A stretch of DNA of 64,000 bases, taken from contig NZ_LT891958.1 of NCBI RefSeq assembly GCF_900186465.1, forward strand, positions 186,001-250,000, given 5' to 3'. This stretch comes from Centipeda felix (GTDB lineage: Bacteria; Bacillota; Negativicutes; Selenomonadales; Selenomonadaceae). The notes under the pieces were generated by a model. The model was given only the letters and a program-made list of their open reading frames with translations. It was not told the DNA's origin and did not search any database. The translations under genes and the position numbers were made by a program. Shown piece by piece: positions 1-64,000 of this stretch; position 1 is the stretch's first letter, and the number at the start of each line of letters is the position of its first letter.

Positions 1-1370
1 TATTCGAGCACCTCGAACTGCAGCGTGCCGACCGTGCCGACGATATAGCTGTCAAGCCCCGCACCGACCTGCTCAAAGAGCTGGATCGCGCCCTCCTGCG
101 TCAGCTGCTCGATGCCCTTGACGAACTGCTTGCGCTTCATCGTATCCTTTGCCGCGACGCGTGCGAAGCGCTCGGGCGGGAACACGGGGAAGTCCTCGAA
201 CTTGAACTTGTGCGCGGGGTCGCAGAGCGTATCGCCGATGCCGAATACGCCGGGGTCAAACAGTCCCACGATGTCGCCTGGGTACGCCGTGTCGATGATC
301 TGGCGATCCTGCGCGAGGAATTGCTGCGGCTGAGCGAGCTTGATAAGTTTTCCGCTCGGCGCGTGCCAGACGCTCATATTGCGGTCGAATTTTCCCGAGG
401 TAATGCGGATAAAAGCGAGTCGGTCGCGGTGCGCGGGGTTCATATTCGCCTGAATCTTAAAGACGAATCCCGAGAACTGCTCATCGTCAGGCTCGATCAC
501 GCCGTCCGAAGACATGCGCGGTGCGGGCGTCGGCGCGAGACGGATATACTCCTCAAGGAAGTTCTGCACGCCGAAATTCGTCATCGCAGAGCCGAAGAAC
601 ATCGGCGTCAGCTCACCCGCATCAATCGCCGCGCGGTCAAATGCCTCGCCCGCGTCGCGCAGCAGCTCGATGTCATCCGCAAGAGCGGCGGCGGCCTCCG
701 CGCCGACACGCTCCTTCCACGCGGGATCATCCATCTCAAACACCTCGGAGACACGCGTCTCCTGCCCGTGGCTCGTATCCTCGGCAAAGAGCTCGATGCG
801 ATTCTTCTCGCGGTCATAGACGCCGCGATACGTGCCGTCCGTTCCGATCGGCCAGTTCATCGGGTAGGAACGGATGCCAAGTACGTTCTCCAGCTCGTCC
901 ATGAGATCGAGCGGCGCCTTGCCGAAGCGGTCGAGCTTGTTGACAAAGGTAAAGATGGGGATGCCGCGCTGACGGCAGACGCGGAACAGCTTGCGCGTCT
1001 GTGCCTCAACGCCCTTTGCCGCGTCGATGATCATGACGGCACTGTCCACCGCCATCAGCGTGCGGTACGTGTCCTCACTGAAGTCCTGATGCCCCGGCGT
1101 ATCGAGGATGTTGATCCGATAGCTGTCATAGTCGAACTGCAGCACGGAGGATGTGACCGAGATGCCGCGCTGTTTTTCGATCTCCATCCAGTCAGAGACG
1201 GCATGACGCTGCGTCTTGCGCGACTTGATCGAGCCCGCGAGATGGATTGCCCCGCCGTAAAGCAGCAGCTTCTCGGTGAGCGTCGTCTTGCCCGCGTCCG
1301 GATGCGAGATGATGGCAAAGGTGCGTCGCTTCGCGATCTCGCGGTCGAGTTCTTCTTTCAGAGCTCCCAT
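1..1370 (-). CDS. prfC: Peptide chain release factor 3 (partial, C-terminal end outside window)
   Basis: RF3 is a cytoplasmic translational GTPase that recycles RF1/RF2 from the ribosome after peptide release. I translated the minus strand by hand because the frame runs off the window. The product begins MGALKEELDREIAKRRTFAI, followed by the P-loop SHPDAGKTT, the switch region with RGISVTSS, the G3 motif DTPGHQDFSED and the G4 motif NKLDR. That order and the RF3-typical spacing separate it from EF-G. About 456 codons are visible of a family length near 525, so only the C-terminal part is missing. The ATG at 1368-1370 has a GGGAGA ribosome site that overlaps the end of the upstream xth gene (9-bp gap), so the two are probably co-transcribed and perhaps coupled. 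Confidence 0.95.
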   Translation of the reverse strand, partial: MGALKEELDREIAKRRTFAIISHPDAGKTTLTEKLLLYGGAIHLAGSIKSRKTQRHAVSDWMEIEKQRGISVTSSVLQFDYDSYRINILDTPGHQDFSEDTYRTLMAVDSAVMIIDAAKGVEAQTRKLFRVCRQRGIPIFTFVNKLDRFGKAPLDLMDELENVLGIRSYPMNWPIGTDGTYRGVYDREKNRIELFAEDTSHGQETRVSEVFEMDDPAWKERVGAEAAAALADDIELLRDAGEAFDRAAIDAGELTPMFFGSAMTNFGVQNFLEEYIRLAPTPAPRMSSDGVIEPDDEQFSGFVFKIQANMNPAHRDRLAFIRITSGKFDRNMSVWHAPSGKLIKLAQPQQFLAQDRQIIDTAYPGDIVGLFDPGVFGIGDTLCDPAHKFKFEDFPVFPPERFARVAAKDTMKRKQFVKGIEQLTQEGAIQLFEQVGAGLDSYIVGTVGTLQFEVLE

Positions 1371-1379
1371 AAATCTCCC

Positions 1380-2132
1380 TTACTTTAGTGTCAGTGATAC
1401 GGGGCAGTGATCGCTCCCGAATACATCCGCATGGATCTCCGCCGCCGCGATGCGGTCACGCAGCTCCTCGGAGACGAGGAAGTAGTCGATGCGCCACCCT
1501 GCATTCGTCTCGCGCGCATGGCGCAGATACGACCACCACGTATACGCCCCCGTGAGGTCGGGATAGAGCGCGCGGAACGTATCGACAAAGCCCGCATTGA
1601 GCAGCTCCGTGAACTTGCCGCGCTCCTCGTCTGTAAAGCCCGCGTTGCGGCGGTTGCTCTTCGGATTCTTGAGGTCGATCTCCGTATGCGCGACGTTGAG
1701 GTCGCCGCAGACGACGACAGGTTTTTTCGCACGCAGATCGAGCAGGAATGCGCGGAACGCATCCTCCCATGTCATGCGATAGTCGAGGCGCTCGAGTGCG
1801 CGCTTTGCGTTCGGTGTGTAGACCGTGACGAGATAGACGTCATTGAACTCCATCGTGATGACGCGCCCCTCGTGATCGTGCTCGGGGATGCCGATGCCGT
1901 ACGCCACGGAGAGCGGCTTCACGCGCGTAAAGATCGCCGTGCCCGAGTAGCCCTTTTTCTCTGCGCTGTAAAAATACTGCTCGTAGCCGGGCAGATCGAG
2001 GATCGCTTGCCCCTCCTGCATCTTCGTCTCCTGCAGGCAGAAGGCGTCTGCGTCAAGCTCCTTGAACGCCTCCATAAATCCCTTTTTGAGTGCGGCGCGC
2101 AGGCCGTTGACATTCCATGATACAAAGCGCAT
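1380..2132 (-). CDS. xth: Exodeoxyribonuclease III / AP endonuclease
   Basis: This 250-residue enzyme belongs to the ExoIII/ExoA branch of the endonuclease-exonuclease-phosphatase family, which cuts DNA at abasic sites and trims 3' ends in base excision repair. Visible family motifs are the N-terminal WNVNGLRA, the metal-binding glutamate in LQETK (about residue 35), GDLNVAH around residue 143 and the catalytic GSDHCPV at the C terminus. Length and motif order match the full family, so the protein looks intact. It lies 14 bp after lepB and 9 bp before prfC on the same strand. The start gives [10 protein letters not shown], the usual N terminus of the family. Confidence 0.96.
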
Positions 2133-2146
2133 CGCGTCGTCCTCCG

Positions 2147-2674
2147 TCAGAGCGTCTTATACGCCGAAATCGGCCAGAATACGAGCATCGCCTTCCCCTT
2201 GATGAGATCGTACGGAACGAATCCCACGTCGGCAAAGCGGCTGTCCTCAGAGTTGTTGCGGTTGTCGCCCATGACGAAGATATGTCCCTCGGGCACAGTC
2301 GCCTTGGGGTACTCGCTCCGCGTCTTTTCGAGGATATAGTCCTCTGTGAGCAGCTGATCGTTGACGAGCACGCGCCCCTCGCGGATCTCGATCGTATCCC
2401 CCGGCACGGCGATCACGCGCTTGATGAAGTCACGGCTCGGATCGCGCGGATACTGAAAGACGAGTACGTCCCCCTTCTCGGGCGGATGGAACCGGTAGAT
2501 GAACTTGTTGACGACAAGGCGCTGCTCTGACTCGAGCGTCGGGCGCATCGACGGCCCGTCAACGACATAGAGCTCGACGATAAAGGTGCGAATGAACATC
2601 GCAAGAGCAACGGCGACGACGATGGAGACAATCCAGTCTTTGATCTCGGACGCCGTTGATGTTTCCTGTTCCAT
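2147..2674 (-). CDS. lepB: Signal peptidase I
   Basis: Type I signal peptidase removes signal peptides from exported proteins at the outer face of the cytoplasmic membrane. The 175-residue product has one N-terminal membrane helix (about residues 15-35), then the catalytic serine motif DGPSMRPTL (Ser42) and the lysine motif [12 protein letters not shown] (Lys85). The conserved [12 protein letters not shown] box and a C-terminal [10 protein letters not shown] follow. The short single-helix form is typical of Firmicutes enzymes rather than the two-helix E. coli LepB. It sits downstream of rplS across a terminator-like hairpin and upstream of xth. Confidence 0.96.
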
Positions 2675-2765
2675 AGAGGCCTCCTTCCAGCCATACGGGA
2701 AGCACGGATAAAATCTACCTCTTTATTTTATCCCTGATTCCTAAGAAAAAAGATGAAAGAAACGC

Positions 2766-2794
2766 GAAAAATAGGGACTGCCGCAGCAGTCCCC
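2766..2794 (-). terminator. Rho-independent terminator after rplS
   Basis: On the minus strand GGGACTGC (2793-2786) pairs with GCAGTCCC (2781-2774) across a four-base loop and is followed by TATTTTT. It begins 13 bp after the rplS stop codon, so it probably ends or attenuates the rplS transcript before lepB. Confidence 0.85.
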
Positions 2795-2806
2795 ATCTTC
2801 CATCGA

Positions 2807-3148
2807 TCAGCGTTTTTCCCGAATACGAGCTGCCTTGCCCGTGAGACCGCGCAGATAGTAGAGCTTGGCGCGGCGGACGATGCCGCGGCGCGTCACCTCG
2901 ATCTTTGCGATGCGTGGAGAGTGCACGGGGAAGAGACGCTCAACGCCGACGCCCGATGCGATGCGGCGCACGGTAAAGGTCTCACGGACACCCGTGCCCT
3001 GGCGGGCGATGACAACGCCCTCGAACACCTGGATACGCTCACGCGTGCCCTCGACGATACGGGCATGGACGCGTACTGTGTCACCGGGCGCGAACTGCGG
3101 GATATCCGAGCGGAGCTGTTCCTTCTCCAGGACTTCGATGATGTTCAT
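2807..3148 (-). CDS. rplS: 50S ribosomal protein L19
   Basis: The product is the large-subunit protein L19, which bridges to the 30S subunit. The 113-residue chain starts [17 protein letters not shown] and contains the L19 hallmarks [29 protein letters not shown] and the basic stretch [11 protein letters not shown] before a lysine/arginine-rich end. The frame is open upstream to a TTG codon, but the ATG used here is preceded by GGAGGAAAA at good spacing and gives the normal L19 length, so the upstream extension is rejected. It is followed by a strong hairpin terminator. Confidence 0.96.
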
Positions 3149-3260
3149 ACGTTTTCCTCCTTCGATCGGGCGTTCATACGCGACCCTCTGCCGCCCAGCG
3201 GACCACCCATACACATACTCAGTGACTATATCATAAGATGGATTTCTGTGCAAGCGTTTT

Positions 3261-5063
3261 TTAGCGCCACTGCAAATTCATTATATTGCTCTTTGTATGT
3301 TCCCCCTGCTTCTCTTTTACCGGGGCCTGTTCCTGTGGGCGGGGCGGCGGCATGCGGGTCTTCCCATCCTTCGGCTCGCAGCTGATGCGGTTGCGCCCCC
3401 CCTCCTTCGATGCATAGAGAGCGGTATCTGCACGCTTGACGAGCGCGGCGGCATCGTCGTCCGGACCATGCCAGACACCGATGCCGCCGCTGCATGTCAC
3501 CTGCTGCGCCGTCAGCAGCCGTGCCTTGGCGACCCCCTCACGGATCTGATTGGCAAATGCCTGCGCCTTTGCACCGTCATAGTGCAGGCAGAGCAGGATG
3601 AATTCCTCACCGCCCCAACGAATGAGTATGTGCCGCCGATCGAGGAAGGAACGGATGGTCTGTGCAAAGCCAAAGAGCACCTCATCGCCGGCATCGTGTC
3701 CGTACGTGTCGTTGATCGACTTAAAGTGGTCGATGTCGAACATGACGAGGGAGAGCGGCTCACCTGTATCTCGCGCGATCTTTGTGAAGTCGCGCATCGC
3801 GGATGGGAATCTGTTCCGATTGTAAACCCCCGTAAGCGGATCGATCTCCATGCGCTTCTTAACTGCCTGCACCTCTCCCTCGAGGGTGTTGGAGCGCTCC
3901 ATGAGCCGGCGCTCGGACTCCGCACGGTCGAGGATAAGCTGGATGATAAAGAAAGAGATCGTATAGATACTGAACGGTGTAAATGAGGTCTGTGCCTCAT
4001 ACAGCCGATACTGGAATGCAAGCGCATCGATGATGCCGAGCGGCACGATGATGAGCAGGGCGATCAGGAGAGCTGCGGCGTGCTTGTTGCCCGCCTTGCT
4101 CGACTTCCAGAGTGCGTATGCGACGTAGCTGCCCCAGACGGCGAGTCCCGGCACGTAGGGGAACTGCATCATGTAGAGGCCGAACTGCCCCATCATTTCA
4201 GCGATGATGCCGACCACGAGGAGCACGACGAAGATGTTGTTCAACCGCATGATCCACGAGCGATACTGCCGGTTCACGACCTCGACGAGGAGGATGCTGC
4301 CCGCAATAGGCAGCAGGAAGGATGAGATCAGCTCTGTGCGCCACCACAAAACCGGCCAGTCCATCCACATGAAGATGAGGTTCGAGGAGCTGAACATCCA
4401 GACAAAGAACGTCGTCAAGAGGAGCATGAGACGCAGATAGATGCCGCGCCGTGCCGCATCGACGACAAAGTACACGCCGATCACCATCATTAAGATGACG
4501 ATGGCCGTCAGCCCCGCAACATAGGGAAAGTCATAAATAAAAAGCCGCTTGACGAGTTCGGACTCCTTATCGATATGCACGCGGTTGAGCTGTGTGAGTA
4601 CCCACGGATTGTCCGAGGTCACGCGGATGATGAGCTCCCGTCCTGCCGCCCACGCGGGCAGATTGACGAGATGCCACTTGCGCCCGTACTGCTCCAGCTG
4701 CGGATCGCTGCTCCCATAGCGGTAGATGGCCGATCCATCCAGATAGACACGGACGGACTGATCAATGGTCGCGAAGAAGAAGCTCTCATCGCCCCGCATA
4801 TCCGCCGGGACATGGACACGCAGCCATGCGCTGCGCGTTCCCTCGGGAGCAGAGGCCCCCTCACGCGGGTCGAACGGCACCCACGTCCCATCGCTCGAGG
4901 AAAAGGAGGGCGGCGCTTTCATCGCCTTGACATTGGTGTCAACGGTATTCTCCTGCCAGTATTCCCACGTCAGCGTTTCATCCTCTGCCGACGCACTGCT
5001 CCCAACGCCCAGAACCAGCACAAACAGTGCAAGGGACAGAAAAAACATCACGCTTCGCTTCAT
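3261..5063 (-). CDS. Membrane diguanylate cyclase with 7TM-DISM-like sensor and GGDEF domain
   Basis: This 600-residue protein probably makes the second messenger c-di-GMP in response to an extracellular signal. It has a signal peptide (residues 1-26), a periplasmic beta-rich domain (about 27-175) with SAWLRVHVP and [14 protein letters not shown] resembling 7TMR-DISM extracellular modules, seven hydrophobic segments (about 180-385), a short coiled coil and a GGDEF domain (about 405-560). The catalytic motif reads RWGGEEF, an active variant, and [18 protein letters not shown] is intact. The inhibitory RxxD site upstream of GGEEF is absent. A proline- and lysine-rich tail of about 40 residues follows the domain. 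The start has an AGGAGGTGA ribosome site. It lies 47 bp after aroB. The signal it senses cannot be told. Confidence 0.88.
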
Positions 5064-5110
5064 ACATCCGTCACCTCCTATCTATTGTTTCGGTTCATTG
5101 AATGCTTTTC

Positions 5111-6211
5111 TTAATAGCGGACGTGGGTAAAAAGTCCTAAAATATTTTCGCGAACGATCTCCTCGGGTACGTCGCTGCGCACACATACCCTGCCGATATC
5201 CTCGGCGAGGACCCAGTGAATCCGCCCATCCACAGTCTTTTTGTCATGAAAGAGATCGTCGTACATCGCATCCGGCAACGCTCCCTCGACAGAGCAGGGC
5301 AGCCCCATCGCTTCAATCAGCTGCTCGATGCGCGCACACGTCTCCGCAGGGAGGAGTCCCATCGCCGTACTGATGCGCGCCGCGCCGATCATGCCGATGG
5401 CGACTGCCTCGCCGTGGCGGTAGCGCGTGTAACCCGTCTCTTTCTCAATCGCATGGGCGATGGTATGTCCGAAGTTCAGGATGCGGCGCAGGCCACCCTC
5501 GCGCTCATCCTGACGGACGACGTCTGCCTTGATTTCACAGGAGCGCGCGATCATGTGAGATGCCGCTGTGGGAGTGAGTGCGAGCACATCGTCACGATGC
5601 TCCTCCAGCCATGCGAAGAACGCCGCATCCGCAATAACGCCGTACTTGATGATCTCCCCGAGCCCCGTCGCGATCTCGCGCGCAGGCAGCGTCCGCAGAC
5701 GGTCGAGATCCATGATGACGGCGTCGGGCTGGTAGAATGCACCGATGAGGTTCTTGCCAAGTGCATGGTTGACGGCGACCTTGCCGCCGACGCTCGAGTC
5801 CACCTGTGCAAGGAGGCTCGTCGGCAGCTGCACAAATGGCACGCCGCGCATGTAGGTTGCGGCGATAAAGCCCGCAAGATCGCCGACGACGCCGCCGCCG
5901 AACGCAAAGATCGGCGATTTGCGGTCGAGCCTCAGCTCAATCGCACGCGTATAGAGGTCGTTCGCTATGGTAAGGCTCTTCGAGGACTCTCCGGCAGGGA
6001 CGGTGACGATCGCAGCATCCACGCCGCCGCGTGCGATCTGCTCTGCCGTATGGGCAGCATAGCGCGGGCCGACGTTCGTATCCGTGACGATCATGCCGCG
6101 TGCGGAGTATCCTGCCCCACGGACGAACGCCGTGAGCATTTCATCCATCCCGCTGCCGATCTCGATGGCGTAGCTGCGCGCACCAAGCGCGACCTCTACC
6201 GTACGTCTCAT
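5111..6211 (-). CDS. aroB: 3-dehydroquinate synthase
   Basis: AroB converts DAHP to 3-dehydroquinate, the second step of the shikimate pathway, in the cytoplasm with NAD and zinc. The 366-residue product has the NAD-binding GGGVVGDLAGFIAATYMRG, the active-site VDSSVGGKVAVNH with GKNLIG, and zinc-ligand segments RRILNFGHTIAHAIE and YRHGEAVAIGM. Its length is normal for the family. I chose the ATG at 6211 (MRRTVEVALG) because the longer frame runs back into aroK. The aroK stop and this start are separated by one base, so translation is likely coupled. Order on the strand is aroC, aroK, aroB. Confidence 0.96.
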   Translation of the reverse strand: MRRTVEVALGARSYAIEIGSGMDEMLTAFVRGAGYSARGMIVTDTNVGPRYAAHTAEQIARGGVDAAIVTVPAGESSKSLTIANDLYTRAIELRLDRKSPIFAFGGGVVGDLAGFIAATYMRGVPFVQLPTSLLAQVDSSVGGKVAVNHALGKNLIGAFYQPDAVIMDLDRLRTLPAREIATGLGEIIKYGVIADAAFFAWLEEHRDDVLALTPTAASHMIARSCEIKADVVRQDEREGGLRRILNFGHTIAHAIEKETGYTRYRHGEAVAIGMIGAARISTAMGLLPAETCARIEQLIEAMGLPCSVEGALPDAMYDDLFHDKKTVDGRIHWVLAEDIGRVCVRSDVPEEIVRENILGLFTHVRY

Positions 6212-6212
6212 A

Positions 6213-6734
6213 TCACTTTCTCCATATCCGCGTCGCCTGTACGATGTACTCTGCCACCTCGAGCGGCGAACGACGGCTCGTATCCACTGTAATGTCCGCC
6301 CCCGCATAGAGGGTGCGGCGTTCCTCCAGCAGCTGCACAACGGCAGCACGGCGGTCGCCCGCATCGGCACCATCGAGTACGGGGCGCGCGCCGCGTGCCG
6401 CTGTCCGCTGCAGTATGGTATCGACATCGGCCGTCAGCGCGACAAGGACACCGTTTTCACGCAGGATCGCAGCGTTCCCAGCATCCTTGACCGTCCCGCC
6501 GCCCGTTGCGATGACGAGCCCACTCCGCGCGGCGGCAGCACGTACGGCTTCCTTTTCCCGTGCGCGAAAATATGGCTCGCCGTACTGCGCGAATATCTGC
6601 GGAATGGAGATGCCGCACGCTTCCTCAATTTTTCTATCGAGATCGTGAAAGGCGCAGCCGAGCCGTCCCGCTAGGAGGCGCCCGACGCTCGTCTTGCCCG
6701 TCCCCATAAAGCCAATCAGTACAATGTTCTTCAT
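6213..6734 (-). CDS. aroK: Shikimate kinase
   Basis: AroK phosphorylates shikimate to shikimate 3-phosphate with ATP. The 173-residue protein starts MKNIVLIGFMGTGKTSVGRL, with a Walker A at residues 11-17, followed by the shikimate-binding aspartate in FHDLDRKIEE, the arginine in YFRAREKEAVR, GGGTV, and the lid arginine segment GARPVLDG. Length is normal. The start overlaps the aroC stop by four bases (ATGA), which fixes this ATG over an upstream alternative and indicates translational coupling. Confidence 0.96.
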   Translation of the reverse strand: MKNIVLIGFMGTGKTSVGRLLAGRLGCAFHDLDRKIEEACGISIPQIFAQYGEPYFRAREKEAVRAAAARSGLVIATGGGTVKDAGNAAILRENGVLVALTADVDTILQRTAARGARPVLDGADAGDRRAAVVQLLEERRTLYAGADITVDTSRRSPLEVAEYIVQATRIWRK

Positions 6735-7900
6735 GGATTCTGCCACACCTCGGCAAGGCGTGTGCGGTAGGCAGCGAGTGACACCTGAAGATCCGTCATG
6801 CTGTCCGCACTGAATTGCGAGCATACCGCATCCGCCAGCACAAATGCCGTCATTGCCTCACCGACCACGGAGGCAGCAGGGACGGCGCAGGTGTCGCTGC
6901 GCTCCTTGCTCGCCGAGACCGCCTCCCCCGTTGCGAGGTCGATGGTCCGCAGCGGCGCCATCAGGGTCGGGATGGGCTTCATCGCCGCGCGCACGATGAG
7001 CGGCTCTCCGTTTGTCATGCCGCCCTCAAGGCCGCCCGCGCGGTTGGTCTTGCGATAGGGACGTCCATCTGCGCCCATATAGAGCTCATCGTGGATCTCA
7101 CTGCCGGGCAGATGCGCGCACGCAAAGCCCGCGCCAATCTCCACGCCCTTGATCGCCTGAATGGACATGAGTGCGCCCGCCAGACGGCCATCGAGCCGCC
7201 GATCCCACTGCGTATGCGTACCAAGTCCCGTGGGCAGGCCACGCACGACGATCTCAAAGATGCCGCCGAGCGTATCCCCTGCCAGTTTTGCCTCGTCGAT
7301 GCGCTCTCTCATGCGCGCCCCCGCTGCCGCGTCACAGCAGTTCAAATCGTCGGAGTTGGTCACTCCGATATCGTCGGCACGGATGGCCGCCGCATCGACG
7401 GCCACACCACCGATCTCCGTGACGTGGGAGGCAATGTCAATGCCGAGCGCCGCGAGAAGCTGGCGGCAAACAGCTCCGACCGCGACGCGCATCGTCGTCT
7501 CGCGTGCACTCGACCGCTCGAGGATGTCACGCGCATCCCTGCGGTCGTACTTCAGCACGCCCGCCAGATCGGCATGTCCGGGGCGTACTGCCGTGATCCG
7601 CTCCCCCGTCGGTGTGCCGAAGGGATCCATGCGATCCGTCCAGTTCACAAAGTCGCGGTTCACGACCTGCAGGGTAAGCGGTGCGCCGATGGTCTCGCCA
7701 AAGCGCAGTCCCGAGAGCACGAGCACGCGATCCGTCTCGATCTTCATGCGCCCGCCGCGTCCATAGCCGCGCTGGCGGCGCGCAAGCTGGGCATCGAGCT
7801 CCGCACGCGAGAGCTGCAGCCCCGCCGGCAGACCATCGATGATTGCCGTCAGTGCCGCGCCATGCGATTCTCCCCCCGTGATAAACCGCAGCTGTCCCAT
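6731..7900 (-). CDS. aroC: Chorismate synthase
   Basis: AroC makes chorismate from EPSP using reduced FMN, the last common step to aromatic amino acids and folate. The 389-residue product shows all three family signatures: GGESHG near residue 10 in ITGGESHGAALTAII, the basic block RRQRGYGRGGRMKIETD, and later TNGEPLIVRAAMKPIPT plus the histidine/arginine segment RPGHADLAGVLKYDRRD. Its length fits the long bacterial form. It is first in the aroC-aroK-aroB run, behind an AT-rich region that presumably holds the promoter. EPSP synthase (aroA) is not in the window. Confidence 0.97.
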   Translation of the reverse strand: MGQLRFITGGESHGAALTAIIDGLPAGLQLSRAELDAQLARRQRGYGRGGRMKIETDRVLVLSGLRFGETIGAPLTLQVVNRDFVNWTDRMDPFGTPTGERITAVRPGHADLAGVLKYDRRDARDILERSSARETTMRVAVGAVCRQLLAALGIDIASHVTEIGGVAVDAAAIRADDIGVTNSDDLNCCDAAAGARMRERIDEAKLAGDTLGGIFEIVVRGLPTGLGTHTQWDRRLDGRLAGALMSIQAIKGVEIGAGFACAHLPGSEIHDELYMGADGRPYRKTNRAGGLEGGMTNGEPLIVRAAMKPIPTLMAPLRTIDLATGEAVSASKERSDTCAVPAASVVGEAMTAFVLADAVCSQFSADSMTDLQVSLAAYRTRLAEVWQNP

Positions 7901-8016
7901 GTGAATCCCCCTCTAATCGTCCCACTTCGTTTTTTGTATATATATGTATATATTTGTAATAATTTCGATATATTAAGTACTTTTCCTGCCAACGAACAAT
8001 TAAAAATTAGTTATCT
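7901..8016 (-). promoter_or_regulatory. AT-rich promoter region of the aroCKB operon
   Basis: This 116-bp gap separates the end of the pilus operon from aroC. Its middle (about 7935-8000) is rich in alternating TATATA tracts, in strong contrast to the GC-rich genes around it. Several overlapping minus-strand -10-like hexamers are possible, so I do not assign one. No clear terminator for the pilO-like gene is seen. Confidence 0.5.
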
Positions 8017-8556
8017 CTACTCGTGCGCCGCCAGTGCCGCCGTCTCAACTGTAATCACTGCATGGAGCATCGTGCCGTCCGCTGTCAGACTTAGTGCCTT
8101 GAACACGGCCGTACGTTCCCCGCTTTCCACCTCGCGCAGAAAGGAGTTCAGGGAGAAATAATCGCCGCTCACGTAAATCTCAGCACTCTGCCGTACGACC
8201 TCCCCATCCGAAACGGCGGGATGCGGAACCATGCGGACAAGTGTAACCCCGGCATGGCGGGCACTGCGCTCTACAGATGAAAAGAAAGCCCCCTGTGCAT
8301 GTTCCTCAGGCAGAGCCGCCGCAAGGCGTGCCTCACGCAGACGCAGCTTGTCCTCCGCCTGCTCATCTGCGTGGACCGTGCGCTGATACACCTCTGTCCG
8401 CGCAAGGACAGCACGTGCCGCATCGCGCTCCGCCCGCGCGGCCTCCCGCTCCGCAGAAAAATACGTCGACAGAAGTGCCGCGTATAAAAGGGCAAGAAAA
8501 AACGCCCAGATCAGCGCCGCCATCATCTGCTGACGCTTCGTCCACCGCCGCATCAC
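8017..8556 (-). CDS. pilO: PilO-like type IV pilus / secretion assembly protein
   Basis: PilO-type proteins form the inner-membrane alignment complex of type IV pili with PilN and PilP. This 179-residue protein has a short basic N terminus, one membrane helix (about residues 13-33), a charged alanine/arginine-rich coiled coil (about 35-75) and a C-terminal alpha/beta domain containing VTLVRMVPHPAVSDG and SLNSFLREVESGERTAVF. The last is typical of the PilO/GspM ferredoxin-like fold. It overlaps the upstream PilMN gene by four bases and is last in the operon. Sequence conservation in this family is low, so the call rests on architecture and position. Confidence 0.7.
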   Translation of the reverse strand: MMRRWTKRQQMMAALIWAFFLALLYAALLSTYFSAEREAARAERDAARAVLARTEVYQRTVHADEQAEDKLRLREARLAAALPEEHAQGAFFSSVERSARHAGVTLVRMVPHPAVSDGEVVRQSAEIYVSGDYFSLNSFLREVESGERTAVFKALSLTADGTMLHAVITVETAALAAHE

Positions 8557-9713
8557 AGCCCCACACCATCCGTGCGCAGGACAAAGCGGATGTATCCATC
8601 CTCCCGTGATACCTCCGCCAAGACCGGCGGGGCACGGAAAAATCCATCCTCTGCGATCTGTTCCGTCATTGTCGCGAGAGCCTCGTAGCTCTCCGCCTCC
8701 CCCTCAATCTCCAGCATCTGCCCCGCGCGCAGCGCGGTGAGCTGAATGCCTTTGAGCGGCAGCGTGCCGAGATGTACGAGGAGTGCACACAGAGGCAGGG
8801 ACTCCGCCTGTACTTCCGCCAGCGCACGCTCACGCTCTGCCACAGCGGCACGCCGCATCGCATACTCCTCCATGCGGCGTACATCTGCATCATGAAGGCG
8901 CAGCTCCTCCTGCACCGTCTCTGTCGCTGTGCGCTCCGCCATAAGGCCGGCCGCATCCGCCGACACGGCTGCGGCAAAGAAGAGCGTCGCCGCTCCCGCA
9001 GTCAGCTCCGGCGCGCGGCGGCGCAGACGCGGAAAGATGCAATGCTCTGCCTGCCAAGAGAGGGAGGAGGAAGGCTTAGGAACGAGCAGCCCCGCATAGA
9101 TTGCCGTGCACTCTCCCGGGTGCTCCTCCAGCTCCTCCCACGGCATCTGCGGTTCCCGTGCCGCCGCAATCAAGGGGGCAAGAGTGCCGCCGTCGGGCGG
9201 GCAGATCGTCAGCCGACGCAGACGGAGGCCGCGCGCAGAGAACGCCGAAAAGTATGCCTGCACACGGGGCTCCTCCATGGCTGCCGTCCAATAGCGGTGT
9301 GTGTTGGCATCCGTCTCCATAGGCGCACAGCAGAGCCGCAGATCGGCGGGCAGTGTGCTCCCCTCTCTATCCGCCTCCGCGCGCATCGCCCAGATGAGTG
9401 CCGCCTGCAGCTCTGCCCCCGTCAGTGCGGCGGGGAGTTCCCGCTCCGCCGTCATGGCAAGCTCCGCAGGCAGCGCAAGACCGAGCGGCAGGTGCATCCA
9501 TCCGAGCGAATCCAGCGCTGCGCAGGTGGCAGCAGCGAGAGAAGCGACATCTGCTCCGTCACAGGAACACGCCGCTCCCGATGATGCAGTGACCGTCCAC
9601 ACTCCATCCCTCTCCTCCGGTGCAGCAAGGCGGACGAGCCGCAGCCCCTCCGCCGTCATGCTGATGCCCACCGCCTCGCGCGGGCGCAGACTAAAACCAT
9701 CGACGCCAAACAT
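8553..9713 (-). CDS. PilM-PilN-like fusion protein of the pilus operon
   Basis: The 386-residue chain appears to join two pilus alignment proteins normally encoded separately. Residues 1-230 resemble a degenerate actin-like PilM: the start VGISMTAEGLRLVRL sits where PilM has its phosphate-binding IGIDIGS, with the aspartate lost, so ATP binding is doubtful. About residues 233-258 form a membrane helix, followed by a coiled coil and a C-terminal domain with LPLKGIQLTALRAGQMLEIEG like PilN/GspL. I chose the ATG at 9713 because AAGGA lies eight bases upstream; it overlaps the preceding gene by 23 bp. The pilO-like gene follows with a four-base overlap. PilN and PilO normally dimerise, which supports the reading. 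Confidence 0.6.
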   Translation of the reverse strand: MFGVDGFSLRPREAVGISMTAEGLRLVRLAAPEERDGVWTVTASSGAACSCDGADVASLAAATCAALDSLGWMHLPLGLALPAELAMTAERELPAALTGAELQAALIWAMRAEADREGSTLPADLRLCCAPMETDANTHRYWTAAMEEPRVQAYFSAFSARGLRLRRLTICPPDGGTLAPLIAAAREPQMPWEELEEHPGECTAIYAGLLVPKPSSSLSWQAEHCIFPRLRRRAPELTAGAATLFFAAAVSADAAGLMAERTATETVQEELRLHDADVRRMEEYAMRRAAVAERERALAEVQAESLPLCALLVHLGTLPLKGIQLTALRAGQMLEIEGEAESYEALATMTEQIAEDGFFRAPPVLAEVSREDGYIRFVLRTDGVGL

Positions 9714-10155
9714 AGTGTCCATCCTTCTTTTCCATCTGCGCACGGACGATCTTCGCCCGCGTCCAGTGCTCACCATCCGATACATTCGTATCATGCCGCT
9801 GATCTATAGCAGCAGCCGTGACCCAGATCGTTCCGTCCGTCTGCGGCTCGATCACGACGTGCAGGTCGATGTCCGCCGCCATGGGGATATCGTGCACGGC
9901 GACGCTCCGCCGTCCCCCTGCGGGCAGTTTCTCGGCGGCGGGTGAATGCCGCTCCAGCGTGTCTGCTGCCGTCAGTACACCACTCTCCGCCGCAAGGCGC
10001 AGCTGCATCTCACGCTCATACTCCGCCGCGACAGTTCCGCCGCTGCGCGTCAGGGACGCGGCGGTCATCGCGATGAGGGTAAGCAGTGCAAGGATACACA
10101 GTCCGAGCGCCGAGGCGAAACCATCCTGCCCGTACCGAAATGTTTTACCGCCCAC
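9691..10155 (-). CDS. PilX/GspK-like pilus accessory protein
   Basis: This 154-residue protein carries a short basic leader ending in DG, then a hydrophobic helix starting FASALGLCILALLTLIAMTA, consistent with a prepilin peptidase site after the glycine. Residue 5 after the glycine is leucine, not glutamate, as in the tip protein GspK and PilX relatives. The rest is a soluble domain with LRLAAESGVLTAADTLERH, the segment typical of PilX N-terminal regions. It overlaps both neighbours in the operon (11 bp with the PilW-like gene, 23 bp with PilMN). The name is by architecture and gene order, not by strong sequence identity. Confidence 0.6.
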   Translation of the reverse strand: MGGKTFRYGQDGFASALGLCILALLTLIAMTAASLTRSGGTVAAEYEREMQLRLAAESGVLTAADTLERHSPAAEKLPAGGRRSVAVHDIPMAADIDLHVVIEPQTDGTIWVTAAAIDQRHDTNVSDGEHWTRAKIVRAQMEKKDGHYVWRRWF

Positions 10156-10666
10156 CTTGATCCTCCCGCAGATAGACGGAGGTTGCAGTAGTGCAGCTTC
10201 TGCCCGTCGCCACGCTCTCGCCCGTCATCTCGATGTGATAGAGGCGCGGGCATTGTGCGTCCGGCCGTATGGAAAACGACGAGATGTGTACGCCTGCGCC
10301 TGCATAGCCGCCTGTCAGCGGCGCAGCGGACGTCTGATACACCAGTCTGCCGCCGGTGAGCCAATAGGAATCCAGCGGCGTCCCCACATGCTTTTCCTCC
10401 ATGCTGTGCCGCATCCGATAGATGCCCTGCGTGTCCTGCGCAACGTATGACGAAGAGAGCACGGACTCCGTAATGCGCGACATGGCGAGCTGCATCTCCT
10501 GCCGCAGCTCAGCATCGGCGGCCGTACGCTGATAGCTGCGCCAGCCCCACACGAGGGCAAAGACAAGAAAGGTCAGCAGGAGCGCGAAAATCGGCAGACT
10601 GACGGCGAGCTCTGTCAGCACGACGCCGCGCTCCCCACATGCTCTACGGTGCTGCCTGCGTATCAT
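10145..10666 (-). CDS. PilW-like minor prepilin
   Basis: The 173-residue product has a class III signal: a basic leader, glycine, then VVLTELAVSLPIFALLLTF. Glutamate at position 5 of the mature helix is present. The C-terminal part (about 60-173) contains YRMRHSMEEKHVGTPL and a beta-rich region ending CTTATSVYLREDQGG, similar in layout to PilW/GspJ minor pilins. Minor pilins of this type prime pilus or pseudopilus assembly at the inner membrane. It overlaps the PilV-like gene by 23 bp and the PilX-like gene by 11 bp. Confidence 0.65.
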   Translation of the reverse strand: MIRRQHRRACGERGVVLTELAVSLPIFALLLTFLVFALVWGWRSYQRTAADAELRQEMQLAMSRITESVLSSSYVAQDTQGIYRMRHSMEEKHVGTPLDSYWLTGGRLVYQTSAAPLTGGYAGAGVHISSFSIRPDAQCPRLYHIEMTGESVATGRSCTTATSVYLREDQGGR

Positions 10667-11024
10667 ATCGCTTCATCCTCCGCACGTAGTCTGCCGTCTC
10701 CGCGCGCCCCAAGACGCGCCATGAGAGGTGCAGGGTCACATCATAAAAATCTCCCTGCCGCACAACATCTGCACGCAGGGTATAGGTCACATCGTTCACG
10801 CGAACCGAGGGCGCGCTGACCGTCGGAAACGCCCCATGCTCAAGTCCCGCCTCCATTCCAGAGAGCTCCTGCCGCGCCAAGAACGCCGCATCCATACGCG
10901 CGGCGGACTGCTCTGCGAGCAGCGCACTGCGGGCAAAGATTCCGAGCACGGCGGCGGCGGAAAGCACAATGCAGCCGAGGATCACTGCCTCCATGAGTAC
11001 CCAGCCGCGCGCGTCATTCCTCAT
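10644..11024 (-). CDS. PilV-like minor prepilin
   Basis: This 126-residue protein starts MRNDARG followed by WVLMEAVILGCIVLSAAAVL, a short class III prepilin leader with glycine at the cleavage point and glutamate at mature position 5. The body has the RQELSGMEAGLEHGAFPT segment usual for PilV/GspI minor pilins, then an immunoglobulin-like beta region. It overlaps the FimT-like gene by 11 bp and the PilW-like gene by 23 bp, so the set is a single translationally coupled unit. Confidence 0.68.
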   Translation of the reverse strand: MRNDARGWVLMEAVILGCIVLSAAAVLGIFARSALLAEQSAARMDAAFLARQELSGMEAGLEHGAFPTVSAPSVRVNDVTYTLRADVVRQGDFYDVTLHLSWRVLGRAETADYVRRMKRYDTQAAP

Positions 11025-11517
11025 CGCGGCCTCCGCGCTGGAGTCGGATGCGTGCCGCGCTGTCGATGATGACGTTCAGCGCATCCCGCGCATATCCCTC
11101 TGCCTCGATGCGAATGGTCATATTATTGCTCCCCTGCCCGATGCCGCCATTGCGGTCGAATGCCATAGGTTTCCCGCCCGCGGTCACCTGTGTGACCCGC
11201 ACGAGCGGAAGCATCCGATGAACGCGCCCTGCCCCGCCGTGCGGCACGATTTCATAGCTGCCGCCCTGCACATAGAGCTGCGGCTCGCGCGACCCTGCCG
11301 CCGTCCCTCCAAGCATGTAGAGCGGCATCGCCGTCGTGCGGCTGACTGCCTGGATGCGGCGCAGCTCGCCGATGAGATGCACCGCCTCATACTCCACTGC
11401 CGCCCGCACATAAAGAGAGCGCGCACGCGGGAGTGCGACGGCGGCAAGTACAGCCATGATCGACGCGGCGAGCAGGACGTGGAGGAGCATCATGCCGCGT
11501 GCATCCCTCCGCATCAC
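11014..11517 (-). CDS. FimT/GspH-like minor prepilin
   Basis: The 167-residue chain starts MMRRDARG and continues MMLLHVLLAASIMAVLAAVALP, a prepilin helix in which mature residue 5 is histidine instead of glutamate. The next part, YEAVHLIGELRRIQAVSRTTAMP, is the conserved FimT/GspH segment (long helix with two arginines and an SRTTAMP-type turn). The C-terminal domain has GGIGQGSNNMTIRIEAEG, again like GspH, which recognises chain ends. It overlaps the prepilin peptidase gene by four bases. Confidence 0.68.
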   Translation of the reverse strand: MMRRDARGMMLLHVLLAASIMAVLAAVALPRARSLYVRAAVEYEAVHLIGELRRIQAVSRTTAMPLYMLGGTAAGSREPQLYVQGGSYEIVPHGGAGRVHRMLPLVRVTQVTAGGKPMAFDRNGGIGQGSNNMTIRIEAEGYARDALNVIIDSAARIRLQRGGRDEE

Positions 11518-12074
11518 GGCAGCCCCCAGTAGAGCTGCCAGAGCTGCCGCCCCGCAAGATAGCCCACATAGCCACCGACGGCGAGAAATGGACCAAACGG
11601 GATCCCATCATGCCGGCTCTTGCGCCCCGTGAGGAGAAGAAACGCCGCCGCCGCGCCGCCGAGCAGGAACGCTGTCCAGACGGCGACAATCGCTGCCTCC
11701 CAGCCGAGCCAAAGACCAAGTCCAGCAGCGAGCTTTACATCACCACCGCCAAGTCCGCCGCGCGCGGCAATGTACAGGCAATAAAATAAGACGCCGCAAA
11801 GCGTCCCGCCCAAAAGTGCATCTGAAATTGAGTCCAGTCCTGAGACCATCAGTCCGAGGACGGCAAATGGCATTGTGATGCAGTCATAGAGCATCCCATC
11901 ACGCAGATCGAGATAGGAGAGCCAGAGCAGCACCGCCGTAAAGAGCACGCCGCATCCGCCGTGCAGTCCCACACCGTAGGTCGAGAGAACGCCGAGACTG
12001 CCCGCACACCAAAGCAGGAGAAGGGCTGATGCAGCACAGCGCGACGGACAAAACGTGTGCGCCGGCTCCTGCAT
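11514..12074 (-). CDS. Short A24-type prepilin peptidase
   Basis: This membrane aspartate protease should cleave the leaders of the pilins encoded around it. The catalytic aspartates are visible in SYLDLRDGMLYD and in GGGDVKLAAGLGLWLG. About six hydrophobic segments span the 186 residues. It lacks the N-terminal cysteine-rich/N-methylation region of the roughly 250-residue PilD enzymes, so it may cleave without methylating, or methylation may be done elsewhere. I start at the ATG at 12074 because GGAGGAGG lies seven to eight bases upstream; the frame is open further back without a ribosome site. It sits 43 bp after the pilin gene. Confidence 0.82.
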   Translation of the reverse strand: MQEPAHTFCPSRCAASALLLLWCAGSLGVLSTYGVGLHGGCGVLFTAVLLWLSYLDLRDGMLYDCITMPFAVLGLMVSGLDSISDALLGGTLCGVLFYCLYIAARGGLGGGDVKLAAGLGLWLGWEAAIVAVWTAFLLGGAAAAFLLLTGRKSRHDGIPFGPFLAVGGYVGYLAGRQLWQLYWGLP

Positions 12075-12117
12075 CGCGCCAACCTCCTCCAAGGAATCAT
12101 GGCAATCCCACGATGTC

Positions 12118-12528
12118 CTAATTTCGCGTATGGTACTCCTCCGCCGTGCGGCCTGCGCAGGTCGCACGCCAGACACCATCCTTTTTCTCTATCTGATAGG
12201 AGACGTTCTCCGTGGAGAGTTCCTGTGCGCCGGCGCGTATCGTCCCCGCAGGCGGTTTCAGATGCTTCAGATCCGTCACGTAGTCCGTGAGATCATCAAC
12301 GTCCGTGGGGTTTTTCCCCTTTGCCGTCTGATAGAGCACAATCGCCGTATCGAGTGCCGTGAGATCCGCCTGCACCTTCACCGTGTTTGCCGTCGCAAGT
12401 GCCGAGGAAAAACGCGGCACGGCAATCGCAAGGATCACCGCCAGAATCATCACGGCAAGGAGGGTCGAGAGCAAGGAAAAACCACGCTCGCTGCGCGTCC
12501 GCCGTTCATTTGTGATCGGCAATTCCAT
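12118..12528 (-). CDS. Type IV pilin / GspG-like pseudopilin
   Basis: The 136-residue product has a basic leader ending RG, then FSLLSTLLAVMILAVILAIA and a proline, the standard N-terminal pilin helix. Mature residue 5 is serine where almost all major pilins have glutamate. The globular part has ADLTALDTAIVLYQTAKGK and PTDVDDLTDYV, which matches the GspG/PulG start (DLxALDxALxLYxxDxGxYPT-like) rather than PilA of Neisseria. This is the first gene of the pilus-like operon and lies 26 bp after ilvB. I start at MELPITNE because the longer frame enters ilvB. Confidence 0.78.
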   Translation of the reverse strand: MELPITNERRTRSERGFSLLSTLLAVMILAVILAIAVPRFSSALATANTVKVQADLTALDTAIVLYQTAKGKNPTDVDDLTDYVTDLKHLKPPAGTIRAGAQELSTENVSYQIEKKDGVWRATCAGRTAEEYHTRN

Positions 12529-12554
12529 CGCACACACCGTCCCTTCGCCATGGG

Positions 12555-14180
12555 CTACACGAAACTGCGGCACACATCCATCACGATCACACGCGGATGT
12601 GTGCGATCCTCCAGTGCCTTGCTGAGTGCCGCCGCAAACTCGTCCTGCGTCGACACGCGCACGGCCTTGATGCCAAAACTCTCCGCGTATTTTACATAGT
12701 CCATCTCGTGGTCCAACTCGCAGGCGATATAGTGCTCCTTATAGAGCTTCTTCTGGAGCTGGCGGATCATTCCGAGGCTGCGGTTGTTCGAGAGAATCGT
12801 GATCACAGGCAGGCCGAGGCGCGCAATGGTGTAGAACTCATTGCCCGTCATCTTGAGACTGCCGTCGCCCGTGATATGAATCACGCGGCGCTCGTCGCCC
12901 CACGCAGCCTGTGCTCCCATCGCCGCCGGCAGACCATAGCCCATCGTTCCGAGCCCGCCTGAGGTCAGCCACGTCCGCGGTTCCTCCACGTGCAGGTGAA
13001 GTGCCGCCCACATCTGATGCTGTCCCACATCCGTCACATAGGCGTAGGGCTTCCCTGCCGTCATGCGCGCGACCTGATGGAGCGCCCAGGGGACGGTCAG
13101 AGAGTCGACGTGGTAGTCATCCTCAAACTTCTCCTGCCACATATGGATCTGCTGCCACCATGCCGTGTGGTCACGTTTGGGCTCTTTGCGCATGAGCAGG
13201 TTCAGCACAACGCGCATATCCCCCGCAAGCCCGATGCTGCTGCCGACAATCTTGTCGATCTCTGCAGGGTCGATGTCGATGTGGATAAACCTGCGGTTCG
13301 CCGTAAACTTGCTGAGATTGCCCGTCAGGCGGTCGGCAAAGCGACTGCCGAGTGCAATGACGAGATCGGCGGCACCGACAGCGTAGTTCGCCGCCTTTGC
13401 TCCGTGCATACCGATAAAGCCAAGCATCTGCGGATGCGTGCTGGGAACAGCGCCCATCCCCATCAGGGTATGAACTACGGGGAGCTGGTATTTCTCGATG
13501 AATGCGACCGTCTCCGCCGATGCCCCGGCGGAGATCACACCGCCGCCCACGATGACAAGCGGGCGTTCCGCATTCACGATCTCCGCTGCCGCCTCCGCTG
13601 CGCAGATAATGAAATCCGCGTCAGGCTTTCCGGGCTGATGCTCCGCCCGCTTCTGCTCCGTATAGGCGACCTCCTCGAGAAAGAGGTTGCGCGGCACATC
13701 GATGAGCACGGGCCCCGGGCGCCCGCTGCGCGCGAGATCAAATGCCTCGCGGATCGTCGGTACGAGATCGGCAGCGTTCTTAATCTTGTAGTTATGCTTT
13801 GTCACGGGCATCGTCACATCGAGGATATCCGTCTCCTGGAACGCATCGCGGCCGAGCATCTCCAGATCGACCTGTCCCGTGATAGCCACCATCGGGATCG
13901 AGTCCATGTACGCCGTTGCGATGCCCGTCACGAGATTGGTCGCGCCGGGCCCCGAGGTCGCAATACAGACGCCGACGCGCCCCGTCGCACGCGCATAACC
14001 GTCGGCGGCATGCGCCGCGTTCTGCTCATGCGTCACGAGGATCTGACGGATCTCCGTCTGTCCATAGAGTGCATCGTAGAGCGGCAGAATCATGCCGCCG
14101 GGGTATCCAAACACCGTATCCACGTCCTGCTCTCGCAGACACGCAAGAACCGCCTCCGCGCCTCTCATTTCATCCGACAC
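12555..14180 (-). CDS. ilvB: Acetolactate synthase large subunit (copy without adjacent small subunit)
   Basis: A thiamine-diphosphate enzyme of 541 residues that joins two pyruvates to acetolactate, or pyruvate and 2-oxobutyrate, for branched amino acids. Motifs include the N-terminal VFGYPGGMILPLYDAL, the catalytic glutamate in [34 protein letters not shown] and the TPP-binding GDGSLKMTGNEF to LSNN. It is a paralogue of the second copy at 35380-37062 but is followed by a pilin gene, not ilvN. It might use the IlvN encoded 21 kb away or work unregulated. Its own promoter lies in the end of the upstream gene. The C terminus is slightly shorter than that of the other copy. Confidence 0.93.
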   Translation of the reverse strand: MSDEMRGAEAVLACLREQDVDTVFGYPGGMILPLYDALYGQTEIRQILVTHEQNAAHAADGYARATGRVGVCIATSGPGATNLVTGIATAYMDSIPMVAITGQVDLEMLGRDAFQETDILDVTMPVTKHNYKIKNAADLVPTIREAFDLARSGRPGPVLIDVPRNLFLEEVAYTEQKRAEHQPGKPDADFIICAAEAAAEIVNAERPLVIVGGGVISAGASAETVAFIEKYQLPVVHTLMGMGAVPSTHPQMLGFIGMHGAKAANYAVGAADLVIALGSRFADRLTGNLSKFTANRRFIHIDIDPAEIDKIVGSSIGLAGDMRVVLNLLMRKEPKRDHTAWWQQIHMWQEKFEDDYHVDSLTVPWALHQVARMTAGKPYAYVTDVGQHQMWAALHLHVEEPRTWLTSGGLGTMGYGLPAAMGAQAAWGDERRVIHITGDGSLKMTGNEFYTIARLGLPVITILSNNRSLGMIRQLQKKLYKEHYIACELDHEMDYVKYAESFGIKAVRVSTQDEFAAALSKALEDRTHPRVIVMDVCRSFV

Positions 14181-14207
14181 CCCTTTGTTGACAGATTAGT
14201 CACACAC

Positions 14208-14237
14208 ATTATAGCATACGCAGCATTCTCAGAGCAA
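14208..14237 (-). promoter_or_regulatory. Probable sigma-70 type promoter of ilvB copy 1
   Basis: On the minus strand TTGCTC (14237-14232) is 18 bp from an extended -10, TGCTATAAT (hexamer 14213-14208). The predicted transcript would start about 20 nt before the ilvB ATG, leaving no room for a T-box or attenuator. The -35 lies inside the last codons of the Rpn gene. Confidence 0.6.
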
Positions 14238-15089
14238 GTGGTGCATCTGCCCGATCTCACGAATTTTTTCGAGTGACATCTCTGACACACGCGCAATCAT
14301 CTCAAGCGGGAGTTTTTCCTTCAGCATGCCAAGCACAGCAGAAACACGTCCCTGCTCAAGACCTTGTTCCAGCCCCTGTTCAAACGCCGCCTCTCTGAAC
14401 AGCTCCTCATTCCACTCAAAGTTAACCATATCCACCACCTCGCGTTCATGTTCAAGTAAAAAATCCTTCATGATATCATGTTCTATGCAATACCGAATCG
14501 TTTCACGTATTGCATCTTCGCGTGCTCCCCCACGATGCAAATGCTCCTTTACCAAGTACACAAACCTCGCATAGTCACGAAGTGCCCGACAGCGGTGCAG
14601 CAGTGCCTTGCTCTCAGCATAGACAACATTGTGGAACTTTACCTTCAGCTCCAAATTAACAGCATCATCGGCATCGGCATAGGCATCCGAAAGTCTCATC
14701 TCATATTCCTCGGGGGCATTCGCCTCACCCGTATAGAATACATGAAATTCCGGGACAGGAAGCCGAATCCGCTTTTTCGCGTAGAGATCTTTTGCAGTAA
14801 TATCCTTGCGCAGCTGTTCGCATACATAGTAAAGACAACGCAACGGCATATTATCATTCGGCGTACTCTGATGTTCAAGAAAGACCAAATAACGCCCCGC
14901 AAGCAGAAATGAAATATCATTCTTGACCTGCGTCAGGAATGTTCCATCAAGCGTCACGATTTCGAGCCGCTCCCCGGGTGAATACATTTTCCCGTGCAGA
15001 GCCCCGGCGAGTTCCCGCAAACGCGCCTCATCGTTAAAATACATACGAAAAACAGAATCCTGATACTGACGCCCGCGCTCTGCGTTCAT
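14229..15089 (-). CDS. Rpn family recombination-promoting nuclease / putative transposase-like protein
   Basis: The 286-residue protein matches the Rpn/YhgA group, PD-(D/E)XK-type nucleases linked in E. coli to RecA-independent recombination. It has the early segment DSVFRMYFNDEARLRELA, then LEIVTLDGTFLTQVKNDISF and YLVFLEHQSTPNDNMPLRCL, where the acidic residue and the LEHQS element form the nuclease core. PEFHVFYTGE follows. The C terminus carries a glutamine/glycine repeat (EQGLEQGLEQGR) common in this family. I start at MNAERGRQ, which has AAAGGAGAA upstream. Such genes are often multicopy and mobile; here it stands alone with its own promoter. Confidence 0.82.
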   Translation of the reverse strand: MNAERGRQYQDSVFRMYFNDEARLRELAGALHGKMYSPGERLEIVTLDGTFLTQVKNDISFLLAGRYLVFLEHQSTPNDNMPLRCLYYVCEQLRKDITAKDLYAKKRIRLPVPEFHVFYTGEANAPEEYEMRLSDAYADADDAVNLELKVKFHNVVYAESKALLHRCRALRDYARFVYLVKEHLHRGGAREDAIRETIRYCIEHDIMKDFLLEHEREVVDMVNFEWNEELFREAAFEQGLEQGLEQGRVSAVLGMLKEKLPLEMIARVSEMSLEKIREIGQMHHLL

Positions 15090-15193
15090 AGGTTCTCCTT
15101 TACGGTATTCGTTGATAGAATTATTATAACATAATTTCAACGCAGGACAAAATATTTCTGACATCACCTATGATAAACAAGTCTAATTTCCTT
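15090..15193. other. Divergent intergenic region upstream of Rpn gene and PTS gene
   Basis: The region is AT-rich. A minus-strand -10 TATAAT (15129-15124) with a weak TTGTCC (15151-15146, 16-bp spacing) could drive the Rpn gene. The plus-strand PTS promoter follows directly. No open frame or structured element is evident. Confidence 0.45.
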
Positions 15194-15222
15194 TTGCACT
15201 TCCTCTGCGTTTACAGTATAAT
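15194..15222 (+). promoter_or_regulatory. Promoter of the PTS permease gene
   Basis: TTGCAC (15194-15199) and TATAAT (15217-15222) are separated by 17 bp. The leader of about 110 nt contains a hairpin, GTGCGTC/GACGCAC (15285-15308), directly before a purine-rich ribosome site. No antiterminator (RAT) sequence is recognised, but the hairpin could affect translation. Confidence 0.75.
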
Positions 15223-15339
15223 TTCCATATATCATTTCATCAATACCGTTTTCATCGCGTCAGTGCATCTACTACATTGACATTGTGCGTCTAAAAGGGA
15301 GGACGCACGGGGTGGAGGCGGGGAGAAAGGGGAAATACT

Positions 15340-17499
15340 ATGAAAGATGAAATCTTTAGTGTGCTCCAGCGCGTCGGGCGCAGCTTTATGCTGCCGGTCG
15401 CGATTCTGCCGATCGCGGGCATTCTGCTCGGCATCGGCGCGTCGTTCACGAACCCGACGACCATTGCGACATACGGTCTCAGTGGAGTGCTCGGCACAGG
15501 AACACCGCTGCATATGCTGCTCTCGATCATGTCGAGCGCAGGCAGCACGATCTTCGGCAATCTGCCGATCATCTTCGCGGTCGGCGTCGCCATCGGCATG
15601 ACAAAGGAGGAAAGAGAGGTAGCCGCACTCTCGGCGATGATTGCCTTCTTCGTCATGCATACGTCCTGCAACGCCATGCTGAAAATCGGCGGACAGATCC
15701 TCGCCGACGGCACGGTCGCACCAGGCGTCCTCGACGGCACGATCGCGCCCTCCTGCGGTATCATGTCCTTCCAGATGGGTGTATTCGGCGGCATCATCGT
15801 CGGCATCGGCGTGGCACTCCTACACAACCGATACCATAAGATTATCCTGCCGAATGCACTCTCCTTCTTCGGCGGTTCGCGCTTCATTCCCATCATCTCG
15901 ACCATCGTCTTTCTCTTCGTCGGGATTGCTATGTACTTTGTCTGGCCGCTTGCACAGCAGGGCATCTTCGCCCTCGGCGGCCTTGTCACGGGCACGGGCT
16001 ACATCGGCACGCTGATCTTCGGTATCATCAAGCGTGCACTCATCCCCTTTGGACTGCATCACGTCTTCTACCTGCCATTCTGGCAGACGGGCGTCGGCGG
16101 CTCAATGATGATCGACGGACAACTCATCCAAGGCGGTCAGAACATCTTCTTCGCGCAGCTCGCCTCGCCGGATGTCGCACATTTCAGTGCGGATGCAACG
16201 CGCTACTTCTCCGGTGAGTTCATCTTTATGATCTTCGGCCTGCCGGGTGCGGCTCTCGCGATGTACCACTGCGCACGTCCCGAAAAGAAAAAGGTTGCGG
16301 GCGGACTGCTCCTCTCGGCGGCACTCACCTGCATGCTCACGGGCATCACGGAGCCGATCGAGTTCTCGTTCCTCTTCGTCGCCCCCGCGCTCTTCGCCGT
16401 GCAGGTCGTACTCGCGGGTGCGGCATACATGATTGCGCACATGCTGAACATCGCCGTGGGTCTTACCTTCTCGGGCGGGCTTCTCGACTTCTTCATCTTC
16501 GGTATCCTTCAGGGCGAGGCAAAGACGAGCTGGATGTACGTCATCCCCGTCGGCGTGATCTACTTCTTCCTCTACTACTTCATCTTCCGCTGGATGATTC
16601 AGCACTTCGGCTTCAAGACGCCGGGGCGCGAGGACGATGACGAGGAGACAAAGCTCTATACCAAGGCGGACTACAAGGCACGCGAAGGAGCCGGCAGCTC
16701 TGCTGACGGTGATGCAGGTTTCGATGCCAAGAGTGCAGCGATTGCCAAGGGACTCGGCAGCAAGCGCAACATCACGTCCGTGGACTGCTGTGCGACACGC
16801 CTGCGGTGCTCGGTCGCAGATTCCTCTCTTGTAAATGAAAAGCTGCTCAAGGCGACGGGTGCCGTCGGCGTCATCGTCAAGGGTACGGGCGTACAAGTCA
16901 TCTATGGACCGCAGGTTGCCGTTATCAAGTCCAATCTTGAGACCTACCTTGAGACAGCGCCCGAGGTCGAGCCGGAGGACGCCCCCGCCACAGTTGCTGA
17001 GGAAAAGCCCGCCGAGGCGGCGGCACAAGAGACGGCCCCCTCCGCAGGAGAAAAGCGTACGCTCTGCAGCCCCGTCACAGGCACAGTACATCCGATCACG
17101 GAAGCACCCGACGAGGCATTTGCGAGCAAGATGATGGGTGACGGCTTCTTCATCTACCCGAGCAAAGGCGAGGTATTTGCGCCCGCCGACGGCGAGGTGG
17201 TCTTTGTCTTTGACACGAAGCACGCTATCGGCATGAAGAGTGCGGACGGCACGGAGTACCTGCTCCACATCGGCGTCGACACCGTCGCACTCGGCGGCAA
17301 GGGCTTCAACGTCTTTGTCAAGGCAGGACAGCAGGTAAAGAAAGGCGACAAGCTGATGGAGTTCGACATCGACTACATCCGCGCCAACGCGACATCGGAC
17401 GCCTGCCTTGTGATCTTCACAGGACTGCCCGAGGGCACAAGCGTCGAAATGACTGCCACGGGCGAGGTCAAGGCCCTTGATCCCGTTGCCAGAATCTGA
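15340..17499 (+). CDS. PTS glucose/N-acetylglucosamine-type permease EIICBA
   Basis: This 719-residue protein imports and phosphorylates a hexose through the phosphotransferase system. EIIC covers about residues 1-430 with ten or so membrane segments and the signature GITEPIEFSFLFVAP. EIIB (about 455-540) has the phospho-cysteine motif DCCATRLRC. EIIA of the glucose class (about 570-719) has the active histidine in EYLLHIGVDTVALGG and FDTKHAIG. An alanine/proline/glutamate-rich linker joins IIB to IIA. The IICBA order is shared by PtsG of Firmicutes and NagE, so glucose versus N-acetylglucosamine cannot be decided. The gene has its own promoter and a strong terminator and looks monocistronic. 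Confidence 0.93.
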   Translation: MKDEIFSVLQRVGRSFMLPVAILPIAGILLGIGASFTNPTTIATYGLSGVLGTGTPLHMLLSIMSSAGSTIFGNLPIIFAVGVAIGMTKEEREVAALSAMIAFFVMHTSCNAMLKIGGQILADGTVAPGVLDGTIAPSCGIMSFQMGVFGGIIVGIGVALLHNRYHKIILPNALSFFGGSRFIPIISTIVFLFVGIAMYFVWPLAQQGIFALGGLVTGTGYIGTLIFGIIKRALIPFGLHHVFYLPFWQTGVGGSMMIDGQLIQGGQNIFFAQLASPDVAHFSADATRYFSGEFIFMIFGLPGAALAMYHCARPEKKKVAGGLLLSAALTCMLTGITEPIEFSFLFVAPALFAVQVVLAGAAYMIAHMLNIAVGLTFSGGLLDFFIFGILQGEAKTSWMYVIPVGVIYFFLYYFIFRWMIQHFGFKTPGREDDDEETKLYTKADYKAREGAGSSADGDAGFDAKSAAIAKGLGSKRNITSVDCCATRLRCSVADSSLVNEKLLKATGAVGVIVKGTGVQVIYGPQVAVIKSNLETYLETAPEVEPEDAPATVAEEKPAEAAAQETAPSAGEKRTLCSPVTGTVHPITEAPDEAFASKMMGDGFFIYPSKGEVFAPADGEVVFVFDTKHAIGMKSADGTEYLLHIGVDTVALGGKGFNVFVKAGQQVKKGDKLMEFDIDYIRANATSDACLVIFTGLPEGTSVEMTATGEVKALDPVARI

Positions 17500-17511
17500 C
17501 CCCCGTGTCAT

Positions 17512-17549
17512 AGAAAAAGCAGTTTGTCGATGAGCAGACTGCTTTTTCT
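17512..17549. terminator. Strong hairpin terminator after the PTS gene
   Basis: A perfect 12-bp stem, AGAAAAAGCAGT (17512-17523) with ACTGCTTTTTCT (17538-17549), has A and T runs on both sides, so it can work in either direction. It lies 13 bp after the PTS stop codon. Confidence 0.92.
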
Positions 17550-17584
17550 GTACCATTTGTTACTCGCATAGATATGAATGTCTG

Positions 17585-17593
17585 TGGTATAAT
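17585..17593 (+). promoter_or_regulatory. Extended -10 promoter of the MetE-like gene
   Basis: TGGTATAAT (17585-17593) is a full extended -10. No good -35 is found at 16-18 bp, as is usual for this promoter type. The start codon lies about 30 nt downstream of the expected transcription start. Confidence 0.6.
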
Positions 17594-17629
17594 GGCATTG
17601 TTTCAATCGTACATCAGGGGGAAATGACA

Positions 17630-18748
17630 ATGAACCATACAAAAACAAAAGCACCATTTCGCTATGACATTGTGGGAAGCTTTCTGCGCCCCGCCGCACT
17701 CATGAAGATGCGTGAGGCATACGCCGCAGGAAATGCAGGCGCAGAGGAACTGCGTGCAGCGGAGGATACGGCAATCCGTGACCTCGTCGCAAAGGAGAAG
17801 GAGGTTGGGCTGCGCGCGGTCACGGACGGCGAGTTCCGCCGCCGTTACTGGCATCTGGACTTTCTTGCAACACTGGGCGGCGTCGAAGAGGTCGGTGCAT
17901 CGCATTGGTCGGTCGCGTTCAAGGGCGCACAGCCAAAGGCGGCGACGGTAAAAATTGTGGACAAGGTGGACTTCGGAGCGCATCCGTTCCTCGACCACTT
18001 CCGATTTTTGAACGGTCTCGCAGGGGATGCCGTCGCAAAGATGACCATCCCCTCGCCCAGCATGCTGCACCTCATCTGCTGCGTGCGTGCGACAGACTAC
18101 GCGCCGATTCCGCGCTACGAGAACGAGGATGCGCTCTTTGAGGACATCGCACTCGCCTATCAGAAGGCCATCCGTGCATTCTATGAGGCAGGCTGCCGCT
18201 ATCTGCAGCTCGACGATACGTCCTGGGGCGAGTTCTGCGATCCCGAGAAACGTGCCGCATACAAGGCACGCGGCTTCGACCTCGACCGCATCGAGCGTGC
18301 CTACGTTGCCATGATCAACCGTGCATTGGAGGCAAAGCCTGCGGACATGACGATTACCATGCACATCTGCCGCGGGAATTTCCGCTCAACATGGTTCTCC
18401 TCGGGCGGCTATGAGCCCGTCGCGGAGATTCTCTTCGGCGGCTGCCATGTCGACGGCTTCTTCCTCGAATATGATTCCGACCGTGCAGGCGGGTTTGCCC
18501 CCCTCGACTATATCAAGGATCAGCGCGTCGTCCTCGGACTGGTCACTTCGAAATCGGGCACACTCGAAAAGAAGGATGATATTGTCGCCCGCATCCACGA
18601 GGCGGCGAAGCACGTCCCGCTCGATCAGCTCTGCCTCAGCCCGCAGTGCGGCTTCTCCTCGACCGAAGAGGGAAACCTCCTGACGGAGGAGGAGCAGTGG
18701 AACAAACTGCGCTTTATCAAGGAGATCGCGGAATCCGTCTGGAAGTGA
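17630..18748 (+). CDS. MetE C-terminal domain homologue (YxjG/YxjH-type, cobalamin-independent methionine synthase fold)
   Basis: The 372-residue protein has the single TIM-barrel catalytic domain of cobalamin-independent methionine synthase without the N-terminal half of MetE. Visible features are the phosphate-side start DIVGSFLRPAAL, VTDGEFRRRYWHLDF, YLQLDDTSWGEFCD and the zinc-ligand set: MHICRGN (His and Cys), the glutamate in FLEYDSD and the cysteine in SPQCGFSS. All four ligands are present, so it is probably an active methyltransferase to a thiol. The methyl donor is unknown; YxjG/YxjH relatives in Bacillus are controlled with sulfur metabolism. I start at 17630 because the AGGGGG site is eight bases upstream, while the ATG at 17624 is too close. 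Confidence 0.88.
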   Translation: MNHTKTKAPFRYDIVGSFLRPAALMKMREAYAAGNAGAEELRAAEDTAIRDLVAKEKEVGLRAVTDGEFRRRYWHLDFLATLGGVEEVGASHWSVAFKGAQPKAATVKIVDKVDFGAHPFLDHFRFLNGLAGDAVAKMTIPSPSMLHLICCVRATDYAPIPRYENEDALFEDIALAYQKAIRAFYEAGCRYLQLDDTSWGEFCDPEKRAAYKARGFDLDRIERAYVAMINRALEAKPADMTITMHICRGNFRSTWFSSGGYEPVAEILFGGCHVDGFFLEYDSDRAGGFAPLDYIKDQRVVLGLVTSKSGTLEKKDDIVARIHEAAKHVPLDQLCLSPQCGFSSTEEGNLLTEEEQWNKLRFIKEIAESVWK

Positions 18749-18766
18749 GCACGTGTGATACAGCAG

Positions 18767-18807
18767 CGGCGGCACATCAGTCATTCGTACCGATGTGCCG
18801 CCGTTTT
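18767..18807 (+). terminator. Terminator after the MetE-like gene
   Basis: CGGCGGCACATC (18767-18778) pairs with GATGTGCCGCCG (18792-18803) and is followed by TTTT. It closes the plus-strand unit; ttdB converges from the other side 11 bp further on. Confidence 0.88.
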
Positions 18808-18817
18808 CTTTGCATGT

Positions 18818-19429
18818 TTATTTGATAAACCCAACTTGCTTACAAATTTCTTCGCACGCCTTTTCCTTACGTTCGTTGAAGATCACCTTGTTTTCCTCAA
18901 ATAGATTGCGCCCGTGGCTGTCGATGGAGACAATGAGCGGACCAAACTCCTTCACCTTGCACGTCCAGAGCGTTTCGGGCATCCCAAGGTCGAGCCAGTT
19001 CGCGTCCACGATCTCCTCGACACAGGTTGCGGCGACGACGGCGCAGCCAGCCGGAAAGACACAGTGGAGCGCCTTATGGTCACGACAGCCACGCATTGTG
19101 CCGTCTTTCATGCCGCCCTTGCCGATGATGAGCCGTACACCCGTCTCAGCAATAAACGCCTCCTCGAATTTCTCCATGCGCATACTGGTTGTTGGTCCGA
19201 CCGTGACCATCTCATATTTTCCCTCACCGCGTTTACGGATGATGGGGCCTGCATGGAGAATGGCACCGTTCTCCACATCGACGGGAAGCTTCCTCCCCTC
19301 CTCGATGACGCGGCGATGCGCCACGTCACGGCAGGTTGTGAGATACCCGGTGAGGTAGATCACATCACCAACGTTGATGTCCGCGAGATCTTCGGGCTGA
19401 ATCGGGGTCGTCAGAACTTTCTTCTCCAT
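18818..19429 (-). CDS. ttdB: L(+)-tartrate dehydratase beta subunit
   Basis: With TtdA this iron-sulfur enzyme dehydrates L-tartrate to oxaloacetate. The 203-residue product follows E. coli TtdB almost segment by segment as I recall it: [70 protein letters not shown], and the ending [11 protein letters not shown]. These occur in class I fumarase C-terminal domains too, so fumarase remains an alternative. The gene order with a DASS transporter and a divergent LysR regulator is that of the E. coli ttd locus. Its ATG overlaps the last base of the ttdA stop codon, so the pair is coupled. Confidence 0.88.
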
Positions 19430-20328
19430 CAGAAATCCACCTCCGCATGCGAGAGAATCTTATAGTCAAGATTCTTGTCAAAGATGATGTGTCCGCGCCG
19501 ATGCGACCAGCAGCCGACATTTACGGCGACGCCGATTACGGACGGATGGCGCGCGCTGTTCTCGATATTCACGCCGAGCACGGAGTGTTTGCCCATGAGT
19601 CCCTGCGGACCAAGCCCGATGGCGTTGATGCCGTCCTCGAGCAGCTGCTCCATCTTAGCGGCACGCGGATTTGGATTGTGTGACCCAATGGGGCGCATGA
19701 GTGCCTTCTTTGAGTGGAGCGCCGCAACCTCGACCGACGTGCCGACACCAACGCCAACGAGCAGCGGCGGGCAGGCATTCAGCCCATAGCTCGTCATAAC
19801 ATCGAGCACAAAACGTGTCACGCCCTCGTAGCCCTCGCCCGGCATCAGCACCATTGCCTTGCCCGGCAGCGTGCAGCCGCCGCCCGCCATATAGGTATGG
19901 ATCTCGATATCGTCACGGTCAGGCACGATCTCCCAAAAAATCGACGGAATCTCTTTACCGACGTTCTTGCCCGTGTTAAACTCGTCAAACGTCTCCACGG
20001 CGTTGTGTCTGAGAGGCGCGTCCGCCGTCGCCTGTACGACAGCCGCGTGCAGGATCTCCTCCATCGCGCCCATATATGGGAAGTCCGCCCCGCATTTCAG
20101 GAAGAACTGCGCCGCGCCCGTGTCTTGACAGCTCGGGCGGTTCAGCTTCATCGCGAGTTCCTGATTCTTCTCCATCGTCTCATAGATTGACTTCGCCAAA
20201 GGAGCATCCTCCTCACCAGCGAGTTCGGCGATCTTGGCCCGCACATCATCCGGCAAGCGCTTCCCCGTGTACGCTACGAACTTCGCGAGCACATCCGTCA
20301 TGCGCGCAGAGGCTTCCGCTTTCGTCAT
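19429..20328 (-). CDS. ttdA: L(+)-tartrate dehydratase alpha subunit
   Basis: The catalytic [4Fe-4S] subunit of the dehydratase, 299 residues, close to E. coli TtdA in length. Shared segments include [22 protein letters not shown] followed by [33 protein letters not shown] and [15 protein letters not shown]. The cysteines in SCQD, GGGCT and VGCW are the expected cluster ligands. The [13 protein letters not shown] block favours tartrate dehydratase over fumarase in my judgement. I use the ATG at 20328, preceded by AAAGGAGAG; the longer frame starts in the upstream intergenic DNA. It lies 46 bp after the transporter gene. Confidence 0.88.
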
Positions 20329-20374
20329 AGAAATCTCTCCTTTATATAAATACACAGAGTTACCGAACACAACG

Positions 20375-21775
20375 TTACCAAATACCGAGGAGCTTCCACC
20401 AGACGGGGCCGATGCCGATCCATATAAGGATGTTGATGACGGAGCAGAGGAAGCCCATCCTCCACCACTGTTCCTGCGTCACATAGCCCGCACCGAAGTA
20501 GATGGGAGCCGACCCTGTGGAGTAATGTGTCAGCCCCGCCATAAGATTCGAGAGAAAAGCCAGTCCGAGCGCGGCGAGATAGGGCGGTGCGCCTGCAGCC
20601 ACGGCGACGGCGAGGAACGCCGCATACATCGCTGTTGCATGCCCCGAGAGGCTCGCAAAACCATAGTGACTGTAGAGGTAGACCAGAAAGAGAATGCCGA
20701 GTGTCAGACCCCATGAAATCCCTGTCATCGCCCCCGTGACGCTGGCGGCGAACCATGGAATAAAGCCAATCTTATTCAGTGCACCCGCAAGGCTGACGAC
20801 GCCGCCCATCCACATCATGCCATCCCATGCGCCCTTTTCCTTCAGCACATCCTCCCATGTGAGGACGCCTGTGAGGAGCATTGCCGTCACACCGAGCAGA
20901 GCGGCAATGGTTGCATTCACGCCCGTATAGCCCGATGTACTCCAAAGGAGAAGCGCACCGACAAAGATGCCGCAGATGATTTTCTCATCGCGTGTCATCC
21001 GGCCCATCTCCGTAAGTTTTTCACGCGCAAGTGACTGCGCCTCGGGCGTTTTCCGAATCTCGGGAGGATAGAACTTATAGAGGACATAGGGCAAAACAAT
21101 CATCGAAAGCAGGACGGGCACGATGCCCGCCGTCGCCCAAAGGCCCCACGAGAGTTCGATCCCAGCCGTGTCGCGCGCCAGCTCCGCCATCAGGGGGTTC
21201 GGTGCGCACGCCGTCAAAAACGCAGCGGCAATCGGCGCATCCACCTGGAAGGATACAACGAGCAGGAACGCACCGATTCTGCGCGCTGTCGCGCCCGGCT
21301 CCGACCCAAAAACCGAGGCGAGACTGCGTACAATCGGAAAGAGAATACCGCCCGAACGTGCGGTGTTCGACGGCGTTGCGGGCGCAATGATGAAGTCGCT
21401 GAGAACAAGCGTATAGGCTAGTTTCAGGCTGCTCGATCCAAATTTCAGAATGAGACAGTAGGCGATCCGCCGCCCGAGTCCCGTCTTGATGAAGCCCTGT
21501 GCGAAGAGGAACGCCGACACAATCAGCCAAATGACCGTATTGCTGAATCCCGCGAGTGCCTCTGCCGGCTTGATCGTATTGGTCAGCGCCGCAAATGTAA
21601 TCGCCGCAAGTGCGACCGTTCCAAGCGGGAATGGCTGCAAAATGAACCCCAGAATCGTCCCCGCGAAGATCGCAAACAGATGCCATGCCGCAGGAGTCAG
21701 CCCATCGGGTATCGGCATGAACCAGAGGACGGCAATCAGTCCTGCCGTCAGAAAGCATCGTACTCCCTTACTCAA
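20375..21775 (-). CDS. ttdT: DASS family anion transporter, probable L-tartrate/succinate antiporter
   Basis: A 466-residue membrane protein of the DASS/CitT family with about twelve hydrophobic segments. The family blocks GFSNTVIWLIVSAFLFAQG, GLGRRIAYCLILKFG, IIAPATPSNTARSGGILFPI and the late YSTGSAPIYFGAGYV resemble TtdT and CitT of E. coli, which exchange a carboxylate for succinate. Its place ahead of ttdAB supports tartrate uptake. No ATG fits; I place the start at TTG 21775, because AGGGAGGGA lies about six bases upstream and the resulting N terminus leads directly into the first helix. Confidence 0.85.
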   Translation of the reverse strand: MSKGVRCFLTAGLIAVLWFMPIPDGLTPAAWHLFAIFAGTILGFILQPFPLGTVALAAITFAALTNTIKPAEALAGFSNTVIWLIVSAFLFAQGFIKTGLGRRIAYCLILKFGSSSLKLAYTLVLSDFIIAPATPSNTARSGGILFPIVRSLASVFGSEPGATARRIGAFLLVVSFQVDAPIAAAFLTACAPNPLMAELARDTAGIELSWGLWATAGIVPVLLSMIVLPYVLYKFYPPEIRKTPEAQSLAREKLTEMGRMTRDEKIICGIFVGALLLWSTSGYTGVNATIAALLGVTAMLLTGVLTWEDVLKEKGAWDGMMWMGGVVSLAGALNKIGFIPWFAASVTGAMTGISWGLTLGILFLVYLYSHYGFASLSGHATAMYAAFLAVAVAAGAPPYLAALGLAFLSNLMAGLTHYSTGSAPIYFGAGYVTQEQWWRMGFLCSVINILIWIGIGPVWWKLLGIW

Positions 21776-21921
21776 AAGAGTTCCCTCCCTTAATGATATA
21801 TAATACACAGTGGACGGTTGTTCGCCCATTCCTCCGAGAGCATCTGCACAGACTCTTTACTTATATTTGATTATACGTTATTCTTTCCTATAAGTCGAAT
21901 ACGTAAAATCCTATTTTATTG

Positions 21922-21937
21922 ATAAGAAAAATCTTAT
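21922..21937. promoter_or_regulatory. Candidate LysR operator between ttdT and the LysR gene
   Basis: ATAAGA (21922-21927) and TCTTAT (21932-21937) form a perfect inverted repeat with a four-base spacer and contain the T-N11-A core of LysR binding sites. It lies 14 bp before the LysR start codon in the 175-bp divergent region, so it could serve autoregulation and activation of ttdTAB. Confidence 0.55.
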
Positions 21938-21950
21938 ATCGAGGTGCATC

Positions 21951-22868
21951 ATGGAGTTCCGACAGTTCCGCTATATCTTAAAAATTGCCGAGGAGGGCAC
22001 ACTCTCAAGTGCAGCGAAAAAACTCTACGTCTCACAGCCATCGCTCTCACAGATGCTTGCCGCCCAGGAAAAGAAGATCGGGGCACCGCTTTTCGACCGC
22101 GGCGGCACATGCCTCACACCAACCGCTGTCGGCAGGCTGTATCTTGAAACAGCGCGCAGCATCATCGCACTCGACGAAGCGTTCCATCAGCAGGTGGACG
22201 ACTGCATGCGCGGCGCAGCAGGTAATGTGACGGTTGGGCTGACGCAGTTTCGCAGTACACATCTTCTCGCGCCCATGTTGCCCGCCTTTCGTGCAAAATA
22301 TCCAAAGATCATGCTGCATCTTCGCGAGGACACGACCTACCGACTCGAGGAGCTTGCCGAGGCGGGGGAGACGGACTGCATCATTTCGCTGCTGCCCGTA
22401 AGCGAGCATCGTTTCGACTACGATGTGCTCTTCAAGGAGCGGCTTCTGCTCGCACTGCCTCCCGCGCATCCCATAAGCACGGCTCTCGGACTGTTGCCCG
22501 GTGACCGTACAGCACCGCCAATCGTCCCGCTTGCCGCACTTCGCGACACACCGTTCCTCCTGATGCACCGCGAGCAGAAACTCCATGATACGCTCTTCAT
22601 GTTCTGTAAGGCGGCAGGCTTCCTCCCGCAGGTTACGCTTGAGACGCGCAGCATGAACACGGCACATGCGCTTGCGGGCGCAGGACTCGGTGCCGCGATT
22701 CTCCCCGAAACACTCATTGTCGCTGCACCGCCCGCCAATCCGCCCTGCTACGCTGCCATCGAGGGCGACCCGCACCGCACAATCATCCTTGCCCGTGCAA
22801 AGAACCGCTACCTCCCCCGCGCCGTTGATATTTTTCGAAAGGAACTGCAGGCGTTTTGTGCAAAGTGA
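21951..22868 (+). CDS. LysR-type transcriptional regulator of the tartrate locus
   Basis: The 305-residue protein begins MEFRQFRYILKIAEEGTLSS and has the winged-helix signature AAKKLYVSQPSLSQMLAAQEKKIG with FDRGGTCLTPTAVG, followed by a two-lobed effector domain (about 90-300) with VGLTQFRSTHLLAPMLPAF. It is divergent from ttdT-ttdA-ttdB, as TtdR is in E. coli, so it most likely responds to tartrate or a related dicarboxylate. The effector is inferred from context. A GAGGTG site lies before the ATG and a strong terminator follows the gene. Confidence 0.92.
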   Translation: MEFRQFRYILKIAEEGTLSSAAKKLYVSQPSLSQMLAAQEKKIGAPLFDRGGTCLTPTAVGRLYLETARSIIALDEAFHQQVDDCMRGAAGNVTVGLTQFRSTHLLAPMLPAFRAKYPKIMLHLREDTTYRLEELAEAGETDCIISLLPVSEHRFDYDVLFKERLLLALPPAHPISTALGLLPGDRTAPPIVPLAALRDTPFLLMHREQKLHDTLFMFCKAAGFLPQVTLETRSMNTAHALAGAGLGAAILPETLIVAAPPANPPCYAAIEGDPHRTIILARAKNRYLPRAVDIFRKELQAFCAK

Positions 22869-22879
22869 GGATAAAAAAA

Positions 22880-22914
22880 CTGCTGTACGAAGCTAAAAGA
22901 TCTTCGTACAGCAG
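22880..22914 (+). terminator. Hairpin terminator after the LysR gene
   Basis: CTGCTGTACGAAG (22880-22892) pairs with CTTCGTACAGCAG (22902-22914). The left side is preceded by an A-run, but the right side lacks a T-run, so it terminates best on the minus strand or acts as a stabilising stem. Confidence 0.65.
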
Positions 22915-22932
22915 CCCTGCTTTAATTTTCCA

Positions 22933-23095
22933 GGAATCCATCACCAACAAGAGAAGCCTTCAGACCCGGCGTGATTTTTTCGTCCGATCATGGTGAAAAA
23001 CCGGACACGCGGCAAAGTCTATGTGGGGAATTTCCCGCCGAAATGCGGGAAAAAAGATGCGTCAAGACAGCGCGGCTGAAGTTATCAGTGCTTCC
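22933..23095 (+). repeat. Interspersed 160-bp element, copy 1
   Basis: This stretch is related along most of its length to two others at 31488-31647 and (inverted) 38385-38546. It ends in TTATCAGTGCTTCC, two bases before the complement of the rhodanese stop codon. Its left end, GGAATCCATCACC, is the most diverged of the three. Shared inner blocks are TTTTTT-GTCCGA, GAAAAACCGGAC, a TTTCCCGCCGAA-like block and AAAAAAGATGCGTCAAGA. The central stem is weak in this copy. No transposase is present. Confidence 0.8.
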
Positions 23096-23096
23096 C

Positions 23097-23516
23097 TTAC
23101 TTCACAACATCCCCATGCCAGTTGTTGATTCCGCCCATCTCCACAATATGCGTATAGCCCATGTTCGCGAGCTTCTGCGCCGCCTGCTGACTGCGTGCAC
23201 CGCTGCGGCAGTAGACAAAGATCATCTGATTCTTGTCGGGCAGCTCCTTTGGCGGCACCGTAGTAATGGATTCGTTCGGCACATTGATGGCATGCGGAAT
23301 ATGTCCGCCTGCATATTCCCCCGCGGTCCGCACGTCCAAAATAATATAGTTCGTATTCTCCGCCATCATCCGCTGCGCCTCATCGGATGCGACGCGCTGA
23401 AATGCTGCCATCGCCTCTTCCTTTCCCTCCGATGCCGCTGACGACTGTGCTCCGCCGCAGCCGGAGACAGACAGCATCAGCATAACGACGAACATCAATA
23501 CCATCCATATTCTCAT
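23097..23516 (-). CDS. Rhodanese-domain lipoprotein
   Basis: The 139-residue product has a lipoprotein signal peptide (MRIWMVLMFVVMLMLSVSGC, lipobox VSGC) and a single rhodanese domain. The domain shows YIILDVRTAGEYAGGHIPHA and the active-site loop YCRSGARS, with the catalytic cysteine present. Such proteins move sulfane sulfur or detoxify thiols at the membrane; the partner is unknown. The gene has a consensus-like promoter (TTGCAA, 17 bp, extended TATAAT) and looks monocistronic. The repeat element copy 1 starts two bases after its stop. Confidence 0.9.
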   Translation of the reverse strand: MRIWMVLMFVVMLMLSVSGCGGAQSSAASEGKEEAMAAFQRVASDEAQRMMAENTNYIILDVRTAGEYAGGHIPHAINVPNESITTVPPKELPDKNQMIFVYCRSGARSQQAAQKLANMGYTHIVEMGGINNWHGDVVK

Positions 23517-23549
23517 CGTATCACTCCTTCAAAATAGATTTGTTCTTTT

Positions 23550-23578
23550 ATTATAACAGTTATCCGTATTTTTTGCAA
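23550..23578 (-). promoter_or_regulatory. Promoter of the rhodanese lipoprotein gene
   Basis: On the minus strand TTGCAA (23578-23573) and TATAAT (23555-23550, with TG one base upstream) are spaced by 17 bp. The start codon follows about 34 nt downstream of the -10. Confidence 0.75.
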
Positions 23579-23670
23579 ACGGTATACGAAAAAACCGCCG
23601 CACCAGAATGATGCAGCGGCTCTAAGATAAGAAACTAATTAAAAAATATCATCACACGGCATAAACGCCA

Positions 23671-23698
23671 TTGAAAAATATATACAAATATATATAAT
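23671..23698 (+). promoter_or_regulatory. Promoter of hicAB
   Basis: TTGAAA (23671-23676) and TATAAT (23693-23698) are spaced by 16 bp. The intervening AT repeats (TATATACAAATATATA) give near-palindromic sites where HicB could bind to repress its own operon. Confidence 0.65.
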
Positions 23699-23717
23699 AC
23701 TCTTATGAGGTGAGGAT

Positions 23718-23903
23718 ATGACAACGGCGGAACTGCTAAAACTTCTAAAAAAGAATGGCTGCACCTTCGTCCGAAACGGTGGTCGCCATGACATATACTT
23801 CAGCCCCATAACAGGAAAACAATTTCCCGTCGGTCGACATAACAAAGAAGAAGTTCCAAATGGCACCCTGCAAAATATTCTCAAATGCGCCGGGCTCAAA
23901 TAA
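23718..23903 (+). CDS. hicA: HicA family mRNA interferase toxin
   Basis: This 61-residue double-stranded-RNA-binding-fold toxin cuts mRNA independently of ribosomes when free of HicB. It shows the HicA pattern TTAELLKLLKKNGCTFVR, the catalytic histidine in GGRHDIYFSP, and a basic second half with PVGRHNKEEVPNGTLQNILK. All family positions are present, so it is probably active. hicB begins 16 bp downstream. The pair sits in an accessory-looking segment beside a duplicated gene end. Confidence 0.92.
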   Translation: MTTAELLKLLKKNGCTFVRNGGRHDIYFSPITGKQFPVGRHNKEEVPNGTLQNILKCAGLK

Positions 23904-23919
23904 TTTGGAGGTGTATCCT

Positions 23920-24315
23920 ATGCAGTATATATACCCAGCACTCTTCAAAGCAAACGATGACGGTATCATCGTCACATTCCCAGACCTAGAAGATACGTTT
24001 ACAGACGGTGAAACGATGCAGGAGGCGTTCGAGAATGCCGAAGATGTGTTGAACCTGATGCTGTGGAATCGCGAAGAAGAAAATGCGACAATTCCTCCGC
24101 CATCAACGCCGGAGAAAATTCTAGTGCCACATGGAACTATTCTGACGATGATTAAGGCAGATACTCTCGCCTATCGCAAGCGCCACGATCAAAAGACCAT
24201 TCGTCGCAGTGTGACACTTCCACGTTGGTTGGACAGCATAGCTCGCGAGCGCAATATCAACTTCTCCCAACTGATGCAAAACGCCATTCGCAGAGAATGC
24301 GGCATCAGCAGATAA
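23920..24315 (+). CDS. hicB: HicB family antitoxin
   Basis: The 131-residue antitoxin has the partially degraded RNase H-like HicB fold at the N terminus (YPALFKANDDGIIVTFPDLE followed by a TFTDGETMQEAFENAEDVL block). Its C-terminal DNA-binding part, RRSVTLPRWLDSIARERNIN followed by FSQLMQNAIRRE, reads as a ribbon-helix-helix. It should neutralise HicA and repress the operon. The ATG at 23920 has TTTGGAGG eight bases upstream; the longer frame overlaps hicA without a ribosome site. A terminator follows at once. Confidence 0.9.
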   Translation: MQYIYPALFKANDDGIIVTFPDLEDTFTDGETMQEAFENAEDVLNLMLWNREEENATIPPPSTPEKILVPHGTILTMIKADTLAYRKRHDQKTIRRSVTLPRWLDSIARERNINFSQLMQNAIRRECGISR

Positions 24316-24318
24316 AGA

Positions 24319-24362
24319 ATGCCGTACTGCGGAGCAATAACGCTTCGCAGTACGGCATTTTT
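24319..24362 (+). terminator. Terminator of hicAB
   Basis: ATGCCGTACTGCG (24319-24331) pairs with CGCAGTACGGCAT (24346-24358), followed by TTTT. It starts three bases after the hicB stop codon. Confidence 0.92.
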
Positions 24363-24391
24363 AGCAGTGCCTTTACCCTTTTGCCACCGGC

Positions 24392-24472
24392 CACCGTCAG
24401 TGAAACAGAATCATAATCGCACCGCCGATGGTCGGCAGGGCAGCAATCCAAAAGCGCAAAACAGGCAGCGGC
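24392..24472 (-). pseudogene. 81-bp duplicate of the 3' end of the TSUP transporter gene
   Basis: This segment is identical to 27042-27122 except for one base. It contains the last 25 or so codons and the stop of the TauE/SafE-type gene, in the same orientation, but the rest of the gene is absent. It begins right after the end of flgE (13 bp) and ends before the hicAB terminator. The two copies are direct repeats exactly 2650 bp apart that bracket flgE, the TIGR02530-type gene and the small RHH gene. Confidence 0.92.
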
Positions 24473-24485
24473 TCTGCGTTATGCC

Positions 24486-26069
24486 TTATCGTTTCATGTT
24501 AATCAATGTTTCAAGCATCTCATCTCCGACGGTAATGATTTTGGAGTTGGACTGGAATCCACGTTGTGTGATAATCATATCGGAGAACTGGTCAGCAAGA
24601 TCGACGTTTGACATCTCAAGTGAGGACGGTGTGATTTTTGCTCCCGCGCTCTCAACGGTCTGCCCGCAAACAGCTTTCACGTTGGAGTTGTTCGAGTCCT
24701 GATAGAGGTTTCCACCGAGTTTGGTTAAACCGGACGGGTTCGCAAAAACGGCTACCGCCACCTGTGCCTCTGCACGTCGCACCCCGTTCGTGTATACACC
24801 CGTAATGACACCTGCAGAATCAAATGACACGGATGCAAGGGTACCGCTTGCGTACCCATCTGCGGCAGCCTTGATCGTATCATATCCTGCATACTGCGTG
24901 AGCGGAGATTCGTCATTGGCGAACTGGAGCGAAATTTCATTGGCTTGCCGTGCACCATTGGGTGCTGTCTGCTCAGCAGACAGCGTCGCTACTTCTGAGC
25001 TACTCGCCGTCGTCGGTGGAGGTGCAACGGGCGTAGTGACATGACTGTCCGGATCCGGGGTCACCGTCTGAATGCCTCCGAGAGCACCTGCACGAAGCAC
25101 ACCGTCTTCATCAAAGGAAATTGTGGTCGGCGGTAGCGTATGCTTCGTCTTCGACCCATCGATATTTTTTACCTCCGGATTGCCAACACGGGCAATCCAC
25201 GTACTGGCTTTCTTCGTTACTGTATTGCCATCTTCATCCGTATAAGTCACCGTTGTAACAAGTGCCTTTTCCAAAAAAACGATACTTTCATGTTTACGCC
25301 CAAGCGTGTCAAAATAACCAAACGAGGTTACTTTTGGCATAGATCGACCAATTGTGTAGGTCCCCGATGTCACCGTCTGCTTCGTGCCGTCACTCAGCGA
25401 CAATGTCACAGGCTGTGCCTTACTTGCTGTAATATACATGCCATCGTTCGCGCTTGTTCGCACTTTCGCCGTCGGTGGTGTCGTACTCGTGTCCATGAAT
25501 GTATAGCCTGTAATCATCGACGTGTTGGAATCCAGGTTCTCAGAGTACTTTGAAACCTCCGTTGCCTTGGGCGCCATCATCTTCCCCGCCTCAATGACAA
25601 TATTTTCCGTTGCACCACTTGTCTGGACCTTGGTGTGCTCCGTCGTCTTATTCATCCAGCCCTGAACATAAAGACCGGAACTCGGCAAGACATAGTTTCC
25701 TGCTGCGTCAAACTCAAATGCTCCGTTACGCGTGTAAAAGGTCTGCTCCCCCTGCTTCACCATAAAGAGTGCATTTCCCGTTAAGGCAAGGTCGGTATTC
25801 TTTCCCGTTCCCTGTACAGCGCCGTCACCAAAGATAGTATCGATGCCGCCAACACTTACGCCAAGACCGATCTGTTTGGGATTTGTTCCGCCAATCGTCG
25901 TACCCGGGCTCGATGCACCTGAGAGCGTCTGCGAGAGCATGTCCTCAAAGGTCACACGCCCCCGCTTGAACCCCGTCGTATTTACATTGGCAATGTTGTT
26001 GCCAATGACATCCATACGCGTGTTATGACTTTTCAGCCCTGATACTCCTGAAAAGAGTGAACGCATCAT
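24486..26069 (-). CDS. flgE: Flagellar hook protein FlgE
   Basis: FlgE builds the curved hook outside the cell. The 527-residue product begins MMRSLFSGVSGLKSHNTRMD and has the rod-hook N-terminal motif VIGNNIANVNTTGFKRGRVTF, then GNALFMVKQGEQTFYTRNGAF, a large variable middle domain (about 150-420) and the C-terminal motif LEMSNVDLADQFSDMIITQR followed by NSKIITVGDEMLETLINMKR. Both conserved coiled-coil ends are present, so it is intact. The insert makes it longer than the E. coli protein. It follows the TIGR02530-type gene but lies 21 kb from the main flagellar operon, and flgD and fliK are not next to it. Confidence 0.95.
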   Translation of the reverse strand: MMRSLFSGVSGLKSHNTRMDVIGNNIANVNTTGFKRGRVTFEDMLSQTLSGASSPGTTIGGTNPKQIGLGVSVGGIDTIFGDGAVQGTGKNTDLALTGNALFMVKQGEQTFYTRNGAFEFDAAGNYVLPSSGLYVQGWMNKTTEHTKVQTSGATENIVIEAGKMMAPKATEVSKYSENLDSNTSMITGYTFMDTSTTPPTAKVRTSANDGMYITASKAQPVTLSLSDGTKQTVTSGTYTIGRSMPKVTSFGYFDTLGRKHESIVFLEKALVTTVTYTDEDGNTVTKKASTWIARVGNPEVKNIDGSKTKHTLPPTTISFDEDGVLRAGALGGIQTVTPDPDSHVTTPVAPPPTTASSSEVATLSAEQTAPNGARQANEISLQFANDESPLTQYAGYDTIKAAADGYASGTLASVSFDSAGVITGVYTNGVRRAEAQVAVAVFANPSGLTKLGGNLYQDSNNSNVKAVCGQTVESAGAKITPSSLEMSNVDLADQFSDMIITQRGFQSNSKIITVGDEMLETLINMKR

Positions 26070-26091
26070 AATAAATCTCTCCCCTCACATA

Positions 26092-26466
26092 TTACAAAAT
26101 GGCAGCACTGTCGATGTTGGTAAAGATGTTTTCCTTCGCACTCGCGTCATCGAGTGCCGTGATCACCGTGCGATTTTTTACGCTGACGACCATGGCAAGC
26201 CCATGACTCATGTAAATGAGCGCATCGCGCACGCCCTTTGCCGCCATACGATCAACCGCATCATCAATCCGTGCGAGATCATCTGCCGTGAGATCGACGC
26301 CGCGCTGTTCGATCCGCGCCTTTGCATGCGCCGAGAAACGCGTACGGCTCTCCGCCTGATTGAGCAGTGCCTGAAAAGCATCCATGGGTAGAGACGCTCC
26401 CTGTCCCCTGCCGACGCGTGCGCTTCCCTGCTCGGCGCCCCCTTGTACAGCAGTATTTACTTTCAT
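26092..26466 (-). CDS. TIGR02530-type flagellar operon protein
   Basis: This 124-residue soluble protein has the family's core: RTRFSAHAKARIEQRGVDLT, DDAVDRMAAKGVRDALIYM and VVSVKNRTVITALD, then ENIFTNIDSAAIL at the end. In Firmicutes and Negativicutes it is normally encoded between flgD and flgE; its role is unknown but it may assist hook assembly. Here it is 22 bp upstream of flgE with no flgD. The glycine- and glutamine-rich N terminus is unstructured-looking. Confidence 0.85.
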   Translation of the reverse strand: MKVNTAVQGGAEQGSARVGRGQGASLPMDAFQALLNQAESRTRFSAHAKARIEQRGVDLTADDLARIDDAVDRMAAKGVRDALIYMSHGLAMVVSVKNRTVITALDDASAKENIFTNIDSAAIL

Positions 26467-26629
26467 TTTTCACCTACACTTTATATCATATTTTATAACA
26501 TAATTTTTCAATCACTATATCGTATATATTTCATATTTACTTAAGCATTTTATAGATATGTTTTACAACAATATATCAATCATATATTTTATAACCACTC
26601 ATATATAAACTAACCATGAGGTGATATAT
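26467..26629. other. AT-rich divergent intergenic region
   Basis: These 163 bp are almost entirely A and T with many TATATA-containing near-palindromes and separate the flgE pair (minus) from the small RHH gene (plus). They must hold both promoters, but several -10-like hexamers overlap and none is clearly best. The repeated CATATAT units are plausible operators for the RHH protein. Confidence 0.4.
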
Positions 26630-26824
26630 ATGACCACAAAACTAGTAATCACAAAGAAAAAACGCGGAGAGGATGGGCATAAAACCCTATCCATCCGCGT
26701 ACGGGAAGATATTATTGACCGTCTGGACGACCTCGCTGGTCAGACGGGGCGCTCACGCAACGAATTGATCGGACTATTGCTCAATTTCGCGCTGAACAAC
26801 AGTGAAGTCGTCGCTGAGCGGTAA
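26630..26824 (+). CDS. Small ribbon-helix-helix (CopG/Arc-like) DNA-binding protein
   Basis: The 64-residue protein has a basic N terminus, a beta strand HKTLSIRVREDIIDRLDDLA and the helix pair GQTGRSRNELIGLLLNFALNN, the form of an Arc/CopG repressor. Small RHH proteins usually control their own operon or act as antitoxins. No intact toxin gene follows. I start at 26630 because GAGGTG lies seven bases upstream; GTG 26621 overlaps that site. A remnant of another gene and a terminator come next. Confidence 0.75.
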   Translation: MTTKLVITKKKRGEDGHKTLSIRVREDIIDRLDDLAGQTGRSRNELIGLLLNFALNNSEVVAER

Positions 26825-26858
26825 GTAATCGCTGATAGATTCAACCTGTTTTTCACAT

Positions 26859-26981
26859 CGAAATCTTGCTCTGACGGCAAGAGCGGAGGGGATTCGTCTG
26901 AATCAGTTGGCTGCCGCGCTAATTGCCGGTGGGCTCAAAAACGTTACGAATACATACGAAAAGAGCCATGATACGGCATAA
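26859..26981 (+). pseudogene. Remnant resembling a HicB-type antitoxin C terminus
   Basis: A 40-codon open stretch without a start codon reads RNLALTARAEGIRLNQLAAA then LIAGGLKNVT and ends in TAA inside the following terminator. The pattern 'ARAEGxxLNQLxAxLI' is that of the C-terminal RHH helices of HicB-like antitoxins. In-frame stops lie upstream. I read it as a decayed gene end; chance is possible for so short a piece. Confidence 0.45.
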
Positions 26982-27002
26982 TTTCCGTATCACGGCTCTT
27001 TT
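26959..27002 (+). terminator. Terminator after the RHH gene and remnant
   Basis: AAAAGAGCCATGATACGG (26959-26976) pairs with CCGTATCACGGCTCTTTT (26985-27002) with one A-C mismatch in an 18-bp stem. A and T ends on both sides suit either direction. Confidence 0.9.
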
Positions 27003-27041
27003 CGTTCCATGACAAATCATTCTATATCACTTCTGCAGCAA

Positions 27042-27122
27042 CACCGTCAGTGAAACAGAATCATAATCGCACCGCCGATGGTCGGCAGGGCAACAATCCA
27101 AAAGCGCAAAACAGGCAGCGGC
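27042..27122 (-). repeat. 81-bp direct repeat, copy within the intact TSUP gene
   Basis: This is the intact-gene copy of the segment duplicated at 24392-24472, with one difference in 81 bases. It spans the last codons, the stop and five bases beyond. Confidence 0.92.
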
Positions 27123-27805
27123 GCGAGGTGCGTCAGCTTTGCCCCGGCGTACGAGCCGAGCGAGAGCGCGACGAGCGTCTGGATGAACAGCCACGGCTCC
27201 AGCTGTCCATAGAGGAGATAGCCGATGCCGCCGCTGATCGAGATGGGCACGATGATCATCATCGTTGTTCCGATGGCCTGCAGGAGCGGCACACCGAACA
27301 CTACCATGAGGGCGATCTGTATATAGGCCGCAGAGCCGATGCCGAACGCGCCAGAGAGGACGCCGCAGAGAAAGCCGATGGGCAGTCCATAGAGATAGAG
27401 CCGCCGCCCCGTCAAGAGCTCCTCACGTACGTGGATATGCGCCGAGAGCCACACGGCACGGTAAATGCGCAGATAGAGGAGGAAGGCGCTCGACAGGAGC
27501 ATGACGCCCGTAAAGAGGCTGAGATTTGGTGCCTCCATGTGGTTGGAAATCACCGCACCGAGGAGCGCCCCGAGAAGGCCGCCCGCGCCAAGTACCGCCC
27601 CTGTCAGGGGCACGACTTCACGCTCGCGGTAGTGACTGACTGCCCCCGACAGTGTCGTAAATGCCATAGATCCGAGGGCGACGGCAAGCGCCTGATGGAT
27701 GGGCACGCCGAATCCGACGACGAGCAAAGTGATGATCACGCCGCTGCCGCCCGCCCCGACAAAACCGATAATTCCGCCCATGAGAAGCATCGATAAGAAG
27801 AGCAT
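27047..27805 (-). CDS. TSUP (TauE/SafE) family membrane transporter
   Basis: The 252-residue protein has about eight hydrophobic segments in two repeated halves, each with the glycine-rich start typical of the family: GIIGFVGAGGSGVIITLL and GLPIGFLCGVLSGAFGIGSA. TSUP proteins export or import small sulfur-containing anions such as sulfite, sulfoacetate or taurine; the substrate here is unknown. No sulfur genes are adjacent except the rhodanese lipoprotein 4 kb away. The 3' end is duplicated upstream of hicAB. Confidence 0.87.
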   Translation of the reverse strand: MLFLSMLLMGGIIGFVGAGGSGVIITLLVVGFGVPIHQALAVALGSMAFTTLSGAVSHYREREVVPLTGAVLGAGGLLGALLGAVISNHMEAPNLSLFTGVMLLSSAFLLYLRIYRAVWLSAHIHVREELLTGRRLYLYGLPIGFLCGVLSGAFGIGSAAYIQIALMVVFGVPLLQAIGTTMMIIVPISISGGIGYLLYGQLEPWLFIQTLVALSLGSYAGAKLTHLAPLPVLRFWIVALPTIGGAIMILFH

Positions 27806-27841
27806 ACCTGCCCCGCCCCCATTTTTTCATTACGATAGAAA

Positions 27842-27868
27842 ACAAAAAAGGAGCCGTAAACGGCTCCT
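27842..27868 (-). terminator. Terminator of the tRNA-Glu pair
   Basis: On the minus strand AGGAGCCG (27868-27861) pairs with CGGCTCCT (27856-27849) across TTTA and is followed by a T-run. It comes 12 bp after the second tRNA gene. Confidence 0.9.
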
Positions 27869-27879
27869 ATCCATTCCGA

Positions 27880-27954
27880 TGGTGACGCCTATGGGATTCG
27901 AACCCATGAACCCGCCGTGAGAGGGCGGTGTCTTAACCACTTGACGAAGGCGCC
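27880..27954 (-). tRNA. tRNA-Glu (anticodon CTC), second of a tandem pair
   Basis: The minus strand folds as a cloverleaf: acceptor GGCGCCT/AGGCGTC, anticodon stem CCGCC/GGCGG around loop CTCTCAC (anticodon CTC), T arm GTTCGAATCCC and encoded CCA. The sequence matches the tRNA-Glu pattern and is identical to the copy at 27960-28034; only 5 bp lie between them. Confidence 0.95.
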
Positions 27955-27959
27955 GAATT

Positions 27960-28034
27960 TGGTGACGCCTATGGGATTCGAACCCATGAACCCGCCGTGA
28001 GAGGGCGGTGTCTTAACCACTTGACGAAGGCGCC
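27960..28034 (-). tRNA. tRNA-Glu (anticodon CTC), first of a tandem pair
   Basis: Identical 75-nt gene including an encoded CCA, transcribed first. Loop CTCTCAC gives anticodon CTC, reading GAG codons. No promoter was assigned; the truncated transporter fragment lies about 65 bp upstream. Confidence 0.95.
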
Positions 28035-28099
28035 ACATATGTCAACGGAAGTTACTATATCATAGGGGGGGAGAAAAATCAAGGAAATTTTTTGAATCA

Positions 28100-28235
28100 C
28101 TTTTTTGGGCGTACAGCCAAAGCCAAAGATGAGTACGGCAAGGGAGACACCGCTCGACATGCCGAGAAAGATGCCGCCAACGCGTGCACCGACGAGAAGC
28201 ATCCCCAACACAACAATGAGTTCAAGCCAAAACAT
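28100..28235 (-). pseudogene. 5' fragment of a Dcu-type C4-dicarboxylate transporter gene
   Basis: The frame starts MFWLELIVVLGMLLVGARVG and continues GIFLGMSSGVSLAVLIFGFG, which is like the first two helices of anaerobic C4-dicarboxylate transporters DcuA/DcuB (about 440 residues). After about 45 codons the similarity stops and the frame runs into the upstream flank of the tRNA genes. The rest of the transporter is missing, so this is a truncated gene. An AGGATG sequence before the ATG is a plausible ribosome site. Confidence 0.65.
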
Positions 28236-28267
28236 ACATTACATCCTCATATCTCAGTTTCTCAAAA

Positions 28268-28297
28268 GTGAACCCCCCACGCCTGCATCGTGGGGGG
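28268..28297 (-). terminator. Terminator after the SAF-domain oxidoreductase gene
   Basis: CCCCCCACG (28273-28281) pairs with CGTGGGGGG (28289-28297) across CCTGCAT. On the minus strand the stem is followed by TTCACTTTT, ending the oxidoreductase transcript 30 bp after its stop. Confidence 0.85.
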
Positions 28298-28327
28298 CAT
28301 TGTATTTTAGGAAGCTCAGCAATTCCT

Positions 28328-29650
28328 TTACTTCAGCGCGTACCCGTTGCCATACATCTTGTCCTGTTCTTTACGCACCTGATAGAGCTGCGTGGACGTA
28401 TCGAGGTCGACCATGTCGAGTGTGAGGAGTGTGCCCTTTTTGACATCGCATTTCATGCGTGCGTTTTTGTTGACGAGGGGGTAGACGACGTAGCCGTTTC
28501 GGTACGTCTCCTCGGCTGTCGCAATCGAGGCGTAGGTCGTGTAGCCGCCGATGCCATCAAGGCTTTCCCCCGCCTTCAGGTCGCGCTTGGCGACGGTGAT
28601 GCACTCGCTGACCGGGCCGTCAAGCGGGATGATGGTCGGTTCGCCGTCGATGACGATTTTCGCCACGCTGAGCGGCGTCTCGAGGTTGCAGAGATGATAG
28701 GGACGATAGAGGGTCCAGAGGGGGCCATGCCCCATCTGGAGATAGTCCATCACGTAGGCAGCATCCTCATTCGGACATGCGACGGTGACAAAGACGCCGG
28801 GCGCAATGCCATTGACATACTCCACGACGCCGTGCCGATTCAGGATACCGCCATCCTTCTTGAGCTTAAAGAGTTCGTTGAGATCGGCGCAGCAATGCTG
28901 CGGCGAGCCCGCGGGACCGTGAGCACCGATCACGTCGGGGACAAAGCCTGTGGCGTTCGACATCGCCGTCATCTCGACCATGGTCTTCGTGCCGTCCTTG
29001 AACGAGGTGAGCATGCGCGGGTTCATCTTGCGGCGGACTGCTTCCTCGTACACGGTATCGGGATTGCAGTCATAGTCGATCTTGTTGTTCTTGCCCTTGC
29101 CAATGACCTTGACATCCAGCCCCATCGCACACGCAAAGGAGTAGAGCTCCATGACCGCACCCGGCTCGTCGCCTGCCGAGCCGGTATAGATGACGCCGTT
29201 CTTGTCGCCGAGCTTCTTGAGATAGCTGCCGATGACCACATCGGTCTCAACGTCCATCATGACGACGTGCTTTTTGTTGTTCAGTGCGTCGATCGCGATC
29301 CGCACGCCGACTTCGGGCACGCCTGTCACATCAATGGCGACCTCGACGAGGTTCGCGTGCGAGATAAATGTGTCGTTCTCTGTCGCAACGTACTTGCCCT
29401 GCTCCATGTAGCGATTTGCCTCATCGATGGTCTTTGCGACGGCGATATCCTCGTCACGGACACCCGCGGTATGAAAGGCCTTGATGACCTTATCCAGTGT
29501 ATGATCGGCAACAATGGCAGGCATAATGCCCTTCATGAGCACCATCTGCGAAACCAGTCCGCGCCCCATCTGCCCCACACCCACGATGCCTGTGCGGATG
29601 ATCTTGCCCTCTGCCTCGCGTTTCGCGAGTTTCTTATCTATATTCAGCAT
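28328..29650 (-). CDS. NAD(P)-binding oxidoreductase with C-terminal SAF domain (homoserine dehydrogenase-like)
   Basis: The 440-residue protein has an N-terminal Rossmann fold, IIRTGIVGVGQMGRGLVSQM (about residues 17-36), then a homoserine-dehydrogenase-like part with EVAIDVTGVPEVG, HVVMMDVETDVVIG and YTGSAGDEPGAVMELY. A C-terminal SAF domain (about 345-425) has KRDLKAGESLDGIGGY and the lid-like LVNKNARMKCDVKKGTLLTL. Such proteins act in sugar or polyol catabolism in other bacteria, but I cannot assign the substrate. I start at 29650 (MLNIDKKLAK), which has AAAAGGAG upstream; earlier codons are intergenic. It has its own promoter and terminator. Confidence 0.8.
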   Translation of the reverse strand: MLNIDKKLAKREAEGKIIRTGIVGVGQMGRGLVSQMVLMKGIMPAIVADHTLDKVIKAFHTAGVRDEDIAVAKTIDEANRYMEQGKYVATENDTFISHANLVEVAIDVTGVPEVGVRIAIDALNNKKHVVMMDVETDVVIGSYLKKLGDKNGVIYTGSAGDEPGAVMELYSFACAMGLDVKVIGKGKNNKIDYDCNPDTVYEEAVRRKMNPRMLTSFKDGTKTMVEMTAMSNATGFVPDVIGAHGPAGSPQHCCADLNELFKLKKDGGILNRHGVVEYVNGIAPGVFVTVACPNEDAAYVMDYLQMGHGPLWTLYRPYHLCNLETPLSVAKIVIDGEPTIIPLDGPVSECITVAKRDLKAGESLDGIGGYTTYASIATAEETYRNGYVVYPLVNKNARMKCDVKKGTLLTLDMVDLDTSTQLYQVRKEQDKMYGNGYALK

Positions 29651-29704
29651 GCGAAACTCCTTTTGCTCCTCTGTCGATGGAGCTCTATTATCTTCATGCT
29701 CTGT

Positions 29705-29733
29705 AGTATAGCACTGTATCTGTATTTTAACAA
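29705..29733 (-). promoter_or_regulatory. Promoter of the SAF-domain oxidoreductase gene
   Basis: On the minus strand TTGTTA (29733-29728) and TATACT (29710-29705) are spaced by 17 bp, giving a leader of about 45 nt before the ATG at 29650. Confidence 0.78.
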
Positions 29734-29757
29734 TCCGTCGATATAGATTGTAAAACA

Positions 29758-29795
29758 AAAAGAAGCATGCTCCACTGATAGGAAACATGCTTCTT
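29758..29795 (-). terminator. Terminator of groESL
   Basis: On the minus strand GAAGCATG (29793-29786) pairs with CATGCTTC (29769-29762) and is followed by TTTTTGTTTT. It lies 35 bp after the groEL stop. Confidence 0.85.
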
Positions 29796-29828
29796 CGCTA
29801 TTTCACGATATGATCGAGGGCAACTGCC

Positions 29829-31457
<1,629 letters not shown>

Positions 31458-31487
31458 TTATATTGCCTCCACGTTTCGTCTATCTAA

Positions 31488-31647
31488 GGTAACACTGATA
31501 AAATGAGGTCTGCCAAATTGGCGTAGATTTTTTGTCCGAACAAGGTGGAAAACCAGACGCAGAGTGGGGCTCTGTGGAGGATTTTCCGCCGAAGTACGGG
31601 CGAAAAAGATGCGTCAAGATGGTAGTGCCGAATTTATCAGTACTTCC
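31488..31647 (+). repeat. Interspersed 160-bp element, copy 2, inside the groES-groEL gap
   Basis: Same orientation as copy 1, with ends GGTAACACTGATAAA and TTTATCAGTACTTCC forming imperfect terminal inverted repeats. The centre has a hairpin CAGAG/CTCTG where copy 3 has CATAGC/GCTATG. It starts four bases beyond the groES stop and ends 30 bp before the groEL start, so it is transcribed as part of the groESL mRNA, in antisense to its own orientation. Confidence 0.88.
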
Positions 31648-31651
31648 CTAA

Positions 31652-31933
31652 TTACAGGATTGCCAGAATGTCGCTCTCGCGAACAATGAGGTAGTCCTTG
31701 TCGTCAACCTTGATCTCAGAGCCCGAGTACTTCGAGAAAACGACGCTGTCGCCTTCCTTGACCTCAAGGCCTGCACGCTGTCCGTTCTCGAGGAGCTTGC
31801 CCGTACCGACCGCAACGACCTTGCCCTTCTGCGGCTTTTCCTTTGCCGTATCGGGGAGCACAATGCCGCTCGCCGTCGTGACATCGCTCTCTGCGACTTC
31901 AATGACAACACGTTCGCCCAATGGCTTAATCAT
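31652..31933 (-). CDS. groES: 10-kDa co-chaperonin GroES
   Basis: The 93-residue lid of the chaperonin. It starts [20 protein letters not shown] and shows the mobile-loop region [17 protein letters not shown], the GxV core KVVAVGTG and the C-terminal [18 protein letters not shown]. Length and sequence are normal. It leads the groESL operon behind a CIRCE operator and a consensus-like promoter. Confidence 0.98.
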
Positions 31934-31973
31934 GGTATCTTCCTCCTAGTTTATCCCAAATCTTTTTGTCGTG

Positions 31974-32000
31974 TTAGCACTCTCATTGACTGAGTGCTAA
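31974..32000. promoter_or_regulatory. CIRCE operator (HrcA binding site)
   Basis: TTAGCACTC (31974-31982), nine bases, then GAGTGCTAA (31992-32000): a perfect CIRCE inverted repeat. It lies between the groES promoter and start codon, so HrcA should repress groESL until heat or misfolded protein titrates GroEL. Confidence 0.97.
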
Positions 32001-32012
32001 CTTACGTTGTCT

Positions 32013-32041
32013 ATAGTAAATGTTTTTAGTCAAAAAGTCAA
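32013..32041 (-). promoter_or_regulatory. Promoter of groESL
   Basis: On the minus strand TTGACT (32041-32036) and TACTAT (32018-32013) are spaced by 17 bp, directly upstream of the CIRCE site. Confidence 0.85.
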
Positions 32042-32075
32042 TAGGTATTTTGTAAAAAAGTCAAAAAAACAACAA

Positions 32076-32093
32076 AGAGCCATAAAAGGCTCT
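32076..32093 (-). terminator. Terminator after the chemoreceptor gene
   Basis: On the minus strand AGAGCC (32093-32088) pairs with GGCTCT (32081-32076), with a T-rich tail (TTGTTGTTTTTTT). It separates the MCP unit from groESL. Confidence 0.75.
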
Positions 32094-32188
32094 CTGCATA
32101 ATATGTAAATTTTTCGTGCGAATGGGCGATGCCTCTAAGCGAACCCTAGTGGAACAAACGAGAAAAGTGTGCGGTATGCCCAGCAGCA

Positions 32189-33913
32189 TTACTCCTTGAA
32201 CGCCGCCACGAGGTTCTTGAGGCGCGCCGTCCCTTCCTTGAAGGTCTGGATCTTTGCAAGGATATTCTCGTACTCTGCCGCCATGGAGACGACTCTCTCC
32301 GCGATGCGCGTGTTGCCCTCCGCACCCTCGTGTGTCGCGTTGCGAATCCCCTCCATCGCCGCATTCATCTCGCTGACGGAGCCCAGCAGTTCCTGTGACC
32401 GCGACGTTGTCGCCTCTGCAGTTTTGCGGAAGAACTCCGCATCTGCCTTGTACTGCACTGCTGTTTTGTCCATCAGGTCATAATCGCCGCGGATGTTTTC
32501 ATCAATGAAGGTGAGCAGCCTATGCGTACCGTCGGAGAGAGCCTGCACCGAGCCCGTAACCTGCCCCGTGAGGCCCTTGATCTTCTCTGCCGTTCCGCGC
32601 GACTGCTCGGCGAGCTTTCCGACCTCGCCCGCGACCACGGCAAAGCCGCGTCCCTGCTCACCTGCACGCGCTGCCTCGATGCTTGCGTTCAGAGCGAGGA
32701 GGTTCGTCTGTTCGGCGATCTCGGAGATCTCCAGCGTGAGCTGTCCGATCTGGTCGACGACCTTCGAGGACTCGATCGCCTCTGCCACAGAGTCCTTCGT
32801 CGAGCCGTAGATCTGACGCGTATTGAGACGCGACTGCTCCATCGTCGTCTGGAGATCGGCGGCACGCTGTGCAACCTCGCGCGTATACTCCTCGCTCTCG
32901 CGTGCTGCGTCCGCTGCCCCCTTGATCCCATCGTTCAGCTCCCCGCTGAGATGCTGGACACTGGATGTAGATGCTGCTGTCTCCTCCATGCCTGCGGACA
33001 TCTCCTCGGTCACGGCAGACATGTCCTGCGTGTCATTGTTGAGCCCGTGCAGCATTTCCTCAAGCTCCGCGACCATCGCATCGGTCTGCTCTGCCTCCTC
33101 GTGCACCTGCTTCATAAAGCCCTGCATCTTGCCGAGTGCCTTGACCACCGTACCGATTTCATCCGCACGGTCAGAGAGTTCGCGCGGGATCTCACGCGAG
33201 AGGTCGCCGGACGCGACGGCACTCAGATGTCCGATGGAGGAAGCGAGCGGATCGGAGATGTTATCTGCAATACGGCGCGACACAAGAACACCAAAGGCCA
33301 CCGCAATGACGATGATGATGGCAAAGCTATAGACTGTACGGTCATAGCGCGCATTGTTCGCCTCAAAGAGCTGCTTTCCCTGGAACACGTTATCGGGTGT
33401 GAGCACCGCCATATTGCTTGAGATGACGGTGAGCGAGGCGAGATTGTCAAAGATCGCGACGCGATCCTCGGGGGTCGTCCCCATATTGTTGACCGCGCCG
33501 ACCTTGTCCGCCGCGACGCTCAGATTCTTTTCCAGTTCGGCAATCGTCGCCTGTGCCCGCTCGCTCGTGTCGATCTTCTTGAGCTCCTCCATGTCGTGAT
33601 GGAGCGCGTTCAGATTACCGAGCACATCGTCCACGAGAATCTTGCGGTTGTCCGCTGTGATTCCCTCCTGTAAGATGTACGGCACATTGACGCTGATTTT
33701 CCGCAGACGCGTATTGGCATCGTTCAGATACTGTGTCGACATGAGATTATGGTGATACATATCGTCAAGCGACTGCTTTGCCTGATCGTTCGAGTAGATA
33801 CCGACGACGGCGACAACGAGGATGGCTGCCAAGAGGAATACGGACAGGATGAACACCTTTGTCCGCACGGCATAGTCCTTCATTGCCTCCGCAGAGATGA
33901 ACGGCAGATTCAT
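32189..33913 (-). CDS. Methyl-accepting chemotaxis protein
   Basis: A 574-residue transmembrane chemoreceptor. It has TM1 at about residues 18-42, a periplasmic four-helix-bundle type domain (about 43-190), TM2 (about 193-212), a HAMP domain and a long cytoplasmic signalling coil. The hairpin tip reads [20 protein letters not shown] followed by [20 protein letters not shown], the CheA/CheW contact site. It lies 13 bp after the gene for a sugar-binding lipoprotein, which suggests that it senses that protein's liganded form, as Trg does with ribose-binding protein. This pairing is an inference. It connects functionally with the flagellar genes elsewhere in the window. Confidence 0.93.
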
Positions 33914-33926
33914 GGCACTCCCCTCC

Positions 33927-34847
33927 TCACTTCGCCTGCGCGAGATTGTCCGCAGTTATGGACGTAAACGGAATCGCAAGATCCCCACTCGGCGGATTCC
34001 CCTTGAGGAAGCCCTCTGCTAGTGTGAGTGCCCCCTCACCCTGCGCTTTTGCATCCTGCTTGACCGTCTGCGCCATCTCGCCCGCCTCGACAGCGGCAAG
34101 TCCCGCAGGGGTGGCATCGACCGCAGAGACAAGGCATCCACTGAGGCGGTTTGCCCCCTTGAGTGCGGCAATCGCACCGAGTGCCATCTCATCATTTCCT
34201 GCAACGACACCGTTGATCTCGGGGAACATATTCATCCAGAGCATCATGGTCTTCAAGGCCTCGGCCTTGCTCCATCCGGCATCCACGAACGAGAGCAGCT
34301 GAACGTCGGAACGCTTGTCCAGACACGCTGCCTTGAACCCCTCCCAACGGCCGACGGCACTGCTCTGCGTCTCATCGCCCTGCAAATACACGATCTTCGC
34401 GTTCGGCGGCAGATGCGCTGCCATGTACTCGCCCTGCATACGCCCTGCTTCCACATCGTCGGAATAGGCGCGGAGCACCTGTCCGCCCGCAACGCTGCGG
34501 TTGACTGTGATGACGGGAATGCCCGCATCGTTTGCCTTTTCAATGGTCTTAACGATGCTGGAACCATCGGCAGCAAGCAGGATGATCGCCCCCGCGCCGC
34601 TGCCAATCGCCTCGTTCAGCTGGTCGATCTGCATATTTCCGTCGTTCTTCGCGTCGAGGAATTCGACCTCAATGCCGTCCGCCTTTGCCTTTGCGGCAAA
34701 CGCGTCCTTGATCTGCGCGCAGAATCCGTCACTGTCATCGTAGTTTGCGTAGATGACCCGATCCGAACTCGCCCCCGGCAGCCCGCAGCCCGCCAGCGAA
34801 AGGCATGCAGCAGGCAGGAGCAGAAGCCCCCATGCCCTGAGATTCAT
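33927..34847 (-). CDS. Periplasmic sugar-binding lipoprotein (LacI/ribose-binding type)
   Basis: The 306-residue product has a lipoprotein signal ([20 protein letters not shown], lipobox LAGC at Cys21) and a type I periplasmic binding fold: [75 protein letters not shown] and [20 protein letters not shown]. These blocks match ribose/galactose-binding proteins. No ABC permease or ATPase gene is adjacent; the next gene is a chemoreceptor, so a sensory role is likely. The upstream ilvN is 30 bp away, so it may be co-transcribed with ilvBN. Confidence 0.87.
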
Positions 34848-34877
34848 GTCAAAACACTCCTTCCCTACCGAAAAAAA

Positions 34878-35378
34878 CTACATCTGCTTGACGGGCACAG
34901 GTCCACGCGAGAGCGCAATCGCCCCCGTTCGTGCGATCTCGATGATGCCGTAGTCGGACAGCAGCTCCGAGAGGGCATCGATCTTCTTCGCGTCGCCCGT
35001 CAGCTCAATGACGACATTCTCCACGCCGACATCTACGATGCGCGCACGGAAAATGTTCACCACGTCGATGATCTCCGCACGGTTCTCCTTCGTTGCGTGC
35101 ACCTTGATGAGCACAAGTTCACGCGTGATCGACTCGAACTGCGTGAGGTTGACGATCTTCACCACGTCGATGAGCTTGGAGAGCTGCGTCACGACCTGCC
35201 GCAGTTCGTTCTCCGAAGCGACCGAGACAACGATATTGATGCGCGTGACCGAGGTTTCCTCTGTATAGCCGGCAGAGATGCTCTCGATGTTGAAGGCACG
35301 GCGGCTGATGAGCCCTGCGATATGGGTCAGGACGCCCGGTTTGTTGTCGACGAGGACGGCAAGCAAATATTTGTCCAT
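34878..35378 (-). CDS. ilvN: Acetolactate synthase small (regulatory) subunit
   Basis: The 166-residue regulatory subunit confers valine feedback inhibition on IlvB. It opens MDKYLLAVLVDNKPGVLTHI with the ACT-domain sequence AGLISRRAFNIESISAGYTE, and has the second half VNIFRARIVDVG with ELTGDAKKIDALSELL. The length fits the standard bacterial form. The start is one base after the ilvB stop codon, with the ribosome site in the ilvB end. Confidence 0.95.
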   Translation of the reverse strand: MDKYLLAVLVDNKPGVLTHIAGLISRRAFNIESISAGYTEETSVTRINIVVSVASENELRQVVTQLSKLIDVVKIVNLTQFESITRELVLIKVHATKENRAEIIDVVNIFRARIVDVGVENVVIELTGDAKKIDALSELLSDYGIIEIARTGAIALSRGPVPVKQM

Positions 35379-35379
35379 C

Positions 35380-37062
35380 TTATCTTCCTCCCAACACCAT
35401 CTGATCGAGACGCTTTCCGCCCGGCACCATCGGCACGACATCCGCCTCCTCGGGCACGATGACGTCGATGAGGCGTGCTCCTTTTTCGCGGAGCACGCGC
35501 GGCAGAACTTCTGCGAACTCCGCCCGCGTTTCGATGCGACATCCCGCGACGCCCATCGCCGCAGCGAGCTTGACGAAGTCCGTCTTGCCCTTGAGCTCCG
35601 ATGCGGAGTAATGATGATTGTAGAACAGACGCTGCCACTGACCAACCATGCCGAGGATGGAGTTATGTACGATGACAACCTTCACATCAATATCGTTGTC
35701 CGCGATGGTCGCAAACTCTTGGCAGTTCATCATGATGCTGCCGTCGCCCGTAATCAGCACAACTTCCTTGTTGGGACGCGCGAGCTTTGCCCCGATCGCC
35801 GCAGGAAGCCCGTAGCCCATCGTGCCGAGTCCGCCCGAGGTGAGGAAGCGGCGCGGCTCCGTACACGCATAGTACTGTGCTGCCCACATCTGATGCTGCC
35901 CCACATCCGTGACGCAGATGGTATCGGGGCCGACGATTTCGCGCACGCGGTGCAGGAGTTCCTCGGGGCGGATCGCCTCACACTCCTTCCATCCGAGCGG
36001 ATGCTTTTCCTCCATGGTGCGGACACTCGCCTGCCACGCCGGCATACGGGATGCCACATCTGCCGCCGCAGGACGCAGGGCATCGAGGAAGGCGGGCAGA
36101 CTCTCGCGCAGATCTCCGAGGACAGGGATGTCGGCGCGCACGTTCTTGTTGAACTCGGCAGGGTCAATGTCAAAGTGGACGATGCGTGCCTTCGGGGCAA
36201 ACTCTGCCGCTGCGCCCGTCACGCGGTCGCTGAAGCGCGTACCGACGGCGAGCAGCAGGTCGCAGTCCTGGATCGCCATATTGGAGGCATAGGTGCCGTG
36301 CATCCCCGCCATCCCCGTATAGCCGGGCGTATCGGCAGAAACGCCGCCGAGCCCCATCAGTGTGGAGACGGCAGGCATCCCCGTCAGGGCGAGGAGTTCC
36401 CGTACATACGCTGCCGTATCCGAGAGGATGACGCCGCCGCCGACAAAGAGCAGCGGCCGCTCTGCCGTGCGGAGGGCGTCCGCTGCCGCGCATACGGCAT
36501 CGACATCCAGAGAGACACTGCCGCTGTATCCGCGCAAGGCGGCGGCAGCAGGAGAGGCAAAGTCGATCTCTGCATCAAATACATCCTTTGCCACGTCGAT
36601 GACGACGACGCCGGGACGTCCCGTCCGCGCGATGAAGAAGGCCTCCTTGATCACGCGCGGCAGATCATGCACGTCCTTGACGAGGTAATTGTGCTTCGTG
36701 ATCGGTGTCGTAACGCCGACGATGTCCGCCTCCTGAAAGGAGTCCTTGCCGATATAGGGATTGGCAACCTGTCCCGTGATGCAGACCATCGGAACGGAGT
36801 CCATATTCGCCGTTGCAATCCCCGTCACGAGGTTCGTCGCACCCGGTCCCGAGGTCGCAAAGACCACGCCAACCTTGCCCGAGGCGCGCGCGTAGCCGTC
36901 TGCCGCATGTGCAGCACCCTGCTCATGGCGCGTAAGGATATGCGGAAATTTCATCTTATATACTTCATCGTACAGCGTGAGGACGGCGCCGCCGGGATAG
37001 CCAAAAACGACCTCCACACCCTCCTGCCTAAGGCTCTCCAAGAGAGCCCGCGCTCCATTCAT
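35380..37062 (-). CDS. ilvB: Acetolactate synthase large subunit (copy paired with ilvN)
   Basis: A 560-residue TPP enzyme for valine, leucine and isoleucine synthesis. It has [17 protein letters not shown], the catalytic [40 protein letters not shown] and the TPP motif [20 protein letters not shown]. It is a clear paralogue of the protein at 12555-14180 but carries ilvN directly after it, which marks this as the regulated biosynthetic copy. The start could also be the GTG at 37065, which is better spaced from the GGGGGAG site. A consensus-like promoter lies 34 bp upstream, leaving no room for a T-box. Confidence 0.95.
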
Positions 37063-37095
37063 CACCAAAGTAACTCCCCCTTTATCATAGAGTGA

Positions 37096-37124
37096 ATTAT
37101 AGAGCATTTCTGTCCATTTGACAA
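37096..37124 (-). promoter_or_regulatory. Promoter of ilvBN
   Basis: On the minus strand TTGTCA (37124-37119) and TATAAT (37101-37096) are spaced by 17 bp. It lies in the 70-bp gap after comF. Confidence 0.85.
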
Positions 37125-37132
37125 GGAAGGAC

Positions 37133-37795
37133 TCAGCGATGTTCCCCCGCGAGTGCAATTGCATAGACACGTCGTGCTCCGCCGTGCCGCAGAACGTGCG
37201 CACACTCCGTCAGCGTTGCCCCCGTCGTCATGATATCATCCACGAGCAGGAGATCCTTCCCTTGCACATCTGCACCATGTACGAGGGCGAACGCGCTGCG
37301 CAGTTCCTGTCGCCGCTCCGTACGTGTCATCTCATAGAGCGGCATCGTCTCACGCGTGCGGACAAGAATAGGTTCAAAAGGGATGCCATACGACGCAAAC
37401 CACGGAGCAAAGATCTCCTCTGTCTGGTTAAAGCCGCGCTCTTTCTGCCGCTGTGGTGCAAGTGGGACGGGAACGGCGATAAGGGACGGCGGCAGCTCCT
37501 CCAGTACCTCCTCCCCCGCAGCGAGAATCGTACGCAGATTGTCAAGCACTGCCATCTTTCGGTGATATTTCAGCGCGCGCAAAAGATCACGGATACCGTC
37601 ACGATAGTGCGCTAGGACCCAGACGCCCGTCAGATCTTCCGCCATCACGCCCATCTCCATCATGCGGCGCATGCCGATGAGCTGCCGCGCACACGCCGGG
37701 CAGAATCCCTGCCGCTCTACACAGGCGTGACAGGATGGACAGCGCGGCGGGAAGAGGAAATCGAGAAGTGCAGAAAGCAATTGCATCCCCTCCAT
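37133..37795 (-). CDS. comF: ComF family phosphoribosyltransferase-like protein
   Basis: ComF relatives are needed for DNA uptake during transformation in several bacteria. The 220-residue product has the N-terminal zinc ribbon ([20 protein letters not shown] with a further CXXC), then [38 protein letters not shown] and the PRPP-binding-like [20 protein letters not shown]. Length is normal. The start is uncertain (three ATG or TTG options within 10 codons). The pilus-like operon at 8-12.5 kb could be its partner in competence, but this is inference. Confidence 0.9.
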
Positions 37796-37816
37796 CACAA
37801 AGAGCCCACTGAGCAA

Positions 37817-37880
37817 TTCTATCTACATGAATTATACATCAATTCAGACCTTTCCGCATTGTTTTCCTTGTAAAAATCTA
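37817..37880. other. Intergenic DNA before the orphan transcript
   Basis: A short AT-rich stretch between comF and a plus-strand promoter. A minus-strand promoter for comF is expected here; I do not see a convincing one. Confidence 0.3.
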
Positions 37881-38348
37881 TTGCATTTCCAGTTTATTTA
37901 TGATATGATAAATTCAGAAAAGAGATATATCTCCTTGGTCATAAATGCTGGAAAGGAGAATGTCTATTGACACAAATTCTTCGGCAGGGCGGTATCGTCT
38001 CCTGAGCAGTATGCATCTTTGAAGAAGAACTGAGCCTGCATCGGCAGGTGCTCCGTTGGCATCATCTCATGAGAACCGTCTAGGTCCGGTCGTCCTCGGG
38101 TAGTGTGAGCAGACGACACTCGTGTTACTGTACGATTCATTTTTCGAAAACCACGCGCGCAACTTGGATGATACAGAGATCTCCAAAACGGTTTCAGCTG
38201 AACGTACAATATGCGGCTGTGCAGACACACGCGGTGATCTGTGCGGCAAAAAGCAAACACAACTGAATAAGGACGTGGAAACACATTTATGATTGCCAAA
38301 TGACCGGCAGCTTGCTCGAAACAGAGCGGCTGTCGGTTCTTTCGTTTC
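37881..38348 (+). ncRNA. Apparent orphan transcription unit with no sizeable reading frame
   Basis: A plus-strand promoter, TTGCAT (37881-37886) and TATGAT (37904-37909) with 17-bp spacing, faces a terminator at 38303-38348. The roughly 430 nt between hold no protein gene. A 20-codon frame (37960-38022) with an AAGGAG site starts MSIDTNSSAGRYRLLSS and stops at CTTTGA, the sequence at which prfB shifts frame; a +1 shift would add about 20 residues. Hairpin elements such as GAGATATATCTC, CCTGC/GCAGG and GTCGTC/GACGAC are present. It is not RNase P RNA, tmRNA, a T-box or any riboswitch I recognise. It may be a regulatory RNA, a leader left without its gene, or decayed DNA. Confidence 0.4.
38303..38344 (+). 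terminator. Terminator of the orphan transcript
   Basis: ACCGGCAGC (38303-38311) pairs with GCTGTCGGT (38329-38337, one G-T pair) and is followed by TCTTTCGTTT. Confidence 0.7.
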
Positions 38349-38384
38349 TCTGCCGTCAATGCTGTAATGGCGGCACTTTCTTTA

Positions 38385-38546
38385 GGAAGCACTGATAAAT
38401 TCAGCACCGCCATCTTAGCGCATCTTTTTTGCCCGCACTTCGTCGGAAAATCCTCCACATAGCTTTGGCTATGCGTCCGGTTTTCCTCCTTGTTCGGACA
38501 AAAAAATCTACGCCAATCTGACGGACTTCATTTTATCAGCGATTCC
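38385..38546 (-). repeat. Interspersed 160-bp element, copy 3 (inverted)
   Basis: The reverse complement of this stretch aligns with copies 1 and 2. Its ends, GGAAGCACTGATAAA and TTTATCAGCGATTCC, are good terminal inverted repeats, and TTTA flanks it on both sides (38381-38384 and 38547-38550), a possible target duplication. The centre forms CATAGC/GCTATG. It ends 20 bp before the tsaC stop codon complement. Confidence 0.88.
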
Positions 38547-38566
38547 TTTATTCAGCGACTTCCTGT

Positions 38567-39619
38567 TCAAACATAGATGATGTTGCCCCCGCTCGCCTTA
38601 CGCAGACGGTTCATGATCGCAATCCCGAGTCCGACCGAACCGGTTCCCTCCGCCAGAAGCGAGGTGGCATCCGTATCGTCAAAATGGCGCAGTGCATCGT
38701 AGAGACAGGCGGCAAGCGTACTCTGATTGCCACGCGCGCCGCAGTAGTAGGTATACGCCGCAGGCAGGAGTCCACTGAGGGCCATGATGGTATCGTTGCT
38801 CGCGATCAGCGCAGGCCGCTCGCCTGCCGCCATACGGCGCTCGATCTCTATCCGCAGTGCCCTGACGACATCCGTCCCCGCCCCTGCAAAGACCGTGAGC
38901 GGCACGCGCGGCGCGTAGTGTGTGTACTTCATGCCGGGGGCACGCGGCGCGGTATCCGCCGAAACGAGGGCCGCATCCATGCGGACGGTGAGATGCGGCA
39001 GCTCGGCGGAGATCATCTCAGGGGTCACCGCACCGGGGCGGAGGATGGTGATGCAGCCCTCCTCCGTGCAGTCGACGATGGTGGACTCTACCCCCCAAGA
39101 ACAGCTGCCGCCATCGAGGATGAGCGGAATCCGCCCCATCATATCTGCCGCCGTCATCGCTGCCGTCGTCGGGCTCGGACGCCCCGAGATGTTCGCCGAG
39201 GGTGCAGCAATCGGCACCCCCGCCGCGCGGATGAGTCGACGTGCCACATCATGCGCAGGACAACGCACGCCGACCGTTGCCAGCCCGCCCGTGACCAGCG
39301 GAGGAATATGTGCGGCTTTCGGCACGATGACGGTGATGGGGCCCGGCGCGAATGCCGTAAGCAAATGTGCGGCGGCGGGCGGCACATCCTCTGCCGCCTC
39401 GTGCAGCATGGAGAGATCGGCGATATGGAGGATGAGCGGATTATCGGAGGGACGTCCCTTCGCCTCGTAGATCCGCGCACACGCCGCTGCATCGAGCCCA
39501 TTGGCGCCGAGTCCATAGACCGTCTCCGTGGGGAATGCGACCAGCTGTCCGTCGCGGATCAACGCTGCGGCACGCGCAAAATGCTCCGTGGATGTGGGGC
39601 GAAGAATCTCCGTCTTCAC
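38567..39619 (-). CDS. tsaC: L-threonylcarbamoyladenylate synthase (Sua5-type TsaC)
   Basis: This enzyme makes threonylcarbamoyl-AMP from threonine, bicarbonate and ATP for the t6A modification of tRNAs reading ANN codons. The 350-residue product has the YrdC domain (residues 1-200) with VAFPTETVYGLGANGLD, KGRPSDNPLILH, SANISGRPSPT and the C-terminal Sua5 domain (about 225-345) joined by PGMKYTHYAPR, the conserved linker. It is the last gene in rpmE-DUF1385-prfA-prmC-tsaC. Confidence 0.96.
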   Translation of the reverse strand: MKTEILRPTSTEHFARAAALIRDGQLVAFPTETVYGLGANGLDAAACARIYEAKGRPSDNPLILHIADLSMLHEAAEDVPPAAAHLLTAFAPGPITVIVPKAAHIPPLVTGGLATVGVRCPAHDVARRLIRAAGVPIAAPSANISGRPSPTTAAMTAADMMGRIPLILDGGSCSWGVESTIVDCTEEGCITILRPGAVTPEMISAELPHLTVRMDAALVSADTAPRAPGMKYTHYAPRVPLTVFAGAGTDVVRALRIEIERRMAAGERPALIASNDTIMALSGLLPAAYTYYCGARGNQSTLAACLYDALRHFDDTDATSLLAEGTGSVGLGIAIMNRLRKASGGNIIYV

Positions 39620-39680
39620 GTTTTCCCTCCTTCAACAGATCATATACTGCCTACCGGCGAATCCTCCGCTATCGACAGAA

Positions 39681-40559
39681 TCAAATGGTCTCTCCAACGA
39701 CCACGCGCTCAATCCCCGCCAGATCGCGGAGTGTCTTTGTCCGCACGATGCGCGGATGCGCCGCCATGAGTGCCGCAACGTCCGCTGCCTCATGTACGCC
39801 CACCTCAACGGCGAGGACGCCGCCCTCCGTCAGGAGGTCAGGCGCATCCCGCAGGTGGCGACGATAGACGGCGAGCCCGTCTGCTCCACCGTCAAGTGCG
39901 AGATGCGGCTCATACGCCTGCACATCCTCCATCAGGGTTTTTACATCAGCAGATGGGATATACGGCGGATTGGACAGGATCATAGCATAGCTGCGTCCGA
40001 AGAGCGGCGCCGTGAGGTCACCCGTCAGTACCTCGATGCGCTCCGTCAGTCCCAACGTTGCCGCGTTCTCTGCGGCAACTGCCGCGGCAGCGGGAGAGAT
40101 GTCCACGGCATCTGCGCGCGTCCCCTCCGTATGGTGCAGGACGGAGAGCGCGATTGCCCCCGTCCCCGTGCCGATATCGGCAAAGCGCAGCTCCCCCGCC
40201 CCTGCCTCTGCTCGTGCACGCAGGGTATCCACGGCGAACTGCGCCAGAATCTCCGTATCGGGACGCGGGATGAGCGTATCGCGCGTGACGCGGAAGGCCA
40301 GCCCCATGAACTCGCGTCTGCCCAATATGTAGGCAATCGGCACGTGCGCCCCGCGCTCCTTCACATAGCTGCGAAACGTTGCCAGTTCCGCAGGCTCGAG
40401 CGGCTCGTCAAAATGCACATAGAGATACATGCGATCCCGACCGAGCACGGCAGCGAGCAGCACCTCGGCATCGAGGCGCGATGTCTCTATGCCGCGCGTG
40501 CGGAAAAAATCCGTTGTCCACGTCAGCAGTTCCTGTATTGTCCATACACGCTGCGCCAT
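39681..40559 (-). CDS. prmC: Release factor glutamine methyltransferase
   Basis: PrmC methylates the glutamine of the GGQ motif in RF1 and RF2 using SAM. The 292-residue product has the substrate-recognition N-terminal helix bundle, the SAM motif FADIGTGTGAIALSVL and the catalytic ILSNPPYIPSADV (NPPY). It starts exactly at the last base of prfA's stop codon region (one-base overlap), so RF1 and its modifying enzyme are co-translated. Confidence 0.96.
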   Translation of the reverse strand: MAQRVWTIQELLTWTTDFFRTRGIETSRLDAEVLLAAVLGRDRMYLYVHFDEPLEPAELATFRSYVKERGAHVPIAYILGRREFMGLAFRVTRDTLIPRPDTEILAQFAVDTLRARAEAGAGELRFADIGTGTGAIALSVLHHTEGTRADAVDISPAAAAVAAENAATLGLTERIEVLTGDLTAPLFGRSYAMILSNPPYIPSADVKTLMEDVQAYEPHLALDGGADGLAVYRRHLRDAPDLLTEGGVLAVEVGVHEAADVAALMAAHPRIVRTKTLRDLAGIERVVVGETI

Positions 40560-41623
40560 CAGTTCACCTGTTTCAGACGTTCTGCCTGATCGGCCGTAAT
40601 CAGCCCCGCCAGCAGCTCATCCAGCTCGCCGTCCATCACTGCATCAATTTTATAGAGCGTCAGTCCGATACGGTGATCGGTCACGCGTCCCTGCGGGAAA
40701 TTGTAGGTGCGGATGCGTTCGCTGCGGTCGCCCGAGCCCACCTGGCTGCGGCGGTCGGCCGCAACGGCATCTGCCTGCTCCTGCTGTGCACGGTCGTAGA
40801 GACGCGCCCGCAGTACCTTCATCGCCTTCTCGCGATTTTTCAGCTGGGATTTCTCGTCCTGACACTGAACGACGATACCCGTCGGGATATGCGTGATGCG
40901 GATCGCCGTCTCCGTACGGTTGACATACTGCCCGCCCGCACCCGACGCACAGTAGGTGTCGATGCGCAGATCGTTCGGATCGATGGTCACCTCGACCTCC
41001 TCTGCCTCGGGCAGGACGGCGACGGTCACCGCCGAGGTGTGGATGCGCCCGCCGGACTCCGTGACAGGAATGCGCTGGACGCGATGCGTCCCGCTCTCAT
41101 ACTTGAGTTTGCTGTATGCGCCGGCACCGCTGACGAGAAAGGTGATCTCCTTGAATCCGCCGATCTCCGTCGGATTGCTGCTGAGCACCTCGGTACGCCA
41201 TCCCTGTCGCTCGGCATAGCGTGCATACATGCGAAAGAGGCTCGCGGCAAAGAGCGCCGCCTCCTCGCCGCCCACGCCGCCGCGAATCTCGACGATGACA
41301 TTCTTATCGTCGTTCGGGTCGCGCGGCAGGAGGAGAATCGGCAGCTCGGCGGCGAGACGATCGCGCTCTGCCTCCGCCTCTGCGATCTCCTCCGTGAGCA
41401 TCGCCTTCATCTCGGCATCGGCCTCGGCGAGCATCTCCTTATCCTCATCAATGGTGGCCAGCGCCCGTCGGTAGGATTGGTACGCCTCGACGATCGGCGT
41501 AAGCGCCGCGTGCTCGCGTGTGTAACGCTGCCACACCGCCATATCCGCCATCACGGACGGATCGCTCAGCAGTGTCTCAAGCTCACGGTATTTATCTTCT
41601 ACTGCAGCAAGTTTGCTTAGCAC
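40559..41623 (-). CDS. prfA: Peptide chain release factor 1
   Basis: RF1 reads UAA and UAG and triggers peptide release. The 354-residue protein has the catalytic GGQ in [20 protein letters not shown] and the [20 protein letters not shown] segment of domain 2. I did not isolate the PxT anticodon motif, but [20 protein letters not shown] is the RF1-type C-terminal signature. It overlaps the DUF1385 gene by seven bases. Confidence 0.97.
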
Positions 41624-42540
41624 GTTGTCTCCTTATGCTCATTCCGATAATTTCCACTGCCCGCGGGGATATCCTCTGCCGGCAGCACAGCCTTCAGCGA
41701 CTCGATCGCCACCTCGACCATCTCATCGGCGGGCGGGCGCGTCGTCAAGTACTGCAGCCACAGTCCGGGCGTGATGAGGATGTGCACAAGGCGATTCTCA
41801 CTGCGTCCTGCAAAGCGGATGATCTCGTAGGAGGCACCCGCCACGACAGGCAGGATCGCAAGGCGGCTCAGGATACGCAGCCAGAGATCAGGCCAGCCGA
41901 AGAAAACGTGAAAGACGATGGCGACCACCATGACAATGAGCAGAAAGTTTGTTCCGCAGCGCGGATGCAGACGCGGAAATTTCTGCACGTTCTTCACGGT
42001 CAGTGCCTCTCCTGCCTCGTAGCAGTGGATCGTCTTGTGCTCCGCACCGTGGTATTGGAACACGCGGCGAATGCCGCCCATAAAGGAAATCCCCCAGATA
42101 TAGAGGAGGAACACCAGAAGGCGGATACCTCCCTCAATGAGGTTGAATACGATGGGATCATCCGTATATGCTGCCGCGAGGTGTGCCGCTCCGGTCGGGA
42201 TAACGATAAAGAGGATGCTCGCAAGGACGAGGGCAAAGAGGATTGTCATCGCGATTTCCTTCTTCGTCATCTGCTCGTTCTCCTCACCCGCCGCCTGTGC
42301 TGAAAAGGAGAGTGCGCGCATCCCGATGATGAGCGACTCCACCATGATGACCGAGCCGCGCACGAGCGGCAGGTTGAGGATGGGATAACGCTCGCGGATA
42401 GAGGAAACGGTACGTGTCTCGACATCGATGTCACCGCTTGGCAGGCGCACGGCGGTCGCTGTCTTTGATGCATTGCGCATCATTACCCCCTCAATGACCG
42501 CCTGACCCCCGACGGCAAGATCTGTCATTTTCTTTGGCAT
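41617..42540 (-). CDS. DUF1385 family membrane protein
   Basis: A 307-residue protein with about four membrane segments (about 95-125, 135-160, 205-250) and the family's conserved blocks: [14 protein letters not shown] at the N terminus and [20 protein letters not shown] with [16 protein letters not shown]. The paired histidines and glutamate in HGAEHK suggest a metal site. The function is unknown; the gene is found with prfA-prmC in many Firmicutes, which may mean nothing more than shared transcription. Confidence 0.9.
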
Positions 42541-42566
42541 AGTTTTCCTTTGTCACATAAAAAAGA

Positions 42567-42592
42567 CCATTGCACGATCTCTCGTACAATGG
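42567..42592 (-). terminator. Terminator after rpmE
   Basis: On the minus strand CCATTGTACGA (42592-42582) pairs with TCGTGCAATGG (42577-42567, one G-T pair), followed by TCTTTTTT. It lies between rpmE and the DUF1385 gene and probably attenuates the operon. Confidence 0.88.
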
Positions 42593-42650
42593 CCTCCTCC
42601 TAGTTTTCGTGCAGTGAAGAGGCAAGGTGCAGTGCACCTCACCGCCGTCA

Positions 42651-42851
42651 CTATTTCTTTGCATAGCGCTTCTGGAACTTCTCGATGCGTCCGCCCGCCT
42701 GAACGTCACGCTGACGCCCCGTGAAGAACGGATGGCACTTCGAGCAGACATCGATACGCAGATCCTTCTTCGTCGAACCGGTCGTGAACGTATTGCCGCA
42801 GCCACACGTCACCGTCGCCTCGAAGTACTCGGGATGAATGCCTTCTTTCAT
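42651..42851 (-). CDS. rpmE: 50S ribosomal protein L31 (zinc form)
   Basis: The 66-residue product starts [20 protein letters not shown] and has the four zinc cysteines as CGC and CSKC, so it is the C+ form used when zinc is plentiful. The conserved [20 protein letters not shown] is present. I start at the ATG at 42851, which follows GAGGTG; the longer frame reads into the leader. A promoter and a structured leader of about 175 nt precede it. Confidence 0.96.
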
Positions 42852-43025
42852 GTTAATACACCTCGTTTCTTTTGCCGGATACAAGCACCCTTATGTGCGC
42901 TTGGTTGAACTCGACTGTCTCGCCGAGAACGGGTGAAGGAAGCACAAACCCATACGAAGCCCATTTGAGCGGCTTTACGGATCCGTGATTTCTTACGTAT
43001 GGAAACAAACGCCCTGCGTTCATTA
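42852..43025 (-). promoter_or_regulatory. Structured 5' leader of rpmE (possible L31 autoregulatory leader)
   Basis: On the minus strand CCATACG and CGTATGG form a long-range stem that encloses the palindrome ACGGATCCGT and an AAGCC/GGGCTT stem, a three-way-junction layout. CTCGGCGAG and GCAC/GTGC stems follow towards the ribosome site. L31 leaders are known in other phyla; I did not match this one to a described family. Confidence 0.5.
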
Positions 43026-43032
43026 CCGCGCA

Positions 43033-43061
43033 AGTATAGCATAAAATATTAATATGCGCAA
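43033..43061 (-). promoter_or_regulatory. Promoter of rpmE
   Basis: On the minus strand TTGCGC (43061-43056) and TATACT (43038-43033) are spaced by 17 bp. Transcription would begin near 43025, about 175 nt before the rpmE ATG. Confidence 0.75.
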
Positions 43062-43064
43062 GTC

Positions 43065-44348
43065 CTACTCCAGCTTGCTGTGAATGATGCGGGCAAGACG
43101 CGTGCCGAAAAAGAAGTTCCAGATCCACTTGATAGAAACGGTAAAGTCTGCATATTTTCCAGCAAGTCGGATGAGATGGACAAGCATCCACGCAAACCAC
43201 GCAAAGAAGCCGCTTGCCTTGAGATTGAATCCAAGTACGGGCATTGGTCCGTTCATGACCGCCTCGCCCCTGCCGATGGTCGCCATCGCGCCAAGGTCAT
43301 GGTAGACAAACTTGCCGAGCTGGTCGGGCATCTTCCCACTGATGAGTGCCATGATGTTCGCCTTGACCTGCATTGCCTCCTGCGTCGCCACGGGGGCGAC
43401 TGTCGGGAGCGGACGCTCCGTTCCGTGCTGGAAGTTCGCGCAGTCGCCGATCGCGAAGACACAGTCGCTGCCCTTTACGAGAAGGTTCTCCTCGACAATG
43501 ATGCGCCCCGCGCGGTCAACCTCGCCGCCGCAGTCCTTGATGAAGTCCTGCGCACGCACGCCTGCCGCCCAGATCACGGTCTTCGTTGAAATGATCTCTC
43601 CATCCTTGAGGACGAGATCGTTGCCGTCATACGCCGTCACCGCTGTATTGAGGCGGACATCGACGCCCTTCTTGCGCAGGACGTCGATGGTGTGCTGCTG
43701 CAGATCGGGCGGCACCATCGGCAGGACGGAGCCCATCGCTTCAAGCAGCGTAACGTGCACCTCGGAGAAATCAATGTTATGGAACTCTTTCTTGAATACG
43801 CCGATGAGCTCCATGATCGCACCTGCCATCTCGATGCCCGTCGCACCGCCGCCGACGATGACGAAGTTGAGGTGGCGAAGGCGCTCTTCCGTATGAGAGG
43901 GATCGGTCTTCTTCGAGGCACGCTCGAACTCATGCACAATGTGTCCGCGCAGGGCAATCGCCTCCTGCAGCGTTTTCATGCCGTAGGAGTTGCGCGCAAC
44001 GCTCTCATTCCCGAAGAAGTTCGTCGTGCCGCCCGCCGCAAGGACGAGATAATCGTAAGAGATCTCGCCGTGATCCGTCAGCAGCACGTGCCGCCCCTGA
44101 TCGACACCCGTCGCTTTTGCCATAAAGAAATTAACATTGTTGTTGTTCCGGAAAAACGCACGCGTCGGATAGGCAATCTCAGATGCAGAGAGCACCGCTG
44201 TACTCACCTGATAGAGCAGCGGCTGAAACAGATGGTAGTTGTGACGGTCAACGAGCGTAATGCGCACGTTCTCCTGTGCCAGCTCCTTGGCAAGGTGCAC
44301 TCCGCCAAACCCCGCACCAACGATGACAACATGCTTCTGATCTGCCAT
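43065..44348 (-). CDS. ndh: Type II NADH dehydrogenase
   Basis: A 427-residue peripheral membrane flavoprotein that passes electrons from NADH to quinone without pumping protons. It has the FAD-binding VVIVGAGFGGVHLAKELA, the NADH-binding FVIVGGGATGIEMAGAI, TVIWAAGVRAQDF and VFAIGDCANF, then a hydrophobic C-terminal region (GFFAWFAWMLVHLIRLAGK) that anchors it to the membrane. I start at 44348, preceded by AAGGGG. The leader contains a Rex-like operator, so expression probably follows the NADH/NAD+ ratio. Confidence 0.94.
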   Translation of the reverse strand: MADQKHVVIVGAGFGGVHLAKELAQENVRITLVDRHNYHLFQPLLYQVSTAVLSASEIAYPTRAFFRNNNNVNFFMAKATGVDQGRHVLLTDHGEISYDYLVLAAGGTTNFFGNESVARNSYGMKTLQEAIALRGHIVHEFERASKKTDPSHTEERLRHLNFVIVGGGATGIEMAGAIMELIGVFKKEFHNIDFSEVHVTLLEAMGSVLPMVPPDLQQHTIDVLRKKGVDVRLNTAVTAYDGNDLVLKDGEIISTKTVIWAAGVRAQDFIKDCGGEVDRAGRIIVEENLLVKGSDCVFAIGDCANFQHGTERPLPTVAPVATQEAMQVKANIMALISGKMPDQLGKFVYHDLGAMATIGRGEAVMNGPMPVLGFNLKASGFFAWFAWMLVHLIRLAGKYADFTVSIKWIWNFFFGTRLARIIHSKLE

Positions 44349-44367
44349 GACAAATCCCCTTCTCATA

Positions 44368-44385
44368 AAGTGAAAAAAATCACAC
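44368..44385. promoter_or_regulatory. Rex-like operator upstream of ndh
   Basis: AAGTGAAAAAAATCACAC contains GTGA-N6-TCAC, the core of the Rex consensus TTGTGA-N6-TCACAA. It lies 20 bp before the ndh ATG and downstream of the likely promoter, a position suited to repression. Confidence 0.68.
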
Positions 44386-44413
44386 AGCTATGTCACATCA
44401 ATCCTACGAAGAG

Positions 44414-44474
44414 ATTATATACCGAATCCTCCGTTCCATTTGCATTATCATACCATATTTCAGGGTAAATTCAA
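44414..44474 (-). promoter_or_regulatory. Promoter region of ndh
   Basis: Two minus-strand candidates exist: TTGAAT (44474-44469) with TATGAT (44452-44447, 16-bp spacing), and a TATAAT (44419-44414) with a poor -35. Either would place the Rex-like site downstream of the start point. Confidence 0.55.
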
Positions 44475-44500
44475 TAGGATTTTTTCACAGAGCACAGCCT

Positions 44501-45868
44501 TTATGACTGCTCGGCCTGCATCGTTCTGCGCATCCGCTGCTCGATGATGCGCAGGCGGATCATGAGGAGCACCGCGCCGACGACGATCCCGCCGATCAGC
44601 CCCGCCCAGTAGCCATACGGACCGAGATTGGTATACAGCGCGAGCAGATACCCACTCGGCAGTCCGATCCCCCAGAAGGACAGAATGGCGAGCCAGAACG
44701 TCACCGTCACGTCCTTGTACCCGCGCAGCGCCCCCTGCAGCGGCGCATTGACACAGTCGCTGAACTGCATGAGGAGCGCGTAGAGAAGAAACACCTGCAG
44801 CAGCTCCTGTACGGCGGGATCCGTCGTGTAGAGCGCGGCGACCGTATCGCGCATGGCTGCGAGGACGAGTGCAACGACACCGACGAAGAGCAGCGTGAGT
44901 ACGCGGCTGAGGCGGATGTAGGCGCGCGCACCGCTCTCGCGGCCGCCGCCGATCTCATAGCCGACGAGAATCGTAATCGCCATGGAGACGGAGAGCGGCA
45001 GCATATAGACGATGGTGGTGAAATTCATCGCCGCCTGATGCGCCGCAAGCACCGTCGTCCCGTACGCCGCCATCAAAAGGCCGACCGCGCCGAAGATGCT
45101 CTGCTCACAAAATACCGTCAGCCCGATGGGGACGCAGATGGCAAGCAGTGCCCGCCATGTTCCGAGTGCAGGGCGCGGCAGATGCGAAAAGACGCGATAG
45201 CGGCGGAACTGCGCCATACGCAGTGTGACGACGATGTTGAGGATGAGATTGACACAGTAGCTGAGCGCCGCCCCCAGTCCTGCACCTGCTCCGCCGAAGG
45301 CGGGGACGCCGCACGCGCCGTACATGAAGATGTAATTGAGTACGATGTTGAGCGGCACGGTCGTCATGGTGATGAGCATGGTTAATCGCGTCCGCCCATG
45401 CGCATCGATGAGGTTGCGCAGGACGCTCGCCACGGCAATGGGGATGACCCCCCAACCAATGTAGGAGAGATAGCGCAGGGTGATCCCCTCCACCACGGGC
45501 TCGAGCGCGAGTGCGTGCACGAGATGAGGAACGGTGAGTGCGCCGATTGCATAGAGCAGTACAGCAAGGAGCGTCGCCCAGCAGAAGCTCTGCTGAACGA
45601 CGCTCCGAATCTCACGCGTGTGCCCTGCCCCGTAGTGCTGTGCAATGATAGGAGTGAGTCCCGAAATCAGTCCGATGAATGCACCGAATACGGGGAAGAA
45701 GATGCTCGCGCCGACGGCAACACCCGCGAGATCCTCCTTGCTGATGTGTCCCGCCATGACCGTATTGAAGAATCCCGGTGCCATGAGGGAAATCTGCGTG
45801 ATCAGTATGGGAAAGAGCACGATAAAGAACTGCCGTGCACGTGCCGGATAGCCGTGAACCTCCTTCAA
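44501..45868 (-). CDS. MATE family efflux transporter
   Basis: The 455-residue protein has twelve hydrophobic segments in two similar halves and family blocks FFNTVMAGHISKEDLAGVAV, GLTPIIAQHYGAGH and, in the second half, AAHQAAMNFTTIVYMLPLSV with GYEIGGG. MATE pumps export cationic drugs or metabolites with Na+ or H+. The substrate is unknown. It follows the amidase gene by 22 bp on the same strand. Confidence 0.92.
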   Translation of the reverse strand: MKEVHGYPARARQFFIVLFPILITQISLMAPGFFNTVMAGHISKEDLAGVAVGASIFFPVFGAFIGLISGLTPIIAQHYGAGHTREIRSVVQQSFCWATLLAVLLYAIGALTVPHLVHALALEPVVEGITLRYLSYIGWGVIPIAVASVLRNLIDAHGRTRLTMLITMTTVPLNIVLNYIFMYGACGVPAFGGAGAGLGAALSYCVNLILNIVVTLRMAQFRRYRVFSHLPRPALGTWRALLAICVPIGLTVFCEQSIFGAVGLLMAAYGTTVLAAHQAAMNFTTIVYMLPLSVSMAITILVGYEIGGGRESGARAYIRLSRVLTLLFVGVVALVLAAMRDTVAALYTTDPAVQELLQVFLLYALLMQFSDCVNAPLQGALRGYKDVTVTFWLAILSFWGIGLPSGYLLALYTNLGPYGYWAGLIGGIVVGAVLLMIRLRIIEQRMRRTMQAEQS

Positions 45869-45890
45869 GGTCTCCCTCCCCTCTCATCAA

Positions 45891-47063
45891 TCATCCAAAA
45901 TAGTCTGCAATCCCGTCCGCAATGCCGCGCGCGATATTTTTGACGCCCTCCTCACTGTTCATCATCCGCTCCTCATCTGCGTTCGAGATGAAGGAGATCT
46001 CCACGAGTGTGGCGGGCATATCCGTATGCTTCACGACGTAGAAATTGCAGGTCTGCGTGCCGCGGTCGAGTGTGCCGATGGCGTCGATGAGTGCCAGACG
46101 CACACTGTCAGCAAGACGTTTGGATTTCTCCGATGCCTTTGCATAGTAGTACGCCGTCGTCCCCTTGACCTCGCGATTGGTAAACGCATCAGCATGAATC
46201 GAAAGGAAGATATCCGCATTCGCGCGATTTGCGATCTCGCAGCGCGCCTCCAGTTCCTCGACGGCCGTAGCATTTGCTCCCTTGTCAGAGACTTCCGTAT
46301 CCGTCGTGCGTGTGAGCACAACCGTTGCGCCCTCTGCCTCAAGGAGACGCTTCAGCTCACGGCTGACGCGCATCGTCACATTCTTCTCCATGACTCCCGT
46401 CGGACCAATCGCGCCTGAGTCGCTGCCCCCATGACCGGGGTCAATGGCGATCTTCTTCCCCTTGAGTCCGATGATGTCGGAGATATCATGGCCGACATCA
46501 TCGCCCGTATGGTCGCCATCCCGTTGATCTGAGGGAGGCGTCGTCTTGGGCGGTGCTGGCTTCACCGGTTTGGTCGGCTGCTGCGTCGGAGCAGGCTTTG
46601 CAGGCGGTGCCTTCGTCCCCGCTGTGGCCTTCGGTGTACGGCCAAAGTCTAGGACGATGCGCGGCTTTCCACCATCGAGGGAGAACACCTTCCAGCCGTC
46701 CTTCCCGACGGTCGTATCCACCACGATGCGCACCGTTTTCTCATCGAACTGTGCGGCGCGGACCCCCGAAACGAGGGGCGAATTCACCGAAACGTTTTTC
46801 TTTGCCTCTGGCATGATCCACGCATTTTGAACGTCCAGTACAACGCGTGTCGGGTTCGCTAGGACAAACTGCCGATAGGTGACGGGATGATCAGAGTCCA
46901 CCACGATGCGGACATTCCCCTCGGTGCGTCCAATGCGGATGCCCGTGATCTTCGCCATATCCTTTGTCCGGTCGCTGAACGCGGCATCTGCTGTCCCTGC
47001 GGGAAGGAGGACGCCGAGCATCCCGATGAGAAGTGCGGCGGCCAGTAAAAATATGCGGTGCAA
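45891..47063 (-). CDS. N-acetylmuramoyl-L-alanine amidase with AMIN domain
   Basis: This exported zinc amidase cuts the peptide stem from peptidoglycan. It has a signal peptide (ending PAGTADA), an AMIN domain (about residues 35-140) with IRIGRTEGNVRIVVDSDHPV and RVVLDVQNAW, a proline/lysine/threonine linker, and an Amidase_3 domain (about 200-390) with KIAIDPGHGGSDSGAIG, the metal glutamate in MEKNVTMRVSRELK and FLSIHADAF. I place the start at TTG 47063, because AGGGGG is eight bases upstream and the signal peptide follows at once. The frame is open for 50 more codons upstream without signal-peptide character. The AMIN domain suggests septal or envelope targeting. Confidence 0.9.
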   Translation of the reverse strand: MHRIFLLAAALLIGMLGVLLPAGTADAAFSDRTKDMAKITGIRIGRTEGNVRIVVDSDHPVTYRQFVLANPTRVVLDVQNAWIMPEAKKNVSVNSPLVSGVRAAQFDEKTVRIVVDTTVGKDGWKVFSLDGGKPRIVLDFGRTPKATAGTKAPPAKPAPTQQPTKPVKPAPPKTTPPSDQRDGDHTGDDVGHDISDIIGLKGKKIAIDPGHGGSDSGAIGPTGVMEKNVTMRVSRELKRLLEAEGATVVLTRTTDTEVSDKGANATAVEELEARCEIANRANADIFLSIHADAFTNREVKGTTAYYYAKASEKSKRLADSVRLALIDAIGTLDRGTQTCNFYVVKHTDMPATLVEISFISNADEERMMNSEEGVKNIARGIADGIADYFG

Positions 47064-47238
47064 GCGTATACCCCCTAACGGAAGTTTGACCATGCCCACG
47101 GACAGACTTCCAAAAAGCCTGCGAAGAGCTTGGGCAGCACCGCTCGATTCAGCGATTCCTTCCAGCAGCTTCACAGGCTCTCCCATTGACCCTCTGCGGC
47201 AGTGTCGATTCACTCAGCACTGCATCTTCATCAGTGTA
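47064..47238 (-). other. Gap between motE and the amidase gene
   Basis: These 175 bp have gene-like composition and an open frame that joins the amidase in phase, so part could encode an N-terminal extension. A GCCTGTGAAG...CTTCGCAGGC pairing (about 47117-47178 on the minus strand) could form a large hairpin in the leader. No promoter is clear. Confidence 0.35.
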
Positions 47239-47847
47239 TTATTGTTCTGGCGGTGCGCTCTGCGCTTCTCCGGGGACAGCACTTTCCTCTGCCTCACCCG
47301 GCACAGGAGCATTGCGACGTGTCGTCGCACGGCGCGGTGCGCCCTCATACATGATCTGTGTGATCTGCGCCGCACGGTCAGGCTCGAACTCCGTCAGCAC
47401 CTTCGCCGCATTTCCTTCGTCCATACGCTGGAGAATGGCAATGCAGAGATTGATGTCGAGCGACTCCATGACCTTGGCAGCATCCGCCGGTTTCATATCG
47501 TTGTAGAGGCGAGCGAGCTTCGTGATTCGCTTCTTCTCTGCCGTCTCGCGTTCCTTCTGCTGCTTTTCGATTTCCTCTTTGGTGATCTTGACGCTCTCCG
47601 GTACCTTCTTTTGCTTCGTTGCCGTGCTCGTCGTCGAAGACGATGCGGACGAGGACTGCGAACTCTCTTCCTCGCTCTCCGCCGGCGGCACAAAGTACTC
47701 ACCGACCACAGGCAGCTCATGGAGTTTATACTCCTCGTTGAGCTCCTTCGTATCAAAGAGACGGAGATAGACGCCGAGAGCAAATCCGCCTACAATCAGC
47801 ACGAGGATTAAGATCAGCACCAATAGGATCTTCAGTTTTTTCCGCAT
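47239..47847 (-). CDS. motE: MotE-like flagellar protein (MgtE N-terminal domain)
   Basis: The 202-residue protein has one N-terminal membrane helix (about 6-28), a serine-rich stretch, a coiled coil (about 85-115) and a domain with LYNDMKPADAAKVMESLDIN and LQRMDEGNAAKVLTEFEPDR, the MgtE_N repeats of MotE. In Helicobacter-type systems MotE is a periplasmic chaperone of MotC; in Firmicutes operons its role is less clear. It follows the SLT gene, in the standard place after fliJ. In related operons fliK and flgD come next, but here they do not. Confidence 0.82.
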   Translation of the reverse strand: MRKKLKILLVLILILVLIVGGFALGVYLRLFDTKELNEEYKLHELPVVGEYFVPPAESEEESSQSSSASSSTTSTATKQKKVPESVKITKEEIEKQQKERETAEKKRITKLARLYNDMKPADAAKVMESLDINLCIAILQRMDEGNAAKVLTEFEPDRAAQITQIMYEGAPRRATTRRNAPVPGEAEESAVPGEAQSAPPEQ

Positions 47848-47896
47848 GGATTTCCTGCCCTCTTTCTCTTCCCCTTATCCTGCCCATCTCATCCGA

Positions 47897-48505
47897 TTAG
47901 CGGTATATATCGAGAACGCGATTCACGTAATCCTGCGTCTCCGCATAGGGAGGTACGCCGCCGTATGCCTTTACCGCATTGGGTCCTGCGTTGTAGGCAG
48001 CAACCGCCTTTTTCACATCGCCGCCGAAGGTGTTCATCAACTCGCTCAGATACTTCGCGCCGCCCTCAACATTGCCCTCCGCACTGTACGGGTCAACCCC
48101 AAGCCCGGCGGCAGTCTCCGGCATGAGCTGCATGACGCCGACCGCGCCCGCAGGAGAGACGGCATCCTGATGTCCGCCCGACTCGACCTCGGCGACGGCC
48201 GAAACGAGTTTTGGGTCGACGTGGTACTTCTGTGCCGCCTGATGAATCATCTGCGTGAGGTCGGGATTGGCCAGATCCGCCTTTCCTGCCTTCTCCGCGT
48301 GCGTCGGTGATGCAACGGGCTTTGTCCCGTCAACACGCTGCGCAGCCTGTGCTTTGGACGCCGCCGCAGCCGTGTTCTTATCGATCTCCTGCTGGAGTTT
48401 TGAAGCGAAATCCAACCCCGGGAGATTCTGCTGTTTGAGGTTGAATTCTCCCTCGATCTCGGCGATGCGCGCCTGAATCTGCTGAATGCCCGAAAGATCT
48501 ATCAT
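47897..48505 (-). CDS. Lytic transglycosylase (SLT domain) of the flagellar operon
   Basis: A 202-residue peptidoglycan hydrolase with a C-terminal SLT domain: VDPKLVSAVAEVESGGHQDA (catalytic Glu in EVESGG), SPAGAVGVMQLMPETAAGLG and AYNAGPNAVKAYGGVPPYAE. It has no signal peptide; an N-terminal coiled coil (IQQIQARIAEIEGEF) and an alanine-rich linker come first, so it may leave the cell through the flagellar export apparatus and clear the wall for the rod. The start overlaps the fliJ stop by four bases, with GGGAGGA upstream. Confidence 0.88.
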   Translation of the reverse strand: MIDLSGIQQIQARIAEIEGEFNLKQQNLPGLDFASKLQQEIDKNTAAAASKAQAAQRVDGTKPVASPTHAEKAGKADLANPDLTQMIHQAAQKYHVDPKLVSAVAEVESGGHQDAVSPAGAVGVMQLMPETAAGLGVDPYSAEGNVEGGAKYLSELMNTFGGDVKKAVAAYNAGPNAVKAYGGVPPYAETQDYVNRVLDIYR

Positions 48506-48969
48506 ACGGCTTCCTCCCATTCCCTATTGCGCATGGTCAGCTGCAGGCCGATCTCATCAAGCATCTTCTGCTCTTCCCGCAGTGCCTCCGCCTTGTACTC
48601 GGCAAGGCGTTTTTCCCTTAGTTTCTCAATGCTCTTGAGCGCGCTCATCTGCTCCATCAGTACTTTCAGTGCTTTCTGGCGCACGGCGTTCGCCCGCAGG
48701 ATCACCTGCTGCTGATCTTCGATCTGCTGCCGTTTCCATCCAAAGAATTGGTTAAAACTCATGAGCCGACCGATCTTGATGTGCGTGCCCTCCTTGGAGA
48801 TCTTCTCGTAGTCACGCTGTCCCTGTGCCATCTCCTCGAGCAGCTGCCGCTGATAGGCACGTTCCTCCTCCAGAGCTCGCACAGCTTTGGCAAAGGCGAC
48901 CTCCGCCTCTTCCTTCTTCATGCGCGTCACCTTGAGCAAGGTCTCGAGCTGAAAGCGAAATTTTTTCAT
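48502..48969 (-). CDS. fliJ: Flagellar export chaperone FliJ
   Basis: The 155-residue protein is almost all charged coiled coil, starting MKKFRFQLETLLKVTRMKKE, the usual FliJ N terminus. FliJ links the FliI ATPase ring to the export gate FlhA and escorts chaperones. It overlaps fliI by four bases and the SLT gene by four. Confidence 0.92.
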   Translation of the reverse strand: MKKFRFQLETLLKVTRMKKEEAEVAFAKAVRALEEERAYQRQLLEEMAQGQRDYEKISKEGTHIKIGRLMSFNQFFGWKRQQIEDQQQVILRANAVRQKALKVLMEQMSALKSIEKLREKRLAEYKAEALREEQKMLDEIGLQLTMRNREWEEAV

Positions 48970-50342
48970 GATGCCGCCTCATTTGCGGACGTTTCTTTCC
49001 CTGTCAGGCCGATGAGCTGCTGCTCCGTCTCCGCGTAGGAAGTCACCTCGTAGATGCCCTGACAGAGAAAGTCGTTGATGCCGTCGATCTTCTGGATTGC
49101 GGCGTCGATCTTCGGGCTGGAGCCCTTGACGTACGCACCGATGTGGATGAGATCCTCCGCTTCCTGATAGACGGCCATGAGTTGACGCATTTCCTGCGCC
49201 GCCTCGAGATGATTCTTCGCAACGACCTCATACATGACACGACTGACGCTGCTGAGTACGTCGATGGCAGGAAAATGGTTCTGCGCGGCGATCCGCCGCG
49301 AGAGCACGATATGCCCGTCTAGGATCGAACGCACCGCATCGGCAATCGGCTCATTCATATCGTCGCCGTCAACCAGCACGGTATAGATGCCCGTAATGGA
49401 TCCCTTTTCGCTCGTGCCCGCGCGCTCTAAGAGACGCGGCAGCATGGCGAAGACCGACGGAGTATAGCCGCGCGTCGCGGGCGGCTCGCCGATGGTGAGC
49501 CCGACCTCGCGCTGCGCCATTGCAAAACGTGTTACAGAGTCCATCATGAGCACTACCTTGCGCCCCTGATCGCGGAAGTACTCCGCAATCGCCGTTCCCG
49601 TCATAGCTCCCTTGATGCGGACGAGTGCCGGCTGGTCAGAGGTGGCAACCACGACAACGGAGCGTTTCAGACCCTCCTCGCCGAGATCGCGCTCGATGAA
49701 ATCGCGCACCTCACGTCCGCGCTCTCCGACGAGCGTGATGACACTGATGTCCGCCTCTGTATTGCGTGCAATCATGGAGAGCAGCGTGGACTTGCCAACG
49801 CCGGAGCCCGCCATGATGCCGATGCGCTGTCCGTCCCCCATCGTGATGAGCCCGTCAATCGCGCGCACACCGACGTAGAGGTTGTCATGGATGCGCGGCC
49901 GCGTCAACGGAGGCGGCGGCGGCGCCTGCAGGGGATACTCCTCCTTGGCGAGGATGGGGCCCTTGCCGTCGATTGGATTGCCGAGTCCGTCAAGCACACG
50001 GCCGAGCAGCTCCATACCAACCTTCACGCGGAGCTGGCGCCCCGTTGCGACAACCTCGCAGCCAGGGCCGATGCCCTGCATCTCGCCGACCGGCATGAGG
50101 AGAACGCTCCCCTCGCGAAATCCGACGACCTCCGCCGGCACGGGCGGCATCCCTGCAAAGTGAGAGCTCACATAGCAGAGCTCACCGACCGTCACCGTCG
50201 GCCCCTGCGACTCGATGACCAACCCGATGATCTGCGTCACCTTACCCGTCAGCTTCATCGGTGAAGCAGCGCGGAGTGCATCCTGGAACTTATGGATATT
50301 TATGGAAAATGGGGGATTTCCCCCCGTTTCACTCGTATTCAT
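48966..50342 (-). CDS. fliI: Flagellum-specific ATPase FliI
   Basis: The 458-residue hexameric ATPase energises unloading of flagellar export substrates. It has the Walker A IGIMAGSGVGKSTLLSMIAR (about 172-180), the Walker B VVLMMDSVTRFAMAQREV and the FliI/type III signature PPATRGYTPSVFAMLPRLLE. The N-terminal domain has VIGLVIESQGPTVTVGE. The start is 16 codons longer than some homologues but is the four-base overlap with fliH, so it is kept. Confidence 0.96.
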   Translation of the reverse strand: MNTSETGGNPPFSINIHKFQDALRAASPMKLTGKVTQIIGLVIESQGPTVTVGELCYVSSHFAGMPPVPAEVVGFREGSVLLMPVGEMQGIGPGCEVVATGRQLRVKVGMELLGRVLDGLGNPIDGKGPILAKEEYPLQAPPPPPLTRPRIHDNLYVGVRAIDGLITMGDGQRIGIMAGSGVGKSTLLSMIARNTEADISVITLVGERGREVRDFIERDLGEEGLKRSVVVVATSDQPALVRIKGAMTGTAIAEYFRDQGRKVVLMMDSVTRFAMAQREVGLTIGEPPATRGYTPSVFAMLPRLLERAGTSEKGSITGIYTVLVDGDDMNEPIADAVRSILDGHIVLSRRIAAQNHFPAIDVLSSVSRVMYEVVAKNHLEAAQEMRQLMAVYQEAEDLIHIGAYVKGSSPKIDAAIQKIDGINDFLCQGIYEVTSYAETEQQLIGLTGKETSANEAAS

Positions 50343-51130
50343 AGCATAACTTCCCGCACCGCCTTCTTCAGCTGTTCGATCTGCGTCTGCAAACGCGCAT
50401 CAACACTGCCGTTAGGCGTCTCCACAAGGCAGTCGCCCGGCTTCAGGCTCTCATCGGATGTAATCGAGAGACTGCTGTCCCCCGCTGTCACAATGCTGCG
50501 CAGTTCATCGCGTGCCATCAGCACAAAGTCATAGCTGTCCGGCGGAACGTGGACGACAATCTCTTTCTGATCCTTGACGCGCTCGATGGCATCGCGCACA
50601 ATGGGCAGAACCATCTGCGGCACATCGATGAAATGCTGCGGAAGAACGCGCTCCACGGCAGTCATCGCAATAGATACGATGACCTCCTCCGCCTGCATGA
50701 GGTAGTCACGCATCGCGTCGTGTGCATCGCGCAGGGTCTTCTCCGCCTTCGCGTTGGTCTGGCGGATGAAATCCTCCATCTCCTCGCGTACGGCGGCCTC
50801 GCCCGCCTCTCTGCCAGCAGCAAAGCCCTCGTCGTGCCCCGCTTGACGCGCCTCCTCGCGATCCTTTTCGATCTGCTCTTTCGCCTCGCTGAGAAGCTTC
50901 TCCCGCTCCTGTTCGATTTCACCGCGGCGTACGGCGATCTCCATGTCCAGCTCTTTACTGCGGACATCAATTGCGTGTTCACGCTCCTCGATGCGCGAGA
51001 GCAGGAACTGGACGGTCTCCTCGCTGACACCATCCTCCATGCCATCTGCGGACGGCGGAACGGAGGGGGCGGGGACGTCGATGAGATGCGGGTTCTCCTC
51101 CCAGATGGCGGCCTTGATAACTCTAGACAA
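50339..51130 (-). CDS. fliH: Flagellar assembly protein FliH
   Basis: FliH is the elastic stator that anchors FliI to the C ring. The 263-residue product has a poorly conserved N terminus, a long charged coiled coil (about 50-145) rich in EARQAGHDEGFAAGREAGEA, where glycine repeats of the FliH type occur, and the C-terminal V-ATPase E-like domain with EVIVSIAMTAVERVLPQHF. It overlaps fliG by eight bases. Confidence 0.92.
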   Translation of the reverse strand: MSRVIKAAIWEENPHLIDVPAPSVPPSADGMEDGVSEETVQFLLSRIEEREHAIDVRSKELDMEIAVRRGEIEQEREKLLSEAKEQIEKDREEARQAGHDEGFAAGREAGEAAVREEMEDFIRQTNAKAEKTLRDAHDAMRDYLMQAEEVIVSIAMTAVERVLPQHFIDVPQMVLPIVRDAIERVKDQKEIVVHVPPDSYDFVLMARDELRSIVTAGDSSLSITSDESLKPGDCLVETPNGSVDARLQTQIEQLKKAVREVML

Positions 51131-52142
51131 TCATCTCGTCTCCCTTGCCGCGCGAAATCACAATCTCGCCCTTGTCCTCGAGTACGCGAATGACGGCGAC
51201 AACCTTCTGCTGTGCCTCCTCCACGTCGCGAATCTTGACCGGGCCCATGAACTCGATCTCCTCGCGCAGCATATCTGCCGCACGCGTCGACATATTCTTG
51301 TAGACTTTCTCTGCAACTTCCTGTGGCGTTGCCTTGAGCGCGAGGGAGAGATCCTTGGTCTCGACCTGACGCAGGACAAGCTGCAGGGAGCGGTCGTCGA
51401 TCTGGACGATGTCCTCGAACACGAACATGAGCTTTTTGATCTCCTCGGCAAGCTCGGGGCTGTCGACCTCGAGGGTTTCGACAATCGCCTTCTCCGTCGT
51501 ACGGTCGACGCGGTTGAGCACCTCGACAATCGCCTTGATGCCACCTGCCGATGTAAAGTCCTGTGTTACCATGGACGACAGCTTCCGTTCCAGCACACGC
51601 TCGACCTCGCGGATGGAGTCCGGCGAGGTGCGATCCATGGTTGCGATACGCTTCGTGACCTCGACCTGAGACTCCGGAGGCAATGCTCCGAGAACAACTG
51701 CTGCCTGATCTGGCTCCAGATACGCCATGATAAGGGCGATGGTCTGGGGATGCTCGTTCTGGATAAAGTTGATAAGCTGTGCTGGGTCGGTCTTGCGCAG
51801 GAAGTCGAACGGACGCACCTGCAGACTCGTCGTGAGACGGTTGATGATCTCGAGCGCCTTGTCCGGACCGAGGGCCTTTTCCAGGACGTTCTGTGCATAC
51901 TGCAAACCGCCCGAGGAGATGTAGTCCTGTGCCATGCACATGGAATAAAACTCCGAGATGACCTCCGCCTTGAGAGCGGACGAGACCTGCTTCTGGTTGG
52001 CGATCTCAAGCGTCAGCTGCTCGATCTCGTCGTCATCCATGTGCTGAAACAGCTTTGCGGAGTACTCAGGACCAATGGCGATAAAGAGGATCGCCGCCTT
52101 CTGCTGGTTGGTCAGATCACCGCTGCCATATAGATCCGGCAT
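51123..52142 (-). CDS. fliG: Flagellar motor switch protein FliG
   Basis: FliG is the rotor protein that meets the stator. The 339-residue product has N-terminal KAAILFIAIGPEYSAKLFQH, the middle EHPQTIALIMAYLEPDQAAV (EHPQ motif) and the C-terminal torque domain with MFVFEDIVQIDDRSLQLVLR and MSTRAADMLREEIEFMGPVK, which carries the charged residues used for torque. The ATG at 52142 has GGAGGAGGAG upstream; the longer frame enters fliF. It follows fliF by two bases. Confidence 0.97.
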   Translation of the reverse strand: MPDLYGSGDLTNQQKAAILFIAIGPEYSAKLFQHMDDDEIEQLTLEIANQKQVSSALKAEVISEFYSMCMAQDYISSGGLQYAQNVLEKALGPDKALEIINRLTTSLQVRPFDFLRKTDPAQLINFIQNEHPQTIALIMAYLEPDQAAVVLGALPPESQVEVTKRIATMDRTSPDSIREVERVLERKLSSMVTQDFTSAGGIKAIVEVLNRVDRTTEKAIVETLEVDSPELAEEIKKLMFVFEDIVQIDDRSLQLVLRQVETKDLSLALKATPQEVAEKVYKNMSTRAADMLREEIEFMGPVKIRDVEEAQQKVVAVIRVLEDKGEIVISRGKGDEMIV

Positions 52143-52144
52143 GG

Positions 52145-53725
52145 TTACTCCTCCTCCGTAAGCCAAGTCTTGACCAGGAGCGCAACCTCCTCAGGCTTGC
52201 TGTCGATGAGCGCAAGAAGCGCGAGTTTCTCGTTCATCTGCTGCTGCTCCTCCTCAGAGAGATCCTCTTCCTCGACCTCGCCGGCAGCGATTGCGGCGGC
52301 ACGCTCCTCGGCAAGGCGCTCTTCTTCGAGACGCTTTGCCTCCTCGGCAGCCTCGCGCTCGAGACGCTTCTTGCGGCGATACATGAGAATCGCGGCAACG
52401 ATGAGTGCAATGATGAGAAGAACGGCGCCAACCTGCATGTAGAAGATGCGGTCCTGACGATCCTTCTCTGCCTGCAGCTCCGCCGCACGGCGGTCTGCCG
52501 CCTCCGTGCTGAACGGCAGCGGCTCAACGGAGATCGTATCGCCGCGCGTCTGATTGATGCCTGCCGCGCTGCTCACCGTGCGCAGGATGCTCTCCTGCTG
52601 CGGCTGCGTCACGTCGTCATTGACAAGGACAGCAACCGTCATACGGCGGATCGAGCCCGGGGAAGCGATTACGTGCTGGCGTTCCTCGTTGATCTCATAG
52701 TTCTTCGTGGATTCTTTTTTCTCGTAGGCAGCGTTCGCGTTTGACTCCTGCTCAACATAGCCCGGGACGTTGCTCTGGACGCCCGCAGGGCCGCCGGGAT
52801 TCGTCGAACTGCCGTTGTAGCTCTCGGAGATGTCCTGCTGGCTGCGGATGATGCCTGCATCATCTACCACAGGGGTAAAGGTCTGACGATCTGTCAAGCG
52901 GTCGTCAAAATCCAGCTCCACACTGACGCGGGCAAATGCACGCCCTTCCCCGAGCGTCTGATCGAGCAGGGTCTGCACCTTTTTCTCGATGTTGTCCTGC
53001 ACCTTGCGCGTCATCTCAAGCTGGGTGATGGTCTTTGCGCCAAGCCCCTTCTCATCCTGATCGTCTGGATCATTCAGGATCTTGCCCGTATCGTCGACGA
53101 TGGTGATGTTCTCCGGCGTCAGCCCCTTGATGCTGTGTGCTGCGAGATTGACAATACCTTTAATTTCCTTTTTCGTCAGCTCTGCATGCGGCTTCAAGCG
53201 CAGCATAATGGAAGCCGTCGCCGGCTTCTCCTCTTTTTTGTAAAGGCTGTCCTCGGGCAGCACGATGTGAACACGTGCCTTATCGACTGCCTCGATCTGC
53301 TCGATGGTACGCGTCAGCTCGCCCTGCAGTGCCTGCAGATAGTTGACACGGTTCTGGAACTCGGTCACGCCGAGTTTGCTGTCGTCGAAGATCTCAAAGC
53401 CCTTGTTCCCGTGCGGAAGTCCCTGCACGGCAAGGTTGAGGCGAGCCTCATGCACATTCGCCGTCGGAACGAGAATCGTCGTGCCCGACTTATTCTCCTG
53501 TATTTCGTAGCTGATCTTCGATTCACGCAGCTGATTCGCGACCTCGCCCGCATCTTTGGTCTCCATGTCGGTAAACAGCGGAACCATATCGGGCTTGCTG
53601 CCGTACCAGAAACTAAGGCCGAAGACCAGTACGAGAATTGCGAGTGCCGAGCCGAGCATGATGTAGCGCTGCCGCTTGTCAAAGCGTTTCCACAAGGCAA
53701 GGCTGCGCTCTTTCCACTCTCCCAT
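52145..53725 (-). CDS. fliF: Flagellar MS-ring protein FliF
   Basis: The 526-residue membrane protein forms the MS ring. It has two membrane segments (about 22-42 and 432-455), ring-building motifs IFDDSKLGVTEFQNRVNYLQ and ALQGELTRTIEQIEAVDKAR followed by VHIVLPEDSLY, a periplasmic domain and a charged cytoplasmic tail ending LLVKTWLTEEE, where FliG binds. It precedes fliG with near-contact spacing. Confidence 0.96.
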   Translation of the reverse strand: MGEWKERSLALWKRFDKRQRYIMLGSALAILVLVFGLSFWYGSKPDMVPLFTDMETKDAGEVANQLRESKISYEIQENKSGTTILVPTANVHEARLNLAVQGLPHGNKGFEIFDDSKLGVTEFQNRVNYLQALQGELTRTIEQIEAVDKARVHIVLPEDSLYKKEEKPATASIMLRLKPHAELTKKEIKGIVNLAAHSIKGLTPENITIVDDTGKILNDPDDQDEKGLGAKTITQLEMTRKVQDNIEKKVQTLLDQTLGEGRAFARVSVELDFDDRLTDRQTFTPVVDDAGIIRSQQDISESYNGSSTNPGGPAGVQSNVPGYVEQESNANAAYEKKESTKNYEINEERQHVIASPGSIRRMTVAVLVNDDVTQPQQESILRTVSSAAGINQTRGDTISVEPLPFSTEAADRRAAELQAEKDRQDRIFYMQVGAVLLIIALIVAAILMYRRKKRLEREAAEEAKRLEEERLAEERAAAIAAGEVEEEDLSEEEQQQMNEKLALLALIDSKPEEVALLVKTWLTEEE

Positions 53726-53794
53726 AATCTCTTTCCCTTCAAGTCACCGCGGTTGTGCTTCCCCGCGAGGGTGCAAACAGAACGGCAGTTTCAG

Positions 53795-54097
53795 TTATAC
53801 CTGCATCCGCATGATTTCCTGATAGGCAGAAACGGCACGATTGCGCATCTGCAAGGTAAGCTGCAGGGCAATTTCAGCCTTCTGCCCTGCCACGATAACC
53901 TGAGAAACATCTTCCACCTCACCCGCAGCGAGCAGCTTCGTCTGCTCCTCTGATGCAAGCTGAAGATGATTGACTTCGGAGAGGGCATCTTTTAGGTAGG
54001 TGCCGAAATCTTTGCGTTGGGATTTGTCGATGGTCTCGCCCAAATGGCTGGGTGCACGCATCGTTACAGGAGTCATTTGCAGTGCTTGTACTTCCAT
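53795..54097 (-). CDS. fliE: Flagellar hook-basal body protein FliE
   Basis: FliE joins the MS ring to the rod. The 100-residue product has DFGTYLKDALSEVNHLQLAS and DVSQVIVAGQKAEIALQLTL ending with QMRNRAVSAYQEIMRMQV, the conserved FliE C terminus. It lies between flgC (26 bp) and fliF (69 bp). Confidence 0.93.
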   Translation of the reverse strand: MEVQALQMTPVTMRAPSHLGETIDKSQRKDFGTYLKDALSEVNHLQLASEEQTKLLAAGEVEDVSQVIVAGQKAEIALQLTLQMRNRAVSAYQEIMRMQV

Positions 54098-54123
54098 AAT
54101 GGATCCCCCTTACAATGTGTGCA

Positions 54124-54579
54124 TCAGTTTCCGCCGCCGATGCGGAGTGCCGCATTGACCATGGCCTTCGCTGCATTGATCGTCGTCGTATTCGCCTCGT
54201 AGCCGCGCGACGCCGAGATCATGTCGACCATCTCAGCGACGATGTTGACGTTTGGGCGCTCCACGTAGCCGTCTGCGTTTGCATCCGGATGCCCTGGCTC
54301 ATAGACCAGAGGTCCCTGCGTGTTGTCTGCGCGAATGCCGACAGCACGTACGCCGTCACCGGGGCGCATGCGGTTCGACGCACGTGCCAGGAAGGACTCA
54401 AAGCCGATGCCATGTCCCTTCTCACGCGGCTGAAACACGACATAGCGGCGGTGATAGGCACCCCCGCCCTGCGTCCGCGTCGTATTCGCATTCGCGATAT
54501 TGTTGGAGATCACGTCCATGCGAAGGCGTTCCGCTGTAAGCCCGGAGGCCGCCGTATCAATTCCCAAAAACATTCCCAT
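54124..54579 (-). CDS. flgC: Flagellar rod protein FlgC
   Basis: A proximal rod protein of 151 residues. It starts with GIDTAASGLTAERLRMDVIS and NNIANANTTRTQGGGAYHRR and ends with the coiled-coil part EMVDMISASRGYEANTTTIN followed by AAKAMVNAALRIG. Both conserved ends are intact. It is 14 bp after flgB. Confidence 0.96.
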   Translation of the reverse strand: MGMFLGIDTAASGLTAERLRMDVISNNIANANTTRTQGGGAYHRRYVVFQPREKGHGIGFESFLARASNRMRPGDGVRAVGIRADNTQGPLVYEPGHPDANADGYVERPNVNIVAEMVDMISASRGYEANTTTINAAKAMVNAALRIGGGN

Positions 54580-54593
54580 ATCATGCCCTCCGA

Positions 54594-55013
54594 TCAGCCC
54601 TGACCACTGGTGATGACACTCTTCATCCTACTGATGTGTCCCCCCAGCTGATTGGCAAGTACATTGTAATAAAGTTGGTTCTTTGCGACCTCTGCCATCT
54701 CAACGTCAATGTCGACATTGTTGCCGTCCAGGCGCATATTGGTCGTATTCTCCTGCTCGATGACACCGTGTGCCTTTCCGCGATACGCTAGCGGGAGGTG
54801 GCGGTCATGCGTACGCACGACTGGCATCAGCGGATCGTCCTCCAGCCCCAATTCCTTCTTCAGCAGATCCTCAAAGCGGACATGACTCCGCTTGAAGTTC
54901 GGTGTATTCACGTTGGCGATGTTGTTGCTGAGCACCTCATGGCGAAGTGTCGATGCTGCCATGGCACGGCTGCTGACATCTATCACCGAGGTATTGACCA
55001 CCTGCTCCAGCAT
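54594..55013 (-). CDS. flgB: Flagellar rod protein FlgB
   Basis: The first gene of the basal-body operon; 139 residues. It has ASTLRHEVLSNNIANVNTPN with FKRSHVRFEDLLKKEL and the C-terminal VDIDVEMAEVAKNQLYYNVL. The family's rod N terminus is clear. The promoter must lie in the AT-rich gap 55014-55160, where I see TATATATC-type -10 candidates but no convincing sigma-28 site. Confidence 0.95.
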   Translation of the reverse strand: MLEQVVNTSVIDVSSRAMAASTLRHEVLSNNIANVNTPNFKRSHVRFEDLLKKELGLEDDPLMPVVRTHDRHLPLAYRGKAHGVIEQENTTNMRLDGNNVDIDVEMAEVAKNQLYYNVLANQLGGHISRMKSVITSGQG

Positions 55014-55160
55014 GAAACGTCACATTCCTTTCCTCGATATTTTTACGCACACAAAAATCGACATACGTAATAGATATATATTTAGTTCTACGTCCCCATA
55101 AAAAATCCTTTTGATTCTGCCTTTTTTTCTTAAAAAATGATAAGGCTTTTCGTCACCGCG
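55014..55160 (-). promoter_or_regulatory. Promoter region of the flgBC-fliEFGHIJ operon
   Basis: This 147-bp AT-rich gap lies between the P-loop/Asp23 gene and flgB. A TATATAT stretch (about 55072-55084) could provide a -10. A weak GCCTT/AAGGC stem with a T-run near 55117-55148 may end the upstream transcript. No definite boxes are assigned. Confidence 0.4.
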
Positions 55161-56018
55161 TTATCCTTCGGCACGCAGAGAGGGCTGCGCGTCGACATAG
55201 AGGCTCTTGACCAGGATATCGACCTCGTGAACGACCATCCCCGTCATGCGCTCGATCTCCGTCTGCAGACGATGGCGCAAGGCGACCATGGTCTCCTTGA
55301 TCGCATGTCCATAGGCGAAGACAACCTCCAATGAGACCGTGATGCCGAGATCGTCGTCCCCGTTCACGATGTGGCGGACGCGCGTCCCACCGACACGGTA
55401 TACGTTCTCGAACTTCTCGGCGGCAATGCGCACGATGTTCTTGATAACTGAGTCGTCGATGATGAGTTTTCCATAGTAGCTGAATACAGGGCGTACGATG
55501 GAGCGCTCCCCGAGCTTGCGGCGCTTCGACGAGGAGGTCTTGAAAAAGCTCTTGATCGGGTCAATGAGATAACCCGAAAAATGTGGCTTCAGTTCGATGC
55601 TTGGTACGGGAATGATGTGCTCGCCGCGTTTCAGGCGGTGATACTGGGCGATCTCCATATCCTTCTTGGAGGCGACGTCCTCGATGCGGATGATCTTACC
55701 GACTGGACCGATACCAAGTGCCTTCGCGATCTTCTGCACCATATTCTCCGAGGTGCCGAGGATCAGGATGCGGCGCGGCGCACACTCTTCAATCGCGCGC
55801 CGTACATCGGCGGCATGTCCCGGAAGGACGAAAATCGCACGCCGTACCGCCATGATGCGGTTCTTTTCCTTCTTTGCTGATGTGCCGCCGACCACTTTCC
55901 CATCTTTGATGAGGATGCCGTCATCAATGATGGCATCTGCGCCATTTTTTCGGGCGACCCACAGTGCGCGGTGACTTTTTCCCGTTCCGCTCGGGCCGAC
56001 AAGGGCAATTACGTCCAT
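55161..56018 (-). CDS. P-loop NTPase fused to an Asp23/alkaline-shock-like domain
   Basis: The 285-residue protein begins MDVIALVGPSGTGKSHRALW with a perfect Walker A at residues 8-15. After a nucleotide-binding part with RRAIFVLPGHAADVRRAIEE and RILILGTSENMVQKIAKALG comes a basic linker (FFKTSSSKRRKLGERS) and a C-terminal domain (about 180-280) with IDDSVIKNIVRIAAEKFENV, ITVSLEVVFAYGHAIKETMV and MTGMVVHEVDILVKSLYV. That last pattern is the Asp23 (DUF322) fold, normally a stand-alone envelope-stress protein. The substrate and function are unknown. It lies between the flagellar operon and the PHP gene, with 27 bp to the latter. Confidence 0.75.
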   Translation of the reverse strand: MDVIALVGPSGTGKSHRALWVARKNGADAIIDDGILIKDGKVVGGTSAKKEKNRIMAVRRAIFVLPGHAADVRRAIEECAPRRILILGTSENMVQKIAKALGIGPVGKIIRIEDVASKKDMEIAQYHRLKRGEHIIPVPSIELKPHFSGYLIDPIKSFFKTSSSKRRKLGERSIVRPVFSYYGKLIIDDSVIKNIVRIAAEKFENVYRVGGTRVRHIVNGDDDLGITVSLEVVFAYGHAIKETMVALRHRLQTEIERMTGMVVHEVDILVKSLYVDAQPSLRAEG

Positions 56019-56045
56019 TGTGTCCCTCCTCTTTTCACGGTATCC

Positions 56046-56876
56046 TCACGTATGCTGCGGCGGGCGATAAAAATTTTCCGCATAGACATCCTCGATCGTG
56101 AACTGCCCGATCTTCTCTGTTCCGCGTCCGGGAAAGCCACGGTAATCCGAGCCGCCCGATACGAGAAGTCCATACTTCTGCGCCACATCCAGGTAGTGCT
56201 GCGTATCCTGCCTGTCGTAGGTGGGATAAAATGCCTCAACCCCCTGAAGTCCCTGCCCGACGAGCGTCATGATGATCGTCTCATCGCCGACAGACTTGGG
56301 ATTTGCGAGGACGGGGATCCCGCCCGCCCCGCGGATGAGGCTGATGAGCTCTTCGGCAGAGACGCGGAAATGCGGCACATAGGCAGGCTGCCCACGCTTC
56401 AGCAGCTGGTCGAAGCAAGTGCGGACGGAGTCAAAATAGCCCTTTTTCACCAGCACGCGTGCAACGTGAGAGCGACCGATTGCCTTGCACATTCCCTCGT
56501 CCGTCAGCACCTCAGTCTCACCAATCTCATAACCGAGGCCGCGCAGGAGCTCCACGATCTTCGTGAAGCGCGTCCACCGTGCCTCGCTGATCTCCTCGAG
56601 TTTTTCCTGCAGCCCCGCATCGTAGATGTCGATGTTGTAGCCTAGGATATGGACGTCGTGCCCGCCATCGCCCGTGCTGAATCCCACCCCGGGGATCACC
56701 CGCAGGCTGCCGGAGGAAATGTGTCCGCTCTCATACAGCTCCGTCACGCCCTCAACCGAGTCGTGATCCGTAATGGAGATGTAGCGCAGCCCCGCAGCCT
56801 TTGCCGCTTCCATGATCTCCTCCGGCGTATTCCTGCCGTCGGAGAAGGTCGTATGGATATGCAAATCGCTTGGCAT
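56046..56876 (-). CDS. PHP domain phosphoesterase
   Basis: A 276-residue metal-dependent phosphoesterase. It has the four PHP motifs: DLHIHTTFSDGRNTPEE, ISITDHDSVEG, a central RSHVARVLVKKGYF, and late VSGGSDYRGFPG. Single-domain PHP proteins of this kind hydrolyse 3',5'-bisphosphonucleotides, short RNAs or histidinol phosphate; the RNase AM/YciV type is the closest in layout. I start at MPSDLHIHT (56876); the upstream frame is a shadow of ymdB. It is 19 bp after ymdB. Confidence 0.87.
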   Translation of the reverse strand: MPSDLHIHTTFSDGRNTPEEIMEAAKAAGLRYISITDHDSVEGVTELYESGHISSGSLRVIPGVGFSTGDGGHDVHILGYNIDIYDAGLQEKLEEISEARWTRFTKIVELLRGLGYEIGETEVLTDEGMCKAIGRSHVARVLVKKGYFDSVRTCFDQLLKRGQPAYVPHFRVSAEELISLIRGAGGIPVLANPKSVGDETIIMTLVGQGLQGVEAFYPTYDRQDTQHYLDVAQKYGLLVSGGSDYRGFPGRGTEKIGQFTIEDVYAENFYRPPQHT

Positions 56877-56895
56877 ATATCTTCTCCTTGACTCC

Positions 56896-57678
56896 CTATT
56901 CCGCTTCGCGCAGCAAAAGCGGTTCAATCGTTGCAGGGCGCTGCCCCGCGGGATCAATATCCACGATGACCGCCGCGTATTCCGCAGGACCTTCTGCCAT
57001 ATCAAACCGCACAGGCATCCCCGTACGGAACTTCTGAATGACGAGATCCGTGCGCACGCCGAGCACCGAATTCTGTGCCCCGACCATGCCGAGATCGGTG
57101 ATGTACGCCGTCCCGCCCGGCAGGATACGCGCATCTGCTGTCTGGACATGTGTATGCGTGCCGACAACGATGTCCGCACGGCCGTCCAGATAATGTGCCA
57201 TCGCGAGTTTCTCCGACGTGGTCTCCGCGTGAAAATCCAGTACGATGAGATCCGCCTGACCCTCCAGCACGGCAAGAATCTCATCTGCCTTCTGGAAGGG
57301 ACAGTCCATCGGCGGCATAAACGACCGCCCCGAGAGATTCATCACGCCGATGCTCGCCGTCTTGGCGGGAAAGACGCAGAATCCTTTTCCTGGCGCCCCC
57401 TCAGGATAGTTGGCAGGACGAATGAGAAACGGCTCATCATCCACGAAGGAGAAAACCTCCTTTTTATCCCAGACGTGATTGCCCGAGGTGACAATATCGG
57501 CTCCGCCTGCATAGAGCTCATCGAGCGCCTTGCGCGTATAGCCCTTGCCGCCAGCCGAATTCTCTCCATTGACGATGACGACATCAATGCCGCGCTCCGC
57601 GCGCAGACGCGGCGTAAGAGCACGAAAGGCACGCCGTCCCGCGTGTCCGACGACATCACCGACGATCAGTATGCGCAC
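56896..57678 (-). CDS. ymdB: YmdB family metallophosphoesterase
   Basis: A 260-residue calcineurin-like phosphoesterase; the Bacillus homologue hydrolyses 2',3'-cyclic nucleotides and affects RNase Y-dependent mRNA decay and biofilm choice. Metal-binding motifs are ILIVGDVVGHAGRRA, VIVNGENSAGGKG, VTSGNHVWDKKE, LDFHAETTSEK and VGTHTHVQTADARIL, all intact. In Bacillus ymdB sits next to rny. Here two genes separate them, including a FIST-GGDEF gene. Confidence 0.93.
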   Translation of the reverse strand: MRILIVGDVVGHAGRRAFRALTPRLRAERGIDVVIVNGENSAGGKGYTRKALDELYAGGADIVTSGNHVWDKKEVFSFVDDEPFLIRPANYPEGAPGKGFCVFPAKTASIGVMNLSGRSFMPPMDCPFQKADEILAVLEGQADLIVLDFHAETTSEKLAMAHYLDGRADIVVGTHTHVQTADARILPGGTAYITDLGMVGAQNSVLGVRTDLVIQKFRTGMPVRFDMAEGPAEYAAVIVDIDPAGQRPATIEPLLLREAE

Positions 57679-57702
57679 GGCGTCCCCTCCTCTCTTACTC
57701 CA

Positions 57703-58260
57703 TCAGCGGTTATAAACCACAACCTGGTCGCGCTCCCGAATCCCAACGAGACGATCGCGCAGCGGCATCTCGCGTACGGCGGTCAGCATGCGATCGAGTG
57801 TCTCATGCTGCATCTGTCGGAATTCCGCATCGGGCAGGTCCGCCCCATGTACGTCCACGAGCAGCGCATCGCCGAAGCGATCGGTCAGAAGCTGTACCGT
57901 AAGCCCAATCTCCCGCTCCGTCACCTCATCCATCCGCCGTGCGAGATGCAGCATCATGAGCCCATCATGCCGCTCATAGGAGAAGTCCATCGCCGTCACA
58001 ACACTCCCCTCGATCGCATGAAAGCTCTCAATGCTCTCACCAAGAAACGCGGTAAACTCCTCCGCCTCTGCGGGTGACAGCTGTGCGCGAGCGAAAAAAG
58101 CCATCGTCAGCATTCCCTCGCATGGATCGTAGGAAACCGCCGCAATCTCAGGAAAGCAGACGAGCACGGAAGCGAGCAGCTGCACACCCGGACGTGCCTG
58201 TTCACGAGACGTTCGAACCGATCTTTGCCCTAAAAACATACTGCGAAAAGAATCCCACAT
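57703..58260 (-). CDS. Protein of unknown function (185 aa)
   Basis: I do not recognise a family. The chain has no signal peptide or membrane helix. It starts MWDSFRSMFLGQRSVRTSRE, with a probable beta strand region VQLLASVLVCFPEIAAVSYD, an acidic helix FTAFLGESIESFHAIEG and a late VDVHGADLPDAEFRQMQHET. The start at 58260 has GGGGGG upstream. It is co-directional with, and 25 bp from, the FIST-GGDEF gene, so it may be part of that signalling unit. Confidence 0.6.
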   Translation of the reverse strand: MWDSFRSMFLGQRSVRTSREQARPGVQLLASVLVCFPEIAAVSYDPCEGMLTMAFFARAQLSPAEAEEFTAFLGESIESFHAIEGSVVTAMDFSYERHDGLMMLHLARRMDEVTEREIGLTVQLLTDRFGDALLVDVHGADLPDAEFRQMQHETLDRMLTAVREMPLRDRLVGIRERDQVVVYNR

Positions 58261-58285
58261 GTTGCGCCCCCCTTTCCATGACCGA

Positions 58286-60061
58286 CTATTCCTCACTGCT
58301 CACACGCCCAAAGCCGAGCGCATATACCACATTGCGTCCTGCCTTCTTCGCCTGATAAAGTGCTTCGTCAGCATTCTTGAATAGCTGGAGCTCATTATCC
58401 TGCTCCGGATCGAAGGCAGCTACGCCGACACTGATCGTGACATTGTGGTGAAACGGCATTTTCGCCTCCTCCACCCTGCGGCGAATACGCTCCCCGACTC
58501 TGCCCGCAACTGCGAGCGGCGCCCCCTGAAGAATAATGAAGAACTCGTCCCCACCCCAGCGGCAGCCCGCATCTGAGCCACGGATCGTGTGGGAGATTGC
58601 ATCCGACACCGTAAGAAGTACCTTGTCCCCCATATCATGTCCATAGGTATCGTTGACGCCCTTGAAGTTGTCGATGTCCATAAGGATGACCGAGAGTGGT
58701 GTCTTTTGCGTCTGTGAGACTGACACCGCCTCCTTCAGGAGGCGCTCCATCTCGCGGCGGTTCAGCAGATTCGTCAGCGTGTCGCGAATGGCAAGCTGCG
58801 TGAGCTGCTGATTCACTGTATGCAGCTCCTCCTCCGAAACACGGATGAAGTGCGACATGAATGCAAGCATTTTCCGATCGTAGGACAGCGGTGCCACGCG
58901 CTTTGGCTCCAGCTTTGCGGCCTTGACGTAATTGGATTTCTCCTTCATGCCTACGAGCAGGACATTCAAATTTGCCGGAACAATGCGTCGCCCAACGCGC
59001 CGAACCTCCCCGAATACAAATACAGTCGACGAGGGGAGCCCAGCGCAGGGGGACATTTCCGTCACGACATCTTCGCCAAGCAGGAGATAGTGCCCGATGC
59101 ACGCCACACCGAAAATTGCCTGCGGTGAGAACGCAGACATATCACGTGCGTTTTCCGCCGCCTTCGTGAGAATGCCGTAGGGGTCGCCGTAAGCAAGGCG
59201 AAACTTCGTCCCCGCCTGCATGGGCAGGCCGAAGGTGAGTTCTCCCGATCCCTCCTCTATCTTAAGAGGGACACGCGCGGAGACCGAGCCATCCTCCTCC
59301 TCGAAGCAGAGCGGGAAGAGTGCCGCATCCGAACTGAAGTCGCCATTCCCCTTGATGCCGAAATAGCGCTCATAGATATGCAGCGGTATGCCGCCGTCCA
59401 ACTCCTTGACCGTGCAGCCGTCTACACGTGTCGCAACAATCTCACGGCCGAGTTCATTCCAGCCGAAATTGCGTACTGCATGCGCATCCAGCGTCTCGCC
59501 GTGGAACACAATGGCGGCCATTCCAAGCCGCAGCTCCGCATCGTCCGCAATCAGATAGCCGTGCACTCCCATAGGCGGCGAATCAACAAAGGCTCCAAAC
59601 ACCGCGATGCGTTCGTCCATCGCAGTGCCCTCCTCAAGCAGTGCACCGAGCTGATCCATAAGGCCGACCACAAGGATTTCGACTGCCTTGGTATGCGGAC
59701 GTGTGCCGATAAAGCGGGCAATACTCTCCTTTGCCTCTGATATCGGCGTATTTCCTTTGACCGTGACAAATTCCACCCGCGATGACTCAAACGCCGTAAA
59801 GGTCAGCATGGCCCCTTCCGTATCAAGGCACAGATCCGCCATCTTGAGGGCACAGGTATGCGCCAGGATCCGCGCATGCGGGAACAGCTCCCGCACAGCA
59901 TTCACCATGCTCCCTGCCTTCTCAGCCGGCATATCACAGGGGGCGGCAATCGTAATGAGCAGAGACTCCACATGCGGAATCCGATCCAGTTTTTCCTTTG
60001 CCTGTTCCGCCTTGCGCTGCGCATCGGCAGTCCCGGAAACAATATAGGTCAGCTGCTGCAT
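58286..60061 (-). CDS. FIST sensor - GGDEF diguanylate cyclase
   Basis: The 591-residue cytoplasmic protein joins a FIST N/FIST C sensor (about residues 1-375) to a GGDEF domain (about 420-585). FIST parts show MLTFTAFESSRVEFVTV and, in FIST_C, FGVACIGHYLLLG and EMSPCAGLPSSTVFVFGEV. The GGDEF part has the active motif CRWGGDEFFIIL and DIDNFKGVNDTYGHDMGDKV; five residues before GGDEF is RGSD, an intact inhibitory I-site. FIST domains bind small molecules, possibly amino acids. There is no membrane segment. I start at MQQLTYIVSG (60061), with AAGGAG upstream. It lies between rny and ymdB. Confidence 0.9.
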   Translation of the reverse strand: MQQLTYIVSGTADAQRKAEQAKEKLDRIPHVESLLITIAAPCDMPAEKAGSMVNAVRELFPHARILAHTCALKMADLCLDTEGAMLTFTAFESSRVEFVTVKGNTPISEAKESIARFIGTRPHTKAVEILVVGLMDQLGALLEEGTAMDERIAVFGAFVDSPPMGVHGYLIADDAELRLGMAAIVFHGETLDAHAVRNFGWNELGREIVATRVDGCTVKELDGGIPLHIYERYFGIKGNGDFSSDAALFPLCFEEEDGSVSARVPLKIEEGSGELTFGLPMQAGTKFRLAYGDPYGILTKAAENARDMSAFSPQAIFGVACIGHYLLLGEDVVTEMSPCAGLPSSTVFVFGEVRRVGRRIVPANLNVLLVGMKEKSNYVKAAKLEPKRVAPLSYDRKMLAFMSHFIRVSEEELHTVNQQLTQLAIRDTLTNLLNRREMERLLKEAVSVSQTQKTPLSVILMDIDNFKGVNDTYGHDMGDKVLLTVSDAISHTIRGSDAGCRWGGDEFFIILQGAPLAVAGRVGERIRRRVEEAKMPFHHNVTISVGVAAFDPEQDNELQLFKNADEALYQAKKAGRNVVYALGFGRVSSEE

Positions 60062-60175
60062 GATGCACTCCTTGTTGAACGTCGGGCAGTTCCGCTTTTT
60101 CACCGCGGATATTGTCCATCCTCCATATTTCCCATAAATAAAGGGCAGATGTCCCCTATTTATATGTTTCTTGCC

Positions 60176-61732
60176 TCACTTCGCATAATCGACAACGCGC
60201 GTCTCACGGATCACCGTTGCCTTGATCTGCCCCGGATACTCGAGATCGCCCTCGATCTTCTTTACAATATCATGAACGAGAACTGCCGCTCCCGCATCAT
60301 CCACCTTGTCCGGCTTTACCATCACGCGGATCTCACGCCCCGCCTGAATGGCAAAGCAACGCTCTACGCCGTCAAATGACTCCGCGATCTCCTCGAGCGC
60401 CTTCAGTCGCTTGATATAGGACTCAAGGCTCTCTCGCCGTGCGCCGGGACGTGCTGCAGAGACAGCATCCGCCGCCGCGACGAGCACGGCCTCCACCGTT
60501 GTCGCCTCCTCATCACCGTGATGTGAAGCAATGATATTGATGACCTCCTTCGACTCACGGTACTTGCGTGCGAGTTCGGCGCCCACTGTGACATGCGGGC
60601 CCTCGATCTCATGGCTGACTGCCTTGCCGATGTCGTGGAGGAGGCCGCCGCGCTTGGCGAGCATGACATCGCAGTCCAGCTCCGCCGCCATCAGCCCCGC
60701 GAGATGCGCGACCTCGATGGAGTGCGCCAGCACGTTCTGTCCGTAGCTCGTGCGATAGCGCATCCGCCCCAACAGACGCACCAGCTCGGGATGGATGCCG
60801 TGCACGCCCGTCTCGAACGTCGCCTGCTCCCCTGCTTCCTTGATGCGCTGGTCGACCTCACGGCGCGCCTTCTCGATCATCTCTTCGATGCGTGCGGGAT
60901 GGATACGACCGTCCTGAATCAGCTTTTCGAGCGCAATACGCGCCACCTCACGGCGTACGGGATCAAAGCCCGAAAGAATGACCGCCTCGGGCGTATCGTC
61001 GATGATGAGGTCGATGCCCGTCAGCGTCTCCAATGTGCGGATGTTGCGCCCCTCGCGCCCGATGATGCGCCCCTTCATCTCATCGTTCGGCAGAGCAACG
61101 ACCGAGACCGTCGTCTCCGCTACGTGATCGGCAGCACAGCGCTGGATGGCGACGCTCAGGATCTCACGTGCTGCCTTGTCCGCCTCGTCCTTCGTCTGTT
61201 GGACATATTCCTTGATCTTGCGTGCCTTTTCATGCTTCAGCTCTTCCTCTGCCTCTGCCATGAGCACGGTGCGTGCCTCCTCGGAGGAGAGCCCAGAGAT
61301 GCGCTCGAGCTCCTGCCGCTGACTCTCATAGAGCGCGCTGACCTCTGCCTGCGTCTTGTCGATGCGTGCTTCCTTACGTGCGAGACCTTCCTCCTTTTTC
61401 TCGATGGATTCCAGCTTGCGGTCGAGATTCTCCTCCTTCTGGATCGTACGACGCTCCATGCGCTGCAGTTCACTGCGGCGTTCCTTCGTGTCACGCTCAA
61501 AGTCCTGCCGCTGCCGCTGGATCTCCTCCTTGGCCTCGAGCAGTGCTTCCTTCCGCTTCGTCTCCGCCGCCTTCCCGGCCTCGTCGACAATGCGTTTTGC
61601 TTCACTTTCGGCTGATCCTATCTGTGCCTCTGCCGCACGCTTGCGTGCCGTATAGCCGGCTGCAGCGCCAACGCCAATGGCGATAATTATCATGAGTATT
61701 TCCGTAAAGATAACGGCCACCTCCTCGTTCAT
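60176..61732 (-). CDS. rny: Ribonuclease Y
   Basis: RNase Y is a membrane-bound endoribonuclease that starts mRNA decay in many Firmicutes. The 518-residue product has an N-terminal membrane helix (about 8-30), a long coiled coil (about 40-200), a KH domain with [20 protein letters not shown], an HD domain with the metal motif [17 protein letters not shown], and the conserved C-terminal [12 protein letters not shown]. The start is uncertain: MNEEVAVIF (61732) has no clear ribosome site, whereas AGGAGG occurs just inside the frame, so a later codon up to the ATG at 61693 may be used. All catalytic elements are present. Confidence 0.95.
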
Positions 61733-61877
61733 AAATAAGCGCATATTCTTATATATTTTAATGTTTTTTGTGGATGGTGTCAAGAATAGCGCCCCCTCTG
61801 CACACGCAGGAGAAAAAAGTCCTACTCTCCTAAAACCTGCTCTGCGCTTACAGCGACACGCTTCTTTCCCTCTGTAC

Positions 61878-61906
61878 TGGACAGAAATATTTTCATCCGA
61901 TATAAT
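61878..61906 (+). promoter_or_regulatory. Promoter of the M48 peptidase gene
   Basis: TGGACA (61878-61883) and TATAAT (61901-61906) are spaced by 17 bp; the ATG is 31 bp beyond the -10. It faces away from rny. Confidence 0.78.
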
Positions 61907-61937
61907 ATGTTCATCGGTTCATATGTTAGGAGGAATT

Positions 61938-63014
61938 ATGAATAAGAAAAAATTGATGCGAAGTGGTGTCGCACTTGCTCTCTCCATCTCCATGGCGGGT
62001 GGCATTACCCTCAGTACCCCAGCCGTGGCCGAGGCAAGCACGGGCAACATCATCGGTGCGATCGTCGGCGGTATTGCAGCGTCCGCTGAGATGAACAAGG
62101 AGATTAAGTACTACAACACAACTGAGGAAGGTCGTCAGGCGCTGAACAATCAGCTGCGCGAAAAGTACGGGGTCAATGACGACTACGCGCTCAACAATCA
62201 GCTCGACCGCATCTTCACCAATCTGACGGCGGCGATCGGTTCACAGGACGCGACCATCTATGACCGTCCGTACCTCTATTTCATCAACAACGAGAACAGC
62301 TTCAACGCATTCTGTACGCTCGGACATAATATGAGCGTCAATACGGGGCTTTACAACTACCTCAATAACGAGGATGAGATCGCCGTCGTCCTCGCCCATG
62401 AGATGGGGCACGGGCAGAAGGATCACCCTGCAAGGGGCATGAAGCGTTCGCTCGGGCCTGCAATTCTTGCGAGTGCGACGGGTACGGTGCTCGGTGCAAT
62501 CGCCGCCAATATATGGAGCGGACAGGGACTCACCAAGCCGATGGAGTGGGAGGCAGATAACCTCGCCTTTGACTACATCTCGCACTCTCCGTACAACCCA
62601 GGAGCAACGGCAGCGGTATGGCAGCGTGTCATCGATATGGACGGCAACAACTCCGCCAATGTCGTCTCCATCATGTCCGGTGCCGCCGATCATCCGTCGA
62701 ATGCCTCGCGCCGTGACAACTACGCCAAGAAGCTGACGGAGATGAGCGGCGGCAAGGTCACAGTGAACAACGGCACCGTCTATATCAACAAAAAGGAGTT
62801 CGTGACCCCCGCCCCTGCCAACGGTATGACCTCGGCGGAGCGCGCCTACTTCGTTATGGGCAACCTCGCGGCAGCCTATAAGAATGGGCACGCCGCCGCG
62901 GATGCGTACGCGGACGGCTCCACGGTCATGCTCGGCGCACAGCCCATCATCACAGCGGTGGAGGGTGACCGCAGTGCGGCAGACATGGCAGATCAGCTGA
63001 ATAAGATCAAATAA
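61938..63014 (+). CDS. Exported M48 family metallopeptidase
   Basis: The 358-residue protein has a signal peptide (MNKKKLMRSGVALALSISMA onward, likely cleaved after VAEA or nearby), then an M48 peptidase domain with the zinc motif HEMGH (about 154-158) and the third ligand in EWEADNLAFDY. Like BepA and LoiP it probably degrades or helps fold envelope proteins. A C-terminal region (about 270-358) has no known domain. The ATG has GGAGG seven bases upstream; the frame is open back into the rny leader. It stands alone between a promoter and a terminator. Confidence 0.9.
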   Translation: MNKKKLMRSGVALALSISMAGGITLSTPAVAEASTGNIIGAIVGGIAASAEMNKEIKYYNTTEEGRQALNNQLREKYGVNDDYALNNQLDRIFTNLTAAIGSQDATIYDRPYLYFINNENSFNAFCTLGHNMSVNTGLYNYLNNEDEIAVVLAHEMGHGQKDHPARGMKRSLGPAILASATGTVLGAIAANIWSGQGLTKPMEWEADNLAFDYISHSPYNPGATAAVWQRVIDMDGNNSANVVSIMSGAADHPSNASRRDNYAKKLTEMSGGKVTVNNGTVYINKKEFVTPAPANGMTSAERAYFVMGNLAAAYKNGHAAADAYADGSTVMLGAQPIITAVEGDRSAADMADQLNKIK

Positions 63015-63026
63015 GAGAATCACAAA

Positions 63027-63063
63027 AAAACGAGGATTGCCGATGTGGCAATCCTCGTTTTTC
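63027..63063. terminator. Bidirectional terminator between M48 gene and the next gene
   Basis: AAACGAGGATTGCC (63028-63041) pairs with GGCAATCCTCGTTT (63047-63060), with A and T runs outside. It serves the converging genes on both sides. Confidence 0.93.
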
Positions 63064-63067
63064 TTTG

Positions 63068-63520
63068 CTATCGCTGCGGAAAGCGGCGCAGAGCGCGTGG
63101 CTTCCCCAAGATCTCCGCCATCACGACCGCCTGCTTCATCGTCTGCGGCGTCCACTGCGGCAGCCCCTTTATCGCAGGAGATGCTGCAGCAGACAGTATC
63201 TCAGTGCGCCGTTCCTGCGCGGCGCGTTGCTTCTCCGCATGCTGGTGGGCCGCCGCCGCTTTCTCGGTGGCTCTGCGCTCCGTCTCCCACTTTTCGCGCA
63301 GGGCGCGCTCCGCCTCCGTCGGATCGACGGTCCCGATCTCGATGCGGCTGGGGATGCCGCGCATCGGCGGGATCTCGAACGCACCGCCTTTCTGTCCCCC
63401 GCGCCTCTGACGGGGAATCTCCTGCGGCACGGTCGGCGGCGGAACTTTTTTCTTTCCGCGCACACGGTCATCGAGCACGCTGATCGCGATCAGGATGCCG
63501 ACTACGACGAGAAATTCCAT
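63068..63520 (-). CDS. Membrane-anchored protein of unknown function
   Basis: The 150-residue product begins MEFLVVVGILIAISVLDDRV, one short membrane anchor, then a basic proline-rich part (KKKVPPPTVPQEIPRQRRGG) and an alanine/glutamate/arginine-rich helix (about 70-110). The end QWTPQTMKQAVVMAEILGKP followed by RALRRF is short and helical. No domain is recognised. It follows floA by 10 bp, so the two may work together at the membrane. Confidence 0.6.
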   Translation of the reverse strand: MEFLVVVGILIAISVLDDRVRGKKKVPPPTVPQEIPRQRRGGQKGGAFEIPPMRGIPSRIEIGTVDPTEAERALREKWETERRATEKAAAAHQHAEKQRAAQERRTEILSAAASPAIKGLPQWTPQTMKQAVVMAEILGKPRALRRFPQR

Positions 63521-63530
63521 GGTGCATTCC

Positions 63531-64000
63531 TCACTTTACGGGGACAGACGGATGCTTGTCATCCTGCTTCCCCGATGCGCTGATCGCATGGCGCATATCC
63601 GTATCCGACTGGATGTTGTTCAGCTGATAATAGTCCATGACACCGAGCTTGCCCTCGCGCAGCGCCTGTGCCATAGCGTGCGGCACCTCTGCCTGCGCCT
63701 CGACCACCTTGGCCTCCATCTCCTGCGTGTACGCCTTCATCTCCTGCTCACGAGCAACTGCCATCGCGCGGCGTTCCTCCGCCTTTGCCTGTGCGATGCG
63801 CTTATCCGCCTCCGCCTGATCGGTCTGCAGCTCTGCACCGATGTTCCGCCCGACATCGACATCGGCAATATCAATGGAAAGAATCTCAAATGCCGTTCCT
63901 GCGTCGAGGCCTTTGCCAAGCACAGTCTTCGAGATGTCGTCCGGATTGGCAAGCACGTCATTGTGACTCTGCGAGGAGCCGACCGTCGTCACGATGCCTT
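63531..64000 (-). CDS. floA: Flotillin-like protein FloA (partial, N terminus outside window)
   Basis: The visible 156 residues are the C-terminal half of a FloA (YqfA, UPF0365) protein, a scaffold of functional membrane microdomains. They include [40 protein letters not shown] and the alanine/glutamate-rich coiled coil [20 protein letters not shown], ending with [20 protein letters not shown]. The N-terminal membrane hairpin and first part of the SPFH domain lie beyond position 64000. Confidence 0.93.

Follow-up and report, generated by a model that had tools for sequence, protein, structure and literature searches.

An accessory flagellar hook module, probably inserted with an 81-bp target duplication at the 3' end of a TSUP gene in Centipeda felix

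Gene content of the locus

The window, meaning the whole stretch of 64,000 nucleotides that was analyzed, contains an intact TSUP (TauE/SafE) gene whose 3' end is present twice (Table 1). The two copies are direct repeats of 81 nt, identical at 80 of 81 positions and spaced 2650 bp apart. Gene calls place one of them at the end of the intact gene, where it comprises the last codons, the stop and then 5 bp past the stop, and leave the other as an isolated remnant; the first-pass annotation had described the pair in the same terms. The sole mismatch is a G at window position 24443 against an A at 27093. At this site, position 52 of the repeat, all 13 other genomes of our genus sample (14 genomes, including the one under study, G000) have an A, which argues that the G of copy 1 is derived and arose in the remnant; it changes a Val codon to Ala.

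A search of the whole 2.4-Mb genome with the repeat, at an E value of 0.001, found nothing beyond these two copies. The pair is one of three families of direct repeats of at least 40 nt in the 64 kb, the remaining two being a tandem tRNA-Glu(CTC) pair to the right of TSUP (27880-28034, 96% identical) and a 54-nt pair (23051-23104 and 31603-31656, 78% identical). Further right lies groEL, which has no match in the regions around TSUP that were compared from the 13 other genomes of the genus; groEL comes after TSUP in G020, a member of another genus. The labels IS30-like, rplQ, motA/motB and terminator are presumptive.

Table 1. Features of the TSUP locus and of the related hicAB pairs (window coordinates unless a locus is named).
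Feature	Position	Strand	Remarks
hicA-hicB pair	23718..24315	+	Neighbor of TSUP before insertion; left of copy 1
Copy 1, TSUP 3' end remnant, 81 bp	24392..24472	-	Isolated fragment; adjoins hicAB side of ancestral junction
Inserted segment, 2569 bp	24473..27041	.	Missing from G010
flgE2, accessory flagellar hook protein, 527 aa	24486..26069	-	Domain matches; purifying selection (from substitution rates)
TIGR02530 / Flagellar_put partner protein, 124 aa	26092..26466	-	TIGR02530 96.6 bits, cut-off 83.2
Ribbon-helix-helix (RHH_1) protein, 67 aa	26621..26824	+	Divergent from hook genes
hicB 3' remnant	about 26857-26940	+	Matches hicB after RHH in G004 and G009
Right end of insert, about 100 bp	26941..27041	.	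Contains terminator-like hairpin, 26956-27005
Copy 2, TSUP 3' end, 81 bp	27042..27122	-	Runs into intact TSUP gene
Intact TSUP (TauE/SafE) gene	27047..27805	-	Insertion target; Pfam TauE E 9.6e-34
ECH-side hicAB	L084:5801-6446 (G005); L074:13259-13889 (G011)		Related to TSUP-side hicAB of the window

Three genes lie between the copies. FlgE2 has a Flg_bb_rod N-terminus and a Flg_bbr_C C-terminus and falls in the FlgEFG subfamily; it scores 240.9 bits against TIGR03506 (cut-off 70.25) and under the cut-off of every FlgE equivalog model listed. In comparisons with three relatives, dN for flgE2 was 0.12-0.16 and dS, which is near saturation, exceeded 2; by this measure the gene is under purifying selection. 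The RHH_1 protein we infer to be a regulator. The stretch between the TIGR02530 and RHH genes (26467-26620), a candidate RHH operator, is AT-rich and has conserved stretches in 8 aligned genomes, with TTTATAA in 8/8.

The first-pass annotation was right in placing hook genes and a small RHH gene in this segment, and had missed a fourth part, what remains of the 3' end of a hicB gene. The remnant matches the hicB genes of G004 and G009 at 71% over 28 aa (E 1.3e-7 in both) and, as DNA, at 60-65% over 77 bp; among the 14 genomes searched its only remaining match outside its own genome at E <=0.1 was in G003 (0.048), and on its own it matches Pfam HicB weakly (E 0.12). The final 100 bp or so of the insert, in which the arms of the hairpin are 95% complementary, are unmatched elsewhere in their own genome or in the genus at E 0.001, and the insert's right flank found only itself when searched for in the rest of the genome.

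An uninterrupted site in the nearest relative

The closest genome available, G010, which we take as Selenomonas flueggei ATCC 43531 (NZ_GG694008.1), has hicAB and then TSUP directly, with one copy of the 81-bp end and an uninterrupted junction. With 2650 bp removed, the window can be aligned to G010 across hicB, the hicB terminator and TSUP, with a single gap, of 5 bp, close to the junction. Thus 2569 bp have been inserted and 81 bp from the 3' end of TSUP duplicated, with copy 1 on the hicAB side and copy 2 on that of TSUP. An uninterrupted TSUP-hicAB junction, as the first-pass annotation had suggested looking for, does exist in a relative, and its reading of an insertion into the end of TSUP is borne out. 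Rhodanese genes adjoin TSUP in all of the remaining 12 genus genomes, and the insertion is present in 1 of 14. That the 81 bp were duplicated by the assembly itself is scarcely credible: the genome is a draft of 17 contigs, but the repeat lies inside a 625-kb contig, its copies differ by one base, and both flanks agree with the G010 junction.

The 81-bp copies match G010 at 76-77 of 81 positions, against 80/81 between themselves. Outside the repeat, TSUP differs between the window and G010 at 94 of 683 sites (13.8%). Were the duplication older than the split of these two lineages, at most one difference in 81 positions would be expected with a Poisson probability of 0.0002 at the rate of the remaining TSUP, and of 0.06-0.09 when the mean is set to the 4-4.5 differences counted within the 81 bp. 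The greater closeness of the copies to each other and the low probability favor, without proving, an insertion that postdates the split from G010. The alternative is that the insertion is old and dates from the common ancestor: S. flueggei would have lost it when its two 81-bp copies recombined, and gene conversion would have kept the copies of C. felix alike. The state of G010 is exactly what such a deletion would leave, the broken TolC-ECH arrangement described below is common to both genomes, and the low-rate estimate is compatible with it; however, a divergence of 1/81 between copies is far below that of the orthologs over the rest of TSUP, barring gene conversion, and we regard this history as unlikely.

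Identity to G010 along the locus is mosaic. In 250-bp bins it is 97-100% (one bin 95%) at 17.25-20.0 and 21.75-23.5 kb, 84-91% between these tracts, and 82-93% from 23.5 kb on. The two near-identical tracts are evidence of recent homologous exchange within about 1 kb of the insertion.

The accessory hook module in the genus

DNA homology to the inserted genes spans a module that extends from about the flgE2 stop to at or near the RHH stop. This module lies beside an enoyl-CoA hydratase (ECH) gene in 7 of the 13 other genus genomes, about 23-37 kb from TSUP, and in all seven it is on the TSUP strand and upstream of TSUP. Six of them (G001, G002, G004, G005, G006 and G009) carry it between a TolC-like gene and ECH, some 23-27 kb from TSUP, with long and conserved flanks; about 1.5 kb separates module and TolC-like gene in G006, and flgE2 is reduced to remnants in G009. 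The seventh, G011, has a truncated module next to ECH, about 37 kb from TSUP, with the TolC-like gene some 12 kb away. The module is followed by hicA-hicB in G004 and G009. This occurrence at the ECH locus, together with the match of the hicB remnant to these two genomes, makes the insert best read as a slice of that locus: the cargo is chromosomal, a resident accessory hook module of the genus plus a decayed hicB 3' end. An additional hicAB pair, related to the TSUP-side pair (HicB 75-78% over 139 aa), lies just past ECH in G005 and G011, so the hicAB common to G000 and G010 at TSUP may stem from the same neighborhood at an earlier time.

The TolC-ECH locus is empty in three genomes, where matches to its two sides lie 334 (G012), 265 (G013) and 258 bp (G003) apart; G003 and G013 carry a more distant module at another place (flgE 83%, TIGR02530 53-54%, RHH 56-61%). 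In G007 and G008 a canonical-type flgE occupies this locus, along with what is left of the TIGR02530 gene and of its promoter region; with the canonical query no TIGR02530 gene was detected in these two genomes at E 0.001, and the accessory query gave only fragments. The flgE genes in question (L091:10269-12311 and L087:11519-13546, respectively) are the only ones found in the two genomes and group with canonical FlgE. The TolC-like gene and ECH of G000 and G010 are on separate contigs, and neither of the separated loci shows any trace of the module. The TolC-like proteins of these two genomes are 67% and 69% similar to the query, versus 78-88% in the six others searched. A transposase-like, presumably IS30-like gene with rve and HTH_38 domains (L125:10845-11915, on G000:C16) adjoins the TolC-like gene in G000 and is missing there in G010.

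At the level of the family, the stretch from TIGR02530 to RHH has matches in 61 genomes of a sample of 121. Most of these are confined to the TIGR02530 part; some genomes of other genera, such as G083, G077 and G026, match both parts.

Divergence from the seven ECH-locus relatives, expressed as dS, is 0.74-1.06 for TIGR02530, 0.85-1.50 for RHH and 0.91-1.25 for TSUP. The TIGR02530 and RHH values are at or above those of most other genes compared, which reach down to 0.51. Since TIGR02530 and RHH resemble TSUP in this respect, the module is not a recent import from any of the seven. flgE2 is more diverged, its dS over the compared parts being 1.6-2.9, with one further value saturated (the 61-codon remnant of G009, also saturated, was set aside). 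In a tree of FlgE N-termini, moreover, the ECH locus carries different flgE clades in different species. The higher divergence of flgE2 and these differing clades point to replacement of the flgE allele.

Origin of the insert

Several kinds of mobile element were considered as sources and rejected. A search of plasmids with FlgE2 gave 215 records, all of less than 60% identity; TIGR02530 matched a single phage record, at 43%; and viral contigs yielded no match to FlgE2 and no exact match to a 35-base core of the repeat. An insertion sequence or composite transposon is contradicted by insert genes without a transposase, by the lack of terminal inverted repeats of at least 10 nt (of 21 inverted repeats of this length in 24380-27135, none pairs the insert ends), and by a duplication of 81 bp rather than a short one. 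Domains of integrases, recombinases or transposases are absent from the three genes of the insert and the hicB remnant, and the first-pass annotation was thus correct, as far as those three genes go, that there is no integrase inside.

The same annotation had proposed site-specific integration, in which the TSUP 3' end would be attB and the 81-bp copies attL and attR, the integrase having been lost or acting in trans. This would account equally well for the direct repeats, the whole gene end and the relations of the flanks. It is nevertheless very improbable, given that the insert's genes include neither an integrase nor another mobile gene, that the genus carries the cargo as a resident block of its chromosome, that the repeat core lacks the viral match just mentioned, and that the TSUP end is not reused in the genomes searched: among the matches listed for 60 genomes (53 of them matching), the only short, near-identical fragment of the TSUP C-terminus is the window's own, and each of 10 loci in named relatives, of 12 fetched, has a single TSUP tail.

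We consider it likely that the accessory hook module was inserted at the end of TSUP with a long target duplication, and that the repeat pair is a scar of this event rather than a switch. For the course of the insertion we infer two possible routes. In the first, a large tandem duplication from TSUP through the module would have been followed by an internal deletion. In the second, replication would have switched templates out of the TSUP end and later back into it. Either would yield the order flank, 81 bp, cargo, 81 bp, flank. The position of the module upstream of TSUP and on its strand in 7/7 relatives is the order that the duplication-deletion route requires. No microhomology is evident by eye at the right junction; this, the unmatched 100 bp or so at the right end of the insert and the occurrence of the insertion in just 1 of 14 genus genomes speak against the favored explanation. 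TSUP remained whole because copy 2 stayed with it, and the fragment beside hicAB is most likely a neutral scar.

Because the TolC-ECH linkage is broken in G000 and G010 and neither retains a trace of the module, the immediate donor site is not seen. The recent homologous exchange near the site means that capture of transferred DNA is also possible. A variant of the favored explanation, whose odds overlap with it, would accordingly have the module imported from an unsampled relative, by natural transformation or other transfer, with illegitimate recombination at the TSUP end. The exchange within about 1 kb of the insertion and the unseen donor site speak for import, as does homology-facilitated illegitimate recombination, which PMC3240628 describes in competent species. 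Against it, no sampled genome has a module near enough for a recent donor, and a simple event with one anchor gives by itself no 81-bp target duplication. We give this variant a real chance, although one short of even.

Comparison with known systems

Insertion with long target duplication is reportedly due to Nobusato et al. (2000), who compared Helicobacter pylori 26695 with J99. Restriction-modification genes are a frequent cargo of such insertions in H. pylori, according to the relevant passages of PMC1643837, PMC3031569 and PMC3874152, the last of which gives "in the order of 100 bp" as the length of the target duplications and notes a frequent link to rearrangements. The C. felix locus resembles these cases in having inserted genes between direct copies of the target, as revealed by two related genomes: the target is single-copy in the relative, 81-bp copies bracket the insert, and neither a recombinase among its three genes nor a terminal inverted repeat of at least 10 nt was found. 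It differs in its cargo of flgE2, TIGR02530, RHH and hicB tail in place of restriction-modification genes, an association that is frequent and that we do not take as definition. Transposed genes of Arabidopsis, as portrayed in part of PMC2869330, are likewise ordinary genes flanked on both sides by direct repeats, and the orthologous site without the gene often carries the repeat sequence; that system is eukaryotic, however, and some parental sites are known there, unlike the immediate donor here. Homology-facilitated illegitimate recombination, with one homologous and one illegitimate end in the account excerpted from PMC3240628, is similar to the present insertion in this respect, but would not alone predict an 81-bp duplication on both sides.

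The repeat pair is real and largely explained, as a further case of insertion with long target duplication. It suggests that a hook gene, besides restriction-modification genes, can relocate in this way with no recombinase of its own. The wider picture is of a second hook locus that shifts in place and allele within the genus, the places seen being the TolC-ECH locus, the second place in G003 and G013, and the TSUP end in G000. One may speculate, at rather long odds, that flgE2-TIGR02530-RHH is a semi-mobile hook-swapping cassette, which would be an old accessory locus of the genus, repeatedly change hook allele and place, relocate as a unit, like restriction-modification genes, with long duplications of the target, and provide alternative hooks under an RHH regulator.

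Canonical flgE and motility

C. felix has a separate canonical flgE of 678 aa from the start, without an internal stop (G000:C16:291133-293166), that adjoins its own TIGR02530 partner. In the FlgE N-terminal tree (23 rows, with 9 of 20 inner branches open and bootstrap unsettled) the canonical genes cluster together (100/99), to the exclusion of the accessory ones. G010 has the canonical flgE only and lacks the accessory module. If the two 81-bp copies recombined, flgE2, TIGR02530 and RHH would be lost and the locus would return to the S. flueggei arrangement. The first-pass annotation had foreseen that such a deletion would remove flgE and abolish motility; the former stands for flgE2, but the latter is doubtful, since an uninterrupted canonical flgE exists elsewhere. 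Judged from gene content, loss of motility is not predicted. This corrects the inference that the segment carries the cell's sole hook gene.

The accessory locus offers a handle on the role of a second, RHH-flanked hook protein in oral Selenomonas. In the titles and excerpts returned for Selenomonas and flgE, no paper was evidently about a second hook gene. Campylobacter jejuni likewise has two distinct FlgE proteins in one genome, FlgE of 58 kDa and FlgE2 of 92 kDa, of which only the longer was found in the hook according to the portion of PMC5069557 consulted; in C. felix, by contrast, a TIGR02530 partner and an RHH gene accompany the accessory hook gene.
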